From an uncultured Gilliamella sp. (GTDB lineage Bacteria > Pseudomonadota > Gammaproteobacteria > Enterobacterales > Orbaceae), in contig CALYPG010000016.1 in the NCBI GenBank assembly GCA_945271295.1, forward strand, positions 1 to 58,480: DNA of 58,480 nucleotides, given 5' to 3'. This document shows positions 1 to 58,480 of this stretch, piece after piece. Position 1 is the stretch's first letter; each line of letters opens with the position of its first letter. The notes beneath the pieces are model-generated. The model did no database searches and had not been told where the DNA came from. It saw only the letters and a program-made list of their open reading frames with translations. The translations under genes were made by a program, and so were the position numbers.

Positions 1-45
1 GTAGTGTGGGTATTACCCATGTGAGAGTAGGGTGCCGCCAGACTT
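1..45 (+). rRNA. rrf: 5S ribosomal RNA, 3' end (partial)
   Basis: The first ~45 bases match the 3' end of gammaproteobacterial 5S rRNA, including the conserved GAGAGTAGG stretch before the terminal stem. The rest lies left of the window. It is followed by tRNA-Asp and tRNA-Trp, as at E. coli rrnC, so this is the distal end of an rRNA operon. The exact 3' end is approximate. Confidence 0.9.
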
Positions 46-87
46 TTAAATTAAAAAGTAGTAATAAAATACATACCAAAATACGGT

Positions 88-164
88 GGAGCGGTAGTTC
101 AGTTGGTTAGAATACCTGCCTGTCACGCAGGGGGTCGCGGGTTCGAGCCCCGTCCGTTCCGCCA
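88..164 (+). tRNA. aspT: tRNA-Asp (anticodon GTC)
   Basis: A 77-base cloverleaf with acceptor stem GGAGCGG/CCGTTCC (one G-T pair), anticodon GTC in the context CTGTCAC, T-loop GTTCGAG and an encoded CCA end. It is nearly identical to E. coli tRNA-Asp. It lies downstream of 5S rRNA and is probably co-transcribed with the rRNA operon. Confidence 0.98.
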
Positions 165-172
165 CCTTATTT

Positions 173-248
173 AGGGGCGTAGTTCAATTGGTAGAGCACC
201 GGTCTCCAAAACCGGGTGTTGGGAGTTCGAGACTCTCCGCCCCTGCCA
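173..248 (+). tRNA. trpT: tRNA-Trp (anticodon CCA)
   Basis: A 76-base cloverleaf with acceptor stem AGGGGCG/CGCCCCT, anticodon CCA in CTCCAAA, T-loop GTTCGAG and encoded CCA. Eight bases separate it from tRNA-Asp, so the two are probably processed from one rRNA-operon transcript, as at E. coli rrnC. Confidence 0.98.
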
Positions 249-380
249 CACATTAATAATTTGTTTTAATTTTAGTCAATTAGTTAGTTCTACTTACATA
301 AATTACAGAAAAATGTTTACAGATTAACTTAGTTAATTATAATTCCTGCCCAATTATGTTTATAATCTAGAGGATAGAAA

Positions 381-719
381 ATGGCTGAGAGTTTTATAAG
401 TCAACAACGTTTTTTTGATAATAAGAATTATCCGAGAGGATTTTCTCGTCATGGTGATTTTACTATTAAAGAAGCTCAAATTTTAGAAAAATATGGTTGT
501 GCTTTTAAAGATCTTGATGCAGAAATAAAAAAACCTGCTACAGCAGAAGAGAAATCATTTGTTTCTGTATGTAAAGGCAAAAAAGAAGCATCTACTGATT
601 TTGAAAAAGTATGGCTTAAATATCTTGCTCGTATAAATAAACCTAAGCGCTTTCATACTTTATCAGGTGGTAAACCTCAAGTAGATGTAAGTGATGACTT
701 TGTTGACAGTGATGATTAA
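381..719 (+). CDS. maoP: Macrodomain Ori organisation protein MaoP (DUF413)
   Basis: A 112-residue protein, the same length as E. coli MaoP (formerly YifE) and nearly collinear with it: MAESF start, the [15 protein letters not shown] block at residues 19-33, [13 protein letters not shown] near the C-terminus and an SDD end. In E. coli, MaoP acts with the maoS site to constrain the Ori macrodomain; whether maoS exists here was not tested. It is convergent with yifB, an arrangement close to that of E. coli, but hdfR is missing between the tRNAs and this gene. The ATG is preceded by an AGAGGA ribosome-binding site. Confidence 0.95.
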
Positions 720-730
720 ACTTGCTTAGT

Positions 731-2254
731 TTAGCCTATATTTTTGTGTAATTGAATTAATAAACGATCCATAGAACGATAACTTAATGCTTCTGAAATA
801 TGTTGTCGTTCTATAGTTTCGGAAAAATCTAAATCTGCTATAGTCCGGGATACTTTCAATATTCGATGCCAGGCTCTAGCTGAAAGCCCGAGCTTTAATA
901 GAGCTTGCTCTAAGTATTCACTATTCGCATCGGATAATTGGCAATAAAGTTGAATTTCTTTTGCTGTTAATTGACTATTCAGCTTTTTATTTCTTGTTAG
1001 TTGTTTATCTCTACTTCGTAATACACGCTCTTGTACCGATTGTGTTGATTCTACCGAGACTGCTTTTTTGCTTAATGCACCTTGTGGTAATAAAGGTACT
1101 TCAATAGAAAGATCAAATCTATCCAAAAATGGTCCTGAAAGCCGATTCAAATATCGAATAATTTGTTGTGGTGTGGTTCGGTTATGTGTTCCTTGATAAT
1201 GTCCTGTTGGACTAGGGTTCATCGCAGCAATAAGTTGAAATTTTGCAGGAAATTTTATTTTAGCATTTGCTCTTGAAATAGTAATCTCACCCGATTCAAT
1301 TGGTTCACGTAATGCGTCTAAAACTTTACGATTAAACTCGGGTAGTTCATCTAAAAACAGTATTCCATTATGAGCAAGTGATATTTCACCTGGTTTAGGG
1401 ATACTGCCACCACCAACAAGTGCGGCTGCAGATGAACTATGATGAGGCGATCTAAATGGACGTTTACGCCAATTTTTGATAGATCCATTTAGACTAACTA
1501 AACTCGTTATTGCTGCACTTTCCAGTGCCTCATTATCTGATAGTGGTGGTAATAAAGACGTTAAGCGTGTTGCCAACATTGTTTTACCAGTTCCAGGCGG
1601 TCCAATTAAAAGTAAATTGTGACCTCCAGCAGCTGCAATTTCTAAAGCTCTTTTAGCATGTTCTTGTCCAATTACATCTTCTAAATTATTTTTCTGGTTA
1701 TCATATTCTTGATATTCTCGATATTCAACGCTAGGTAAATTAATTTCATTAACTAGATATTGGCATAATTCAGATAAATTATTAGTGATTAATGTATTGT
1801 TATTATGAATTAAAGATATTTCAGACTGATTTTCAGCAGAAATAATTAATGTTCTGTTTTTTCTTTTGGATGAGAGGGCAGCCGGAATCGCTCCTTTCAC
1901 AGCTCTAATATCTCCCGAAAGTGCTAACTCACCTAGAAATTCATATTCTGATAAATGATCAATTGGAATTTGTTCTGTTGCAGCGAGAATAGCAACAGCG
2001 ATGGGAAGATCAAAACGACTGCCTTCTTTAGGTAAATCCGCTGGGGAAAGATTAACGGTAATTTTTTTGGAAGGGAAGGTAAAGCCACTGTTAATAATAG
2101 CACTACGTACACGATCTTTTGCTTCTTTAACGGTAGTTTCTGGCAAACCGACTAAAACAAAACCAGGTAATCCATTACTAATGTGAACTTCGACATTAAT
2201 TTGTGGCGCTTGAATACCAAAAGACGCTCGAGTATAGATGATAGCAAGTGACAT
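731..2254 (-). CDS. comM: YifB/ComM family Mg-chelatase-like AAA+ ATPase
   Basis: A 507-residue protein with the YifB/ComM architecture: an N-terminal S16/ChlI-like domain (about 1-170), an AAA+ Mg-chelatase domain with Walker A GPPGTGKT (218-225) and Walker B GILFLDELPEF, and the C-terminal Mg-chelatase region. In Vibrio, ComM is a hexameric helicase that promotes branch migration when transformed DNA is integrated; most gammaproteobacteria carry an orthologue annotated yifB. The length is typical (~506) and no motif is missing. It is convergent with maoP with an 11-base gap. The function is assigned by family. Confidence 0.95.
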   Translation of the reverse strand: MSLAIIYTRASFGIQAPQINVEVHISNGLPGFVLVGLPETTVKEAKDRVRSAIINSGFTFPSKKITVNLSPADLPKEGSRFDLPIAVAILAATEQIPIDHLSEYEFLGELALSGDIRAVKGAIPAALSSKRKNRTLIISAENQSEISLIHNNNTLITNNLSELCQYLVNEINLPSVEYREYQEYDNQKNNLEDVIGQEHAKRALEIAAAGGHNLLLIGPPGTGKTMLATRLTSLLPPLSDNEALESAAITSLVSLNGSIKNWRKRPFRSPHHSSSAAALVGGGSIPKPGEISLAHNGILFLDELPEFNRKVLDALREPIESGEITISRANAKIKFPAKFQLIAAMNPSPTGHYQGTHNRTTPQQIIRYLNRLSGPFLDRFDLSIEVPLLPQGALSKKAVSVESTQSVQERVLRSRDKQLTRNKKLNSQLTAKEIQLYCQLSDANSEYLEQALLKLGLSARAWHRILKVSRTIADLDFSETIERQHISEALSYRSMDRLLIQLHKNIG

Positions 2255-2383
2255 AATATGATCAATCTAAAAATATGAGTATTAGTATACTAATTTTGTT
2301 ATGGCATAATTTAGATTGAATTAGTCACATATTGAGAACTATCTCCCAATGAAAATTCTATTTTTGAAAAATAACCAATTTTA

Positions 2384-3175
2384 CTAATTTGGCAATAGTT
2401 TGGTGATAAGTAGCGTGACAAAAAATAAACAGGTATTACTTAATACAACAGATGGACCTGTAGGTGTGTCATAAATGAATGAGAAATACAAACCGCCAAT
2501 AATTGAGAGCATACCTAATACTATAGCAATTATTGCCATTTTTTCTGGTGTTTTTGAATAGTATTTAGCGGTAGCGGCGGGGATAATAAGTAAAGAAGTA
2601 ATAATTAGTGCACCTACAAATTTCATAGCGATACCAATTGTTAAAGCTAATAAAAGCGTTAAGGTTAATTTAGTCAATTGTATGTTAATGCCATGGGTAA
2701 ATGCTAATTCTTCGCTGACAGTGATAAATAAAAAATGGTTCCAACGCCAAACTAATAAAAGACCTATTACAAATACGCACCCAATAATTTGGTAAAGTTC
2801 GGTCATAGTTACTGATATAAGATCACCAAATAGATACCCCATTAAATCAACCCTAATATTTTTCATTAGGCTAATAACGACTATTCCTAATGATAATGAA
2901 CTATGTGCTAAAATACCAAGTAAAGTATCAATGGGCAGTTGTTTTTGTGATTCTAACCAAAGTAGTCCTAATGCTAAAATGAGGGTAATAAAAATTACTG
3001 CATAAAACAAATTGATATGGAGTAGAAAGCCAAAAGCAATACCAAGAAATGCTGCATGTGATAAAGTATCACCTAAATAAGACATTCTGCGCCAAACAAC
3101 AAAAGTACCTAATGGACCTGTTATTATTGTTAAGCATAATCCAACTAATAAAGAAGGTAGTAATAACTCAATCAT
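2384..3175 (-). CDS. znuB: Zinc ABC transporter permease ZnuB
   Basis: ABC-3 family permease of 263 residues starting at the ATG in MIELLLPS. This start gives the family's usual length (~261); an upstream in-frame start would add 54 residues overlapping znuC and absent from homologues. It is strongly hydrophobic, with several membrane helices and conserved blocks such as [17 protein letters not shown] and [20 protein letters not shown]. It moves Zn(II) delivered by ZnuA across the inner membrane. The start overlaps the znuC stop by 8 bases, implying translational coupling. Confidence 0.96.
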
Positions 3176-3953
3176 TGTTTTTATCCTTTCCAAAATTAGG
3201 TCTAACAATTCTTCTTTGATTATCTTGATTTTTTTTGCAAAATTCATGTTGGTGATTGTGATGATGTTGATATACAGCAATTTTGGCTGCATTTTGTTGA
3301 CCAAAAAGTGTAATAAACTCAGGATCATTTGAAACAATAGCTGGCGAACCAGAACAACAAATATGGTGGTTTAAACAAATGACTTCATCTGTTTTTGCCA
3401 TCACTAAATGCAAATCATGAGAAACCATTAATACACCACAATTGAATTGATTTCTGGCATTAATAATTAAATCATATAATAAAACTTGACCGTTAACATC
3501 AACCCCTTGTGTTGGCTCATCAAGAATTAATAATTCTGGTTTTTTAGCCAGTGCTTGAGCAAGTAATACTCGCTGTAATTCACCTCCAGATAATTGATGC
3601 ATTGATTTATCAATTAGATAATCAGCATTAACCATTGATAACATATTAATGATATTATTATTTTTTAATTGTTTATTCAGCTGCATAAAGCGTTTAACTG
3701 TAATTGGTAATGTGGGATTTAAATTGATTGATTGAGGTACATAACCAATAGTTAAATTTGGTGCACGTTTTATTGTTCCGGAAGTGTTGGCAATTAATCC
3801 TAAAATAACTTTAACCAAAGTTGATTTACCCGCACCATTAGGACCAAGTAAGGTAATAATTTGACTAGGACTAATTGTTAAGGAAATATCATATAATATA
3901 TTTTGATTATTAACTTCAACTGCGACATTATTAAGTGAAATTAATGGAGTCAT
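3168..3953 (-). CDS. znuC: Zinc ABC transporter ATPase ZnuC
   Basis: A 261-residue ABC ATPase. Walker A is GPNGAGKST, the signature LSGGELQR, and Walker [11 protein letters not shown] followed by the H-loop MVSHDLH. A His-rich tail (HHHNHQH near residues 230-236) is typical of ZnuC and may sense zinc. It powers uptake through ZnuB. It is first gene of znuCB, divergent from znuA across a 98-base spacer that contains a perfect Zur-like palindrome. Confidence 0.96.
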
Positions 3954-3985
3954 ATTAATTACGGTCCTTGCTTACCCACAGCTTG

Positions 3986-4000
3986 TGTTATATTATAACA
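3986..4000. promoter_or_regulatory. Candidate Zur operator between znuC and znuA
   Basis: A perfect 15-base palindrome, TGTTATA-T-TATAACA (7-1-7), lies in the only spacer shared by znuCB and znuA. It resembles the GTTATAATATAAC core that I recall for enterobacterial znu Zur boxes. Its central placement would let one repressor site control both transcripts. Binding is inferred. Confidence 0.7.
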
Positions 4001-4051
4001 TAACAATTTGAAATAGTATTTTAACATACTTTTTAAATATCGGATGATTAT

Positions 4052-5008
4052 ATGAAAAAATTTATTATTTTGAATGTCTGGTCTTTTTTTAGGTTCTCAA
4101 TAATTTCAATTTTATTGTTGCTCATTAATGGAATGTTTATCATTGCTAATGCTAAAATAGTTTCTTCAGTAAAACCAATTGGTTTTATTGCTGAAGCTAT
4201 AGCATCAGGGGTAACAGATACTGATATTTTACTACCAGATGGAGCTTCTCCGCACACCTATTTTTTAAAGCCATCTGATTTAGTTAAACTCAAATCAGCA
4301 CAATTAGTAATTTGGGTTGGAGAAGATATAGAAACTTTCTTGCCTACAATTCTTAAAGATATTGATAAAAAAAAACAAATTGAATTAATGCAACTTCCTC
4401 AAGTTAAAGCTTTTTTACGAGTCGGGCAAAAACATAATGAGTCCAAATTTCATCATGAAAATAACCACAAAGACCACTTCCATAATAGTGAATATGATGA
4501 GCATATTTGGTTATCGCCGAAAATTGCAAAAATTATAGCTCAAACTATTCATGATAAACTTATTATACAATATCCTAATAAAAGAGCTATAATTGATGAA
4601 AACCTGAGCAAATTCACAACAAAACTGATTGAAACAGAACAAAACATTGCAAAAAAACTAATTAGCGTACAAAATAAGGGGTATTTTGTGTTTCATGATG
4701 CTTATGGGTATTTTGAATCACAGTTTGGTTTAAAAAATCTAGGTAGTTTTATCATAAACCCAGCAGTGCAGTCTGGTGTTCAAAAAATTTATGCTATTCA
4801 ACAAAAGCTAAAAGAACACCAAGCTGTTTGTGTATTTAAAGAACCGCAGTTTAATTCTGCAGTCATTGAAAAATTAGTGGATGGAACGGATGTTCATATT
4901 GGCGTATTGAACCCACTAGGGACAGATATAATTCCTTCAAAAGACTCTTATTCACAATTTTTATTACAATTAACACAGCAATTTTTGGATTGTTTAGATA
5001 ATAAATAG
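4052..5008 (+). CDS. znuA: Periplasmic zinc-binding protein ZnuA
   Basis: A 318-residue cluster A-I solute-binding protein. It has an N-terminal hydrophobic signal segment ending near NAKIVSSVKP, the metal-ligand region SPHTYFLKPSD, a His/Asp-rich flexible loop (about residues 129-150) with HHENNHKDHFHN, then DEHIWLSP and FHDAYGYFE, which carry further ligand histidines. It captures periplasmic Zn(II) for ZnuBC. It is divergent from znuCB under a probable shared Zur site and is followed 12 bases later by mepM, the znuA-mepM order of E. coli. Confidence 0.96.
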   Translation: MKKFIILNVWSFFRFSIISILLLLINGMFIIANAKIVSSVKPIGFIAEAIASGVTDTDILLPDGASPHTYFLKPSDLVKLKSAQLVIWVGEDIETFLPTILKDIDKKKQIELMQLPQVKAFLRVGQKHNESKFHHENNHKDHFHNSEYDEHIWLSPKIAKIIAQTIHDKLIIQYPNKRAIIDENLSKFTTKLIETEQNIAKKLISVQNKGYFVFHDAYGYFESQFGLKNLGSFIINPAVQSGVQKIYAIQQKLKEHQAVCVFKEPQFNSAVIEKLVDGTDVHIGVLNPLGTDIIPSKDSYSQFLLQLTQQFLDCLDNK

Positions 5009-5020
5009 TTAAGGTTAATT

Positions 5021-6382
5021 TTGGCACGACAAATTAAATCTCCGAATATTGAAAAAAGCTTTTATAAATTACCCTATTTTTCAGTATTAGGCGTCCTTGT
5101 TTTTGTTATCTTATTTGCTGTGTTATGGCGTCCACTCAATTTAGAACGCACAGTCTATATTCCTTTATCTTCGCAGGCCGAAACAACAGTAATTAATAAT
5201 CCTCATTCATCTGTTGAGATTGAAGAAGCTAGGATTGAAATGGTGGATGGCAAACCTGACGCCGAACAAGTTACTGAATCTTCAGATGAGCCTGAAGATG
5301 AGATTGTTAAAGATGAATTAGATGATATTATTGATGAAAAAGATAATACGGTACAATATACTATTTCACGCGGTGACACCTTGCATGATATTTTGTTACG
5401 TTATAATGTTAATAAGAATGATATTTATCAATTAACTACAAAATTTAAACAACTTGCGAATTTACGAATAGGACAACAAATTACTTGGACTACTGATGAT
5501 GATCATAATTTACAAAGTTTTAGTTGGATAATTTCCAGCAATAATATTCGTATTTATGAAAAATCTGGTGATAAATTTATAGAAAGTTCTGAAACAGTAG
5601 AAAGTGTTCCAGAAAATGTGATTATTAAAGGTGAAATTCAATCAAGTTTTGTTACAGATGCGCGAAAAAGTGGATTAACAAACAACGAAATAAGTATTAT
5701 TACTCGGGCATTACAGTGGAGACTTGATTTTCGACGTTTACAAGTAGCTGATAAATTTGTAGCAATTGTAAAACGAGAGATGCATGGGGAACGCTTGACT
5801 AATAGTCAATTAATTGGTGTACGGATTAAAAATGGTAGCAAAGATTATTATGCCATTTTGGCCGATGATGGTAAATATTATAATATCAATGGTGACAGTT
5901 TATCTCAGAGTTTTTTTCGTTATCCATTAATGAAGCAAGCCCGTGTTTCCTCACATTTTAACCCGAGGCGTTTACATCCAATTTCAGGTCAAGTAACCCC
6001 TCATAATGGTGTCGATTTTGCGGTATCGCGCGGTACCCCTGTGCTTTCTGTTGGTAATGGAGAAGTTGTGATTGCTAAATATAGTGGATCGGCAGGCAAC
6101 TATATTGCTATCAGGCATGGTCGTCAATATATGACTACTTATATGCATTTGGACAAAATTTTAGTAAAACCTGGACAGCAAGTTAAGCAAGGGGAAAAAA
6201 TCGCATTATCTGGAAATACTGGACGATCTACAGGTCCTCATTTGCATTTCGAATTGCATATCAACAATAAACCGGTCAACCCTTTAACGGCAAGTTTACC
6301 TATTTCAGAAGGTTTAACCGGTAAATCAAAAAATGTATTTTTAGAAAAAGCGAAAGAAGTGAAGTCTAAACTTAGTTTATAA
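5021..6382 (+). CDS. mepM: Murein DD-endopeptidase MepM
   Basis: A 453-residue peptidoglycan hydrolase: one N-terminal membrane anchor (about 18-38), an acidic linker, a LysM domain (about 112-160, YTISRGDTLHDILLRYNV), an OapA-like middle region and a C-terminal LytM/M23 domain with zinc motifs HNGVDFA and HLHFE. In E. coli, MepM cleaves D-Ala-mDAP cross-links so the sacculus can grow. The start appears to be TTG at 5021, 12 bases after znuA, and an upstream AAGGT could be its ribosome-binding site. E. coli MepM is 440 residues. Confidence 0.94.
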   Translation: MARQIKSPNIEKSFYKLPYFSVLGVLVFVILFAVLWRPLNLERTVYIPLSSQAETTVINNPHSSVEIEEARIEMVDGKPDAEQVTESSDEPEDEIVKDELDDIIDEKDNTVQYTISRGDTLHDILLRYNVNKNDIYQLTTKFKQLANLRIGQQITWTTDDDHNLQSFSWIISSNNIRIYEKSGDKFIESSETVESVPENVIIKGEIQSSFVTDARKSGLTNNEISIITRALQWRLDFRRLQVADKFVAIVKREMHGERLTNSQLIGVRIKNGSKDYYAILADDGKYYNINGDSLSQSFFRYPLMKQARVSSHFNPRRLHPISGQVTPHNGVDFAVSRGTPVLSVGNGEVVIAKYSGSAGNYIAIRHGRQYMTTYMHLDKILVKPGQQVKQGEKIALSGNTGRSTGPHLHFELHINNKPVNPLTASLPISEGLTGKSKNVFLEKAKEVKSKLSL

Positions 6383-6386
6383 AACT

Positions 6387-6426
6387 TTTTATACTAAAAC
6401 GTATAGTTAACCTGAAACATCTTTAC
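6387..6426 (+). repeat. IS30-end-like interspersed repeat, copy A
   Basis: This ~40-base segment, containing CGTATAGTTAACCTGAAACAT, is nearly the same as the terminal sequence next to the IS30 remnants at 49511-49550 and 21351-21384 (inverted), and as a copy at 40726-40766. No transposase sequence is attached here. It lies about 30 bases upstream of a probable extended -10 for mrcB. Confidence 0.7.
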
Positions 6427-6458
6427 AAAAATATCATCAGTGTATCTTTTATAAATTG

Positions 6459-6467
6459 TGTTATTAT
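6459..6467 (+). promoter_or_regulatory. Candidate extended -10 promoter for mrcB
   Basis: TGT followed by TATTAT forms an extended -10 about 41 bases before the mrcB start. A closely similar ATTGTGTTAT context precedes yajC at a similar distance from another copy of the IS30-end-like repeat. No good -35 is visible. Confidence 0.35.
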
Positions 6468-6507
6468 AAGGCATTTTTTATTCAATAATGTTTACTAGGT
6501 GTGAAGT

Positions 6508-8841
6508 TTGAATACATCAACTAAATCAAGCCCCAAAAAAAACGCAAAAAAAACAAAAAAAATTAAAAAACGTACACTTTGGAGACGAATTTTCTCATTG
6601 TGTTTGAAACTTTTTTTGATTCTTGCCGCTATAACCATTATTTATGGTATTTATCTTGATCAACAAATTAAAGAACGAATTGATGGGAATGTTTGGGAGT
6701 TGCCTGCAGCTGTCTATGGTCAAATTATTGATTTGGAACCTGATAGTGAATATAGTTTGAATGATATTGTAACTATTTTAGTTGGTGCGCAATATCGTCA
6801 ACAAGATATCAAAGCAACCAGACCTGGAGAATTTATTGTTAGCAATAATAGCGTCGAAATTTATCGCCGACCTTTTACTTTTCCAGATGGTGAAGAACAA
6901 GCATTTCGTGTAAAAATTACTTTCTATGATAATCGAATTGACCGTATTACCAATTTAGATACAAAACGTGATTTTGGTTTACTTAAAATTGATCCAAAAT
7001 TGATTACTATGATGCATTCACCTAATGGCGAACAGCGCTTATTTGTACCATTAAAAGAATTTCCGGATTCGTTGCTACAAACGTTGGTTGCAACAGAAGA
7101 TAAACGATTTTATGAGCATCATGGTGTAAGCCTATACTCCATAGGTAGGGCAATTTTTGTTAATTTAACGACCGGCCGTACAGAAGGCGGCAGCACCTTA
7201 ACGCAACAAACTGTTAAAAATCTCTTTTTAACAAATGAACGTAGTTTAAGGCGAAAAATAAACGAAGCCTTTATGGCTATAATTTTAGATGCTCGTTATA
7301 GTAAAGAGCGGATTTTAGAACTTTATTTAAATGAAGTTTATTTTGGGCAGGCTGGTAGCGAAGAGATCCACGGTTTTCCTTTAGCTAGTCTTTATTATTT
7401 TGGTCGTCCAGTAAATGAACTTTCATTAGACCAGCAAGCAGTATTAGTTGGTATGGTTAAAGGAGCTTCATTATATAACCCATGGACACAACCAAAACAA
7501 GTCATTGAACGACGCAATGTGGTATTAAAGCTTGCTCAACAACAAGGTATTATTGATGAGGAATTATATAATTTATTAGCTCAGCGTCCACTTTCTGTTC
7601 TGCCTAAAGGTGGAGTTATTTCACCACAGCCAGCATTTATGCAAGTAGTTAGAAGTGAATTACGTAAACAATTAGGTGACAAAGCTGATCATCTTTCTGG
7701 TATGAAGATTTTCACTACTTTTGATCCTGTTGCACAAGCTGCAGCAGAACAAGCAGTAACTAACGAAATTGAAATTCTTCGAAAATCAACCAATAAAGAT
7801 CTACAAACTGCAATGGTGATTGTAAGTCGAGAGACTGGAGAAATTCGATCGATTATTGGTAGTGCTGAACCGCGCTATCCTGGATATAATCGGGCTTGGT
7901 TAACACGGCGTGCAATAGGTTCGCTAGCTAAACCTTCGACTTATTTGACAGCACTTGGACAACCAGATCATTATCAGTTAAATACCTGGCTTAATGACAG
8001 TCCTCTTTCGATTAAACTTGATAATGGTAGTTATTGGCAACCCAAAAACTACGATCGTAAATTCCGTGATCGAGTTATGTTAGTTGATGCTCTAGCCCTT
8101 TCACTTAATGTACCAACAGTTAATCTAGGTATGGAACTTGGGCTTGATGCTTCCAAAAATACGCTACAAGCACTGGGTGTACCACCTGATCGTATTCCTA
8201 ATTTACCGTCAAGATTACTTGGTGCCCTTGAATTAACGCCATTAGAAACAGCACAGATGTTCCAAACTATTACCAATAATGGTCAACGTTCCCCTTTGAC
8301 CATTTTAAGATATGTTTTGACCGAGAAAGGTGAACTGGTTTATCAGAGTTATCCACAACAAATTCAATCGGTTTCGCAACAATCAGCTTACTTGACGACT
8401 TATGCAATGCAACAAGTGGTTGAATCAGGTACGTCACGTTCTTTAAAAGCAAAATATGGAACATTTAAATTAGCTGCTAAAACAGGAACAAGTAATGATT
8501 CACGAGATAGTTGGTTTACTGGCGTTGATGGCAAAAATGTAGCAGTTATTTGGATTGGGCTTGATGATCATTCGCCGATGAAATTAACAGGTGCAACTGG
8601 TGCATTGAAAATTTATAGTGAATACTTACAAAATAATCCACCTAAAAAATTGATACTCCCTGTACCACAAAATATTTTTATGTTATCAATTGATAGTGAT
8701 GGTCATTGGCAATGTAATGGCAGTGGAGCGCGAATATTACCGGCATGGACAATCAACCCAGATAGTTTATGTTCATTTAGTGGTCAGTCAGAATCTAGTC
8801 AACAAGCCCCAACTTGGCTAACTGATATTTTGAATAATTAA
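6508..8841 (+). CDS. mrcB: Penicillin-binding protein 1B (bifunctional transglycosylase/transpeptidase)
   Basis: A 777-residue class A PBP. It has a Lys-rich cytoplasmic tail (1-30), one membrane anchor, a UB2H-like region, a GT51 transglycosylase domain with [10 protein letters not shown] and GGSTLTQQ motifs, and a transpeptidase domain with SLAK (the SxxK serine), SLN and KTGTSND. It polymerises lipid II and cross-links glycan strands. E. coli PBP1B is ~844 residues; the difference is mainly at the termini. The apparent start is TTG at 6508, because a GTG seven bases upstream is out of frame. Confidence 0.95.
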
Positions 8842-8852
8842 GTGAAAACAAA

Positions 8853-9662
8853 ATGCCTGAATTACCAGAAGTTGAGACAAGTCGTCAAGGTATTTTGCCT
8901 TATTTAAAAGGGCAAACTATTCAACAAATTATTGTTCGACAACCTAAGTTACGTTGGCCTATTGTTAAAGAGATAACACAAGCACAAGGACAAGTTATTT
9001 TAGATGTCAAACGGCGTGCTAAATATCTATTATTGCAATTGACCAACAATTGGATTGTTATTCACTTAGGCATGTCAGGCAGTTTGCGCATTTTATTAAA
9101 TCAGCAGGAAATAACTAAGCATGATCATGTGGATCTTGTTTTAAGTAACGGTGTCACGCTTCGTTATACTGATCCAAGACGTTTTGGTTGTTGGCTTTGG
9201 ACTAATTCCATTGAAGATGTATCTCAATTAAAGCATTTGGGACCAGAACCTTTGAGTGATGAGTTTTCAGCAGAGTATTTATTATCAAAGACAAAAAATC
9301 GACAAGTACCAGTTAAGAGTTGGATTATGGATAACCATATTGTCGTTGGTGTAGGTAATATCTATGCTTCTGAATCACTATTTATGGCAGGCATTAATCC
9401 AAGCCGTAAAGTCAGTTCGTTACAATTGTTTGAACTGAAAAAATTAGTTAAAGCGATTAAACAAGTACTTACAAAATCAATTGAACAAGGTGGAACAACA
9501 CTTAAAGATTTTCTTCAATCGGATGGAAAACCGGGTTATTTTACTCAAAAACTTCAAGTATATGGTCGAACAGGTCAACCCTGTTTAATTTGTCAATACG
9601 AAATAAAATCGCAAAAAATTGGACAGCGTAACACTTTTTATTGTGAGGTCTGTCAACAGTAA
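8853..9662 (+). CDS. mutM: Formamidopyrimidine-DNA glycosylase
   Basis: A 269-residue Fpg/MutM, the same length as E. coli. After Met removal the catalytic N-terminal proline is in PELPEVETS. The conserved lysine is near residue 57, the H2TH region includes [14 protein letters not shown], and the C-terminal zinc finger has CLIC and CEVC pairs. It removes 8-oxoguanine and formamidopyrimidines and nicks the AP site. It begins 11 bases after mrcB and is probably co-transcribed. Confidence 0.97.
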
Positions 9663-10044
9663 TTATTAATTGCTTTTAGCAACTGTTCATTTAAATTGAC
9701 AATGTAATTTAGTCATTTCGTAAAAAAAAGAAAATATCTTTAATTGGCTTAATTGTTTTTTATTTGTGCATAATGCATATAGATATTAGTTGATTAATGG
9801 TTAGTTACAACGTATTCATTAATGATGCGATTAGTTAATATTTAACCAATCTTTTGCTTTTGGGGTTATGGACTTGTTAGGCTATATCAGCTATCTTTCT
9901 AGTTAAATAGTATTTATATTTTATGAGATCTAGTTTGCCATGCTAATTAGTGGTAACATATTAATAATTCGAAATTTTTACCTATCATTTACTAAATTTT
10001 ATATTTTTAGACTTTTAAACTCGGTTTTTATTAAGGAATTTAAA
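9663..10044. other. Intergenic spacer between mutM and tolB
   Basis: About 380 AT-rich bases with no supported gene. The usual upstream genes of tolB (ybgC-tolQ-tolR-tolA) are absent and I see no readable remnant of them. An in-frame upstream extension of tolB from 9940 has no homologous sequence and is treated as leader DNA. Confidence 0.6.
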
Positions 10045-11343
10045 ATGATCAAATTTGCATCTCGCTTTTTGATAACTTGTTTTGTTTTATTATATGCAAT
10101 GAGTAGTAATGCAGAAGTTCATATTATTATCACTGATGGCATTAGTTCTGCTAAACCCATTGCTGTAGTGCCTTTTAAATGGACTGGTTCAGGTAAACCG
10201 CCACAAATTATCGAAGAAATTATTGCCTCTGATTTACGAAACAGTGGTAAATTTAATCCTATTGACATTGCTAATATGCCCCAGAGACCTACCACAGCTT
10301 CAGATATTTCGCCAAGTATGTGGAGTAAACTAGGTGTGTCCGCAGTGGTTGTAGGAAATATTCAACCCGATGCTTCTGGAAAATACATTATTAACTATCA
10401 ATTAGTTGATATAGTTGATCGTCCAGGTGCCATTTTAACGCAGAATCAGTTTTCTATTGAACAACGCTGGCTTCGTTTTGCCGCTCATACCGCTAGTGAT
10501 GAAATTTTTGAATCATTAACTGGTATTAAAGGAGCCTTTAGAACTAGAATTGCATATGTAGTTAGAACTGATAGCGAGCCATATAGCCATGAACTTCGTG
10601 TTGCAGATTATGATGGTTATGATCAAATTACTGTTCATCGTTCTAAAGAACCATTAATGTCACCAACATGGTCACCTGATGGTAAAAAATTAGCCTATGT
10701 TACTTTTGAAGGACATCATTCAGCATTAGTATTAAAGACTTTAGATAGCGGAACAGTTGAAACAATTGCGTCTTTCCCGCAACACAATGGTGCTCCAGCC
10801 TTTTCTCCAGATGGGAGTAAATTGGCATTTGCTTTATCTAAGGGTGGAAGTTTAAATTTATATATGATGAATTTAAGATCTAAAAAAATTACGCAAATAA
10901 CTTCTGGACGGACTAATGATACTGAACCATCTTGGATGCCAGATAATCAAACAATTGTTTATACTTCTGACCAAGCTGGTCGCCCACAACTTTATACCAT
11001 TAATGTAAATGGTGGAACACCAGAAAGGTTAACATGGGATAACACACAAAATCAAAATGCGCGTGTTTCTCCTGATGGGTCATTTATTGCATTAATTTCA
11101 ACTAATAATGGAGAACAACATATTACTCGATATGATGTGAAAACTAGTACTTATCAACAATTAACTGATACATTTCTAGATGAAACCCCAAGTATTGCAC
11201 CAAATGGAACTATGATAATTTATAGTTCTTCACAAGGATTAGGAACGATTTTAAATCTTGTTTCAACAGATGGCAATTTTAAAGCTAAACTACCAGCAAC
11301 TGATGGGCAGGTGAAATTTCCTGCATGGTCTCCTTATTTATAA
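10045..11343 (+). CDS. tolB: Tol-Pal system beta-propeller protein TolB
   Basis: A 432-residue periplasmic protein (E. coli 430). A signal peptide ends near SSNAEVHI, followed by the TolB N-terminal domain and a C-terminal six-bladed propeller with repeated [18 protein letters not shown] motifs. TolB binds Pal and links it to TolA during outer-membrane constriction. The ATG at 10045 follows an AAGGAA site and gives a normal signal peptide; an upstream in-frame ATG would add 35 odd residues. pal follows, but tolQRA are not upstream. Confidence 0.96.
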
Positions 11344-11515
11344 GGAATGGTTTAAATTTAATCAATATTATTAATATTAAAATTGTACAAAGTTTAAGGT
11401 CGTTATAATATATGTATCTATTCTTACTGTTTGGTAACCTAACGTTACTTCAGTCAGTTAGATACATATAATATAAGTGATAAATAATTTATTCAAACAT
11501 AAAGGAGTTAATACA

Positions 11516-11986
11516 ATGCAAGTTTCTAAATTTATCAAAATCGCTGCGATTGCTTTACCATTAATCGCTGTAACTGCGTGTTCAACTACCAAAAGTAGTA
11601 GCACAGTTGCAAATAATGGTTCGCTAACAGCGGCAGAACAACAACTTCTTCAACAATTACAAGAAATGAGTACTGTATATTTTGATTATGATAGATATAA
11701 TGTTAAATCTGATTATACAAAATTGTTAGATGCTCATGCAGAATTTTTACGTGCGCATTCATTCTTAAAAGTAGTTATTGAAGGTCATGCCGATGAACGT
11801 GGTACCCCAGAATATAACATCGCTTTAGGTGAACGTCGTGCTTCTGCTGTTAAATCTTACTTACAAGGTAATGGTGTTTCAGCAAATCAAATGGCAATTG
11901 TATCATATGGTAAAGAAAAACCAGCTGTGTTAGGTCATAATGAAGCAGCCTATGCTAAAAATCGTCGAGCTATAATTACATATTAA
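11516..11986 (+). CDS. pal: Peptidoglycan-associated lipoprotein Pal
   Basis: A 156-residue outer-membrane lipoprotein with lipobox IAVTAC (Cys about residue 22), a short Ser/Thr linker, and an OmpA-like peptidoglycan-binding domain (about 50-155) including YFDYDRYNV and [13 protein letters not shown]. It tethers the outer membrane to peptidoglycan and binds TolB. The ATG at 11516 is preceded by AAAGGAG; a possible GTG at 11477 has no such support. A strong hairpin follows the stop. Confidence 0.96.
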
Positions 11987-11999
11987 TTATTACATCAAT

Positions 12000-12027
12000 A
12001 ACGGCTGATTATTTTTAATCGGCCGTT
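12000..12027 (+). terminator. Hairpin terminator or attenuator after pal
   Basis: A 12-base-pair stem with a 4-base loop: AACGGCTGATTA / TTTT / TAATCGGCCGTT, with one wobble pair. It is followed by CGTTTTC, a short T tract. It lies between pal and cpoB, so it may end tolB-pal transcripts or reduce read-through into cpoB. Confidence 0.7.
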
Positions 12028-12057
12028 CGTTTTCATGTTCACTCTGAGTCTACAAAT

Positions 12058-12789
12058 ATGTATAAAAAAATATTTACATTATTCTTGTTTCTTTTATTTG
12101 CCGGTTATGGTTGTGCAACAGATAGTTCAGAGATAGAGCGAACTGTTCAGGCCCAAGGGCAATTATTAATTCAAAGTCAACAAAAGATAAATGATTTACA
12201 ATCAGATGTAGATGCACTTCGTGGTCAATTAGAGGAAACTCAATACCAACTTAATCAAACGATTGAACGTCAAAAAATGATTTTGCAACAGATGACAAAT
12301 GGTTCTACATTTTCATCAACTACGAACGATGATTCTTCAATAGAGGAATCAAGTTCGTCGTCTTCTAAATCATCCTCTACTTCTTCAGATTTGGCAAATT
12401 GGACAACATCGGGTAATGACAAGAAAGATTATAACTTTATAATGCAGTTTATAAATACAAACAAGCAGCCTAATGAATCAATTGCTGCCTTCCAAAAGTT
12501 TTTACAAAATTACCCAAAGTCTCGTTATCGAGCTAATGTTAACTATTGGCTAGGTCAACTGTATTTTAAACAAGGTAAGAAAGACAATGCATCCTTTCAT
12601 TTTGCAACAGTTGTAAAAAATTATTCATCTTCGCCAAAAGCTGCTGATAGTCTTTATAAAGTTGGATTAATATTACTCAGTAAAGGCGATAAAAAAAATG
12701 CTAAAGCTGTTTTCCAACAAGTGGTAAATAAATACGCAAAAGACAAAAAAACGGTTAATTTGGCCAAAAAAAAGTTAGCTTCCCTTTAA
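12058..12789 (+). CDS. cpoB: Cell division coordinator CpoB (YbgF)
   Basis: A 243-residue periplasmic protein: N-terminal signal segment, a coiled coil (about 25-80, Gln-rich), a Ser-rich linker (about 85-110) and C-terminal TPR-like repeats (about 122-243, including YPKSRYRANVNYWLGQLY). In E. coli, CpoB binds TolA and PBP1B and couples cross-linking to outer-membrane constriction. It stands in its usual place after pal; mrcB, encoding its partner, is also in this window. The protein is rather Lys- and Ser-rich. Confidence 0.92.
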   Translation: MYKKIFTLFLFLLFAGYGCATDSSEIERTVQAQGQLLIQSQQKINDLQSDVDALRGQLEETQYQLNQTIERQKMILQQMTNGSTFSSTTNDDSSIEESSSSSSKSSSTSSDLANWTTSGNDKKDYNFIMQFINTNKQPNESIAAFQKFLQNYPKSRYRANVNYWLGQLYFKQGKKDNASFHFATVVKNYSSSPKAADSLYKVGLILLSKGDKKNAKAVFQQVVNKYAKDKKTVNLAKKKLASL

Positions 12790-12924
12790 AAAATGTTTAA
12801 TTTACCATCTTTTAACAAAAAATAGTAATAAAATGGTTGCGTAGCCAGATAATTATAAGTATTATAGCAACCCGAAATTGCTTGTAACCTTAATAATTAA
12901 GGTGATAGTAAATCAAATCAAAAT

Positions 12925-13000
12925 GGGTTGTTAGCTCAGTCGGTAGAGCAGCGGACTTTTAATCCGTTTGTCGAGCGTTCGAATCGCTCACGACCCACCA
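12925..13000 (+). tRNA. tRNA-Lys (anticodon TTT)
   Basis: A 76-base cloverleaf with acceptor GGGTTGT/ACGACCC (one G-T pair), anticodon TTT in CTTTTAA, T-loop GTTCGAA and encoded CCA. The tRNA-like start and end fit E. coli tRNA-Lys. Its 3' end borders an accessory island with a decayed integrase, so it probably served as an integration site. Confidence 0.97.
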
Positions 13001-13067
13001 TTTATCTTATTAAATTATTATAACTTACTGCTAAATTCTCTTTCCCAATTTCATTATGACACATTGA

Positions 13068-13545
13068 CTATAACGTAAATGTGATATTATAAGTAAAATC
13101 AAGCATGTGACTAGCATTTAAATTAGCGTACTTTCTGCCCATTACTAATGGCTCCCAGTCATATGTCTCTTTCAAAATAAAAAGAGGCGTTCCAGCTTGT
13201 ACATGCTAACTTATCCCACGTATGACACTAATCGTGAAAATGAAAATTATCAATTCGGATTAATTGCAATGCTCTTTTAAAATCACGTCCATCAATATCG
13301 TATATCCGTTTATGTGTTTCATGTATATACATAGTCGCTATCACGTGATAAAGAAGCAATTAACTGCATCGCTTACTCATTCAAAACAAGTGATCTTGCT
13401 TTACCTGTTAGCATTTGTATGGGTTATTACAGCAAGCCGATTTGATAAATTAAAATTTGTCCACGTTAATGTGAAAATTTCACTGATCTTAATCCCAGTT
13501 AACCGAGCAAAAGAGCAAATTTGTTTCATCCAGGGGAGCTATAAA
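13068..13545 (-). pseudogene. Decayed phage-type tyrosine integrase beside tRNA-Lys
   Basis: Reading the minus strand across several frames recovers pieces of a tyrosine recombinase in order: TGIKISEIFTLTW (about 13450-13510; homologues have TGLRISE), GKARSLVLNE, RDFKRALQLIRIDNFHFHD, a stop and Cys where the family has Leu-Arg of HDLRH, then HTW, and finally VQAGTPLFILKETYDWE...GRKYANLNASH (13071-13202). At least three frameshifts and stops, plus loss of catalytic arginines, make it non-functional. It lies head-on next to tRNA-Lys, the normal place for an integrase. A plus-strand reading frame over the same bases is a shadow. Confidence 0.75.
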
Positions 13546-13685
13546 TTATCAATTAAATAATTAGCCTGTTCTTTAGGCAGCCAGCGAAAGCTTATTTTTG
13601 GGCTCTTGGCTACGTGTAACATAAGGAATAGAGTTAACTCTCTCTATCTTATGAGCTAAAGAGAATATCCTCATTTATTTTATTG

Positions 13686-13877
13686 CTATATTTGGTCAAA
13701 AATAAATTTGATGAAGTCTTCTTGTAAAATTTCGATTTGAAATAAATCTAAATATTCATGAGTATCTGATTTTGTACTTTCTAATTCGATATGTTTATCT
13801 GTTAATGAAACTCCAGATCTTTCTCGAGCTGGCATACTCTTATCATCAACAATATACAACCAATATCTTTTAGAGAA
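13686..13877 (-). pseudogene. Unidentified gene fragment, 5'-truncated
   Basis: An open 63-codon minus-strand stretch with natural-looking composition, starting FSKRYWLYIVDD and ending FIKFIFDQI before a TAG. No start codon is in frame, since a TAA lies just upstream. I read it as the 3' part of a broken gene in the tRNA-Lys island. I do not recognise the family. Confidence 0.4.
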
Positions 13878-14115
13878 AACTTAACATTTTTAATATCTAA
13901 GTATTAATTATTTTTGTTATTTTATATTCATATCCTTTCACAATGCAAAATCATAAGTTAGAACAATTTAATAATTTAGCTATACTTCTATTTGAAAAAG
14001 TCATAGTGTAATTACACACATCGCTATCGTTGACGTGAACTTGCATGGAAATTTACCTGACTCTTTTAAGGTGAAGATGAAAAGAAGTAAGCTGCTTATT
14101 TTTTGAATATTACTA

Positions 14116-14298
14116 GACGAATATCTCGCTTTACTCGCACGTAAAACAAGACCATGTTTAGCAATATGGATGCATGAAACGTGCTTAGGAGTTAAACGGT
14201 CTAAACCTTTACTAAAAGTAGCATCGGTATTACTACTTAGCTTAGCCAAAATTGGTGACAATCTTAATCAAATAGCGAAATATGTTCATCAAAGTTAA
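14116..14298 (+). pseudogene. Probable MobC-like mobilisation protein remnant
   Basis: The plus strand reads openly for 60 codons and ends SLAKIGDNLNQIAKYVHQS. The block resembles the LARIGNNLNQIAR motif of MobC-family relaxosome proteins. No start is in frame, and flanking sequence (13942-14110 and 14300-14440) gives only interrupted frames, some with Gln/Ile-rich coiled-coil-like sequence. Likely a decayed mobilisation module of the tRNA-Lys island. The assignment rests on one motif. Confidence 0.4.
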
Positions 14299-14546
14299 AA
14301 GCATCAATAATGTGAGCAACGTATTCAACTTGATTGAACAGATTAAAATCATTCAGATGTTACAAATACAAAAAAAATCAATTAACCAAGCTGATATCAA
14401 TATTGAGCAAACAAAACAACGAATTGAGTCAACTAAATGACCAATTGAACAATCAAAATCAATCTTTTCGTTTGCAAATAAACAAATTACTTTAATTAAA
14501 CGAAAAAATAGAAATGATATTAATTATTAAAAATAATCTTTATTTA

Positions 14547-15761
14547 TTATGTTGTTTTCCCCTGTGTGTAAGTTTCTACTTCCTCTTGAGTTGGAGTCAT
14601 TGAGTAAAATAAGTTCTCATAATCAGTTGCTTTTTCTTTATATTCTAATTTAAAACAAATGTTTGCCATTGTCGCATAAATCCATTTTTTATCATGTCTA
14701 TCATCAAAATCGGAAGAATTTATTAATTTCGAAAGTAGATCATATAAAGTTGTTCTGGTTTTTAAAGCTGCTATTGTGTAAAAAGTTTTTTGTTCTGAGT
14801 TAGATTCGACTCCACATTTTAAATCAAAACAAGCGGCTAAATTCTCACCATTATAGTAGTCTTTTTTGATAATAAATCCGCGAAAGTAATATTCAATAGC
14901 TTTATCTAATTGGACTGGATCTTTTGTTAATAACCATAATCGTTTCTGTATCGCACCAGCCAACCCTGTTGTTTCTGGGTCATTTGAAATTTCTGGAGAG
15001 AGTTTGGACAGAAGAGTTCTTGCAGTAAGTAGAGACTCAAGTTCGGATGGTTCTTTTGATTTGTATGTGGCTAATACTAATTTTTGTAATATATAGCTTT
15101 CGTTTGGTCGTAATTCATGTGCTGATTTGAAGTTATCTACAGCTTTGGTAAATTCCGACAATTTGAAGTAATGCTCACCTTGCTTTATGTACGTAAGTAA
15201 ATTGTTTTCAATATCGTTTGCATCTTCAATAATTTCTTCAATTTCTTCTTCAGTTAAAATTGGCATTTTTAAGTTTGGCAAAAAACTATATAAAGGGCTA
15301 TCTACTTCATCAACATTGAAAATATTCGTAATAAGTTCTGATAGTTCTGTTTTAGCTCGTCTAGCTTCTTTTGCTCCAATTTCTTCACCTAAATGTCTAT
15401 AGTTAAATGTTGAGATATGATTTAAATCGAAAGAGAGTTTACAATCTGATTCTTTCATGATGATTGTTCGGTTTCTTTTCAAAGCGTGTCGAACACCAAG
15501 CTCATAAACAGCATTTACATTACCAGTTGATATATCAGCAATAACTAAATCAGCATTTAATAACATGTTGTACATTGGAATATCTATTTTACCACAACCT
15601 GAAATTTCATCTGCTCTAAAACAATTAAAACCAGCTGCCTCTACAGCTGGTTTTATAATTTCTGAGTATGTTTCATTTAAATCTACAACTTTACCTGTTT
15701 CATAATCGGTTTTTTTACCAAAACCCATCACAACAAAACATTTTTTTTTAGTATCTGTCAT
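14547..15761 (-). CDS. Deoxyribosyltransferase-like plus TPR protein, partner of TIR-like gene
   Basis: A 404-residue two-part protein. Residues 5-115 resemble nucleoside 2-deoxyribosyltransferase-like domains: CFVVMGFG at the start, a DLNETYSEIIKPA helix, RADE (D51, E52), and ADLVIADIST...NAVYELGVRHAL with Glu87 at the position of the family's catalytic glutamate. Residues ~185-400 are helical TPR-like repeats of the type annotated 'TRAFs-binding' or TPR-S. From memory, such domain pairs occur in predicted bacterial immune and conflict systems. The gene starts within the stop of the TIR-like gene (TAATG), so the two are coupled. It is intact in a decaying island. Biochemical function is unknown; nucleotide or NAD-derivative sensing or cleavage is inference. 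Confidence 0.75.
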   Translation of the reverse strand: MTDTKKKCFVVMGFGKKTDYETGKVVDLNETYSEIIKPAVEAAGFNCFRADEISGCGKIDIPMYNMLLNADLVIADISTGNVNAVYELGVRHALKRNRTIIMKESDCKLSFDLNHISTFNYRHLGEEIGAKEARRAKTELSELITNIFNVDEVDSPLYSFLPNLKMPILTEEEIEEIIEDANDIENNLLTYIKQGEHYFKLSEFTKAVDNFKSAHELRPNESYILQKLVLATYKSKEPSELESLLTARTLLSKLSPEISNDPETTGLAGAIQKRLWLLTKDPVQLDKAIEYYFRGFIIKKDYYNGENLAACFDLKCGVESNSEQKTFYTIAALKTRTTLYDLLSKLINSSDFDDRHDKKWIYATMANICFKLEYKEKATDYENLFYSMTPTQEEVETYTQGKTT

Positions 15762-16168
15762 TATACATAAGCTCTAATAGTATCGATAATACTTAAACTA
15801 TTCCAATTAACCATAACTGTTGCATTATCTGATACAACCGCTGGCACTCTTTTCTGCCCCCATGGTTTAACACCTATAATTACTTTTTTTAAATGTACAG
15901 CCTCATCTATTTCATATTTAATCCATTCACTATGAGCTGCATACATTCCTGCAAGAATAATTACTCCTTGAGCAGGGTTAATTTGATTTGTAATTCCTGT
16001 TTTCAGACCTTTTCTTGTTTTATCTGACAATGGGTCTGTACTTGGCACGCTATAGTTAGCCCAGTCAAAGTTTGATGTGAGATTAAGCCATGAGACCAAT
16101 TGATTGTAATGATAATCATAAGACCACGCATGGCTTATAAAGAGTTTTCTTTTTTTAAGCTTAGGCAT
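15761..16168 (-). CDS. TIR-like domain protein (ThsB/DUF1863-type)
   Basis: A 135-residue single-domain protein of the TIR-like MTH538/ThsB type: KRKLFISHAW at strand A (residues 7-15), a middle region with NQINPAQGVIILAG, and S80-x-W82-x-x-x-E86 (SEWIKYEIDEA), where Glu86 fits the catalytic glutamate of NADase TIRs, then GVKPWGQKRVP. In Thoeris systems ThsB makes a cyclic ADP-ribose-type signal after phage infection, but no ThsA (SIR2-SLOG) gene is nearby. The partner is the overlapping deoxyribosyltransferase-like/TPR gene. Signal synthesis or NAD cleavage is inferred. Confidence 0.75.
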   Translation of the reverse strand: MPKLKKRKLFISHAWSYDYHYNQLVSWLNLTSNFDWANYSVPSTDPLSDKTRKGLKTGITNQINPAQGVIILAGMYAAHSEWIKYEIDEAVHLKKVIIGVKPWGQKRVPAVVSDNATVMVNWNSLSIIDTIRAYV

Positions 16169-16671
16169 ATTTGATTTTACTCTATAATAATCTGTTAAGT
16201 TCTACTGTATTTATTAATTTTTTATTATTCACTAATCGTATTATTTAATCTATTTTCTGATATTATACCATGTAAAGTTACTATCAAGTTAACTCTTTTT
16301 ATTTAATCTCATAGTTGTATGTAACGGTATTCTTTGCAGTGTGATAAACCATAAATTAGGGACATTTTCCAAGAACAAAACATTTATGTAGTGAAGTTAA
16401 ATTTTATGCTTAAAGCTAAGTGTTGCCGATAAATTGAATTAACTATACACTAAGTTTTATGCTAATCTATAATTTAACCTTTCAGATAAGCGATAATATA
16501 CTCAATAATCAGATTCACAAGCCAATATTTCCTCTTTATTAATATATAGTAAAAATAATAACTATTTAATTTTATATCATTATTAATAATATCTAAAAAT
16601 ATTAGCGTATAAACTATTAACTTACCCGTGAGTTCATCTACAAGATTAAGATTATGAGTTTGTATGTTAGG
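16169..16671. other. AT-rich spacer upstream of the TIR-like operon
   Basis: About 500 bases with no supported gene on either strand. It contains the promoter region for the TIR-like operon (minus strand), though no strong -10/-35 pair stands out, and it forms the right edge of the tRNA-Lys island before pepT. Confidence 0.5.
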
Positions 16672-16697
16672 AAAAAAGGGAATGGAATCCCTTTTTT
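16672..16697 (-). terminator. Rho-independent terminator of abgT-pepT
   Basis: AAAAAAGGGA and TCCCTTTTTT form a 10-base-pair stem around a 6-base loop just after the pepT stop. On the minus strand the stem ends in a T run, as a classical terminator does; being symmetrical, it could work both ways. Confidence 0.8.
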
Positions 16698-16704
16698 ATA
16701 AGAA

Positions 16705-17937
16705 TTATTTTATTTTTGCAGCTAATTCGATGATTTTCATCGTAACTTCAAATGATTTATGAAAAGATGAAAGAGGAAGAAATTCAAAACAAGAATGGAA
16801 GTTATGTGCACCTGTAAAATAATTAGGCGTTGTTAATCCTCTTGCAGAAAGTGCTGAACCGTCTGTACCACCACGCATAGCAATTGTATTTGGTTGAATA
16901 TTTAATTGTTCAAATGATTGATAAATTAAATCGATTGAGCGGCGATCATTACCTAAATAATTAGCTATATTGCTATAAGTATCAGTAATTTTGCATTCAA
17001 TTTTTGCTCGAGGGTACTTACGGCTTATAAAATCAACAACTTCTTGTATATACTTTTTACGAGCTTCATATTTTACCAGATCAAAGTCACGAATATTCAT
17101 CTTCAAGGTTGTAGTACTTTGATTTCCGACAATGTCATTAAACCAGAAATAACCTTCTTTACCTTCAGTATGTTCTGGTGTTTCAAAGCTATCAAAACAG
17201 TTAATAATATCGTTTGCCACTCGGATAGGGTTGATTAACACATTTTTTGCAGACATAGGATGGGCTGATACACCCGCTATTTCAATAATTGCAGATCCTG
17301 CATTGAATGTTTCATAAACCACTTCGCCTAGTTCACAACAATCTATTGTATAAGCAAAATCAGGTTTAAAACGATTTAAATCTAGTTTTTTAGCCCCATT
17401 TAACCCTACCTCCTCATCCGGAACAAAGGCAACATAAATATCGCCATGAGTGTACTTTTGCTGTTGTAGTTGATCTAACATTGTCATTACCACTGCAATT
17501 GCTGCTTTATTATCAGCACCAAGTACACTTGTACCATCAGTCACAATAAGCTCTTCATTGAGGTATTTATTCAGTTCTGGATGCTCAGAAACTTTAAACC
17601 AAATATCTTTTTGTTTATTCAATAAAATATCTTGACCGGTAAATTTAACTCGTTGAGGATTAATTTTATCCGATAACGCCACATCAACAGTATCAAGATG
17701 TGCCACAAAACCAATTTTTGGGGCATTAGGATTATTTCCTGCTAATTTAGCGGTCACAATACTGTGTTCATCTAAGTGAGCTTCTTGTAAATTGAGCTCA
17801 ATTAATTCTTGCTTGAGCACTTTAGCCAACTCGGTTTGCCCTGGTGTCGAAGGAACATGAGCACACCCAAGTGCACTTTGGCTTGGGATACTGACATAAC
17901 GTAGAAAACGATTAACTAATTGTTCGGTAATATTCAT
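16705..17937 (-). CDS. pepT: Peptidase T (tripeptide aminopeptidase)
   Basis: A 410-residue M20B metallopeptidase (E. coli 408). Zinc-site motifs are clear: FVAHLDTVD (first His and Asp), TSVLGADNKAA (bridging Asp region), VPDEEVG (catalytic Glu pair), TIDCCELGEV (Asp ligand) and GAHNFHSCFE (last His). It removes the N-terminal residue from tripeptides in the cytoplasm. It starts 21 bases after abgT, with which it probably forms an operon, so imported peptide-like substrates could be cleaved at once. Confidence 0.96.
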   Translation of the reverse strand: MNITEQLVNRFLRYVSIPSQSALGCAHVPSTPGQTELAKVLKQELIELNLQEAHLDEHSIVTAKLAGNNPNAPKIGFVAHLDTVDVALSDKINPQRVKFTGQDILLNKQKDIWFKVSEHPELNKYLNEELIVTDGTSVLGADNKAAIAVVMTMLDQLQQQKYTHGDIYVAFVPDEEVGLNGAKKLDLNRFKPDFAYTIDCCELGEVVYETFNAGSAIIEIAGVSAHPMSAKNVLINPIRVANDIINCFDSFETPEHTEGKEGYFWFNDIVGNQSTTTLKMNIRDFDLVKYEARKKYIQEVVDFISRKYPRAKIECKITDTYSNIANYLGNDRRSIDLIYQSFEQLNIQPNTIAMRGGTDGSALSARGLTTPNYFTGAHNFHSCFEFLPLSSFHKSFEVTMKIIELAAKIK

Positions 17938-17958
17938 AATATATGACTCCTTTTATAA

Positions 17959-19518
17959 CTAAAGATTTGCCGGCGGATAAACATAACCACTATCAAAACC
18001 AATTGGCAAGCCTAGGAACCAAAATAATAGTAGGTTTATTGTTAATGCAATGAGTAGAGCTGCGGTGTACGGAATCATCATTGAGCTTAAGGTACCAACA
18101 CCAGTATCTTTGCAATACTGCTGACAATACGCAATGATTAATGGGTAAAAGGCAAACATCGGAGTACTAACATTAACTGCCGAGCTAATACGATAAGCCG
18201 CTTGGGTTAATTCAGGCGAAATGCCAACAGACATCAGCATTGGTACAAAAATTGGCGCTAAAATGGCCCATTTAGAAGAGGCTGAGGTAATCAATACATT
18301 TAACATACTCGTTAAAATAATAACACCAAAAATCGTTACCACTGATGGCATATTTAATGCCTTTAAAAATTCAGCACCGGCAATCGCAATTAATGTGCCA
18401 ATTTGTGAATGTGAAAAAACATATAAAAATTGAGCACAGAAAAAAGCAAAGACAATAAATGGAATTAATGATTTAGTGATATTTTCCATTGATTTAACAA
18501 TATCACGCGATGACTTAAATGTACCGGTTATAAAACCATGTATCAAACCAGGAATAGAAAAAAATAGAAATAATAATGGCACAATAATTTGCATAATAGG
18601 TGCTTTATTACTTGTCATACTGCCGTCTGGTGCTCGTAATAATGAGTTTTCTGGTAGTAATAATAAAACAAGACCAATGGCGATAATAAGAAACACTATA
18701 GATGCGAATTTAAACGCGCGATTTTCAATAGGACTTATTGCAGGAGAATCAGCAATATTATCCAATTTTAAATCCTTATTCAAAGGCATAGTTGCATTTA
18801 AACGTGGTTCAACAATTTTATCTGTAACAAACCAACAAGCTAACAAAACGAAAAAAGTACCACCAAAGCTTAGAAAGTAATTACATAACACATTAACTTG
18901 ATAGGATGGGTCAATAATTTGTGCTGCACTTTGTGTAAAACCTTGCATTATTGGATCGATGATCGATGGGGTATAACTAGAGCTAAAACCACCGGCTAAA
19001 CCTGCAAACGCGGCGGCAATACCCGCAAGTGGATGACGGCCTGTCGCATAAAACATCATTGCTGAAACAGGCATCAAGATTACATAAGCTGAATCAGAAG
19101 CAATGTGACAAACCATACTCACAAAAATGATTGAAGGCGTGACTAATTTTTTAGGAGTAACCGCAAGTAATTTTTTAAGCAAAACATGAATATAACCACT
19201 GCTTTCAGCAATACCGATACCTAGTGTGGCAACAATAGTAATGCCTAAAGGGGGAAATGTCACAAAATTCTGTACCATTTTGGTTAAAAAGGTCACCAAA
19301 TGATCGGGTGCTAACATATTAACCACAGTTAGTTTTTCTTGGGTAACTGGATTAATGTAATTAAAGCTCACAAATGAAAGTAATAAAGATGCTATAAAAC
19401 AAATAATTAGAGCATAGAAAAAAAGCGTTGTAACATCGGGGATTTTGTTGCCAATTCGTTCTATTGTATTTAAAAAGCCACCTTTTTTTGCCGGTGACAA
19501 ATTAGTTGTTTGATTCAT
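17959..19518 (-). CDS. abgT: AbgT-family transporter
   Basis: A 519-residue membrane protein with about 12 helices, matching the AbgT family: NTIERIGNKIPDVTTLF at the N-terminus, GIGIAESSGYI, a Ser-rich re-entrant region AFAGLAGGFSS, and TSASSKWAILAPIFVPML, the second re-entrant hairpin. E. coli AbgT imports p-aminobenzoyl-glutamate; relatives export sulfonamides. Here it is paired with pepT rather than abgAB, so the substrate may instead be a small peptide or folate fragment. The symbol denotes the family. Confidence 0.88.
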   Translation of the reverse strand: MNQTTNLSPAKKGGFLNTIERIGNKIPDVTTLFFYALIICFIASLLLSFVSFNYINPVTQEKLTVVNMLAPDHLVTFLTKMVQNFVTFPPLGITIVATLGIGIAESSGYIHVLLKKLLAVTPKKLVTPSIIFVSMVCHIASDSAYVILMPVSAMMFYATGRHPLAGIAAAFAGLAGGFSSSYTPSIIDPIMQGFTQSAAQIIDPSYQVNVLCNYFLSFGGTFFVLLACWFVTDKIVEPRLNATMPLNKDLKLDNIADSPAISPIENRAFKFASIVFLIIAIGLVLLLLPENSLLRAPDGSMTSNKAPIMQIIVPLLFLFFSIPGLIHGFITGTFKSSRDIVKSMENITKSLIPFIVFAFFCAQFLYVFSHSQIGTLIAIAGAEFLKALNMPSVVTIFGVIILTSMLNVLITSASSKWAILAPIFVPMLMSVGISPELTQAAYRISSAVNVSTPMFAFYPLIIAYCQQYCKDTGVGTLSSMMIPYTAALLIALTINLLLFWFLGLPIGFDSGYVYPPANL

Positions 19519-19598
19519 ATAAAGATTAGTGTAAATATTGTTCGGAACGACAATTTAGCACATAATTTTAAAGCAAGCAAACTGACTATTAGCATCAT

Positions 19599-19624
19599 TT
19601 TTTACACTTAAACGTATGCTTAAT
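19599..19624 (+). repeat. Partial IS30-end-like repeat, copy B
   Basis: TTTTACACTTAAACGTATGC matches the first half of the repeat at 49511-49550, then diverges into AT-rich DNA. It lies between divergent abgT and murJ. It is a short partial match. Confidence 0.45.
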
Positions 19625-19774
19625 TTTAAATATTTTTGCATGCATTATTATTTATAAGTGACCATGTTTTCAATTTACCTTGATGTATAAAATCTTAAGT
19701 TTATTGAAAAAAGCATGGTGATTTAAAAGAATAATTTGTAGACTATACCTCATTGTGTGTTTTAGGCTCTATTC

Positions 19775-21313
19775 ATGAATCTTCTAAAATCTTTAGCTAC
19801 AGTTAGTTCAATGACTATGGTTTCACGTGTATTAGGTTTTGTGCGTGATGCCATCATTGCTCGTTTTTTTGGTGCGGGAATGGCAACTGATGCCTTTTTT
19901 GTTGCATTTAAATTGCCAAATTTGTTACGACGTATCTTTGCAGAAGGCGCTTTTTCACAAGCATTTGTGCCAATTTTAGCCGAATATAAAAATCTGCAAG
20001 GTCCGGAAGCGACACGCACATTTGTAGCATATGTGGCAGGGTTATTAACCTTAGTTTTAGCAATTGTAACGCTGATTGGTGTTGTTGCTGCTCCTTTTGT
20101 AATTATGATTACTGCTCCAGGATTTTTACAAGAATCAACCGAAAAATTCGAACTGGCTACGACCTTATTACAAATTACATTCCCTTACATCTTTTTTATT
20201 TCTCTTGCCTCGCTAGCTGGTGCAATATTAAACACTTGGAATCGTTTTTCGGTACCGGCTTTTGTGCCAACTTTACTAAATATCAGTATGATTATGTTTA
20301 CGTTATTTCTAACACCATACTTTAATCCTCCAGTATTGGCGTTGGCTGTTTCAGTTGGCGTAGGTGGCATTTTACAATTACTTTATCAGTTACCGTCTTT
20401 GAAAAAGATTGGTATGTTAGTTTTACCGCGTATTAGTTTTAAAGATAGTGGGGTTTGGCGTGTATTAAAACAAATGGGGCCGGCCATTTTGGGCGTATCG
20501 GTGGGCCAAATATCATTAATAATTAATACTATTTTTGCTTCATTTTTAATTTCCGGTTCAGTATCTTGGATGTATTATGCTGATCGTCTAATGGAATTTC
20601 CTGCTGGTGTGCTAGGCGTGGCATTAGGAACTATTTTATTACCATCGCTAGCTAAAAGCTTTGCTAAAGGTGATCATCAGCAATATTCAGAACTGCTTGA
20701 TTGGGGATTAAAACTGTGCTTTTTATTAGCATTACCAAGCACAGTTGCTTTAGGGGTCATTTCAAGGCCATTAATATCTACACTATTTGAGTATGGTCAG
20801 TTCACTTTAAATGATGCATTAATGACACAACGAGCATTAGTTGCTTACTCTATAGGACTGCTTGGCCTAATTCTAATTAAGGTATTAGCACCAGCTTTTT
20901 ATTCTCGTCAGGACATTAAAACACCGGTAAAAATCGCTATTTTAACTCTAATTTTGACTCAATTAATGAATCTGGCTTTTATCGGTCCATTAAAACATGC
21001 TGGGCTTTCACTATCAATAGGTCTTGCTGCTTGTTTTAATGCCGGATTATTGTTTTGGCAACTACGTAAAAAACAACTGTATCAACCACAACCTGGCTGG
21101 CGAGGATTCCTAATTAAAGTGATTATAGCCGTTTTATTCATGTCAGTGGTATTATGGTTTGGTGCACAGTTACTACCTGATTGGTCAACTGGTTCAATGT
21201 TGATGCGTATTGCACGATTATTGTTATTGGTGATTGTTGGTATTTTGGTCTATTTTGGTTCACTTATTGCAATGGGATTCAAAATAAAGCATTTCATTAA
21301 GCGTATTGACTAA
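19775..21313 (+). CDS. murJ: Lipid II flippase MurJ
   Basis: A 512-residue MOP-superfamily membrane protein (E. coli 511) with ~14 helices. Conserved features include the N-terminal [41 protein letters not shown] with its cavity arginines, and [12 protein letters not shown]. It flips undecaprenyl-linked lipid II to the periplasm for synthases such as PBP1B. The ATG start gives the family length. It is divergent from abgT. Confidence 0.97.
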
Positions 21314-21350
21314 ATAACAATAGGATATAGGTGAAATAAAACATGTTAAA

Positions 21351-21384
21351 AAGTTTCAGGAAAGCATAACGTTTGAGTATAAAA
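21351..21384 (-). repeat. IS30-end-like repeat, copy C (inverted)
   Basis: GTTTCAGGAAAGCATAACG...AGTATAAAAT is the reverse complement of the repeat at 49511-49550 with a few changes. It lies downstream of the IS30 transposase fragment in minus orientation, exactly where the right end of that element is expected. This identifies the dispersed repeat as an IS30-family terminus. Confidence 0.75.
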
Positions 21385-21403
21385 TAATACCTACATTCAA
21401 CAT

Positions 21404-21643
21404 CTAAGTGCGAATCCAGTCAGTAAAAGGCTTCATAAGGTGTTTTAAATCCAAGTAGTTTCGTGAGCGATGATTTAATCGAGCCATAACCATTAAAACC
21501 TCTTTATGACTAATCATAGTAAATAGCATTTTCTTAGGGAAATATTGTCTGATTAATCCATTAGTATTTTCATTTTTCCCTTGCTCCAAAGGCAGATATG
21601 GATGAGCAAAATAAAATTTACACTTAGAGTTGCTTTGCAACAT
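21404..21643 (-). pseudogene. IS30-family transposase, C-terminal fragment
   Basis: 79 residues of an IS30-type DDE transposase C-terminus: KCKFYFAHPYLPLEQGKNENTNG holds the catalytic-glutamate region (NENTNGLIRQYFPK), then a degraded tail RLNHRSRNYLDLK. The normal protein is over 300 residues, so the N-terminus and first catalytic Asp are missing; dusC lies directly upstream. It is flanked downstream by the IS terminus copy C. A dead remnant. Confidence 0.88.
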
Positions 21644-21672
21644 ATTAGTGGTTGGTAAATTACTTACTATTG

Positions 21673-22617
21673 TTATCTATTATTGTTTAAAAAATTGCAA
21701 ATTTCTGATTGCGATTTTAAAACTCGAATCTGTTGAAGTAACGTTGACGCCTGTTGGTAGTGCTGTTTTAAGTAAGTAAGCCACTGTTTAATTCGCGCGG
21801 AATGATAGAGGGGTTTAACATCTTTTATATTAGTCGTAGCGTAGCGGGTAAGAATTTGCATTACGGCTTGCCAGTCAAAAGCCTTTTCATCAAAACGAAT
21901 CATATTAGCTAGATTAGGAATAGTTAAAATACCCCGACCAAGCATAATATGATTAGTTTGACTTTGGTTAATACAATTTTGTGCATCAATTTCTGAAAAA
22001 ATTTCGCCATTGGCGATAACCGGAATCGTTAATCGTTGTTTAATTAGTCCAATAGTATGCCAATCAATTTTATCTGCCTGATAACCATCTTGTTTGGTTC
22101 TGCCATGAATCACAATTTCATCCGCTCCGGCTAATTCGATGGCATCAGCGATATCAAAACAGTGTAATTTATCTTCCCAACCTAAACGAATTTTTACTGA
22201 TAAGGTATGCGTTTTAGTAATAGCTTGTCTAACTTGTTTGACAATATTAAATATCTGCTCAGGGTATTTTAATAAATAAGCACCTCCTTGACTGCCAACT
22301 ACGGTTTTTGCTGGGCAACCAAAGTTAATATCTACACCAAAGGAGCCTAATTCAATCGCTCTAATAGCATTTTCCGCCATCCACTCTGGTGATTGCCCAA
22401 GAAGTTGCACCCGAACTGGCGTACCTGATGTGGTTTGACCTTTATTATATAGTTCAGGACAAAGTCGATAAAAAGTCCGGTTAGTGAGTTTGTGATGAGT
22501 GACACGTACAAATTCGGTGACACAATAATCAAATTGATTGATTTCAGTTAAAATTTGTCTGACATTATAATCCAACACCCCTTCCATAGGAGCTAAAATA
22601 ATTCTCTTATTTTTCAT
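21673..22617 (-). CDS. dusC: tRNA-dihydrouridine(16) synthase DusC
   Basis: A 314-residue FMN-dependent TIM-barrel enzyme close to E. coli DusC: LAPMEGVLD at the N-terminus, CVTEFVRV, INFGCPAKTV with the catalytic cysteine, HGRTKQDGYQ and IANGEIFS. It reduces U16 in the tRNA D-loop. Its start overlaps the moeB stop by 4 bases (ATGA). The IS30 remnant lies just downstream and does not disrupt it. Confidence 0.95.
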   Translation of the reverse strand: MKNKRIILAPMEGVLDYNVRQILTEINQFDYCVTEFVRVTHHKLTNRTFYRLCPELYNKGQTTSGTPVRVQLLGQSPEWMAENAIRAIELGSFGVDINFGCPAKTVVGSQGGAYLLKYPEQIFNIVKQVRQAITKTHTLSVKIRLGWEDKLHCFDIADAIELAGADEIVIHGRTKQDGYQADKIDWHTIGLIKQRLTIPVIANGEIFSEIDAQNCINQSQTNHIMLGRGILTIPNLANMIRFDEKAFDWQAVMQILTRYATTNIKDVKPLYHSARIKQWLTYLKQHYQQASTLLQQIRVLKSQSEICNFLNNNR

Positions 22618-23393
22618 AATGAGATCTTAGGCGAGTTGTTACTGTTACAACCACAAATTAGGCAATTAGCTTGCTTAACTATGGTTACTTGATTAAATTG
22701 CATATTCATGACATCAATCATAAGCAAACGGCCAGATAGTGGATTGCCATAATTGGTTAATACTTTTATGGCTTCTAATGCTTGCATTGAACCAAACATA
22801 CCAACTAAGGGTGCCATTACCCCTGATTCAACACAAGTAAGTTGCTCTTGACCAAATAATCGACTTAAACAGTGGTAGCAAGGCTCGTCATCTTGATAGG
22901 TAAAGACCGCTAATAATCCTTCCATACGAATAGCTGCTCCTGAAACTAACGGTGTTTTTGCTGTAAAGCAGCAACGATTAATCTGTTCGCGGGTAGTTAA
23001 ATTATCAGTACAGTCAATCACAATATTATGTTGTTCAATAAGTGAGGTTAGCTCAATATCATCAAGCTTGCGATTAACCGTTTCAATGATTATATTAGTA
23101 TTGATATTGATTAATGTTTGTTTAGCTTGCTCGACTTTATATTGATTTACTGATTTTTCAGTATATAAAATCTGCCGATTTAAGTTTGATTTTGATACTG
23201 TATCAAAATCAACTAAGGTTAGTTTTCCGACTCCGGCTGAAGTCAAATACAATGAAGCGGAGCAACCAAGTCCACCTAAGCCAACAATGAGCGCTGAACT
23301 GTTTTTCAGTGTTTGTTGTTTATCAATATCAAAACCACGTAAAGTGATTTGCCTATCATAACGTAAAAGTTCTTGATCACTAAGCTCTTGCAT
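22614..23393 (-). CDS. moeB: Molybdopterin-synthase adenylyltransferase MoeB
   Basis: A 259-residue E1-like enzyme (E. coli MoeB 249). Starting at MQELSDQELLRYDRQI it shows the nucleotide motif GLGGLGCSAS, DFDTVSKSNLNRQ, DCTDN, SGAAIRMEG and two zinc Cys pairs (CYHC, CLIC). It adenylates the C-terminal Gly of MoaD in molybdenum cofactor synthesis. An upstream in-frame start would add 18 non-homologous residues. It is coupled to dusC by a 4-base overlap. No moeA is adjacent. Confidence 0.92.
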   Translation of the reverse strand: MQELSDQELLRYDRQITLRGFDIDKQQTLKNSSALIVGLGGLGCSASLYLTSAGVGKLTLVDFDTVSKSNLNRQILYTEKSVNQYKVEQAKQTLININTNIIIETVNRKLDDIELTSLIEQHNIVIDCTDNLTTREQINRCCFTAKTPLVSGAAIRMEGLLAVFTYQDDEPCYHCLSRLFGQEQLTCVESGVMAPLVGMFGSMQALEAIKVLTNYGNPLSGRLLMIDVMNMQFNQVTIVKQANCLICGCNSNNSPKISL

Positions 23394-23470
23394 GGAGTAG
23401 ACACAGTTATTATTAAAAAACACTATATTATAGCAGAAACTTGGCACAACAAGGTGCCAAGCTATGAGAA

Positions 23471-24790
23471 TTATTTATCAAAACCAGCTAAAAAAGTTAA
23501 ATACTCTGCTTTGGTCATTAATGGTTTATAGTTAGTCATTAATGTTTTTGCTTGCTCGGCATCATCATAAAGCAGATCAATAATGGTACACGCCATCATT
23601 TGTGCCGGACGTATATAAGCCATATCCTCATCAAATACTTTATAGTCTTTTCCATGTAATACACCTCGAATAGATCCAATCCATGGGTGGCTAACAGGCA
23701 TAATATGTGATAAGTCACCGGTATCGGTGCTACCAGTCATATGGGGGGCGACCCAAACATTTTCTTCACCAATGAGATTACTAGCATTGGTTTGTAATAG
23801 ATCATTTAGTGTAGGATTGTTTTGTAAAGGTAAATAACCGGGTAAATCCTTGATTTCACATGTTGCGCCCACAGCCATAGCACCAGCTTTAAGCGCTTGA
23901 TTGATTCGTTCATTGGCATCAATCATTGCTGGTACATTACCTGCACGTACATAGCTTTCCATTCTAACATCACTTGGTACCACATTTACTAAATCACCAC
24001 CTTGAGTAATAATCGGATGGAATCTAATATAGTCCTTCTCTTGAAATGTTTCACGAATGGCATGTACGCCCATCATTCCCATCATGGCTGCATTTAATGC
24101 GTTGACACCAGCGTGAGGTGCCGCCGCCGCATGTGCTGCTTCACCTTTGTATTTTATTAATTTACCAATAAATCCATTGCTGGTAGTCGATATTTCAATA
24201 AAACCATTATCACGCTCTATAGGAACACTAGTTAAATGAATTTGCAATGCCATATCAATATCATCAAACTCACCTCGTGAAATTAATTCAGGTTTGCCAC
24301 CAATATATTTGATTTTACCTTCTTCAATTAATCGATTACGGTAAGTGATTTCTACATATTCTTCTGCAGGCACAGCAAAAGGAACTACATCACCAGCTAA
24401 ATATTGCATAGCTTCAGAATCAATCAGTCCCATGGTAACAGCCATCATATTAGCAATTTGGGCATTATGACCACAACAGTGAGCAGCACCAGATAAGTCA
24501 TCAGCAGCAGGGTGATCAGCACAAATAATGGCATCAAGCTCACCAATAACGGCCACACTATATTGGCTACCTTTACCACCTTTTAAGCGGCCTTTAACCC
24601 CTGTTAACGCCAATTTGTTTTTAAACGGCACACCTAATTTTTCAAATGCATCTTCAACTTTTTTGGCTGTTTTAGTTTCTTTATAGCCAAGCTCTGGTTC
24701 GGACCAGATCGCTTCGGCGATAGCTTTTATATCTGATTTTCGTGCGGCAATTGCCTGACAAACAATTATTTTGAGTTCTTCTTTAGTCAT
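23471..24790 (-). CDS. M20 family amidohydrolase
   Basis: A 439-residue M20D-type metallohydrolase: WSEPELGYKE near the N-terminus, GELDAII, CCGHNAQ (Cys/His metal ligands), PAEEYVE (catalytic Glu pair), HLTS and AAHAAAAPHAG in the dimerisation domain. Relatives hydrolyse N-acyl or aminobenzoyl amino acids. The ATG at 24790 fits the family; a longer frame running into the upstream gene is rejected. It is last gene of an operon with two membrane proteins, so it probably cleaves what they import. Substrate unknown. Confidence 0.85.
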   Translation of the reverse strand: MTKEELKIIVCQAIAARKSDIKAIAEAIWSEPELGYKETKTAKKVEDAFEKLGVPFKNKLALTGVKGRLKGGKGSQYSVAVIGELDAIICADHPAADDLSGAAHCCGHNAQIANMMAVTMGLIDSEAMQYLAGDVVPFAVPAEEYVEITYRNRLIEEGKIKYIGGKPELISRGEFDDIDMALQIHLTSVPIERDNGFIEISTTSNGFIGKLIKYKGEAAHAAAAPHAGVNALNAAMMGMMGVHAIRETFQEKDYIRFHPIITQGGDLVNVVPSDVRMESYVRAGNVPAMIDANERINQALKAGAMAVGATCEIKDLPGYLPLQNNPTLNDLLQTNASNLIGEENVWVAPHMTGSTDTGDLSHIMPVSHPWIGSIRGVLHGKDYKVFDEDMAYIRPAQMMACTIIDLLYDDAEQAKTLMTNYKPLMTKAEYLTFLAGFDK

Positions 24791-24809
24791 AATTAATTCC
24801 TTATCTAAC

Positions 24810-25259
24810 TTAGATAACACCTTCCCAATGTAATGTGATTTGGGCAATTAATGCTGCAAAAATAAAGGTACCTGAAAATACCGCTAAAGAGACAGGAATA
24901 ATTCGCCATGAAATACTTTTGAATAATGCCAAATCTTTACCAATAGCAAGTCCTGCATAGGCAAGTACAGGGGTACACACAGCGAGCAATGAAACTTGAT
25001 CTGTAATTGATACTATTATTTCGTGATAAGGAAAAATAGGTGATGAAGCTACCGCTGCTACTACAGACACCCATAAAATTACCGGTAATTTTTTTAAGCC
25101 AGGTATTTTACTAATTAATAACCCAACAATTGAGATAACCACTAAGATACCAAGTGCTTGCAGTGAGATAATAAAATCGACTTTATAGCCCACGGTATTA
25201 CCAGCAGCCATAATAATAGCGACTAAAACAAGTAAAAAAATTGTTTCTAAAATTTTCAT
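24810..25259 (-). CDS. Small membrane protein of a DUF3100-linked transport pair
   Basis: A 149-residue hydrophobic protein with 4-5 predicted helices and no signal-peptide site. It lies 2 bases after the DUF3100 gene and 19 bases before the amidohydrolase, so the three are almost surely co-transcribed. Size and position suggest the second subunit of a two-component permease. I recognise no functional motif. Confidence 0.75.
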   Translation of the reverse strand: MKILETIFLLVLVAIIMAAGNTVGYKVDFIISLQALGILVVISIVGLLISKIPGLKKLPVILWVSVVAAVASSPIFPYHEIIVSITDQVSLLAVCTPVLAYAGLAIGKDLALFKSISWRIIPVSLAVFSGTFIFAALIAQITLHWEGVI

Positions 25260-25261
25260 TA

Positions 25262-26044
25262 TTAGGCTCCAGTTTTATTACGTCGAAAACGAGCAAGGGT
25301 GTTATAAATAAAAGAGGCAAATGGTAGTGAAAATAGAATATAAATATAGATACCAAGTACACTAGACATTAAGTTGGCGGCCGTTGCATAGGCTTTAATT
25401 TCACCAGCCATGGTAGGGTAAAGATCGCTAATTGGCGCCAGTGAAGCTGCCATCATACTACCACTACCAACACCAGCGCCCATCGCTAGAGCATAGGGAT
25501 GAATGATATCTAATTTTGCTATTACACTAGCTAAAATACTCATCCAAATTGCGCCATATAAAGTTCCGCAAACATACATTGCCATTACGCCACGCCCTTC
25601 TGGTGAGTCTAAGCCATACTTATCTGCAACGATAGCAATATTCGGTTCACGCGCTACTGAATAAGTTGCTCCAACGGCTTCACGTCCCATACCTAATAGC
25701 ATAGCAAATGGCAGACCCAATAAAATAGTACCGGCAAAGTGTCCAACTTCTTGAAAAATTAGTGCTAATTTGGCGTTTAAAATATCATTAATTTTAGGAC
25801 CCACTGCAACCCCAAGTTTGGCAATAAGTAGCATTAAAGTCACAATCATCACGGCACTGGCATTGTGCATATTTTTTTCTTTTAAGATTTTTAATTTTGG
25901 AAGGCTAATAATGCCACCAATAATCATGGCATATAGCATTGGATAAAGCGTGACTATCCAGATTGTCGTTCGCCCAATAAACTCACAGATAAGCACAACT
26001 ATGAGAGCAAGTAAGTGCACTCTATAGTCTTTTAAAATTTCCAT
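25262..26044 (-). CDS. DUF3100-family membrane protein
   Basis: A 260-residue polytopic protein with about 7 helices, beginning MEILKDYRVHLLAL. It has Gly-rich membrane motifs such as GLPFAMLLGMGREAVGATYS and AMGAGVGSGSMMAASLAPIS. I match it to DUF3100, often found beside M20 amidohydrolases. The ATG at 26044 has an AGGAG site; a start 93 bases upstream lacks support. First gene of a three-gene operon. A transport role is inferred. Confidence 0.8.
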   Translation of the reverse strand: MEILKDYRVHLLALIVVLICEFIGRTTIWIVTLYPMLYAMIIGGIISLPKLKILKEKNMHNASAVMIVTLMLLIAKLGVAVGPKINDILNAKLALIFQEVGHFAGTILLGLPFAMLLGMGREAVGATYSVAREPNIAIVADKYGLDSPEGRGVMAMYVCGTLYGAIWMSILASVIAKLDIIHPYALAMGAGVGSGSMMAASLAPISDLYPTMAGEIKAYATAANLMSSVLGIYIYILFSLPFASFIYNTLARFRRNKTGA

Positions 26045-26272
26045 ACTTAAAGACTCCTTTATTAAATTTTCAGCTGGAAAACTATTGATGATTAAATGAT
26101 TTATAACCAGTAATTTTTTAAGCTCATTACTATACATAACCTAGAATAGAAGCGTCAATAATGATGAATTGTTTTAATAATACAGGTAACAATATTGAAG
26201 TTATAAATAAAATTATTCAAACGATTAGTGAATAAATCACAATAAATGCCTTTATAAGGGTTTTATTTGATT

Positions 26273-26278
26273 TATAAT
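26273..26278 (+). promoter_or_regulatory. Candidate -10 box for aspS
   Basis: A perfect TATAAT lies 41 bases before the aspS ATG. A TTTATA about 16 bases upstream (26251-26256) could be a weak -35. Confidence 0.4.
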
Positions 26279-26318
26279 ACCTACAATTTTTATTGGGTTA
26301 AATTTAACAGGATATTTT

Positions 26319-28079
26319 ATGCGTTCGATTTATTGTGGGCAGTTAAAAGCATCTCATATTAATCAAGATGTAACATTATGTGGTTGGGTCAATAAGCGCC
26401 GCGATTTAGGTGGTATGATTTTTATTGATATGCGCGATCGTGAGGGTATTGTACAAGTCTTTTTTGACCCTGATTACCAACAAGCATATCAATTAGCTAG
26501 TGAACTACGTAATGAGTTTTGTATCCAAATTAAAGGTAAAGTAAGAGCAAGGCCAGAAGAGCAAATTAATAAAGATATGGCGACAGGTGAAGTTGAAATT
26601 TTGGCGACAGAATTGATGATTTTTAACCGTAGTGACGTCTTACCACTTGATTTTAATCAAAATAACAGTGAAGAACAGCGTTTAAAATACCGCTATATTG
26701 ATTTACGTCGTCCTGAAATGACAGCAATTTTTAAAACTCGCGCTAAGGTGACTGCTTTTGTACGTTCGTTTATGAATGAGCATGGTTTTTTAGATATTGA
26801 AACGCCAATGCTAACCAAAGCTACACCAGAAGGGGCAAGAGATTATTTAGTACCTAGTAGGATTCATAAAGGTGAATTTTATGCGCTGCCACAATCACCA
26901 CAACTGTTTAAACAATTACTCATGATGTCGGGTTTTGACCGATATTATCAAATAGTTAAATGTTTTCGTGATGAAGATTTAAGAGCTGATCGTCAACCAG
27001 AATTCACTCAAATCGATGTTGAAACTTCATTTATGACCGCAGCACAAGTACGTGAAGTGATGGAACAAATGATTCGTGAGCTTTGGTTACATGTGAAAAA
27101 CGTTGATTTAGGTCAGTTCCCTATCATGACCTATGCTGAGGCAATGCGTCGTTTTGGTAGTGATAAGCCTGATTTACGTAACCCTCTTGAGATCATTGAT
27201 GTTGCTGATTTAGTTAAAGATGTTGATTTCAAGGTGTTCTCAACACCGGCAAACGATGCCAATGGTCGTGTTGCGTTGTTATGTGTGCCAAATGGTGCTC
27301 AGTTAACCCGTAAACAACTCGATGAGTATACTCAGTTCATTTCAATTTATGGTGCCAAAGGTATGGCATGGATCAAAGTAAATGAACGTAGCAAAGGTCT
27401 TGAAGGTGTTCAAAGCCCTGTAGCTAAATTCTTTAATGAATCGCAAATGGAAACGCTACTTAATCGTGCGAATGCTAAAGATGGCGATATTTTGCTGTTT
27501 GGTGCCGATAGCTATAAAGTTGTGAGTGACGCGTTAGGCGCTTTGCGTTTGAAGGTTGGTAAGGATTTAGGTATAACTGACGAGAGTAAGTGGGCAGTAC
27601 TTTGGGTAGTGGACTTCCCGATGTTTGAAAAAACTGACGAAGGACTCAGTGCTATGCATCATCCCTTTACTTCGCCGAAGGATTTTACTCCGGAAGATCT
27701 GGTCAAAAATCCAGAAAATGCGGTGGCTAATGCCTACGATATGGTCATTAATGGTTATGAAGTTGGAGGCGGTTCAGTACGTATTTATCAACCCGAAATG
27801 CAGCAGGCGGTTTTTTCGATTTTAGGTATTGACGAGCATAATCAGCGTGAAAAATTTGGCTTCTTACTTGATGCGTTAAAATATGGTGCGCCACCACATG
27901 CTGGACTTGCATTTGGTTTAGATAGATTAACCATGTTATTAACTGGAACTGATAATATTCGCGACGTCATTGCTTTCCCAAAAACAACGGCTGCGACATG
28001 TTTGTTAACTGATGCTCCAAGTCCAGCAAATCCAGTCGCCTTATCCGAACTGGGAATTGAAGTTAGCAAAAAACAGTGA
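26319..28079 (+). CDS. aspS: Aspartyl-tRNA synthetase
   Basis: A 586-residue class II synthetase (E. coli 590): an OB-fold anticodon domain (1-105), motif 2 [18 protein letters not shown], a bacterial GAD insertion (about 285-420) and motif 3 [13 protein letters not shown]. It charges tRNA-Asp; tRNA-Asp itself is at 88-164. nudB follows after 7 bases, the gene order of E. coli. Confidence 0.97.
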
Positions 28080-28086
28080 TGGTTTA

Positions 28087-28584
28087 ATGCAAAAATTTAA
28101 AAGACCAGAATCAGTTTTGGTGGTTATTTTTTGCCAAACAACAATGCGTTGTCTTATGTTACAACGCCAGGATGACCCTTGTTTTTGGCAATCTGTTACA
28201 GGGAGTTTGGAAGATAATGAATTGCCATATAGTACAGCGATTCGTGAAGTCTTTGAAGAAACAGGAATTGACATTATTAGGCAAGATCTAACGTTAATAG
28301 ATGCCAATCATATTGTTGAATTTGAGATTTTTCCACAGTTCCGGCATAGATACGCCCCAGATGTAAAAAAAAATAAAGAACATTGGTTTTATCTTCCTCT
28401 TTTATATGAGATAACCCCAACACTGACTGAACATTTAGCTTATCAATGGTTGAAGTTTGGTGATGCAGCCAATCTCACCTTATCGCCAAATAATAGTGAG
28501 GCTATTGGTAAAATTGAATACTTGATTAAAATGAGTAAGGAGGTAAAAAATGAAAATGAGTCAATGTGCCATCGTTCTATCTAG
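28087..28584 (+). CDS. nudB: Dihydroneopterin triphosphate diphosphatase NudB
   Basis: A 165-residue Nudix hydrolase. The Nudix box is complete from Gly to Ile (G-x5-E-x7-REVFEETGI), and the context matches E. coli NudB: KRPESVLVVIF, FWQSVTGSLE, VEFEIFPQFRHRYAP, EHLAYQWL. It removes pyrophosphate from dihydroneopterin triphosphate in folate synthesis. The ATG at 28087 is the first usable start after the aspS stop. Its last 35 bases overlap the next gene, giving a C-terminal tail longer than in E. coli (~150 residues). Confidence 0.93.
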   Translation: MQKFKRPESVLVVIFCQTTMRCLMLQRQDDPCFWQSVTGSLEDNELPYSTAIREVFEETGIDIIRQDLTLIDANHIVEFEIFPQFRHRYAPDVKKNKEHWFYLPLLYEITPTLTEHLAYQWLKFGDAANLTLSPNNSEAIGKIEYLIKMSKEVKNENESMCHRSI

Positions 28585-28966
28585 CTTATTGTTCTTTATT
28601 AATAGTAGTAGCGCTGATATAAGTATAAAAAAATGCCAAGCTAGTGAGAGTAGTTACATTTTTTTTGATGAAAGTGATTCTAACCTGGTCGAAAAATTAA
28701 TTGATTACCAATTACACGACCAGCTTGAAGAACGTGAAAACACTGTCATTAAAATTTTTGCTAATGAGAATGCTGATGATCGTAACTATTGGCTTGCTTC
28801 TTTCCAGTTCGATGATCAACAAAAAGAATATTTATTTTATCAAGCAGATCAAAATGAATTTATCCAAATAGACCAAAAACAATTTCAAACTTTATTACCA
28901 AAAATTGTTGAATGTAACCGAAATAAACTAGTACCTATATACAGTGAAAATTTTGAAGCTGATTAG
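28550..28966 (+). CDS. Small exported protein of unknown function
   Basis: 138 residues with a clear signal peptide (MKMSQCAIVLSSLLFFINSSSA, cleavage near residue 22) and an acidic mature part with two cysteines. The start has a near-perfect AAGGAGG site lying inside the nudB coding region, so the two genes overlap by 35 bases. I do not recognise the family; a periplasmic location is inferred. It is unrelated to the E. coli gene usually after nudB (yebC). Confidence 0.75.
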   Translation: MKMSQCAIVLSSLLFFINSSSADISIKKCQASESSYIFFDESDSNLVEKLIDYQLHDQLEERENTVIKIFANENADDRNYWLASFQFDDQQKEYLFYQADQNEFIQIDQKQFQTLLPKIVECNRNKLVPIYSENFEAD

Positions 28967-29058
28967 TTAGTAAGGCTAAAAACTATAATAGATAGGATAG
29001 CAAAACTACTTTAGTCTTATGTTAAAAGAAGTTAACTAGGTAGTAAGGAGTTATTTTG

Positions 29059-30522
29059 ATGAATTTTGCAAATTTCCGTGATTTCCTTGCTCACCTTGAG
29101 CAGCAAGGTGAGTTAAAAAGAATTACTTACCCTATTAATCCTTATCTTGAAATGACTGAAATTGCTGATCGGGTATTACGTCGTGAAGGTCCAGCTTTAT
29201 TATTCGAAAATCCAATCGGTTTCGATATGCCTGTTCTTTGTAATTTATTTGGTAGCGCTAAACGAGTCGCTATGGGAATGGGTAGAGAAGATATCTCTCA
29301 ATTACGTGAAGTTGGAGAATTTTTGGCTTTTCTGCGGGAACCTGATCCCCCGAAAGGTATTCGACAATTTTTTAACGTATTACCAAAATACAAACAGATC
29401 TTAAATATGCCGGTTAAGCATCGCTCATCTGCACCATGTCAGGACATAGTATATAAAGATGAAAAGGTAGATTTAACCCGTTTGCCCATTATGCATTGTT
29501 GGCCTGAAGATGTCGCGCCATTGTTGTCATGGGGATTGACTATTACTAAAGGACCTTATAAAGATCGGCAAAATATAGGTATTTATCGTCTGCAATTACT
29601 TGGCAAAAATAAGTTAATTATGCGTTGGTTGTCGCACCGCGGTGGAGCCCTTGATTTTGCTGAGTGGCAGCAAGTCCATCCCAATGAAAAATTCCCAATA
29701 GCTGTCGCTGTTGGTGCGGATCCGGCGACAATTTTAGCTGCGGTAACTCCGGTGCCCGATACATTATCTGAATATGCTTTTGCTGGTTTATTACGCGGCA
29801 AACGAACAGAAGTTGTTAAAGCATTATCAAATGATTTAGATTTACCGGCAACAGCAGAGATTATTCTTGAAGGTTATATTGATCCAAATGAAATCGCTCA
29901 AGAAGGCCCATATGGCGACCATACTGGTTATTATAATGAAGTCGAACAATTTTCGGTCTTTACGGTAACTCATTTAACTCATCGGAAAGATGCTATTTAT
30001 CATTCAACCTATACAGGACGTCCACCAGATGAACCTGCAGTTATGGGATTAGCGTTAAATGAGGTATTTATCCCAATTTTGCAAAAGCAGTTTCCTGAAA
30101 TTGTTGATTTTTATTTACCGCCTGAAGGTTGTTCTTATCGTATTGCTATTGTTACTATTAAAAAGCAATATCCTGGTCACGCTAAGCGCGTGATGATGGG
30201 AGTTTGGTCTTATTTGCGTCAATTTATGTACACCAAATTTGTGATTGTGTGTGATGATGATATTAATGCTCGCGATTGGAAAGATGTTATGTGGGCGATT
30301 TCAACCCGTATGGATCCTCATCGTGATACAACTTTTATTGATAATACGCCAATTGATTATCTAGATTTTGCATCACCTATATCTGGTTTAGGTTCAAAAA
30401 TGGGTCTAGATGCTACTAATAAATGGCCGGGCGAAACAACACGCGAATGGGGAAAGACTATAAAAAAAGATCCTCAAATAGTTGCTCATATCAATGAAAT
30501 TTGGGATAAACTTGGCTTATAA
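29059..30522 (+). CDS. ubiD: 3-octaprenyl-4-hydroxybenzoate carboxy-lyase UbiD
   Basis: A 487-residue prenylated-FMN-dependent decarboxylase, collinear with E. coli UbiD. Conserved segments include [43 protein letters not shown] and [10 protein letters not shown]; the E-R-E-type catalytic residues were not individually checked. It decarboxylates octaprenyl-hydroxybenzoate in ubiquinone synthesis, which also needs UbiX. ATG at 29059 follows AAGGAG by 9 bases; the TTG three bases upstream is less likely. Confidence 0.95.
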
Positions 30523-30643
30523 CTTGTATTTTGTATCTGAGTATACTAATCAAGTAATACATTAAATTTTTTAACAAACAAAACTATTCCCTTCTAGCTC
30601 AATTATGTATAATTAATACTCAATACATGATAAATATAAAAAT

Positions 30644-31705
30644 ATGAAAAGATTTCAAATTTTTGGGTTTTTGTTACTGGTCATTTGTTATGGTGTGATG
30701 GCTAGTGAAACTAAAACGCAATCAGATTCAGAGTTGTTTGTTACCGATCCTAGTTCGTTGATTCCTTCCTTGCGAAGATCAGCTGAAGAAGGTAATGCCG
30801 ATGCTCAATACTCCTTAGGAAATATTTATAAACAAGGGTTAGGCGTTGAAGTTAGTGATATCAGAGCAATATTTTGGTTTAAAAAAGCAGCTGAAAAAGG
30901 TTTAGCTAAAGCGCAAAATAATTTAGCTTATATGTATCAAAATGGTTTAGGTACCCATGTTGATTTAAATGAAGCAATCAAATATTTCAAGTTATCAGCT
31001 GATCAAAATTATGCATTCGCACAATATAATTTAGCGTTGATGTACCAAAATGGTGAAGGTGTTCCAAAAGATACTACACTAGCGATTGAGTATTTTATTA
31101 AAGCAGGAGATCAAGGAATTTTTGATGCTTATCTTAATTTAGGCATTATGTATTTCTTCGGCGATGGGGTAACGCAAGATCGTATGACTGCAGCAGATTG
31201 GTTTAGCAAAGCCGCGAAGGGTAATAATCCTGAAGCTCAATATTATTTAGGATTAATGTCTGAACATGGTGATGGTTTGACTCAAGATTACGTCGCTGCC
31301 AACTATTTTTATACTCAAGCTGCTGAACGAGGGAATGTACTTGCTATGTATAATTTAGGTATTATGTATGCGACAGGTACAGGAACTAAACCTGACAATG
31401 TTCAAGCTGCACATTGGTTTACTAAAGCTGCCGAAGCAGGCAATCCTGATGCACAGTATAATATAGGTGTGATGTATGATGTGGGTGGTGGCGTACCAAA
31501 AGATGTTGAAAAAGCGGTGGAATGGTATATTAAAGCTGCTGAGCAAGGAAGTGCTGATGCGCAGTATAATTTGGCGGTGAAATATTTAGAAGGTGAAGGT
31601 ATTGAGAAAAATGAAAGACGTGCCATTTATTGGTTTACCAAAGCCAGTGAGCAGGGCGATATAGATGCTAAAGCTTATTTGGATGAACTATTAACAATAA
31701 AATAA
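30644..31705 (+). CDS. Exported Sel1-like repeat protein
   Basis: 353 residues: a signal peptide (1-20) and about eight Sel1-like repeats of ~36 residues, each with an AQYNLGxMYxxGxG-type core (e.g. DAQYSLGNIYKQGLG, DAQYNIGVMYDVGGG). Sel1 repeats form a superhelical scaffold for protein binding. Partner unknown. It stands alone between ubiD and convergent ppc and is followed by a strong terminator that includes its stop codon. Confidence 0.88.
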   Translation: MKRFQIFGFLLLVICYGVMASETKTQSDSELFVTDPSSLIPSLRRSAEEGNADAQYSLGNIYKQGLGVEVSDIRAIFWFKKAAEKGLAKAQNNLAYMYQNGLGTHVDLNEAIKYFKLSADQNYAFAQYNLALMYQNGEGVPKDTTLAIEYFIKAGDQGIFDAYLNLGIMYFFGDGVTQDRMTAADWFSKAAKGNNPEAQYYLGLMSEHGDGLTQDYVAANYFYTQAAERGNVLAMYNLGIMYATGTGTKPDNVQAAHWFTKAAEAGNPDAQYNIGVMYDVGGGVPKDVEKAVEWYIKAAEQGSADAQYNLAVKYLEGEGIEKNERRAIYWFTKASEQGDIDAKAYLDELLTIK

Positions 31706-31726
31706 AAGGGCTAATGCCCTTTTATT
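31701..31726. terminator. Bidirectional terminator between the Sel1-repeat gene and ppc
   Basis: A perfect 11-base-pair stem, AATAAAAGGGC / TAAT / GCCCTTTTATT. It begins inside the Sel1-gene stop region and ends one base before the ppc stop codon, so one hairpin can end both convergent transcripts. Confidence 0.88.
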
Positions 31727-34372
31727 TTATCCTGAGTTACGCATACCTGCGGCAATACCTGATATAGTAATCATCAATCCTTGTTCTACCGTTGTATTTT
31801 CATTGTAATTATGTTGACGGGAACGACTTAATAATTCAGCTTGTAGTAAATTTAAAGGTTCGATATAGGTATTACGTAAAGCTACTGATTCTGCAATCCA
31901 CGGTAAGTCTGCCATCAAACTAATATCATCAGTAATACTTAACACAGTATTGATATCTTGGGTTAATAAATTACGAAGCTCTTCGCCGATAGGCCACATA
32001 ATTGGATCGACTAATCGTTGTTCATAATATTCATGGATGTGAGGCGCTGCTTTTGCATATACCATTTCAAGCATACCTAAACGAGCATTAAAAAAAGGCC
32101 ATTTATGATACATTTCTTGCAGTAGATTTTTTTTACCTTCATCAATAATCAATTTTAGTGCACTACCCGCACCAAGCCAGGATGGTACCATCAAGCGGTT
32201 TTGCGTCCAAGCAAAAATCCATGGGATAGCTCGTAAGCTTTCAATACCTCCACCAGTTCGTCGTTTTTGCGGTCTTGAGCCGAGAGGTAATCTTCCTAAT
32301 TCGGCTTCAGGCGTTACTGCTCTGAAGTAATCCACAAATTCAGCACGTTCACGCACATAGCTACGATAACAACGACATGAAATATCTGACATTTCATCCA
32401 TAATTTCGCGCCATGTTTGTTTTGGTTCTGGTGGTGGCAATAAATTAGCTTGTAAAATTGCTGAAGCATAAAGCATTAAACTACTCAGTGTGACTTCTGG
32501 TAAGCCAAGTTTAAAACGGATCATTTCACCTTGCTCAGTCACACGAAGTCCACCTTTTAATGAACCTGGTGGCTGTGAAAGTAAGGCCGCGTGAGCTGGT
32601 GCTCCGCCTCGACCAATTGAGCCGCCACGACCATGGAATAATACAAGATTAATATTATATTTTTCAAACAAGTTTACTAATTCTTCTTGTGATCGATATT
32701 GTGCCCAAGATGCTGCAAGTGTTCCTGCATCTTTGGCTGAATCAGAATAACCGATCATGACCATTTGTTTACCTTGGATTTTTTCTCGATACCAAGGAAT
32801 ATCTAAAAGCCTTTGCATCACAGTTTTAGCATTATTTAAATCATCTAATGTTTCAAATAATGGAGCAACGGGAATATTCTTTTCGCAATTGACAATTTTC
32901 AATAATAAATAAACAGCTAATATATCTGAAGGTGCTTTAGCCATTGAGATAACATAACAAGCAATGGATTCTTCGCCTGCTTTTTTAATAACACGACAAG
33001 TGTCTAATACTTCTTGAACCAATTCATCTGGTTGCCAATTATACGGTAATAAAGGGCGATTAGATTGCAGCTCGGTTAATAGAAATTCTTGTTTTTCTTG
33101 TTCTGACCATTTGGCATAGCTACCTAAATTAAGCTCTTTAGTTAAGGCATCTAAGGCTTCAGTATGAACAGAGCTATCTTGGCGAATATCTAGTCTTACT
33201 AATTGGAGACCAAAGCTTTTTATACGTCGTAGTGTATCGAGCAAAGGCCCATGAGCGATAGTCGACATGCCATTATCTATTAATGATTCATAACAGGTAT
33301 AGAGTGGCGTCCATAATTGTTCGTTCTTAATTAAAATATCGGCAGGTGCTAATACTTGTTCATTATTAAGTAGAGATACAATATAACTATGCGTTTTAAC
33401 CAAGCGAGCTCGAAGTTGTTTCATTATGGCTCGGTAGGGTTCAGAGGCTGATTTATTATGTTCATCTAACAAATCGATGACAGATTGACTACATTCTGTC
33501 ATGGATAATTCACGAACCAATATTTGAATATCAGCTAAAAATAATTCAATAGCTTTCAATCTGGCTTGTAACAGAACTTTGCCAGTTACTTTTGCTGTTA
33601 CGTTCGGATTGCCATCGCGATCCCCCCCCATCCAGGAAGTAAATTTTACCGGAACATGATCAACGGGTAATTGCTCATCAAATGCATCAACTAATTGATC
33701 ATTAAATTCTCGTAAAAATAATGGGACACCCTCCCATAGGCTATCTTCAATAACTGAGAATCCCCATTTTGCCTCATCAATTGGAGTAGGTCGTTTTTTT
33801 CTAATTTCATCGGTATACCATGCTTGGCAGACAAGCTGTTTTAAGCGTCGCATAATACGATCAATTTCATAATCGGCTAAATCGTTATGATCAAGTTGTG
33901 ACAGGCAATTATTGATCGCCGTATAGGTATTAATCATCGTTCTGCGATTGATTTCAGTTGGATGAGCAGTTAAAACTAGTTCAATAGATAAATTTTGAAT
34001 CGCTTGGTAAATGGTCTGATTTGAAAAATTAAGGCTTTTTAAGGTGGCAAATAGTTCCTTCATTTTTTGCGGACTATTAGAAGCTTCTCCATGCGGGGAA
34101 ATACCATAATATTCTGCTGCAATATTAACTAAATTTAAAAATTGATTAAATGCTCGAGCGACATGTAACAAATCATCATCATTGAGATTCTCGATTAAAT
34201 TTAATAACTCATTATGAGCTTGTTTATTTCCTTGTTGGGCTGATTTTGACAATTGCCTGACTTGTTCAACTAGCTCAAATGTTTCATTACCGGTAGCACG
34301 TTTGATTGCATCACCAAGCAAAGTACCTAACATATTGACGTTGCTTCGCATAGAGGAGTATTCGGTGTTCAT
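31727..34372 (-). CDS. ppc: Phosphoenolpyruvate carboxylase
   Basis: An 881-residue PEP carboxylase (E. coli 883). Key motifs are present: [12 protein letters not shown] with the catalytic His, the [14 protein letters not shown] loop, [11 protein letters not shown], and the C-terminal RNTYIEPLN...GMRNSG end. It carboxylates PEP to oxaloacetate, refilling C4 acids, which matters if the TCA cycle is incomplete or run reductively. Full length, no visible lesion. Divergent from nuoJ. Confidence 0.98.
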
Positions 34373-34742
34373 TATGTTCTCTTTCTTGTTTTTATTATAC
34401 TAAAGTCACGCAGTTGTATGCTTTTGTAGCTTTTAACTTACAATTGCAGTTTTTTTTTACGTAGTTTGAGTATAATAGAATGTCACAGTATCTAAGATAG
34501 ATACTTTATAACAATACTACATTGAATTTAAATCATAAAATTTTATATTGTTAACTTTTTTAATTGTTTTAATTATATTAATAGTGATATGTCAAATACT
34601 AAAAGCGGCTCATTGACTTAAAATTTTTTAGTGTATTATTTTGTTTATAATTGTTTTTTTATGGATAAGTAGTAAGTAAATTGTATCTTGCCGTAATTTG
34701 AGTATATACTAACAATATGAGAAATATAACTTGGGTTATTTA
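34373..34742. other. AT-rich spacer between ppc and nuoJ
   Basis: About 370 bases with no gene. There is no readable trace of nuoI or other upstream complex I genes. A TATAAT at 34471-34476, with a TTTGAG stretch before it, is a possible plus-strand promoter for nuoJKLMN, though distant. Confidence 0.5.
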
Positions 34743-35231
34743 ATGGTCGTTGTTTTTTACATCGCGTCAATTATTGCAGTTTTTTCGAGTATAAAAGTCA
34801 TTAGTTGTTTACGTGTCGATAAGGCTATTTTGTACCTTGTTATTTCACTTTTTGCATCAGCCTTAATATTTATTCTTCTTGGTACTTACATCTCTGCTCT
34901 GTTGTATATTATCTTATTTATTGGTGGTACAGCCACGCTATTTTTGGCTGTTGCAAGCATTCTAAAAATCCATGTTGATAATGTTGAAGATAGTAAGCGA
35001 GGCATTAGCCCAAAAATTTGGTTAGGACCATTAATCTTAGCCTTTATTCTATTCGTTGCCCTTATTTATGGTATAGTAAGTACTGACTATACAAGCCTAA
35101 AAGATACACATGAATTACTGCATGAAATGTCTTTATATGCATATATCTTGATGGTTGAACTTGCTATTTTTCTATTATTTGGTGCAATTGTTATTGCTTA
35201 TCATTTTATGCGTCGCCTTTTATCGGAGTAG
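34743..35231 (+). CDS. nuoJ: Complex I subunit NuoJ (divergent)
   Basis: 162 residues, five helices, aligning without gaps to E. coli NuoJ over at least the first 70 (FYIASIIAVFSSIKVI against FYICGLIAILATLRVI). The ATG at 34743 gives this register. Two polar residues conserved in NuoJ helix 3 are changed: Glu55 is Tyr and Tyr59 is Phe (E. coli numbering, from memory). The C-terminal tail of E. coli NuoJ (184 residues) is missing. First of five membrane-arm genes; no nuoA-I precede it. Confidence 0.85.
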   Translation: MVVVFYIASIIAVFSSIKVISCLRVDKAILYLVISLFASALIFILLGTYISALLYIILFIGGTATLFLAVASILKIHVDNVEDSKRGISPKIWLGPLILAFILFVALIYGIVSTDYTSLKDTHELLHEMSLYAYILMVELAIFLLFGAIVIAYHFMRRLLSE

Positions 35232-35235
35232 TAAT

Positions 35236-35538
35236 ATGATTCCACTTATGCATAGTCTTATTTTTGCGTCGGTTTTATTCGTGATAGGTCTATTGGGTGT
35301 AATGATTCGCCGTAATTTCTTTTTTTTGTTACTTAGCTTGATAATTATGAATAATGGCGTAATTATTGCGTTAGTTTCGGCCGGTAGCTATTGGCAACAA
35401 TCAGATGGTCAAGTGTTAGTTATTTTAGCTATGATTACTGTGTTAGGTCAGGTTTGTGTTGGACTTGCTCTGTTGATGAAATTACTCTATCGTCGAAAGA
35501 TCTTCAATATTGATTCTTTGAGTGAAATGAAAGGATGA
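35236..35538 (+). CDS. nuoK: Complex I subunit NuoK lacking both conserved glutamates
   Basis: Exactly 100 residues, aligning gap-free with E. coli NuoK from MIPL to the tail NIDSLSEMKG. Glu36 is replaced by Ile (codon ATA at 35341) and Glu72 by Gln (codon CAG at 35449). In E. coli these membrane glutamates are central to proton transfer; Glu36 is essential. The frame is otherwise well kept, so this is directed change and not random decay. Starts 4 bases after nuoJ and overlaps nuoL by 4. Confidence 0.9.
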   Translation: MIPLMHSLIFASVLFVIGLLGVMIRRNFFFLLLSLIIMNNGVIIALVSAGSYWQQSDGQVLVILAMITVLGQVCVGLALLMKLLYRRKIFNIDSLSEMKG

Positions 35539-37382
35539 ATTTACTTTATTTAATAATTATTGTTCCATTGCTCTCTTTTTTATTATTAGTTTGCTTCGGA
35601 CGCCATATTCGGTCAATTAATGTAATTATTATTGGCATCAGTACTATGTCGATGGTTGCGTTAATTACCCTGTTTGCCTGTATTGATTATAGTGTTAATA
35701 GTGTGCCGGATATGACTTTGATCTACACTCGACCATTGTGGCACTGGTTTTCGATTGGTGATTTTATTATTCCTATTACTGTTGTTCTAGACGGTCTATC
35801 ATTAGCTTTTTTAGTCATGATCGTTTTTTTTGGTTTGTTAATCTATTTTTTTGCTGCTTGTTATTTAACCTCGAAAAAAGATATTTATACTTTTTATGCT
35901 TATAGTAATTTATTAATCACTAGCATATTAACTATCGTCTTAGTGGATAACCTTTTTGTTATGTTAATTGGTTGGGAAGGGGTAAGTTTAAGTACTTATT
36001 TATTGATTGGTATTTACTATAAACAACTGCGTAATAGTTTTGCAGCAGTTAAAGCATTTGTTCTTATGCATTTAACTGATGTTTTTTTTATTGTCGGTAT
36101 TTTCTTAATTTATCAAACCTTAGCTACTTTAAATATCCGTGATGTACTTACCCAAGCACATGATAATTTAGCGATTGATTCTGAAATTATATTTTGGATA
36201 ACGTTAATGTTATTGTTAGGTGCAATAAGTAAATCAGCTCTTTTTCCTATGCACTCTTGGTTTACTGAAACAATTTTAGCGCCAATGCCAGCAGTTGCCT
36301 TAATGCAATCTTCTACTGTTATACTAGCAGGAGTATATTTAATCTTAAGATTAAGTAATTTGTTTATGATGTCGAGTGATACTCTAGTTATTATGACTGC
36401 CATTTCATCATTAACGGTACTATTTGCTAGCACTATTTCTTTAGTGCAAAATGATATCAAACGCATTGTTACTTATATTAACTTAGCGCAAATTAGTTAT
36501 CTATTTTTGGCTTTTTCAACTCAAAGTTGGCGTTTATCACTTAATTGCTTGATTAATTATGCTATGACAAGTACGTTGCTGGTGTTGGCATCTGCGATTT
36601 TAATTAAAAAATGTAATGGCGAACGAGATATTAATAAACTAGGTGGTTTAGCTAAAACTTTTCCATTTTTATATGCGGTGTTTTTATTGATAATGATGTC
36701 ATTAAGTTCAATGCCTTGGCTTTCAGCATCATTTTATATTAAAGGTGACATTATTTGGGGCGTGATGACTCAAAAAAGTTTAGTGGCAGGAACAATTGGC
36801 TTACTTGGCATTTTATTATCAAGCTTAAGTATTTGGCGTTTAATTTTTATGGTATTTTACCATAAACAAAAGGTTCGCGATTTATCCGATACTAAATGGA
36901 TAAGTTATTTATTCTTGATTATATTAATAATATTTACTACTGCTACGTTTATCTATTTTCCTTTACCAATACAAGGAATTATTCCGATTGCAGATTTAAA
37001 AACTGATGGCCAGTTGCCATTTCAGTTGTTATTAGCAGCAGTTACTTTGTTAAGTTTTTTAATTGCTTATACTTTCTATGCCCATCCAAATAGTGAAGTA
37101 CAAGAAATATTAAATACACCAATGGTCAAATATTTTATGCGTTTGTGTAGTAGTGATTGGTGTTTTGATGCTTTATTACATACTGTATTTGTCAAACCTT
37201 ATACTTATTTAGCTAATATTTTCAGAAGAGATCCTCTAGCTATATGGGATAACTGGATTTTAAAAGGGATTAAGAAAATAAATACCAGTGTTGTTAGCTT
37301 AGAAAATGGTCATCTTAGATGGTATATGGTATCTATTGTAATAGGTAGTATTATAATTTTAATGTTACTCGTTTTTATTTAA
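35535..37382 (+). CDS. nuoL: Complex I antiporter-like subunit NuoL
   Basis: A 615-residue antiporter-like subunit (E. coli 613) with the long lateral helix and anchor at the C-terminus (FVKPYTYLANIFRRDPL, ENGHLRWYM). Retained: E148 (Glu144), D182 (Asp178), K233 (Lys229), K403 (Lys399). Replaced: Q258 (His254), C338 (His334), Y342 (His338), S346 (Lys342); E. coli numbers in brackets, from memory. So the peripheral charged residues remain but the central polar axis is partly lost. Confidence 0.93.
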   Translation: MNLLYLIIIVPLLSFLLLVCFGRHIRSINVIIIGISTMSMVALITLFACIDYSVNSVPDMTLIYTRPLWHWFSIGDFIIPITVVLDGLSLAFLVMIVFFGLLIYFFAACYLTSKKDIYTFYAYSNLLITSILTIVLVDNLFVMLIGWEGVSLSTYLLIGIYYKQLRNSFAAVKAFVLMHLTDVFFIVGIFLIYQTLATLNIRDVLTQAHDNLAIDSEIIFWITLMLLLGAISKSALFPMHSWFTETILAPMPAVALMQSSTVILAGVYLILRLSNLFMMSSDTLVIMTAISSLTVLFASTISLVQNDIKRIVTYINLAQISYLFLAFSTQSWRLSLNCLINYAMTSTLLVLASAILIKKCNGERDINKLGGLAKTFPFLYAVFLLIMMSLSSMPWLSASFYIKGDIIWGVMTQKSLVAGTIGLLGILLSSLSIWRLIFMVFYHKQKVRDLSDTKWISYLFLIILIIFTTATFIYFPLPIQGIIPIADLKTDGQLPFQLLLAAVTLLSFLIAYTFYAHPNSEVQEILNTPMVKYFMRLCSSDWCFDALLHTVFVKPYTYLANIFRRDPLAIWDNWILKGIKKINTSVVSLENGHLRWYMVSIVIGSIIILMLLVFI

Positions 37383-37400
37383 TAAAGGTGTGATTTATCG

Positions 37401-38945
37401 ATGTTGGTATTGCTTGTATTTTTACCTGTGATAGGCGGACTTTTGGCTTGGTTATGCCATGTATATATACAGCGGATAGAACTGTCTGCTCACGCCATAA
37501 CTCGTTGGAATAAATTACCAACCGTTGTTGCTTTTGTAACAATTGTGCTTTCGCTTTTAATAGCAATAATTTTATGGGTTGATGCAATAGCTGCTTTGCG
37601 ACAAGGTGCTAGTTGGTTACAACAATTTGACATCGAATGGATTCCATTATTAGGCATTCGTTTCCATCTAGTATTAGATGGTTTTTCGATTATTATGATT
37701 ACTTTAAGTCTATTTGTAGTATTGTTAACACTTATCTATTCCACAAAAGAGAACCTGAGTAATTTAGGTCTATTTTATCTCTGTGTATTATTTATGACAT
37801 CAGCTGTCATAATGCTATTAGTGATAACTGATTTATTTTTGCTGTTCTTTTTCTGGGAAGCAGTGGCAATTCCAATCTATTTTTTAATATCGCTATGGGG
37901 AAGGCGAGATTCAAGTTCGCAATTACGTTTTAATGGAGCTAGTAAATTTTTAATTTATACTCAAATTAGTAGTTTATTAATGTTAATTTCAATCGTATCG
38001 TTAGCGTTAATTAATTGGAATCTGACAAGCCATTGGACTTTTGATTATCAAATTTTGACTAAAACGCCTATTTCAAGTTATGTAGAGTTTTTATTGATGC
38101 TTGGATTTTTAGCTGCCTTTATCGTACGTATTCCATTTGTGCCATTTCATGGTTGGTTTATTCAAGCTCATATAGAATCTTCTACAACAGGCTCAATGAT
38201 GATAAGTGGTTTATTACTAAATACTGCAACCTATGGCCTATTAAGAATAGTTATTCCTCTTTTCCCCAATGCGTCAATGATTATCATGCCAGTAATGCTA
38301 TTACTTGCTGTACTTACGGTTATTTATGCTGCATTACTTGCCTTTAATCAGACAGATATTAAAAAATTAATAGCTTATGTCCACATAGCTTTAATGGGAT
38401 TTGTTACAGCGATAATCTACAGTAGTTCTGTGGTTGCTTTTCAAGGTGTAGTTATACAGATGATTGCGGTTAATCTTGCCATAATAGGTATGTTTATCAT
38501 TAGTGGATTATTAGTTGAGTGCTATTCAACACGTAATATCAGCCAATTTACTGGTCTGAAAGAGCATGTACAATATCTTTCCACTTTCACATTGTTTTTT
38601 ATGTTAGCTGTTTTAGGCATCCCTGGTACTGCCAATTTTGTGGGTAATTTTATGATGCTAATTGGTAGTTACGATTCATTTTCTTATTATACTATTTTAC
38701 TTATTATTGGCTTGTTATTGCTTTCCATTTCATTGATTGTAAGAATGCAGCCGATTTTTTACAGTGTTACTGATAATGAATTAGTCGTAAAACATTCTTT
38801 AGCTAAAAAAGATATTTTCTTATTAGTCAGTATATTAGGTTTGTTGGTCTTTATTGGTTTATATCCTCAAGAGGTTTTAGATATGTCTTACTCTGTTATG
38901 AATCAAACCCAACAATATATAGTTGCAGAACGAGTGGGAGATTAA
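37401..38945 (+). CDS. nuoM: Complex I antiporter-like subunit NuoM with lost pump residues
   Basis: 514 residues (E. coli 509) with a constant +9 offset across conserved sites. Glu144 is kept as E153, but Lys234 is R243, Lys265 is N274 and Glu407 is N416; the helix-broken-helix histidines are also altered (ALMGFV for SHMGFV, MIAVNL for MIAHGL). These are the residues whose mutation impairs proton pumping in E. coli NuoM. Sequence is otherwise intact (TQTDIKKLIAYV-like region: NQTDIKKLIAYV). 18 bases after nuoL. Confidence 0.92.
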   Translation: MLVLLVFLPVIGGLLAWLCHVYIQRIELSAHAITRWNKLPTVVAFVTIVLSLLIAIILWVDAIAALRQGASWLQQFDIEWIPLLGIRFHLVLDGFSIIMITLSLFVVLLTLIYSTKENLSNLGLFYLCVLFMTSAVIMLLVITDLFLLFFFWEAVAIPIYFLISLWGRRDSSSQLRFNGASKFLIYTQISSLLMLISIVSLALINWNLTSHWTFDYQILTKTPISSYVEFLLMLGFLAAFIVRIPFVPFHGWFIQAHIESSTTGSMMISGLLLNTATYGLLRIVIPLFPNASMIIMPVMLLLAVLTVIYAALLAFNQTDIKKLIAYVHIALMGFVTAIIYSSSVVAFQGVVIQMIAVNLAIIGMFIISGLLVECYSTRNISQFTGLKEHVQYLSTFTLFFMLAVLGIPGTANFVGNFMMLIGSYDSFSYYTILLIIGLLLLSISLIVRMQPIFYSVTDNELVVKHSLAKKDIFLLVSILGLLVFIGLYPQEVLDMSYSVMNQTQQYIVAERVGD

Positions 38946-38951
38946 TAACAT

Positions 38952-40673
38952 ATGATTGCTTTATCGTCTGTGTATATTTTAAGTTTTGCTATCATAATGT
39001 TAATCTCACATGCGGTTGCTCTATCGCCTTTGTTTATTTTAGCCTTAGCTATTGTAGTATTATTGTTCGTAGTATTAATTTTTAAAATAGACACGAAATG
39101 GTGTGCTATTTTGACAATAGTTAGCTTAATTTGTGCTTTGATATTTACTCTTATAATTGGATATAAAATTTCAGTTAATTCTCAAGTTATTAATGATATA
39201 AGTAGTGATAATATGCAAATATCTGTCACTACACCAACCCAACCCATTGAGGCGACTTCACCTAGTGAAGCAACTGTCGCTATTGATGCCGTTCCTACAG
39301 AATCGTTACAACCCGAAGAGAGTCAAATTTTTGATGGCGAAGTTAATATTTCAATACTTGACCATTTTTCAATTAATTGGAAAGCCAGCCATATTACGGC
39401 ACTTTTTACCTGTGATGAATATGGATTGCTCTATACTAGTTTGATTTTGATGATTTCAATTATAGTATCTTGCTTTGCTTATCGTTGGTTTAAGCAAGAA
39501 CAATACCATCATGGTTTATTTTATATCATCTTATTATTTATGACATTAGGTGGTGTCACGCTGGTGTATGCTAGCCATTTGATGTCTTTTTTTATTGGTA
39601 TAGAGCTATTATCAATTCCATTTGTCGGATTAATTGGTTATCAATATATACAAACTCACTCGCTTGAGGCCGCCATTAAATATATGGTTTTATCGGCAGT
39701 TGCCAGTGCATTTTTATTATTGGGTATTGCTTTTTATTATGCCAGCACCGGTGAGCTTACTTTTAGTGGATTGAGTTATCAATTATCGACCATGTCTTAT
39801 CCAAGCACATTACTATTAATGGGCGTTTGTTTAATGCTAGTGGGAATTGGTTTTAAATTATCATTAGTTCCTTTTCAACTTTGGCTTCCCGATGTCTATC
39901 AAGGTTCGCCTACAGTGGTTGCACTGTTATTTTCGGCAATAGGGAAAGTGGCGGTATTTTGTGCTGTAGCAAGGTTATTTTTACTTGCGCCTATAGTGAA
40001 TAATGAAACCATCCGCATTATTTTAGTAATTATGGCATTTTGTTCAATTTTATGGGGTAATTCATTAGCATTAATGCAAAGTAGTGTGAAAAGGTTATTA
40101 GCTTACTCATCAATTGCACATTTTGGTTATTTATTAATTGCTCTAATTGCAGTGCAGTATCAAGTGCTAGCATTAGAAACAATAGGTGTGTATTTAATTG
40201 GATATATTTTGGCCAATATCTGTATTTTAGGTGTAATTAGCCTAGAATCACATTCAGAAGAATTACAAGATCACGAAAATGAAATTGATTTGTCTGGATT
40301 ATTTTGGCGTCGTCCAATTCTTGCATTAGCAATGGGCATTGGATTGTTATCGCTAGCAGGCGCACCATTAACTGTTGGATTTGTTGGTCGCTTTTTACTG
40401 GTATTATTAGGGGTAACCGCTGAGTTATGGTGGTTGATTGGTGCTGTTGTTATTGGTAGTGCATTAGGTCTTTATTTCTATACCCGTTTAATTATAAACC
40501 TTTATATCAGACCGGTTAGTCGAGATGATCAACAAGTTGAGCGATTGAATTGGCGAGTTATTGGTTTAAGTGAACTGTTTATTGTTTTATCTGCATTAAT
40601 AATTATGCTTTGTGGTATTTATCCTAAATGGTTATTTAATTTAGTGAGTATGGCACAATATTTAACAACTTAA
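38952..40673 (+). CDS. nuoN: Complex I antiporter-like subunit NuoN with extra N-terminal loop
   Basis: 573 residues, about 85 more than E. coli NuoN (485). The surplus lies near residues 75-148, between early helices, and is acidic and rich in Ser, Thr, Pro and Glu (TTPTQPIEATSPSEATVA). From FTCDEYG onward it aligns well: E218 (Glu133), the Lys of GFKLSLVPF (Lys217) and the Lys of AIGKVAVF (Lys247) are kept, the Lys of FIGKF is Arg (Lys395) and His224 is Gln. The best conserved of the three antiporter-like subunits here. Confidence 0.92.
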   Translation: MIALSSVYILSFAIIMLISHAVALSPLFILALAIVVLLFVVLIFKIDTKWCAILTIVSLICALIFTLIIGYKISVNSQVINDISSDNMQISVTTPTQPIEATSPSEATVAIDAVPTESLQPEESQIFDGEVNISILDHFSINWKASHITALFTCDEYGLLYTSLILMISIIVSCFAYRWFKQEQYHHGLFYIILLFMTLGGVTLVYASHLMSFFIGIELLSIPFVGLIGYQYIQTHSLEAAIKYMVLSAVASAFLLLGIAFYYASTGELTFSGLSYQLSTMSYPSTLLLMGVCLMLVGIGFKLSLVPFQLWLPDVYQGSPTVVALLFSAIGKVAVFCAVARLFLLAPIVNNETIRIILVIMAFCSILWGNSLALMQSSVKRLLAYSSIAHFGYLLIALIAVQYQVLALETIGVYLIGYILANICILGVISLESHSEELQDHENEIDLSGLFWRRPILALAMGIGLLSLAGAPLTVGFVGRFLLVLLGVTAELWWLIGAVVIGSALGLYFYTRLIINLYIRPVSRDDQQVERLNWRVIGLSELFIVLSALIIMLCGIYPKWLFNLVSMAQYLTT

Positions 40674-40725
40674 TCCGGATAATTTAATTAATATTATCGA
40701 CGAATTAATCCTTATTAAATTATAT

Positions 40726-40766
40726 TTTTATACTTAAACATATAGTTATCCTGAAACATTTTGACA
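40726..40766 (+). repeat. IS30-end-like interspersed repeat, copy D
   Basis: TTTTTATACTTAAACATATAGTTATCCTGAAACATTTTGAC matches copies at 6387-6426 and 49511-49550 with few changes. It stands alone, without transposase sequence, about 30 bases before the extended -10 of yajC, the same arrangement as before mrcB. Confidence 0.68.
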
Positions 40767-40796
40767 AGAAATAGTTAATAATAGATTTATTTATTG

Positions 40797-40805
40797 TGTT
40801 ATAAT
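40797..40805 (+). promoter_or_regulatory. Extended -10 promoter for yajC-secDF
   Basis: TGT followed by a perfect TATAAT lies 40 bases before the yajC ATG. It lacks a convincing -35, as extended -10 promoters may. Confidence 0.55.
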
Positions 40806-40844
40806 TCCGAACTTTAAAAATGAATTTGAATTAAGAGGACAAGT

Positions 40845-41177
40845 ATGGACTTTTTTATCTCTAAAGCTTATGCCGATGCCGGTCAAGCATCTGAAACCAA
40901 TCCTTATTTCTTACCTATTATGCTAGTAGTGTTTGGGTTATTTTTCTATTTTATGATTATGCGTCCACAACAAAAACGCGCTAAAGCACATCGTGAATTG
41001 ATGGCAGCGATTTCTAAAGGTGATGAAGTGTTAACTAATGGTGGACTTATTGGACGAGTTTCAAAAGTTAATGAAAATGGCTACATTGCTTTAGAGTTAA
41101 ATGATACAACTGAAGTTGTGATTAAACGTGACTTTATCACCTCAGTTTTACCAAAAGGAACAATGAAATCGCTATAA
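40845..41177 (+). CDS. yajC: Preprotein translocase subunit YajC
   Basis: A 110-residue inner-membrane protein, the E. coli length: one helix (about 22-41), then MRPQQKRAKAHRELM and a small cytoplasmic domain with GDEVLTNGGLIGRV. It associates with SecDF at the SecYEG channel. The first gene of yajC-secD-secF; tgt and queA, which precede it in E. coli, are absent. The start has an AGAGGA site. Confidence 0.96.
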   Translation: MDFFISKAYADAGQASETNPYFLPIMLVVFGLFFYFMIMRPQQKRAKAHRELMAAISKGDEVLTNGGLIGRVSKVNENGYIALELNDTTEVVIKRDFITSVLPKGTMKSL

Positions 41178-41237
41178 TAAGATGTTATCTATTATAGTTC
41201 ATTGTATTAATTACCTAAACCCACAAGAGAATATGTC

Positions 41238-43094
41238 GTGTTAAACCGCTATCCTTTGTGGAAGTACATTATGTTGGTCGCCGTAATTTGCGTCGGCCTA
41301 CTTTACGCACTTCCTAATATTTATGGTGAAGATCCCGCTATACAGATCTCCGGCGCAACTGGTGCCGAAATTACTGTAACCACGCAAGATAAAGTAAAAA
41401 AATTACTAGCTGATAATCATATTGAAATCAAGTCGTTTATTTTTGAAAATAAATCTATTTTAATTCGCGTTGGCGATAACGATACGCAACTTAAAGCCAA
41501 AGAACTAATCTCAGAACAATTAGGTGATGCATACACAGTGGCGTTAAACTTAGCCCCAGCAACCCCGAAATGGCTTACTATGCTTGGTGCAGAACCAATG
41601 AAATTGGGTTTAGATTTACGAGGTGGCGTTCACTTTTTAATGGAAGTGGATATGACCACAGCATTAAATAAACTCACAGAACAATCTATTGAAAATTTAA
41701 AAGTTGAGTTTACTAACAGTAAATTAAAATATAAGGCAATAAATAAAGACATTAATCAACAAATTATCATGCAATTTGATAACAGTGATGATCGTAATAA
41801 GGCGATTACAAAGATTAATGGTTTACAGGATTTTAAAGTTACTTCTCAAAGCGAGAATAGCATTGTACTCATTATAAGCGAGCAACGTTTACAACAAGCT
41901 AAAAGTGATGCAGTTCAACAAAATATCACGATTTTACGTAATCGTGTCAATCAGTTAGGTGTAGCTGAACCCATTGTGCAACGTCAAGGTGCCGATCGAA
42001 TTGTGGTTGAGTTACCTGGTATTCAAGATACTGCTTTAGCTAAACGTATTTTAGGTGCAACTGCAACACTTGAATTTAGACAAGTAAATGAAGATAACAC
42101 TCCAAATTTAGCTGCCATTATCAATGGTGAGATGCGTGTACCATATGGTTCTGAAATTAAATATATGGCAAATGGTCGTCCGGTTTTATTGTATAAACGT
42201 ACGGTATTAACAGGCGATCATATAACTGACTCTTCATTTAGAGCCAATGAATATAGCCAACCAGAGGTTTCTATTACGCTTGATAGTGCTGGTGGTAAGA
42301 CCATGTTTAACTTTACTCAAAAAAATCTTCATAAAGCGATGGCAACGCTATTTGTCGAATACAAAGATACAGGTAAACGTGACGAAAATGATAAACCAAT
42401 ACTAGAAAAACAAGAGCAAGTTATTAATGTTGCGACTATTCAAGGTATTTTTAGTGATCGTTTCCAAGTTACAGGAATTAATAATATTGATGAAGCTAAA
42501 AACTTGTCACTATTATTACGCGCAGGAGCCTTAATTGCACCAATTCAAATTATAGAAGAACGAACAGTAGGGCCTTCTATGGGGCAAGAAAATATAACCC
42601 AAGGTTTAGAGTCTTGTGTCTGGGGACTATTAATTTCTGTTATCTTTATGTTAGTTATGTACCGTTTATTTGGTGTTTTTGCTAGCCTTGCTTTAGTAGC
42701 TAACTTAATTTTAATTGTAGGTGCGATGTCTTTATTACCTGGCGCAACATTAAGTATGCCAGGTATTGCAGGTATTGTACTAACAGTAGGTATGGCGGTT
42801 GATGCTAACGTACTAATTAATGAACGAATCAAAGAGGAACTAAGTAATGGCCGCGGTGTGCAGCATGCAATCAATGAGGGTTATGCTGGCGCGTGGAGTA
42901 GTATTTTTGATGCCAATATTACGACGTTAATTACTGCTGTTATCCTTTATGCTGTTGGTACCGGCTCAATAAAAGGCTTCGCAATTACATTAGGTATTGG
43001 TATTTTAACATCGATGTTTACATCAATCGTTGGTACACGTGCCTTAGCCAATCTTATTTATGGCGGTCGTCGCGTTAATAAGTTATCAATTTAG
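41238..43094 (+). CDS. secD: Protein translocase subunit SecD
   Basis: A 618-residue RND-like membrane protein (E. coli 615): helix 1 (about 9-27), a large periplasmic region including P1 with LGLDLRGGVHFLMEVD, and a C-terminal five-helix bundle with VGMAVDANVLINERIKEE, the D519-type proton-path motif. With SecF it uses proton-motive force to pull exported proteins into the periplasm. Start is GTG at 41238. Confidence 0.97.
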   Translation: MLNRYPLWKYIMLVAVICVGLLYALPNIYGEDPAIQISGATGAEITVTTQDKVKKLLADNHIEIKSFIFENKSILIRVGDNDTQLKAKELISEQLGDAYTVALNLAPATPKWLTMLGAEPMKLGLDLRGGVHFLMEVDMTTALNKLTEQSIENLKVEFTNSKLKYKAINKDINQQIIMQFDNSDDRNKAITKINGLQDFKVTSQSENSIVLIISEQRLQQAKSDAVQQNITILRNRVNQLGVAEPIVQRQGADRIVVELPGIQDTALAKRILGATATLEFRQVNEDNTPNLAAIINGEMRVPYGSEIKYMANGRPVLLYKRTVLTGDHITDSSFRANEYSQPEVSITLDSAGGKTMFNFTQKNLHKAMATLFVEYKDTGKRDENDKPILEKQEQVINVATIQGIFSDRFQVTGINNIDEAKNLSLLLRAGALIAPIQIIEERTVGPSMGQENITQGLESCVWGLLISVIFMLVMYRLFGVFASLALVANLILIVGAMSLLPGATLSMPGIAGIVLTVGMAVDANVLINERIKEELSNGRGVQHAINEGYAGAWSSIFDANITTLITAVILYAVGTGSIKGFAITLGIGILTSMFTSIVGTRALANLIYGGRRVNKLSI

Positions 43095-43103
43095 AGGTTT
43101 ATT

Positions 43104-44105
43104 GTGGTTATTAATAAAAAAGAAAATCATGATGTTAGAGATTTAAATCATGGTCGCAGAGTCCTCGATTTTTTAAAATTTGGTTTCATTGCGTTTGTTA
43201 TTTCAATGTTATTAGTTGTGGCATCGTTTGTTGTGATTTTTATCAAAGGTTTTAATTTAGGCCAAGATTTTACAGGTGGTACAACTGTCGAATTGACAGT
43301 GACAAAATCAATTGACCTTGATGACCTTCGTAAAAGTCTACGTGAAGCAGGTTATCATGAGCCTGTTGTTCAATATTATGGTAGCAGCAAAGATGTCATT
43401 ATTCGTTTAGCTACAGACAAACAAGAAGGCGGAACGGTATCATCAACAATTGATAATGCTTTAGGTACTAAAATTTCCAATTTGATACATAAAGATATTG
43501 ATGCTAATGCCCAAATTAAACGCATTGAATTTGTAGGGCCAACAGTTGGGGCCGAACTTGCTCAAGACGGTATTTTGGCGATTTGTGCTGCGTTAGTATG
43601 TATCTTGATCTATATAGCCTTCCGTTTTGAATGGCGATTTGGTACTGGTGCTGTAGTTGCGTTAGCGCATGACGTAGTTATCACTGCCGGTTATTTGTCT
43701 CTGTTTGGTCGAGAGTTAGATCTTACTATTATTGCTGCAATGTTATCAATAATTGGTTACTCACTTAATGATACTATTGTGGTATTTGATCGTATTCGTG
43801 AAAACTTTAGAAAAATTCGTCGAGCTTCACCTTATGATGTAATTAATATTTCATTAACCCAAACATTACATCGAACATTAATGACCTCAGGAACAACACT
43901 TGCTGTAGTTATTATTCTTTATATTTTTGGTGGTTCTATGTTAAAAGGGTTTTCTGAGACATTAGGCGTTGGGATTTTACTTGGTACCATCTCTTCAATT
44001 TATGTAGCTGCATACATGTCACTTAAATTAGGTGTCAAGCGCGAACACTTTATGCCACCAAAAATTGAAGCAGAAGGCGCTGATCAACCTTCTATTTTGC
44101 GTTAA
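43104..44105 (+). CDS. secF: Protein translocase subunit SecF
   Basis: A 333-residue partner of SecD (E. coli 323) with helix 1 near residues 23-46, the D1 motif FNLGQDFTGGT, and the RND helix motif GYSLNDTIVVFDRIRENFR. Start is GTG at 43104, nine bases after secD. A hairpin terminator follows. Confidence 0.97.
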   Translation: MVINKKENHDVRDLNHGRRVLDFLKFGFIAFVISMLLVVASFVVIFIKGFNLGQDFTGGTTVELTVTKSIDLDDLRKSLREAGYHEPVVQYYGSSKDVIIRLATDKQEGGTVSSTIDNALGTKISNLIHKDIDANAQIKRIEFVGPTVGAELAQDGILAICAALVCILIYIAFRFEWRFGTGAVVALAHDVVITAGYLSLFGRELDLTIIAAMLSIIGYSLNDTIVVFDRIRENFRKIRRASPYDVINISLTQTLHRTLMTSGTTLAVVIILYIFGGSMLKGFSETLGVGILLGTISSIYVAAYMSLKLGVKREHFMPPKIEAEGADQPSILR

Positions 44106-44114
44106 TTTTTTATG

Positions 44115-44137
44115 CTCTGCCATTTTAGTTGGCAGAG
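44115..44137 (+). terminator. Terminator after secF
   Basis: CTCTGCCA / TTTTAGT / TGGCAGAG forms an 8-base-pair stem, followed by TGTTATTT. It begins 10 bases after the secF stop. Confidence 0.75.
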
Positions 44138-44234
44138 TGTTATTTGATTGCATTTTAAACAAATAAAATCAAATAGATTGACACATTTCATCTTGTTGCA
44201 TATTATTAGTCGCAGTTTTTGTTCCTTTCTTATT

Positions 44235-44310
44235 GGGGCCATAGCTCAGCTGGGAGAGCGCAACGCTGGCAGCGTTGAGGTCAGGGGTTCGATCCCCCTT
44301 GGCTCCACCA
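44235..44310 (+). tRNA. tRNA-Ala (anticodon GGC)
   Basis: A 76-base cloverleaf with acceptor GGGGCCA/TGGCTCC, anticodon GGC in CTGGCAG, T-loop GTTCGAT and encoded CCA. Its CCACCA end starts a 132-base direct repeat, and a P4-type integrase remnant follows, marking it as an integration site. Confidence 0.97.
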
Positions 44311-44436
44311 ATTAACTATTTCGCAAGATTCTTTTAAACCCACTAAAGCACACCAAACCCAGTAATAACAAGCTTTAAAGGTTATTTTAGTATTCCGTAA
44401 GTATCAGTAAGATACATTTACATTCATATTTTTTAG
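44305..44436 (+). repeat. 132-base direct repeat, copy 1 (probable attL)
   Basis: Starting at the CCACCA end of tRNA-Ala, these 132 bases recur without any difference I could find at 45067-45198. The two copies bracket the truncated integrase. The first includes the tRNA end, so it is probably the tRNA-side attachment region of an integrated element. Confidence 0.9.
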
Positions 44437-44485
44437 GACTATATTAAGGACTACGCGGACATAGTCCTATAATTTCATAGTCCTA
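44434..44485 (+). promoter_or_regulatory. Array of four AGGACTA boxes upstream of the integrase
   Basis: Four near-identical boxes lie in 52 bases: TAGGACTAT (44434), AAGGACTA (44446), then inverted ATAGTCCTA (44461) and ATAGTCCTA (44477). Two point each way, the layout of an operator or of integrase arm sites. They end 12 bases before the original integrase ATG. Confidence 0.5.
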
Positions 44486-44497
44486 AAAGGTGAAAGT

Positions 44498-45099
44498 ATG
44501 CCTAAAAAATAGCTCCAATGACTGATACACAAATTAAGAACGCCAAGCCACAAAGTAAGGATTATCCTATTTATGATGGAAATGGTTTGCTTTTGCTTAT
44601 CAAGTCAACAGGGACAAAAATATGGCAATTTAGATATTATCGTCCTATAACGAATAATAGGAATACGGTCAGTTTTGGTAGTTATCCCGAAGTTTCACTA
44701 CAGCAAGCGCGAAAACAACGCGACGAAGCACGCGAGTTAATTATGCAAGGCATAGACCCACAAGAGCATAAAGCCGAGCAGAAACAGCGAAAACAAGAAG
44801 AAATAAGTAGCACCTTTAGAAAGATTTCCACTGATTGGTTTCAGGTCAAAAGTGGTAAAGGGTTAACAGAAAGTACACTAAAAAGAACGTGGGAATCATT
44901 AGAACTACATCTATTCCCTTATATTGGTGACAAGTCTATTTTTAAATTAAAAGCCAAAGACTTTATGAAAACAATGGAGCCATTGAGGGCTAACGGCAAG
45001 TTAGAAACAATCAAAAGACTTTGTCAGCGCATTAATGAAATTATGTTCTATGCGGTTAATATTGGACCACCAATTAACTATTTCGCAAGATTCTTTTAA
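44498..45099 (+). pseudogene. P4-type tyrosine integrase, frameshifted and truncated
   Basis: The N-terminal ~185 residues of a P4/CP4-57-type integrase: DUF4102 arm-binding domain (YPIYDGNGLLLLIKSTGTKIW, SFGSYPEVSLQQAR) and the start of the core-binding domain. Two lesions: the ATGCCTAAAAAATAG start lacks one A of the run needed to read MPKKIAPM, so only the ATG at 44518 stays in frame; and at 45066/45067 the frame runs into direct repeat copy 2, adding a nonsense tail (PPINYFARFF). The catalytic domain (~200 residues) is absent. Confidence 0.9.
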
Positions 45100-45198
45100 A
45101 CCCACTAAAGCACACCAAACCCAGTAATAACAAGCTTTAAAGGTTATTTTAGTATTCCGTAAGTATCAGTAAGATACATTTACATTCATATTTTTTAG
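45067..45198 (+). repeat. 132-base direct repeat, copy 2
   Basis: Identical to 44305-44436, offset 762 bases. The junction with the integrase frame is at 45066/45067. Downstream, ATGGCTAGAAAAACCACACC (45261) looks like the first seven codons (MARKTTP) of another P4-type integrase, after which similarity ends; tandem or successive integrations at this tRNA would explain it. Confidence 0.88.
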
Positions 45199-45304
45199 TT
45201 ATATGATTAGTTATATTGATATGGTATATCTATATACCGTATACCTAAAAGATTCTAATTATGGCTAGAAAAACCACACCATATCTTGTAACCGCAATTT
45301 ATTG

Positions 45305-46102
45305 CTAAGCTAATTTTTCTAAATCTTCACGGCACCATTTACGGCGATATTCCAGATCATTATTCATTAAATAAAAACCATTACCATGATCCGGTAAATC
45401 TAATTGACCATTTATTGCTTTTTCAATTAAATCTAACTGTGCTTTTAATTGTACTTTCACTGTTTTAGTGTTCGAATCTTTTAATAGAGAATGGGGAGGC
45501 TGAATTGCTTTTTTATCTATATGGGATATAAATTCTAAAAATGACTTTTTCATTGCATCATAACTGTCATAATCTTTTTGATAAGAAATTTCGAAATCAT
45601 TATTTCCAATTACACCAAACTCCACAAATAATCTATAGCCTCTAACATATATTAGTTGATCAATGTTTGGCATATCTGACAAGTTTAAAAAACTCCATTC
45701 TAAATCTTTTAAATCTTTAAGGCATGAATTACGACAAGCTTCAAGATCAACGTTTTCTACCATGTAAAACCCTATGCCTTCGTCGGGTAAATCTAGCTGA
45801 CCATCTATCGCTTTTTCAATTAAATTTAACCGAGCTTCGCATTGTGCTTTGTCTGAGGCCCTTCGAATATTTCTAAATAAAGGCGGAGTTTCTTTGATTT
45901 CTTTTTTATCGGTAAAGGCTCTAAACGCTAAAAATGATTTCTCCATAGCATTATAAGAATTATAGTCTTTGTAAAAAGATAGTTCAAAATCTTGATCGCC
46001 AATAACGCCAAAAACAACATATAATCGATTATCCTCAACAAATATTTGTTGATAGATCCAATTCATATCTGGCAAATTAATAAAACTCCATTCTTGATAC
46101 AT
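45305..46102 (-). CDS. Hypothetical protein with two tandem homologous halves
   Basis: 265 residues consisting of two ~130-residue copies. The halves share EWSFINLPDM / EWSFLNLSDM, LYVVFGVIGDQDFELSFYKDY / LFVEFGVIGNNDFEISYQKDY, and LNLIEKAIDGQLDLPDEGIGFY / LDLIEKAINGQLDLPDHGNGFY. There is no signal peptide or membrane helix. I do not recognise the family. Cytoplasmic, acidic, duplicated proteins in accessory blocks are often immunity proteins against peptide or protein toxins; that is inference only. It lies just right of the tRNA-Ala element. Confidence 0.75.
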   Translation of the reverse strand: MYQEWSFINLPDMNWIYQQIFVEDNRLYVVFGVIGDQDFELSFYKDYNSYNAMEKSFLAFRAFTDKKEIKETPPLFRNIRRASDKAQCEARLNLIEKAIDGQLDLPDEGIGFYMVENVDLEACRNSCLKDLKDLEWSFLNLSDMPNIDQLIYVRGYRLFVEFGVIGNNDFEISYQKDYDSYDAMKKSFLEFISHIDKKAIQPPHSLLKDSNTKTVKVQLKAQLDLIEKAINGQLDLPDHGNGFYLMNNDLEYRRKWCREDLEKLA

Positions 46103-46374
46103 AATATAATTTTCCTGTTATCAGGCAAAATAATCGCTTTTTTACACTTACTAGATACCTTAAAAGTTGAGAGCATGCTTGTTAATGCAAAATTTGTGTT
46201 GATTGCAAAACAACCAATAAAATATAACCAGTAGAATATATGTTCTCGGATTGAAAATAATTAAATGACTTGCTATTACTTCTAAATAATGATTATAAGT
46301 CTCTTTGCTAAACTATTTGCCAACCTCTAGATTTTGCAAATGACAACCACTTATCAAATTGCCTGTTCGCTAAT

Positions 46375-46725
46375 TCACCAAGGGTAATCATCGGTTTTTC
46401 GAAACCATGAAAATTCATAATCTTCAATATATTCAAGTTTTGATGTCAACTTACAACACCATTTATAGGGTTTAAATTTATAGGGATTAGGAATAACATA
46501 TCCTTCAGAGAAAACATATTCTGGCAAAGTTTCATCAATTGGCATATATAAATATATATAGTCACCGTCTTTTAAAAAAACAGTATCGCCAAGAAAGTTG
46601 ATTACTTCATCTGTCTGGGTTAAACCAACAATATCTAAGTCTATAACTCGCTCATTATCAAAATCCGCATATATCCTATCATTCAATCCTTTATATACTT
46701 CTCGGTAAACATCATTAACAGCCAC
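46375..46725 (-). CDS. Hypothetical small acidic protein, immunity-like
   Basis: 116 residues, acidic and aromatic, with no membrane segment. It begins at GTG 46725 preceded by a GAGGAG site at good spacing. The sequence (VINFLGDTVFLKDGDYIYLYMP, EYIEDYEFSWFRKTDDYPW) has the look of small cytoplasmic immunity proteins, but I cannot name a family. No toxin gene is adjacent. A short overlapping frame at 46308-46418 has protein-like sequence too. Confidence 0.6.
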   Translation of the reverse strand: MAVNDVYREVYKGLNDRIYADFDNERVIDLDIVGLTQTDEVINFLGDTVFLKDGDYIYLYMPIDETLPEYVFSEGYVIPNPYKFKPYKWCCKLTSKLEYIEDYEFSWFRKTDDYPW

Positions 46726-47037
46726 TTATCGCTCCTCTACTTGCTAAATAGTTAGCTCATCAACATTTTGTTTATTGATAAAAAAATCGCTAAATTGCGT
46801 TTTTGGGATACTTGAAACGATATTTAATTGTGAAATCAGAAAATACTGTTACAACTTTAATAATTATACATTCACAATAAATATATACAAAAATAGCGTG
46901 ATATATATTTTTAATAAAAATCTAAATATTTTAATTAAAATAATGAATTTTGTTATATAAGCAATAGTGTTATTATTTATATAATTTTGTATAACCATAA
47001 ATCAAGTTTATAGCTAATTACTAAAAAGGGAATGAAG
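46726..47037. other. AT-rich spacer
   Basis: About 310 very AT-rich bases between the divergent 116-residue protein gene and the zinc-ribbon gene. I see no gene, repeat or convincing promoter beyond scattered TATAAT-like strings. Confidence 0.5.
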
Positions 47038-47340
47038 ATGAAATTTTGTGCAGCTTGTTCAATGCCTCTTGAAAAAGAGGAATTTATAGCACTCCATAAT
47101 ACGGATGGCGATTTTTGCATTTATTGTGTTGATGACCAAAAACAAGTAAAGTCATGTGAGGATATTTTTAAAGGTGGTGTACAGTATTTTATTAATGAAG
47201 AAAATTTCTCTAAAGAATATGCTGAAAAAGTCGTTAGAAAAAACATGACGTTGCTCCCTTACTGGAAAAATAATCCGTCAGCTTGCTTAAAAGGTGAAAT
47301 GCTTTCCGATGAGGAATTTAAAAAACTGTTTTGTGAATAA
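47038..47340 (+). CDS. Small zinc-ribbon domain protein
   Basis: 100 residues from the second of two close ATGs (47038), which is properly spaced from AAAGGGA. Two Cys pairs, CAAC near the start and CIYC after ~17 residues, form a probable zinc ribbon, followed by a helical region with EKVVRKNMTLLPYW. It matches the general 'putative zinc ribbon' family often found beside transcription regulators. Role unknown; a DNA- or protein-binding accessory is likely. Confidence 0.75.
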   Translation: MKFCAACSMPLEKEEFIALHNTDGDFCIYCVDDQKQVKSCEDIFKGGVQYFINEENFSKEYAEKVVRKNMTLLPYWKNNPSACLKGEMLSDEEFKKLFCE

Positions 47341-47428
47341 TATTCATTAATGTAAATAATTGTGTCAAAACTAGTTTTGCTAATTAATTTAGACACAATT
47401 ACAGGTCATTACTAGGAAATACAATATT

Positions 47429-47728
47429 ATGAAAACACCAGAACAATGCCTTGATATGACGGAGATTCGTACTGAAATCGATAACATTGATCATAGTGTT
47501 ATCCAACTATTGGCTACTTGATTTACCTATGTGAAAGCTGCAAGTAAATTCAAAAAAAATACTACCGAAGTTCAAGCAAAAGAGCGCTTTAATAGCATGC
47601 TAGAACAGCGCAAACAGTGGGCTATAGAGTTAGGATTAAATGGTGATATTATTAAAGACCTTTATGCCGATTTGGTTAGATATTTTATTAATGAAGAATT
47701 AAAATATTTTAATGATAAAGAACAATAA
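47429..47728 (+). pseudogene. Chorismate mutase (PchB-like) with a stop at the catalytic Arg31
   Basis: 99 codons align without gaps to PchB-type chorismate mutase/isochorismate-pyruvate lyase: MKTPEQCLDM, IRTEIDNIDH, YVKAASKFK, and ERFNSMLEQRKQWA. Codon 31 is TGA (47519-47521), where homologues have Arg (CGA would need one change). In Pseudomonas PchB, Arg31 is an active-site residue. The rest of the frame is clean, so the lesion is recent, a sequencing error or read-through. An internal GTG (47531) could start only the C-terminal two thirds. Confidence 0.85.
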
Positions 47729-47741
47729 ATAGAGTTTGAAC

Positions 47742-48257
47742 ATGGAATATATTAATAAACAGCAATTATTAAATGAAATTAATAAAACAGCACAATTATT
47801 TATCGATGAATTTAGTTCGATCCCTGAGTCGCAAAAAGATGTTTTAGTTGACGGCGTCGATCGAACACCTTCACAAATGCTTGCTTATCAACTCGGCTGG
47901 TTAAATTTAGTTAAATCTTGGGATGATCAGGAGCTTGCTGGCAATTCTCCGGTATTACCAGCTCCCGGTTATAAATGGAATCGCTTAGGTGATCTCTATC
48001 AAGAATTTTATAAAACCTATCAAGGGTTCTCCTTACAAGAATTAATCCTGTCATTTAAACAACAAATTAACATATGGAATGATTGGATTGAATCTTTAAG
48101 TGAAGCAACGCTCTTTATCAAAGATGAACGCAATTGGACTAAACCCTATCCTGAAGCATGGACTGTTGCAAAGTTTATTCATATTAATTCAGTCGCACCG
48201 TTTAAATCATTTAGAACCAAAATTAGGAAATGGAAAAAATTAAATACCGCAATTTGA
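47742..48257 (+). CDS. ClbS/DfsB-family four-helix-bundle protein
   Basis: 171 residues aligned by eye to E. coli ClbS: AYQLGWLNLVKSWDDQE against SYLIGWGELVLHWHDQE, GYKWNRLGDLYQEFYKTY against GFKWNELGRLAQKFYRDY, and a C-terminal NSVAPFKSFRTKIRKWKK. ClbS hydrolyses the electrophilic cyclopropane of colibactin and protects the producer's DNA; most DfsB relatives are uncharacterised. ATG 47742 is chosen over a TTG six bases upstream. No colibactin biosynthesis genes are in the window. Follows the chorismate mutase pseudogene by 13 bases. Confidence 0.85.
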   Translation: MEYINKQQLLNEINKTAQLFIDEFSSIPESQKDVLVDGVDRTPSQMLAYQLGWLNLVKSWDDQELAGNSPVLPAPGYKWNRLGDLYQEFYKTYQGFSLQELILSFKQQINIWNDWIESLSEATLFIKDERNWTKPYPEAWTVAKFIHINSVAPFKSFRTKIRKWKKLNTAI

Positions 48258-48302
48258 GATAATGTTAGACAGTTTAATTCAACATTGTTGAAGAGGGAAA
48301 TT

Positions 48303-48536
48303 ATGGCTTTTTCAAAACAGGAATATAATCAACTGGTGGCATTAAAGTTTGTTGGAGCCAAAATAATCGAGCGCCTTGAACAAATGGAACTCGATTCCTT
48401 TGCTAAATTACGCAACTCTTCATTAGAAGAAATTCTTAACAAAGGCGCATTACTAACAGGATCTAGTTGTTGGAAAAACAGTCATCAGGCGAAAACAGCA
48501 ATATTGAATATATTAACTTTAGTTAAACAGTCGTAA
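48303..48536 (+). CDS. Small helix-hairpin-helix protein
   Basis: 77 residues from ATG 48303 (GAGGGA site upstream). The N-terminal part YNQLVALKFVGAKIIERLEQMEL reads as a helix-hairpin-helix, as in Cdd1-like ('pathogenicity locus') and other DNA-binding HhH proteins, though the hairpin's second Gly is replaced. It probably contacts nucleic acid. No partner gene is apparent; it shares orientation with the ClbS-like gene. Confidence 0.65.
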   Translation: MAFSKQEYNQLVALKFVGAKIIERLEQMELDSFAKLRNSSLEEILNKGALLTGSSCWKNSHQAKTAILNILTLVKQS

Positions 48537-48610
48537 TCTTAGGTTTTATAGTATTATTTAAGTTAGTCAGTAAAATTTCACTTTTTACTACTTTTTAAGC
48601 AAAACGTTTT

Positions 48611-49072
48611 TTACAACACATACTCCATTTGAATATCACAACGTTGATAAGGTGATGGTAAGCCAATAATTTCTTTAAATCCTAATTTTCGATAGAGGCC
48701 TATTGCTGGTTTTAATTTGGTATTGCTTTCTAAATAAATTTTTTTAGCTCCAAGTTTTTTGGCCTGGTTTAATGCGGCTTGTCCTAAAAGAAAGCCAATT
48801 TGTTTACCTTGGGCTTTAGGTGATACCGCCATTTTAGCTAGCTCATAATCGTAATTATCATTGTGCATTTTGATTAAAGCGCAGCTACCAACAGGTATAT
48901 TTTCTAATAAAGCAATAAAGATATAACCACCATTATCCAAAATATATTCTTGTGGATTATCTAGTGCTTTATAGTCTGATTCTTCCATTTCAAAATAGTT
49001 TTTTATCCATTCTTCATTTAATGCTCTAAACTGCGCTTGATAGCATGCTTGAAAAGGAACAATTTTGATCAT
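48611..49072 (-). CDS. GNAT-family N-acetyltransferase
   Basis: 153 residues with the GNAT fold: strand-rich centre (GYIFIALLENIPVGSCALI), motif A AVSPKAQGKQIGFLLG with the Q-x-x-G acetyl-CoA loop, and C-terminal YLESNTKLKPAIGLYRKLGF. It transfers an acetyl group from acetyl-CoA to an unknown amine. Convergent with the HhH gene. Confidence 0.88.
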   Translation of the reverse strand: MIKIVPFQACYQAQFRALNEEWIKNYFEMEESDYKALDNPQEYILDNGGYIFIALLENIPVGSCALIKMHNDNYDYELAKMAVSPKAQGKQIGFLLGQAALNQAKKLGAKKIYLESNTKLKPAIGLYRKLGFKEIIGLPSPYQRCDIQMEYVL

Positions 49073-49325
49073 GTTATCACCTCTAATTTGATTTTATCCG
49101 TCAAATTGCAAATTTATGGTTAATAGGTATAAATTTTTTATGAATTAATATAATCTGTTCTAAGATAAAAAGAAATATTAAATTTATCTTAAAAGATTTT
49201 GTTCAATTTTATTTCTTAAATTCTAATATCAAAAGCGAATCTTGATAAAAAAAATCATGGTGATAATAAAAAATTAAAACATTTATGATGATTAATCTGT
49301 CACTGCTCAAAGTTGAGATAGCATC
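49073..49325. other. AT-rich spacer left of the IS30 remnant
   Basis: About 250 bases without a supported gene. The left terminus of the IS30 remnant should lie near its right end but I could not identify it. Confidence 0.45.
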
Positions 49326-49550
49326 ATGGAATATAAACAACTTATTGGTAAAGAAGGATACCAGATTATTTGCCTAAAAAGAGTAGGGTTTTAAGAAAAA
49401 AGTCATTGCTTAAATATTTAAAAGGTATGAATTAACCAATTATCGGGAACTGAAATGTAACAAAAACCATCGAGCTTGGATTCATACTTAGATGTTGAAT
49501 TCAGCATTGATTTTATACTTAAACGTATGCTTAACCTGAAACATCTTTAC
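49326..49550 (+). mobile_element. Internally deleted IS30-family element
   Basis: The 49326 ATG begins MEYKQLIGKEGYQI..LKRVGF, an IS30-type N-terminus with stops and shifts, then a frame reading KRYELTNYRELKCNKN, the decayed HESTISRELKRN helix-turn-helix. This joins directly to AWIHT and a stop, matching the end of the transposase at 21404, followed by the same right-end sequence (49511-49550). Some 250-300 codons are deleted, leaving a short non-autonomous, MITE-like copy. Confidence 0.75.
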
Positions 49551-49786
49551 ATAAATTAACGTTCAGTTGAGCTAAGCTATTGGGGTTTTAATAAACCAAC
49601 GTTACCACAGGTGTATCATCCCCGCTAATTGTCAAACTAAGCAATTTGTTTTTGCTCATTCGATTGAAGTTTGGCAAAATAGATAAATTATTGGGTGTTG
49701 GTACTATCGTTTTCAATAATTATTGATAAAATCTGAATAATAAAACAAACATTTCATTATTGATCAAAACAGGAATTAAATTTAGG

Positions 49787-51727
49787 GTGATTAGTCAAAT
49801 TAAACAAATAATGCAAGCATTGCTCATATTGAGTAGTATGAGTGGATTAGTCATTTTTTCTGTGCCAGTTTATGCTGATCAAGAACCACCCATTTCATCT
49901 GAATTAGAACCAGTAATAGATACAACGGAACCAACTTTATCATCTGCAAACACGGGTTTACACCAAACAACAGAGAAAATTTATCATCAAAAAGTTTTTT
50001 CACTACTAGGTAAACCTAAATATGCTGATAATTTTGAGCACCTAGAGTATGCTAACCCCAATGCACCCAAAGGTGGAATCATTAAACTAGCTGAAATAGG
50101 TAATTTTGATAATTTTAATCGATTTGCTAGTCGAGGTGTTCCTGAACGAAATTCGGCCTCTTTGTACGATAGTCTTTTTACCAATACTGCCGACGATATT
50201 ACTAGCTTTTATCCACTTATAGCCACATCGATAACATATTCAGATAGTTATCGATGGGCGGAAGTTACTATTAACCCCGATGCGCGTTTTCAAGATGGTA
50301 AACCAATTACTGCTGAAGATGTGGCTTTTACTTTTCATAAATTTATGACTGAGGGGGTTTCACAGTATCGTGTTTATAATCAGGGTATTACAGTTAAAGC
50401 GATTGATACTTATCGGGTTCGTATTGATTTGCCGATAACAGACCGAGAAAAATTACTCTCCTTTGTTGGTAATCTGTGGGTTATTCCCAAACATTTTTGG
50501 CAAAATCATGATTTTTCGGAACCAATTAGCACTCCACCAATTGGTAGTGGTCCTTACTATATTAGTGATTATAAAATGGGGCAATACGTAGTTTATAAAC
50601 GTAATCCTAATTACTGGGCTACTGATTTACCGATTAATAAAGGCTTAAATAATTTTGATGAAAAACGTATTGAGTACTATATGGATAATAGTATTGCTTT
50701 GGAAGCGTTTAAAGTAGGTGAATATGATTTCCGTGGTGAAAGTCAACCTAAAAATTGGTTTACTCAATATCAAGGTAAATATTTTGATGCCAACGAGATT
50801 ATAAAACAAGAAAAACCCGTTGAAACAGCTATAGATAGTCGGTGGTTAGCTTTCAATTTGCAAAAAGATCTATTTAAAGATATCAAAATTCGCGAAGCAA
50901 TAACTTTAGCTTTTGATTTTGAATGGCTAAACCGGGCTTTTTATTATGAAAGCTATAAAAGGCCTTACAGCTTTTTTGAAAATACTATATATGCCGCAAT
51001 CGGTAAACCAACTGAACAAGAACTCAAATGGTTAATGCCTTATAAGCATATTATTCCTGAGCGCGTGTTTGGTAATGCTTATTATGTACCCAAAAGTGAT
51101 GGCAAGGGGTTTAACCGCGACAATTTACTGAAAGCCAGTGAACTATTAAAACAAGCTGGGTGGATTATTAAAGGGGGGAAACTTATCGATGCTAAAACAC
51201 AGCAGCCTTTTGAGTTTGAATTAATTGCTGATCTTGGTGATGACATTAAATATGCTATTCCTTTTCAGCAAAATTTGGCTCGTTTAGGGATCACCATGAA
51301 AATTACAACCTTGGATCATGCGCAATTTATTCGTCGCTTGCGTGAACGAGATTATGATATGGCGCCACGTAATTATTATGCGGTGAATTACCCAACTTCA
51401 AACTTAATGATCAGTTGGGGTAGCCAATACCTTAATTCATCTTGGAATGGTTCAGGTTTACACAATGAAGCTATTGATAACATCATTACAGAAATTATTA
51501 AGAATTTGGATAACCAAGAAGAATTAATTCCGCTTGGGCGGGCATTAGATAGAATATTAACTCAAGAATATCCAATGATCCCGATGTGGTATAACAGTAA
51601 AACTTATTACGCATTTTGGAACAAATTTGGTCAACCTACTATAAAACCGACTTATGGTATTGGCATCGATAGTTGGTGGTATGATTTTGATAAAGCAGCC
51701 AACCTGTCAAAGAATCGGGAACATTAA
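49787..51727 (+). CDS. yejA: Microcin C/peptide ABC transporter substrate-binding protein YejA
   Basis: About 646 residues of a cluster C (SBP_bac_5) periplasmic protein: signal peptide ending near VYADQ, a low-complexity Pro/Thr linker, [26 protein letters not shown], and [24 protein letters not shown]. coli YejA (604) binds oligopeptides and microcin C. The start is uncertain: TTG 49760, GTG 49787 or ATG 49811 all precede the signal peptide; GTG 49787 retains a Lys before the hydrophobic core. First gene of yejABEF. Confidence 0.93.
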
Positions 51728-51728
51728 T

Positions 51729-52817
51729 ATGCTAAATTATCTTATTCGTCGCTTATTATTGATTATTCCTACTTTATTTGTGATTTTAACGATCAACTTT
51801 TTTATTGTGCAAGTAGCACCTGGCGGACCGGTTGACCAAGCATTATCCATGATTGAGAACGGCCCGCAAACTGGTCAGGGATTATTACTCGGAGGGGATA
51901 GTTCAGCGGTACCATTACAGCAACCTAAAAACGAATCTAATTATCGTGGTTCTCGCGGTCTTGATCCGCAAATTGTGGCAATGATAGAAAAACAATATGG
52001 TTTTGATAAACCAATTATTGAACGTTATATTGAAACACTTAAAAAGTATGTGCTTTTTGATTTTGGAAATAGCTTTTTTAAAAATGAATCGGTACTTGGG
52101 TTAATTGCTAAAAGCTTACCCGTTTCAATTTCATTAGGACTTTGGAGTACTATCATTGTTTATTTAATTTCAATTCCTTTAGGTATTCGTAAAGCGATAA
52201 AAGACGGTTCAGCTTTTGATTTTTGGTCAAGTACTTTAATCATTATTGGTTATGCTGTACCGCCTTTCTTACTAGCTGTTTTGTTAATCGTATTATTTGC
52301 TGGAGGTAGCTATTGGGATGTATTTCCATTACGTGGACTGATTTCCAGCCATTTTGAACATCTTGATTTTTGGGGGAAGGTAAAAGATTATGCCTGGCAT
52401 ATCTGTTTGCCTACTATAGCTATGGTTATTGGTGGTTTTGCATCACTAACAATGTTGACTAAAAACTCATTTTTAGATGAAATTCGCAAACAATATGTTA
52501 TTACTGCACGCGCCAAAGGATTAAGTGAACGGAAAATTTTGTATAAACATGTGTTTCGTAATGCCACATTATTGATTGTGTCTGGCTTCCCTGCAGCATT
52601 TGTTGGAATTTTATTTACAGGTTCATTATTGATTGAAATTATTTTTTCACTCAATGGACTCGGGTTATTAGGCTATGAAGCTATTATTCAACGTGATTAT
52701 CCGGTAATTTTTGGTTCACTGTATATTTTTACCTTAATTGGTCTTATCACTAAGTTATTATCAGATTTATCTTATATGTTGATAGATCCACGAATTGACT
52801 TTGAGGCTCGCAATTGA
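51729..52817 (+). CDS. yejB: ABC transporter permease YejB
   Basis: A 362-residue permease (E. coli 364) beginning [17 protein letters not shown], with the VAPGGPVDQ motif of DppB-type permeases and the EAA-like loop [22 protein letters not shown]. Starts one base after the yejA stop. With YejE it forms the inner-membrane channel for peptides and microcin C. Confidence 0.95.
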
Positions 52818-53848
52818 TGACCACAAACTATTCTATTAACCAGCAACGTTGGCAACGATTTAAATATAATCGCCGTGGTTATTATTCTTTATGGCTATTT
52901 TCTATTTTATTTGTAATTAGTTTGTTATCCGATTTTATTGTTAACGATAGACCGATATTTATTAAATATCAGAATAATTATTATTCGCCTATTTTTCATT
53001 TTTATCCTGAGACAGAATTTGGAGGGCAACTTGAAACCCAAACCAATTTTTTAGATCCGGCAATCCAAAGTAAAATAGAAGCGAATGGTTGGATTTTATG
53101 GGCACCATTTCGCTATAGTTATAATACGTTAATTACTGATGCTTCAAGTACTTTTCCAACCCCTCCATCTACAACTCACTGGCTAGGGACCACCGATGCT
53201 GGTTTTGATGTGTTAGCTAATATTTTGTATGGTTTTCGTATTTCAATGTTTTTTGCTATTTTCCTAACATTCATAACCTCTATTATTGGAGTGATAATTG
53301 GAGCTATTCAAGGTTATTATGGTGGTAAAGTTGATTTAATTGGTCAGAGACTGATTGAAATCTGGAGTGGCTTACCTGAATTATTTGTGATTATTTTACT
53401 GGCTAGTATTTTACCGCTTAATTTTTGGTGGCTACTTGGTATCACCGTTCTTTTTGGTTGGATGGCCTTAGTGGGTATTGTGCGTGCTGAATTCTTACGC
53501 ACCCGTAACTTTGATTATGTTCGTGCTGCAAAAGCTATGGGAGTGAGTGATAGTAAAATTATGTTCCGTCATATGTTACCTAATGCAATGGTGGCAACAC
53601 TAACTTTTTTACCATTTATTTTATGTGGTTCAATTACCGCTTTGACTTCTTTAGACTTTTTAGGTTATGGTCTACCAATTGATTCACCTTCGCTTGGTCG
53701 TTTATTACTCCAAGGCAAAAATAATTTGCAAGCCCCATGGCTTGGCATTAGTTCTTTTTTAATTATAGCCACATTGCTATCACTTCTTATTTTTATTGGT
53801 GAAGCAGTAAGAGATGCTTTTGATCCAAACAAAGGAGTATATCAATGA
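52817..53848 (+). CDS. yejE: ABC transporter permease YejE
   Basis: A 343-residue permease (E. coli 341) of the DppC type: N-terminal RWQRFKYNRRGYYSLW, a periplasmic insertion, HWLGTTDAGFDV and loop YVRAAKAMGVSDSKIMFRHMLPNA. The ATG at 52817 overlaps the yejB stop by one base (TGATG). Confidence 0.95.
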   Translation: MTTNYSINQQRWQRFKYNRRGYYSLWLFSILFVISLLSDFIVNDRPIFIKYQNNYYSPIFHFYPETEFGGQLETQTNFLDPAIQSKIEANGWILWAPFRYSYNTLITDASSTFPTPPSTTHWLGTTDAGFDVLANILYGFRISMFFAIFLTFITSIIGVIIGAIQGYYGGKVDLIGQRLIEIWSGLPELFVIILLASILPLNFWWLLGITVLFGWMALVGIVRAEFLRTRNFDYVRAAKAMGVSDSKIMFRHMLPNAMVATLTFLPFILCGSITALTSLDFLGYGLPIDSPSLGRLLLQGKNNLQAPWLGISSFLIIATLLSLLIFIGEAVRDAFDPNKGVYQ

Positions 53849-55554
53849 GTTCTCCTTTATTGTCTGTTCAGAATTTGAGTATTGCGTTTAGCAAAAATGC
53901 AAAAGAACAATCACAAGTTGTGACTAATGTTAGTTTTGATTTATATGAGCAAGAAACACTTGCATTGGTTGGTGAATCTGGTTCAGGTAAAAGTGTCACT
54001 GCACTTTCAATATTGCGCTTATTGCCTAAAGGAAGAGTTATTTATCCAACCGGTGATATTTTGTTTGAAGGAAAATCGCTACTTAATGCACCAGAGGAAG
54101 AACTACGTAAAGTACGTGGTAACCATATAAGTATGATCTTTCAAGAACCTATGGTATCACTTAATCCCTTACATACAGTTGAAAAACAGCTTTATGAAGT
54201 TTTGTCATTACATCGTGGTATGCGGCGTAATGCTGCACGAGGCGAGATTTTACTGTATCTAGATCGTGTTGGGATTAAACAGCCTAAAAATAAATTATCT
54301 GCTTATCCACATCAATTATCTGGTGGTGAAAGGCAGCGAGTGATGATTGCAATGGCAATTTTAACTCATCCAAAATTATTGATTGCTGATGAACCCACTA
54401 CCGCACTAGATGTTTCGGTACAAGCACAAATTATCCAGTTGCTTAAGGAATTAAAAAATGAACTCAACATGAGTATGTTGTTTATTTCGCATAATTTAGG
54501 CATTGTTAAAAAGTTAGCTGATAAAGTGGCAGTAATGCAACAAGGGCAAATTGTTGAGTATAATAATCGGCAACGCATATTTTTGCGTCCTAAACATGAT
54601 TATACTAAAACACTATTAAATTCTGAACCAACCGGTGATCCCGTGCCATTACCTGATACCCCAGGAATACTGCTGAATGTTAATCATCTTAATGTAGAAG
54701 TAATTAGCAAAAAACGTTTATTTAGCAGTGAAAAGAAAAAAATTGTTGATAATATTGGTTTTGCTATACATCAAGGCGAAACAGTGGGTATTGTTGGTGA
54801 ATCTGGATCGGGGAAAAGTACTACAGCATTAGCAATCTTACGTTTGATTAAATCCCGAGGAGATATTTTATTTGATAGCCATCCAATACAAAATCTAAAA
54901 GGAAAAAAACTATTACCATTTCGTAGACGTATGCAAGTTGTGTTTCAAGATCCTTTTTCTTCACTTAACCCTCGTTTTAATGTTGAACAAATAATTAGTG
55001 AAGGATTAGTTACCCATAAAAAACTCAGTAAAGCCGAACGCGAAAAAGCTGTTGTTGATATTATGCAAGAAGTTGGTCTAGATCCTGATATGCGATTTCG
55101 TTACCCTACTGAATTTTCAGGAGGGCAACGTCAACGAATAGCGATCGCCAGAGCACTTATTTTACAACCGGAATTACTCATTTTAGATGAACCAACATCA
55201 TCGTTAGATCACACTATTCAACGACAAATAATTAACTTGTTAAAATCATTGCAGAAGAAGTACCAATTTAGTTATCTGTTTATTAGCCATGATTTGTCAG
55301 TAATTTATTCCATGTGTCATCAAGTTGTTGTTATGAAAGATGGCAAAATTATTGAACAGGGTTCGCGTAAAAAGATCTTTTATTCACCTGAAAATGAGTA
55401 TACCAAGACTTTGCTGTCATTTTTAGATAAACCACGCCGATCTAAAGTTACAACTGAATCGCTGATATATCAGGATAAAATTGATTTAAAAGAGGATCAA
55501 AAACAGACAAGAAATATCAATTGGGAGGATGCCTTATTAATGCGCAAGGAATAA
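53845..55554 (+). CDS. yejF: Tandem ABC ATPase YejF
   Basis: A 569-residue protein with two complete ATPase domains: Walker A GESGSGKS in each, signatures LSGGERQR and FSGGQRQR, Walker B LLIADEPTTALD and [13 protein letters not shown]. coli YejF is 529 residues; the extra is mostly a Lys-rich C-terminal tail. It drives the YejBE channel. Overlaps yejE by 4 bases. Confidence 0.95.
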   Translation: MSSPLLSVQNLSIAFSKNAKEQSQVVTNVSFDLYEQETLALVGESGSGKSVTALSILRLLPKGRVIYPTGDILFEGKSLLNAPEEELRKVRGNHISMIFQEPMVSLNPLHTVEKQLYEVLSLHRGMRRNAARGEILLYLDRVGIKQPKNKLSAYPHQLSGGERQRVMIAMAILTHPKLLIADEPTTALDVSVQAQIIQLLKELKNELNMSMLFISHNLGIVKKLADKVAVMQQGQIVEYNNRQRIFLRPKHDYTKTLLNSEPTGDPVPLPDTPGILLNVNHLNVEVISKKRLFSSEKKKIVDNIGFAIHQGETVGIVGESGSGKSTTALAILRLIKSRGDILFDSHPIQNLKGKKLLPFRRRMQVVFQDPFSSLNPRFNVEQIISEGLVTHKKLSKAEREKAVVDIMQEVGLDPDMRFRYPTEFSGGQRQRIAIARALILQPELLILDEPTSSLDHTIQRQIINLLKSLQKKYQFSYLFISHDLSVIYSMCHQVVVMKDGKIIEQGSRKKIFYSPENEYTKTLLSFLDKPRRSKVTTESLIYQDKIDLKEDQKQTRNINWEDALLMRKE

Positions 55555-55608
55555 ATACAATAGTAATTTAAGTAACTATTAATACAGCATAGTAAATGAG
55601 TTATTTTT

Positions 55609-56505
55609 ATGAGTAAATATATTAATCTACTGAGTAGGTCAATTATGCAAAAACGAATATTTCCCTTTTTAATATTGATTTGTCTATCCTTGTTTTCAAT
55701 TAAGGTAATGGCGTTAACCTGTGGTGATGATATAAGCCAAAATATCGTCTCAGCGAATAATTATATTTTTCAAATAGTTGATTATATCGACTCACCCGCT
55801 AAAGGAATTAAACAAGAGGTTAGAACTACAACGACAACCTTAGCGAATAATGTGCCAAATTCAACAGTTATACAAAAGCTTGAATATGATCGCTATGGGC
55901 AGATTATCAAAAGTAAATATGATATTTATTCAGAAGAAAATAAGAAGCTTTATTCTGAAAATCTGCGAAAAAATAATTTAGGTTGGGAAAATTTCATTGA
56001 AGATGTCGAAGATAAAACCACTAGTCTTATCCAATTTAAGACAGATACTCAAGGCAAGATTATTGAGTCACAACAAGCAAAAAGGTCTGTAGATTTCGTT
56101 TTTGTTGAAACAGATACATATAATTATAATGATAATAATTGCCTTATTAACAAAAATGTTCAATGGCAACTTAAAGAAATTGATACACATGGCAAATTTA
56201 CTGGAACAAATCAAAAGGGATCATCAACTTATAATTTTGAATACCAGAATAACCAATTAGGTCGCGTATTGTATAATTTTAGTAATAATACAAAAAATGA
56301 AAGTACCTTTTTATATCACTATGATGAAAATAAACAATTAACGGCGATACATTCTGTAAATCTCTTTGGTAATAATGACAAGACAGAATATATTACGCAA
56401 TTTTTAACTTTTAATGATAAACATGATTGGCTTACAGCTAGTAAAGTCAGGGCGAATCAAGAAAATAAACACATTAATATTGTTAGAGAACTGACCTATT
56501 ATTAA
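55609..56505 (+). CDS. Exported protein of unknown function
   Basis: 298 residues (286 if ATG 55645 is used, which gives a neater signal peptide QKRIFPFLILICLSLFS). The mature part has two cysteines (about residues 38 and 178 from the first ATG), and many Tyr/Asn-rich strands reading YxYDENKQL-like, reminiscent of YD-repeat or RHS-type beta-structure though too divergent to call. Probably periplasmic. Located between yejF and convergent frdD. I do not recognise the family. Confidence 0.65.
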   Translation: MSKYINLLSRSIMQKRIFPFLILICLSLFSIKVMALTCGDDISQNIVSANNYIFQIVDYIDSPAKGIKQEVRTTTTTLANNVPNSTVIQKLEYDRYGQIIKSKYDIYSEENKKLYSENLRKNNLGWENFIEDVEDKTTSLIQFKTDTQGKIIESQQAKRSVDFVFVETDTYNYNDNNCLINKNVQWQLKEIDTHGKFTGTNQKGSSTYNFEYQNNQLGRVLYNFSNNTKNESTFLYHYDENKQLTAIHSVNLFGNNDKTEYITQFLTFNDKHDWLTASKVRANQENKHINIVRELTYY

Positions 56506-56570
56506 TTGATTAAACTAGTTGTATTATTCTTATAACACTATTGTAGGTGTTTATATCTCAACTAAGCCTA

Positions 56571-56927
56571 TTAGGCTCGAATAAATAAAATGTAAATTGC
56601 ATGCGTTGTCCAGGCGAGTGCTAATGTATAAATAAGTAACTTTTCGCGTTTTGGATAAATTTTAAATTCATGCAATATGGTTAATATTCTTGGTAATCCA
56701 AACCAAATTGGCAATGTAATCATTAGTAATAAAAACACTTTACCCAGTTCAGTGTTAACTAATTTAAGAATATAAGAACGGGTTGGAGCATTTCCATATG
56801 GGATAATAAACGCCATGATAGCAATTACAATTGGTGAAAAAATTGCTGCCCAGGTCCCACCAAGTATGAATAATCCCTTAGCAACTTTACTATTTGATTG
56901 TTTATTTTCTGATTGTTGATTTTTCAT
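56571..56927 (-). CDS. frdD: Fumarate reductase membrane anchor FrdD (orphan)
   Basis: A 118-residue three-helix anchor (E. coli 119) recognisable by GLFILGGTWAAIFSPI against GLFGAGGMWSAIIAPV and GKVFLLLMITLPIWFGLPR against GRVFLFLMIVLPLWCGLHR. The quinol-site Trp14 of E. coli FrdD is Lys here (KVAKGLF for PVFWGLF). FrdA and FrdB genes are not upstream or downstream. 14 bases after frdC. Confidence 0.85.
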   Translation of the reverse strand: MKNQQSENKQSNSKVAKGLFILGGTWAAIFSPIVIAIMAFIIPYGNAPTRSYILKLVNTELGKVFLLLMITLPIWFGLPRILTILHEFKIYPKREKLLIYTLALAWTTHAIYILFIRA

Positions 56928-56941
56928 TATTTAAATACCAC

Positions 56942-57370
56942 TTATTTCAATACCAATAGAAGTAAAAAAATTGATATTGCTATTGTCACGATCCACAAAC
57001 CAGCAGACATTAACCATGCCCGTGATTTTTGATTACCCTGATTTAAAGGTAATATTTTAGTAGTAGAATTGAACCATAGTATAGAGTGTAATAGAGCAAC
57101 AAATAGTACTAAACTATTTATAGCAACAACTATTGGATGACGCAAAAAAAAGATAAATCGATAAAACTCATCTTGGCCAACGGCATTAGTATACATACAA
57201 ATTACTCCATACATTAATATCAAACTCACCCAAAGCATTGAAAAAGGTATTAATTTATGGATGATTGAAAATAGTAATGTACGCTTTGATTTTGGTTGAA
57301 TATGGCTAATATCATTACCATTATCTTGATAATGATTGGCTGGATTTTTATCGTTATTTTCTCGATTCAT
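56942..57370 (-). CDS. frdC: Fumarate reductase membrane anchor FrdC (orphan, divergent)
   Basis: A 142-residue three-helix protein related to FrdC (E. coli 131): FLRHPIVVAINSLVLFVALLHSILWF matches [26 protein letters not shown]. The N-terminal 35 residues are hydrophilic and unlike E. coli. The Arg-Glu pair in LREGT (with quinol-site Glu29) is replaced by His-Lys. No frdA/frdB precedes it: the next 528 bases hold no gene. A possible FNR site lies 55 bases upstream. Confidence 0.78.
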   Translation of the reverse strand: MNRENNDKNPANHYQDNGNDISHIQPKSKRTLLFSIIHKLIPFSMLWVSLILMYGVICMYTNAVGQDEFYRFIFFLRHPIVVAINSLVLFVALLHSILWFNSTTKILPLNQGNQKSRAWLMSAGLWIVTIAISIFLLLLVLK

Positions 57371-57898
57371 AACTCTCTCAATGTCGCATAATAACTATGT
57401 ATAATTAAGTCTACTTTTAATGATTTGATTTAAATCCACAATTATAGTGGCAAACCTGCTTGATGTCGCTAAATTAAAGAGAGTAATAATATCGGGTTTT
57501 AACAGCATAAGGCTTCGCATAATGTGCGTAGCTGAAAAAGAACATGCTAACTAATATAGAAATATTAAGATAATTACGGGATTTGGATTTTTTAAAATGG
57601 AAAGAGTATTACAAAATATGAACTAAATAATAGTTAGTCGAAATTATGGTTGTATGGTTAGATTCTTTTATTACAACCAATCTAGCAAAGCAAATATAAT
57701 TATACTGTATGCGGAAAATGTATCAACTTGAACATAGTTAACTTAGTATAAATAAAGCCTTTTGATCTATAAAAATGAATAACACTATAATTATCATATT
57801 TCACTTCAATAACGTCATGTCAAAATTAAAATCATGCTTTTTATTTGAGAATTACTGCATTAAAATAATATAAAAATTTTAATTTACTTTAATCTAAC
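57371..57898. other. Spacer between frdC and yheU with no frdAB
   Basis: About 530 AT-rich bases. I looked for the end of frdB (Cys-cluster and C-terminal motif) and found none. Contains the candidate FNR site; otherwise nothing supported. Confidence 0.55.
57425..57438 (-). promoter_or_regulatory. Candidate FNR site upstream of frdCD
   Basis: TTGATTTAAATCCA differs from the FNR consensus TTGAT-N4-ATCAA at one position. It is centred about 60 bases before the frdC start codon, a sensible place for anaerobic activation. E. coli frd is FNR-activated. Binding is inferred. Confidence 0.4.
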
Positions 57899-58105
57899 AT
57901 GTACATACCTTGGCAAGATCTAGACCCTGAAACACTAAATAATTTAATAGAATATTTTGTGCTACGCGAAGGCACGGATTATGGATTACAAGAAAAATCA
58001 TTACAAGAGAAAGTTAATGATGTCAAAGCTCAATTAATTAATGGCTCGGTAGCCATTTTTTGGTCTGAACTACATGACACTATTGATATTAAACCAATTA
58101 ATTGA
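57899..58105 (+). CDS. yheU: UPF0270 protein YheU
   Basis: 68 residues, very close to E. coli YheU (72): [27 protein letters not shown], then [23 protein letters not shown]. Function unknown. It lies upstream of crp; in E. coli yheU, prkB and crp are also neighbours. Confidence 0.93.
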
Positions 58106-58160
58106 TGATTAAAATCATCGACCTTGAGTGTATAATTTATTGTATAACTTTGTTATAGTG

Positions 58161-58188
58161 TATAAGTTATAAGTTATAAGTTATAAAT
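58161..58188. repeat. Four tandem 7-base repeats before crp
   Basis: Three copies of TATAAGT plus TATAAAT stand end to end, finishing 17 bases before the crp start. A seven-base array here could alter promoter or leader spacing by slippage. Confidence 0.75.
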
Positions 58189-58205
58189 TAATGGAGAGAA
58201 AAGGA

Positions 58206-58480
58206 ATGATGATTGGTAAACAGCAATCAGATACGACATTAGAGTGGTTTTTATCTCATTGCCATATTCATAAATATCCAGCTAAAAGTACCCTTATTCA
58301 TCAAGGTGAAAAAGCCGAAACTCTCTATTATATAGTTAAAGGTTCTGTTGCAGTATTAATTAAGGATGATGAAGGCAATGAGATGATTTTATCTTATTTG
58401 AACCAAGGTCAATTTCTTGGTGAACTAGGTCTTTTTGAAGAAGGAACAGAGCGAAGTGCTTGGGTTAAAGCAAAAACAAG
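58206..58480 (+). CDS. crp: cAMP receptor protein CRP (5' part)
   Basis: The first 91 codons of CRP, cut by the window end. It is almost identical to E. coli from [14 protein letters not shown] onwards, including [19 protein letters not shown] and the cAMP-pocket motif GELGLFEEG. It is the global cAMP-dependent transcription regulator. ATG 58206 with an AAGG site; the next codon is also ATG. The DNA-binding domain lies outside the window. Confidence 0.97.

Follow-up and report, generated by a model that had tools for sequence, protein, structure and literature searches.

Introduction

TPR-S domains were reportedly predicted in silico, by Burroughs and Aravind in 2020 (J Bacteriol), as sensors of NAD-derived signals, and are said, again as a prediction, to be the origin of some components of the ASK signalosome. 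A passage of PMC8195603 cites that study, among others, for a bacterial origin of ASK signalosome parts. According to sections of PMC8920508, active TIR-1/SARM1 of C. elegans recruits and activates NSY-1/ASK1. Parts of PMC12847820 and PMC11204291 name SIR2, TM-macro and caspase-like proteins as the effectors in Thoeris types I, II and IV, and excerpts of PMC13174449 present Swarozyc as DUF4062 TIR-like NADases.

The window, by which we mean the whole 58,480-nucleotide stretch analysed here (contig CALYPG010000016.1 of an uncultured Gilliamella sp., assembly GCA_945271295.1), carries a two-gene operon at 14547-16168 in which a small TIR gene precedes the gene for a 404-residue protein, here called DRHyd-TPR-S (Table 1). 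The operon resembles Thoeris in its two-gene layout and in its ThsB-type TIR with a putative catalytic glutamate, and differs from it in that the partner is a DRHyd-TPR-S protein without a described ThsA-type domain. Thoeris proper was ruled out, the ThsB feature being present but a ThsA-type partner being absent from the operon. We think that the operon works like Thoeris, though we do not file it as such. With the predicted TPR-S systems it shares a TPR-S domain scoring above the curated cut-off and co-located with a candidate NAD-signal enzyme, the TIR. ASK1/NSY-1 offers a further parallel, being the top structural match of the partner and having a TIR protein upstream of it in the relevant sections of PMC8920508; however, the partner in the window lacks a kinase domain, and the animal TIR-1 acts, in those sections, by recruitment. 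Swarozyc is comparable as a TIR/NDT-related NADase with a conserved glutamate, directed at phage, but in the excerpts of PMC13174449 it belongs to another family, is activated by portal and is described with no mention of TPR.

The preliminary description of this locus proposed an undescribed immune system. That view needs qualifying, as TPR-S systems had already been predicted in silico; it stands for the experimental record, in that no experimental account of a TIR with DRHyd-TPR-S was among the papers listed in capped searches of the open-access literature.

Table 1. Coordinates of features in the window and of effector-TPR-S genes at other loci (prefixed L)
Feature	Position	Strand	Remarks
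TIR gene	15761..16168	-	opens the operon; 135 aa, of ThsB type (PF08937); S80, W82 and the putative catalytic E86
DRHyd-TPR-S gene	14547..15761	-	404 aa; second gene of the operon
DRHyd-like N-terminal domain	15312..15761	-	about residues 1-150; nucleoside deoxyribosyltransferase/DNPH1-like
TPR-S sensor domain (predicted)	14829..15152	-	about residues 204-311 of the 404-aa protein
tRNA-Lys (TTT)	12925..13000	+	edge of the insertion hotspot
Broken tyrosine-integrase remnant	13404..13607	-	13404-13538 against PF00589, E=0.0011, below cut-off
MobC-like mobilisation remnant	14107..14295	+	PF05713 at 22.8 bits (cut-off 23.2), E=0.00013
Effector-TPR-S gene	L008:6469-7884		
Effector-TPR-S gene	L113:5534-6904		
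Effector-TPR-S gene	L116:1770-4100		
Effector-TPR-S gene	L119:6209-8920		
Effector-TPR-S gene	L121:3881-5524		
Effector-TPR-S gene	L131:4089-5777		

Results and Discussion

Domain composition of the operon

Both reading frames are intact, and the TIR stop codon overlaps the DRHyd-TPR-S start codon by one nucleotide (TAATG), in agreement with the preliminary description; the serine, tryptophan and glutamate that it singled out in the TIR (Table 1), and Glu87 within the NAVYELG motif of the partner, occupy the positions it assigned to them. Since both genes are intact and TIR and TPR-S score strongly in the profile searches, an artefactual reading of the operon was ruled out. A terminator-like hairpin (15626-15655) falls inside the coding region of the operon and promoter predictions, 24 against a shuffled mean of 22.1, are near chance; we therefore make no claim about regulation.

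Assignment of the first gene as a ThsB-type TIR is borne out by a score of 68.6 bits against PF08937 (ThsB_TIR; cut-off 21.2, E=6e-19), by the PADLOC ThsB model PDLC00418 (4e-15) and by a predicted structure (pLDDT 84.5) whose top PDB fold is EcThsB, 8wcf. When 52 of the 66 small TIRs found adjacent to DRHyd-TPR-S relatives were aligned, fourteen being left out, the putative catalytic glutamate was kept in 51 of the 52; all 52 adjacent small TIRs scanned match PF08937. This glutamate is compatible with a TIR acting as an NAD-depleting effector as well.

The C-terminus of the partner, read earlier as TPR-like, proves to be a TPR-S domain (PF20308, 75.8 bits against a cut-off of 27.6, E=5e-21), and the same family is matched in 62 of 62 relatives. 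These 62 also match PF13281 (MAP3K TRAFs-binding) at E<=0.01, the protein of the window scoring 26.5 bits against a cut-off of 24.1. Its predicted structure (pLDDT 87.7) has human ASK1 as best structural match, with the limit that the single model of the 404-residue protein yields a match list dominated by the TPR half; superposition on ASK1 over both domains is poor (rmsd 18.7-19.3). Positions conserved in at least 90% of the 62 sequences make up 25 of 90 in TPR-S and 5 of 94 in the helical tail that follows it. Such steadiness is what we would expect of a domain that binds a fixed small ligand, unlike a sensor that tracks changing phage proteins. Conserved TPR-S positions include Q226, D261, T264, K273, Y302, Y303 and N307.

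The N-terminal 150 residues are without a significant Pfam match. PF05014 (nucleoside deoxyribosyltransferase) reaches E<=0.01 in one of 62 full-length relatives and E<=1 in four of 43 N-terminal pieces, that of the window not being among the significant ones. A profile of the 43 N-termini run against the PDB retrieved solely Rcl/DNPH1, in all 11 matches at E<=10, the best at only 0.08; in the five alignments shown, the YELG glutamate is aligned with Rcl/DNPH1, each alignment beginning after the active-site tyrosine of the NDT family. Seven residues, R49, D60, D76, N81, N83, Y86 and E87, are invariant in the 62 sequences. The deoxyribosyltransferase-like N-terminus of the preliminary description is thus favoured by Rcl/DNPH1 being the sole PDB family found by profile, and weakened by the poor E-value and the rarity of PF05014. 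We call the domain DRHyd-like, a weak assignment by sequence, using a label from the Aravind group's papers. The label is also used in parts of PMC9503650, PMC8195603 and PMC7159879. Failure of profile searches to find either domain had been named beforehand as grounds for abandoning the proposal; they recover ThsB_TIR and TPR-S clearly, and the deoxyribosyltransferase-like part weakly.

The absence of ThsA was likewise confirmed. No SIR2-SLOG protein of ThsA type lies beside the operon, the partner shows no SIR2, SLOG, macro or caspase domain (Pfam, E<=0.5) and no ThsA model is among its PADLOC matches; the genome's sole SIR2_2 match lies on a different contig, and caspase-family profiles find nothing genome-wide at E<=0.001. 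When 25 DRHyd-TPR-S members were compared with PADLOC 2023 at E<=0.01, just three models, all TIR effectors, were matched, the best at 4e-9.

Pairing of TIR and DRHyd-TPR-S across genomes

Relatives of DRHyd-TPR-S were collected with two peptide patterns, which found 534 in 552 stretches of GTDB species genomes, and TIR reading frames around them were marked with an iterated profile built from the TIR of the window (E<=0.01). Among the best 80 of the 534, a TIR frame on the same strand lies within 200 bp at 58 loci; at the other 22 it is on the opposite strand within 400 bp (4), farther away (8) or absent from the stretch (10). As a control, other genes of at least 150 residues in the same loci gave 35/556 with the recurrent module genes excluded and 109/636 with them included. 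Pairing in close relatives is thus conserved rather than random; random pairing across genomes was the other sequence finding that, according to the preliminary description, would have counted against the proposal. The two genes are often tightly spaced, 32 of 72 adjacent TIR frames lying within 10 bp of the partner and 10 of these 32 overlapping it, and they occur in either order. An independent indication comes from protein-database clusters: the 120 best for TIR and the 120 best for DRHyd-TPR-S have 13 exact source-record lengths in common, while lists shifted by 1-60 either way share 1.2 on average and 4 at most.

Sixteen of the 80 loci hold one adjacent TIR and no further recognised module or TIR, several of these contigs being merely 3-7 kb long. 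Modules added at some of the 80 loci are a membrane protein (representative SLATT_3+SLATT_1; 28/80) and a set represented by QueC, Ogg-HhH, a PfkB-like gene and a fusion of TIR with TGT, its QueC gene being present in 18/80; the window has neither module. DRHyd-TPR-S and TIR accompany the QueC set at L006, L007, L012, L018, L022, L032, L037 and others. The QueC and TGT proteins of the larger loci match PADLOC models linked to type IV CBASS, of which these loci would presumably be the TIR counterpart.

Many bacterial phyla harbour the pair, and it is also carried by conjugative plasmids such as pKMi029_2 of E. coli. In all, 7999 candidates were scored and 4998 of them proved homologous to DRHyd-TPR-S at E<=0.001; among plasmids, 67 records contain a match, which in 41 records spans 80% of the query or more. 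The family is therefore no single-genome curiosity. Matches to the partner are present in 36 phage records, none covering 80% of it, and the 30 records listed match the N-terminal domain only. With the TIR as query, two stretches of viral contigs fitted a pattern and none was confirmed.

Farther afield the association relaxes. A survey of 398 genomes from the phylum found PF20308 in 37, and in 20 stretches of 6-13 kb sampled around such matches a TIR frame is present in 10, including 4 of the 8 that hold DRHyd-TPR-S. Closer relatives are strongly tied to a TIR. The tie is loose for TPR-S proteins farther away, whose signals may come from other enzymes.

Exchange of effectors on both sides

TPR-S is fused to other domains at several loci: patatin at L116 and L119, a trypsin-like domain at L121 and L131, and an alpha/beta-hydrolase at L008 and L122, L113 being a hydrolase case just below cut-off. 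At L126, L128 and L130 the N-terminus lacks a recognised domain. For six of these proteins the surrounding stretch was checked for a TIR, which is present at L113, L116 and L131 and absent at L119, L121 and L122. DRHyd-TPR-S itself adjoins a second effector-TPR-S protein at four loci, L008, L113, L116 and L119.

The TIR, too, keeps varied company. Eight TIR matches were found among 369 genomes of the class, counting that of the window. One (G580), 58% identical to the TIR of the window, is followed by a SLATT_1/DUF4231 protein with two transmembrane segments, and in a tree these two TIRs form a clade of four (support 100/98) with two TPR-S-paired TIRs. Four others (G707, G796, G603 and G461; 23-31% identity) have neighbourhoods that look like housekeeping by eye, and no partner was identified in the neighbourhoods of the remaining two (G741, G486). 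Across eight plasmid TIR regions, the nearby effector is a caspase in two, an 8xMP protein in three and none that we recognise in three. A caspase lies directly downstream of the TIR on a Thiolapillus plasmid; on a Rhizobium plasmid it is divergent and about 700 bp off, with a small reading frame between. Two more distant relatives of the window's TIR thus occur near proteins of the type IV Thoeris effector class, as that class is given in parts of PMC12847820. Membrane proteins of the 8xMP family adjoin likewise distant TIRs in Synechococcus, Haladaptatus and Natronosalvus, and are possibly a further class of TIR effector. The loci L137, L139 and L142, in which 8xMP (PF24838) adjoins a ThsB-type TIR, come from cyanobacterial and haloarchaeal plasmids.

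Proposed mechanism and alternatives

To judge from its domains and their associations, the operon is probably a virus-defence system. The explanation we favour, tentatively and at slightly less than an even chance, is a two-gene anti-phage operon of Thoeris-like design with a different effector. We infer that, on phage infection, the small TIR would convert NAD+ to an ADP-ribose-type signal, that the TPR-S half would bind this signal and switch on the N-terminal DRHyd, and that the activated DRHyd would split NAD+ or nucleotides at the N-glycosidic bond, the resulting depletion stopping phage growth. The sequence itself shows the TIR and TPR-S domains, catalytic-type residues that are retained, a pairing kept in close relatives, effectors exchanged on both sides, and a location in a tRNA-Lys insertion hotspot near remnants of mobile elements. 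A TIR-made signal, with a partner that senses it or cleaves a nucleotide, had been suggested at the outset, and the exchange of effectors gives that suggestion its best support: if the TIR made a signal and TPR-S read it, variable effectors would be expected beside both, as is the case. We are less sure that TPR-S activates DRHyd as a killer. At the four loci named above, the accompanying second TPR-S protein has a domain better suited to killing, so that DRHyd may be a shared signalling part instead. Confidence in the favoured explanation is also lowered because a TIR was found in just 10 of the 20 distant stretches. The weak assignment of DRHyd by sequence counts against it too, as does a TIR glutamate that would also fit an NAD-depleting effector.

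The same observations feed the strongest competitor, in which the roles are reversed: DRHyd-TPR-S would sense infection or make the signal, and the TIR would be the NAD-depleting effector. Parts of PMC12847820 show that TIR domains can be direct NADase effectors, DRHyd-TPR-S is constant beside variable hydrolase- or patatin-TPR-S proteins at those four loci, and half of the distant stretches do without a TIR. However, a stand-alone SLATT protein beside a close TIR relative, and caspases beside distant ones, would be needless if the TIR did the killing, and TPR-S looks too conserved for a sensor of phage proteins. We regard reversed roles as unlikely.

Signalling might also dispense with a diffusible molecule, the TIR docking on the TPR-S protein and activating it by contact, much as the animal TIR-1/SARM1 recruits NSY-1/ASK1. 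Against this, TIR and TPR-S partners are swapped: L029, which among the aligned loci has the TIR nearest to that of the window, shows 67% identity for the TIR and only 45% for its TPR-S partner, and a shared small molecule suits such exchange better than a fitted interface. Contact activation strikes us as rather improbable.

Were the favoured explanation true, TIR immune signalling would gain an abundant branch in which TPR-S is a new kind of sensor and DRHyd a new kind of effector, and the idea that the ASK1 signalosome came from bacteria could be put to the test at the bench. The boldest reading left is that the operon is a living bacterial counterpart of the TIR-1/SARM1-to-ASK1 axis, with an ASK1-like TPR-S receptor reading an ADP-ribose-type signal made by the TIR; the TPR region of ASK1 would then perhaps descend from, and perhaps still be, a receptor for TIR-made nucleotides. 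The pairing of a TIR with an ASK1-like protein in bacteria and animals alike may reflect common descent or coincidence, and we hold this bold reading to be speculative and on balance unlikely.

Genomic context

The operon was initially placed in a decaying island next to a tRNA-Lys gene, and decay of the island is supported: between the tRNA and the operon lie integrase-like and MobC-like pieces in frames broken by stop codons, both below Pfam cut-offs (Table 1), the piece at 13542-13607, next to the integrase-like one, having no profile match. The pair may have arrived with a mobilisable element that has since decayed. A DNA comparison of the island (13001-14546) with plasmids gave no match. 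Elsewhere in the window, a short frame at 21404-21643 (-) has a weak match to the integrase core rve_3 (E=0.039) and is probably an insertion-sequence remnant.

The space between cpoB and pepT, 3916 bp in the window (12790-16704), was measured by hand in 20 congeners with both genes on one contig. Six have 329-443 bp there, two have about 920 bp and the remaining twelve 1.9-2.9 kb. The tRNA-Lys is present in all eight sampled congener stretches (two short, six longer), and two sampled gaps that are filled hold a single frame of about 700 residues that looks by eye like a TonB-dependent receptor. The gap from cpoB and tRNA-Lys to pepT is an insertion hotspot, empty in some relatives save for the tRNA. 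Among 34 genomes PF08937 is matched in that of the window alone, and the DRHyd-TPR-S gene is found in none of 34 congeners, a wider set adding one weak N-terminal match (G042).

The decay of the island, the absence of the gene from congeners and the occurrence of the DRHyd fold in salvage enzymes might suggest that the pair serves nucleotide salvage or housekeeping, or is an inert leftover of a decayed element, but both genes are intact and both families recur with defence-type effectors and on conjugative plasmids, making this very improbable.

The SIR2_2 match mentioned above belongs to a Sir2/short-Argonaute-like pair (contig C6 of the same genome, G000, 80518-83803; L221:4519-7804), in which a 616-residue Sir2 protein overlaps a 493-residue frame. 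The former matches the Sir2 superfamily protein of PDB entries 8in8/8k87 (E=4e-66), and the latter we take, by position, to be its putative short Argonaute partner. The genome would then have this NAD-linked defence pair in addition to the operon.
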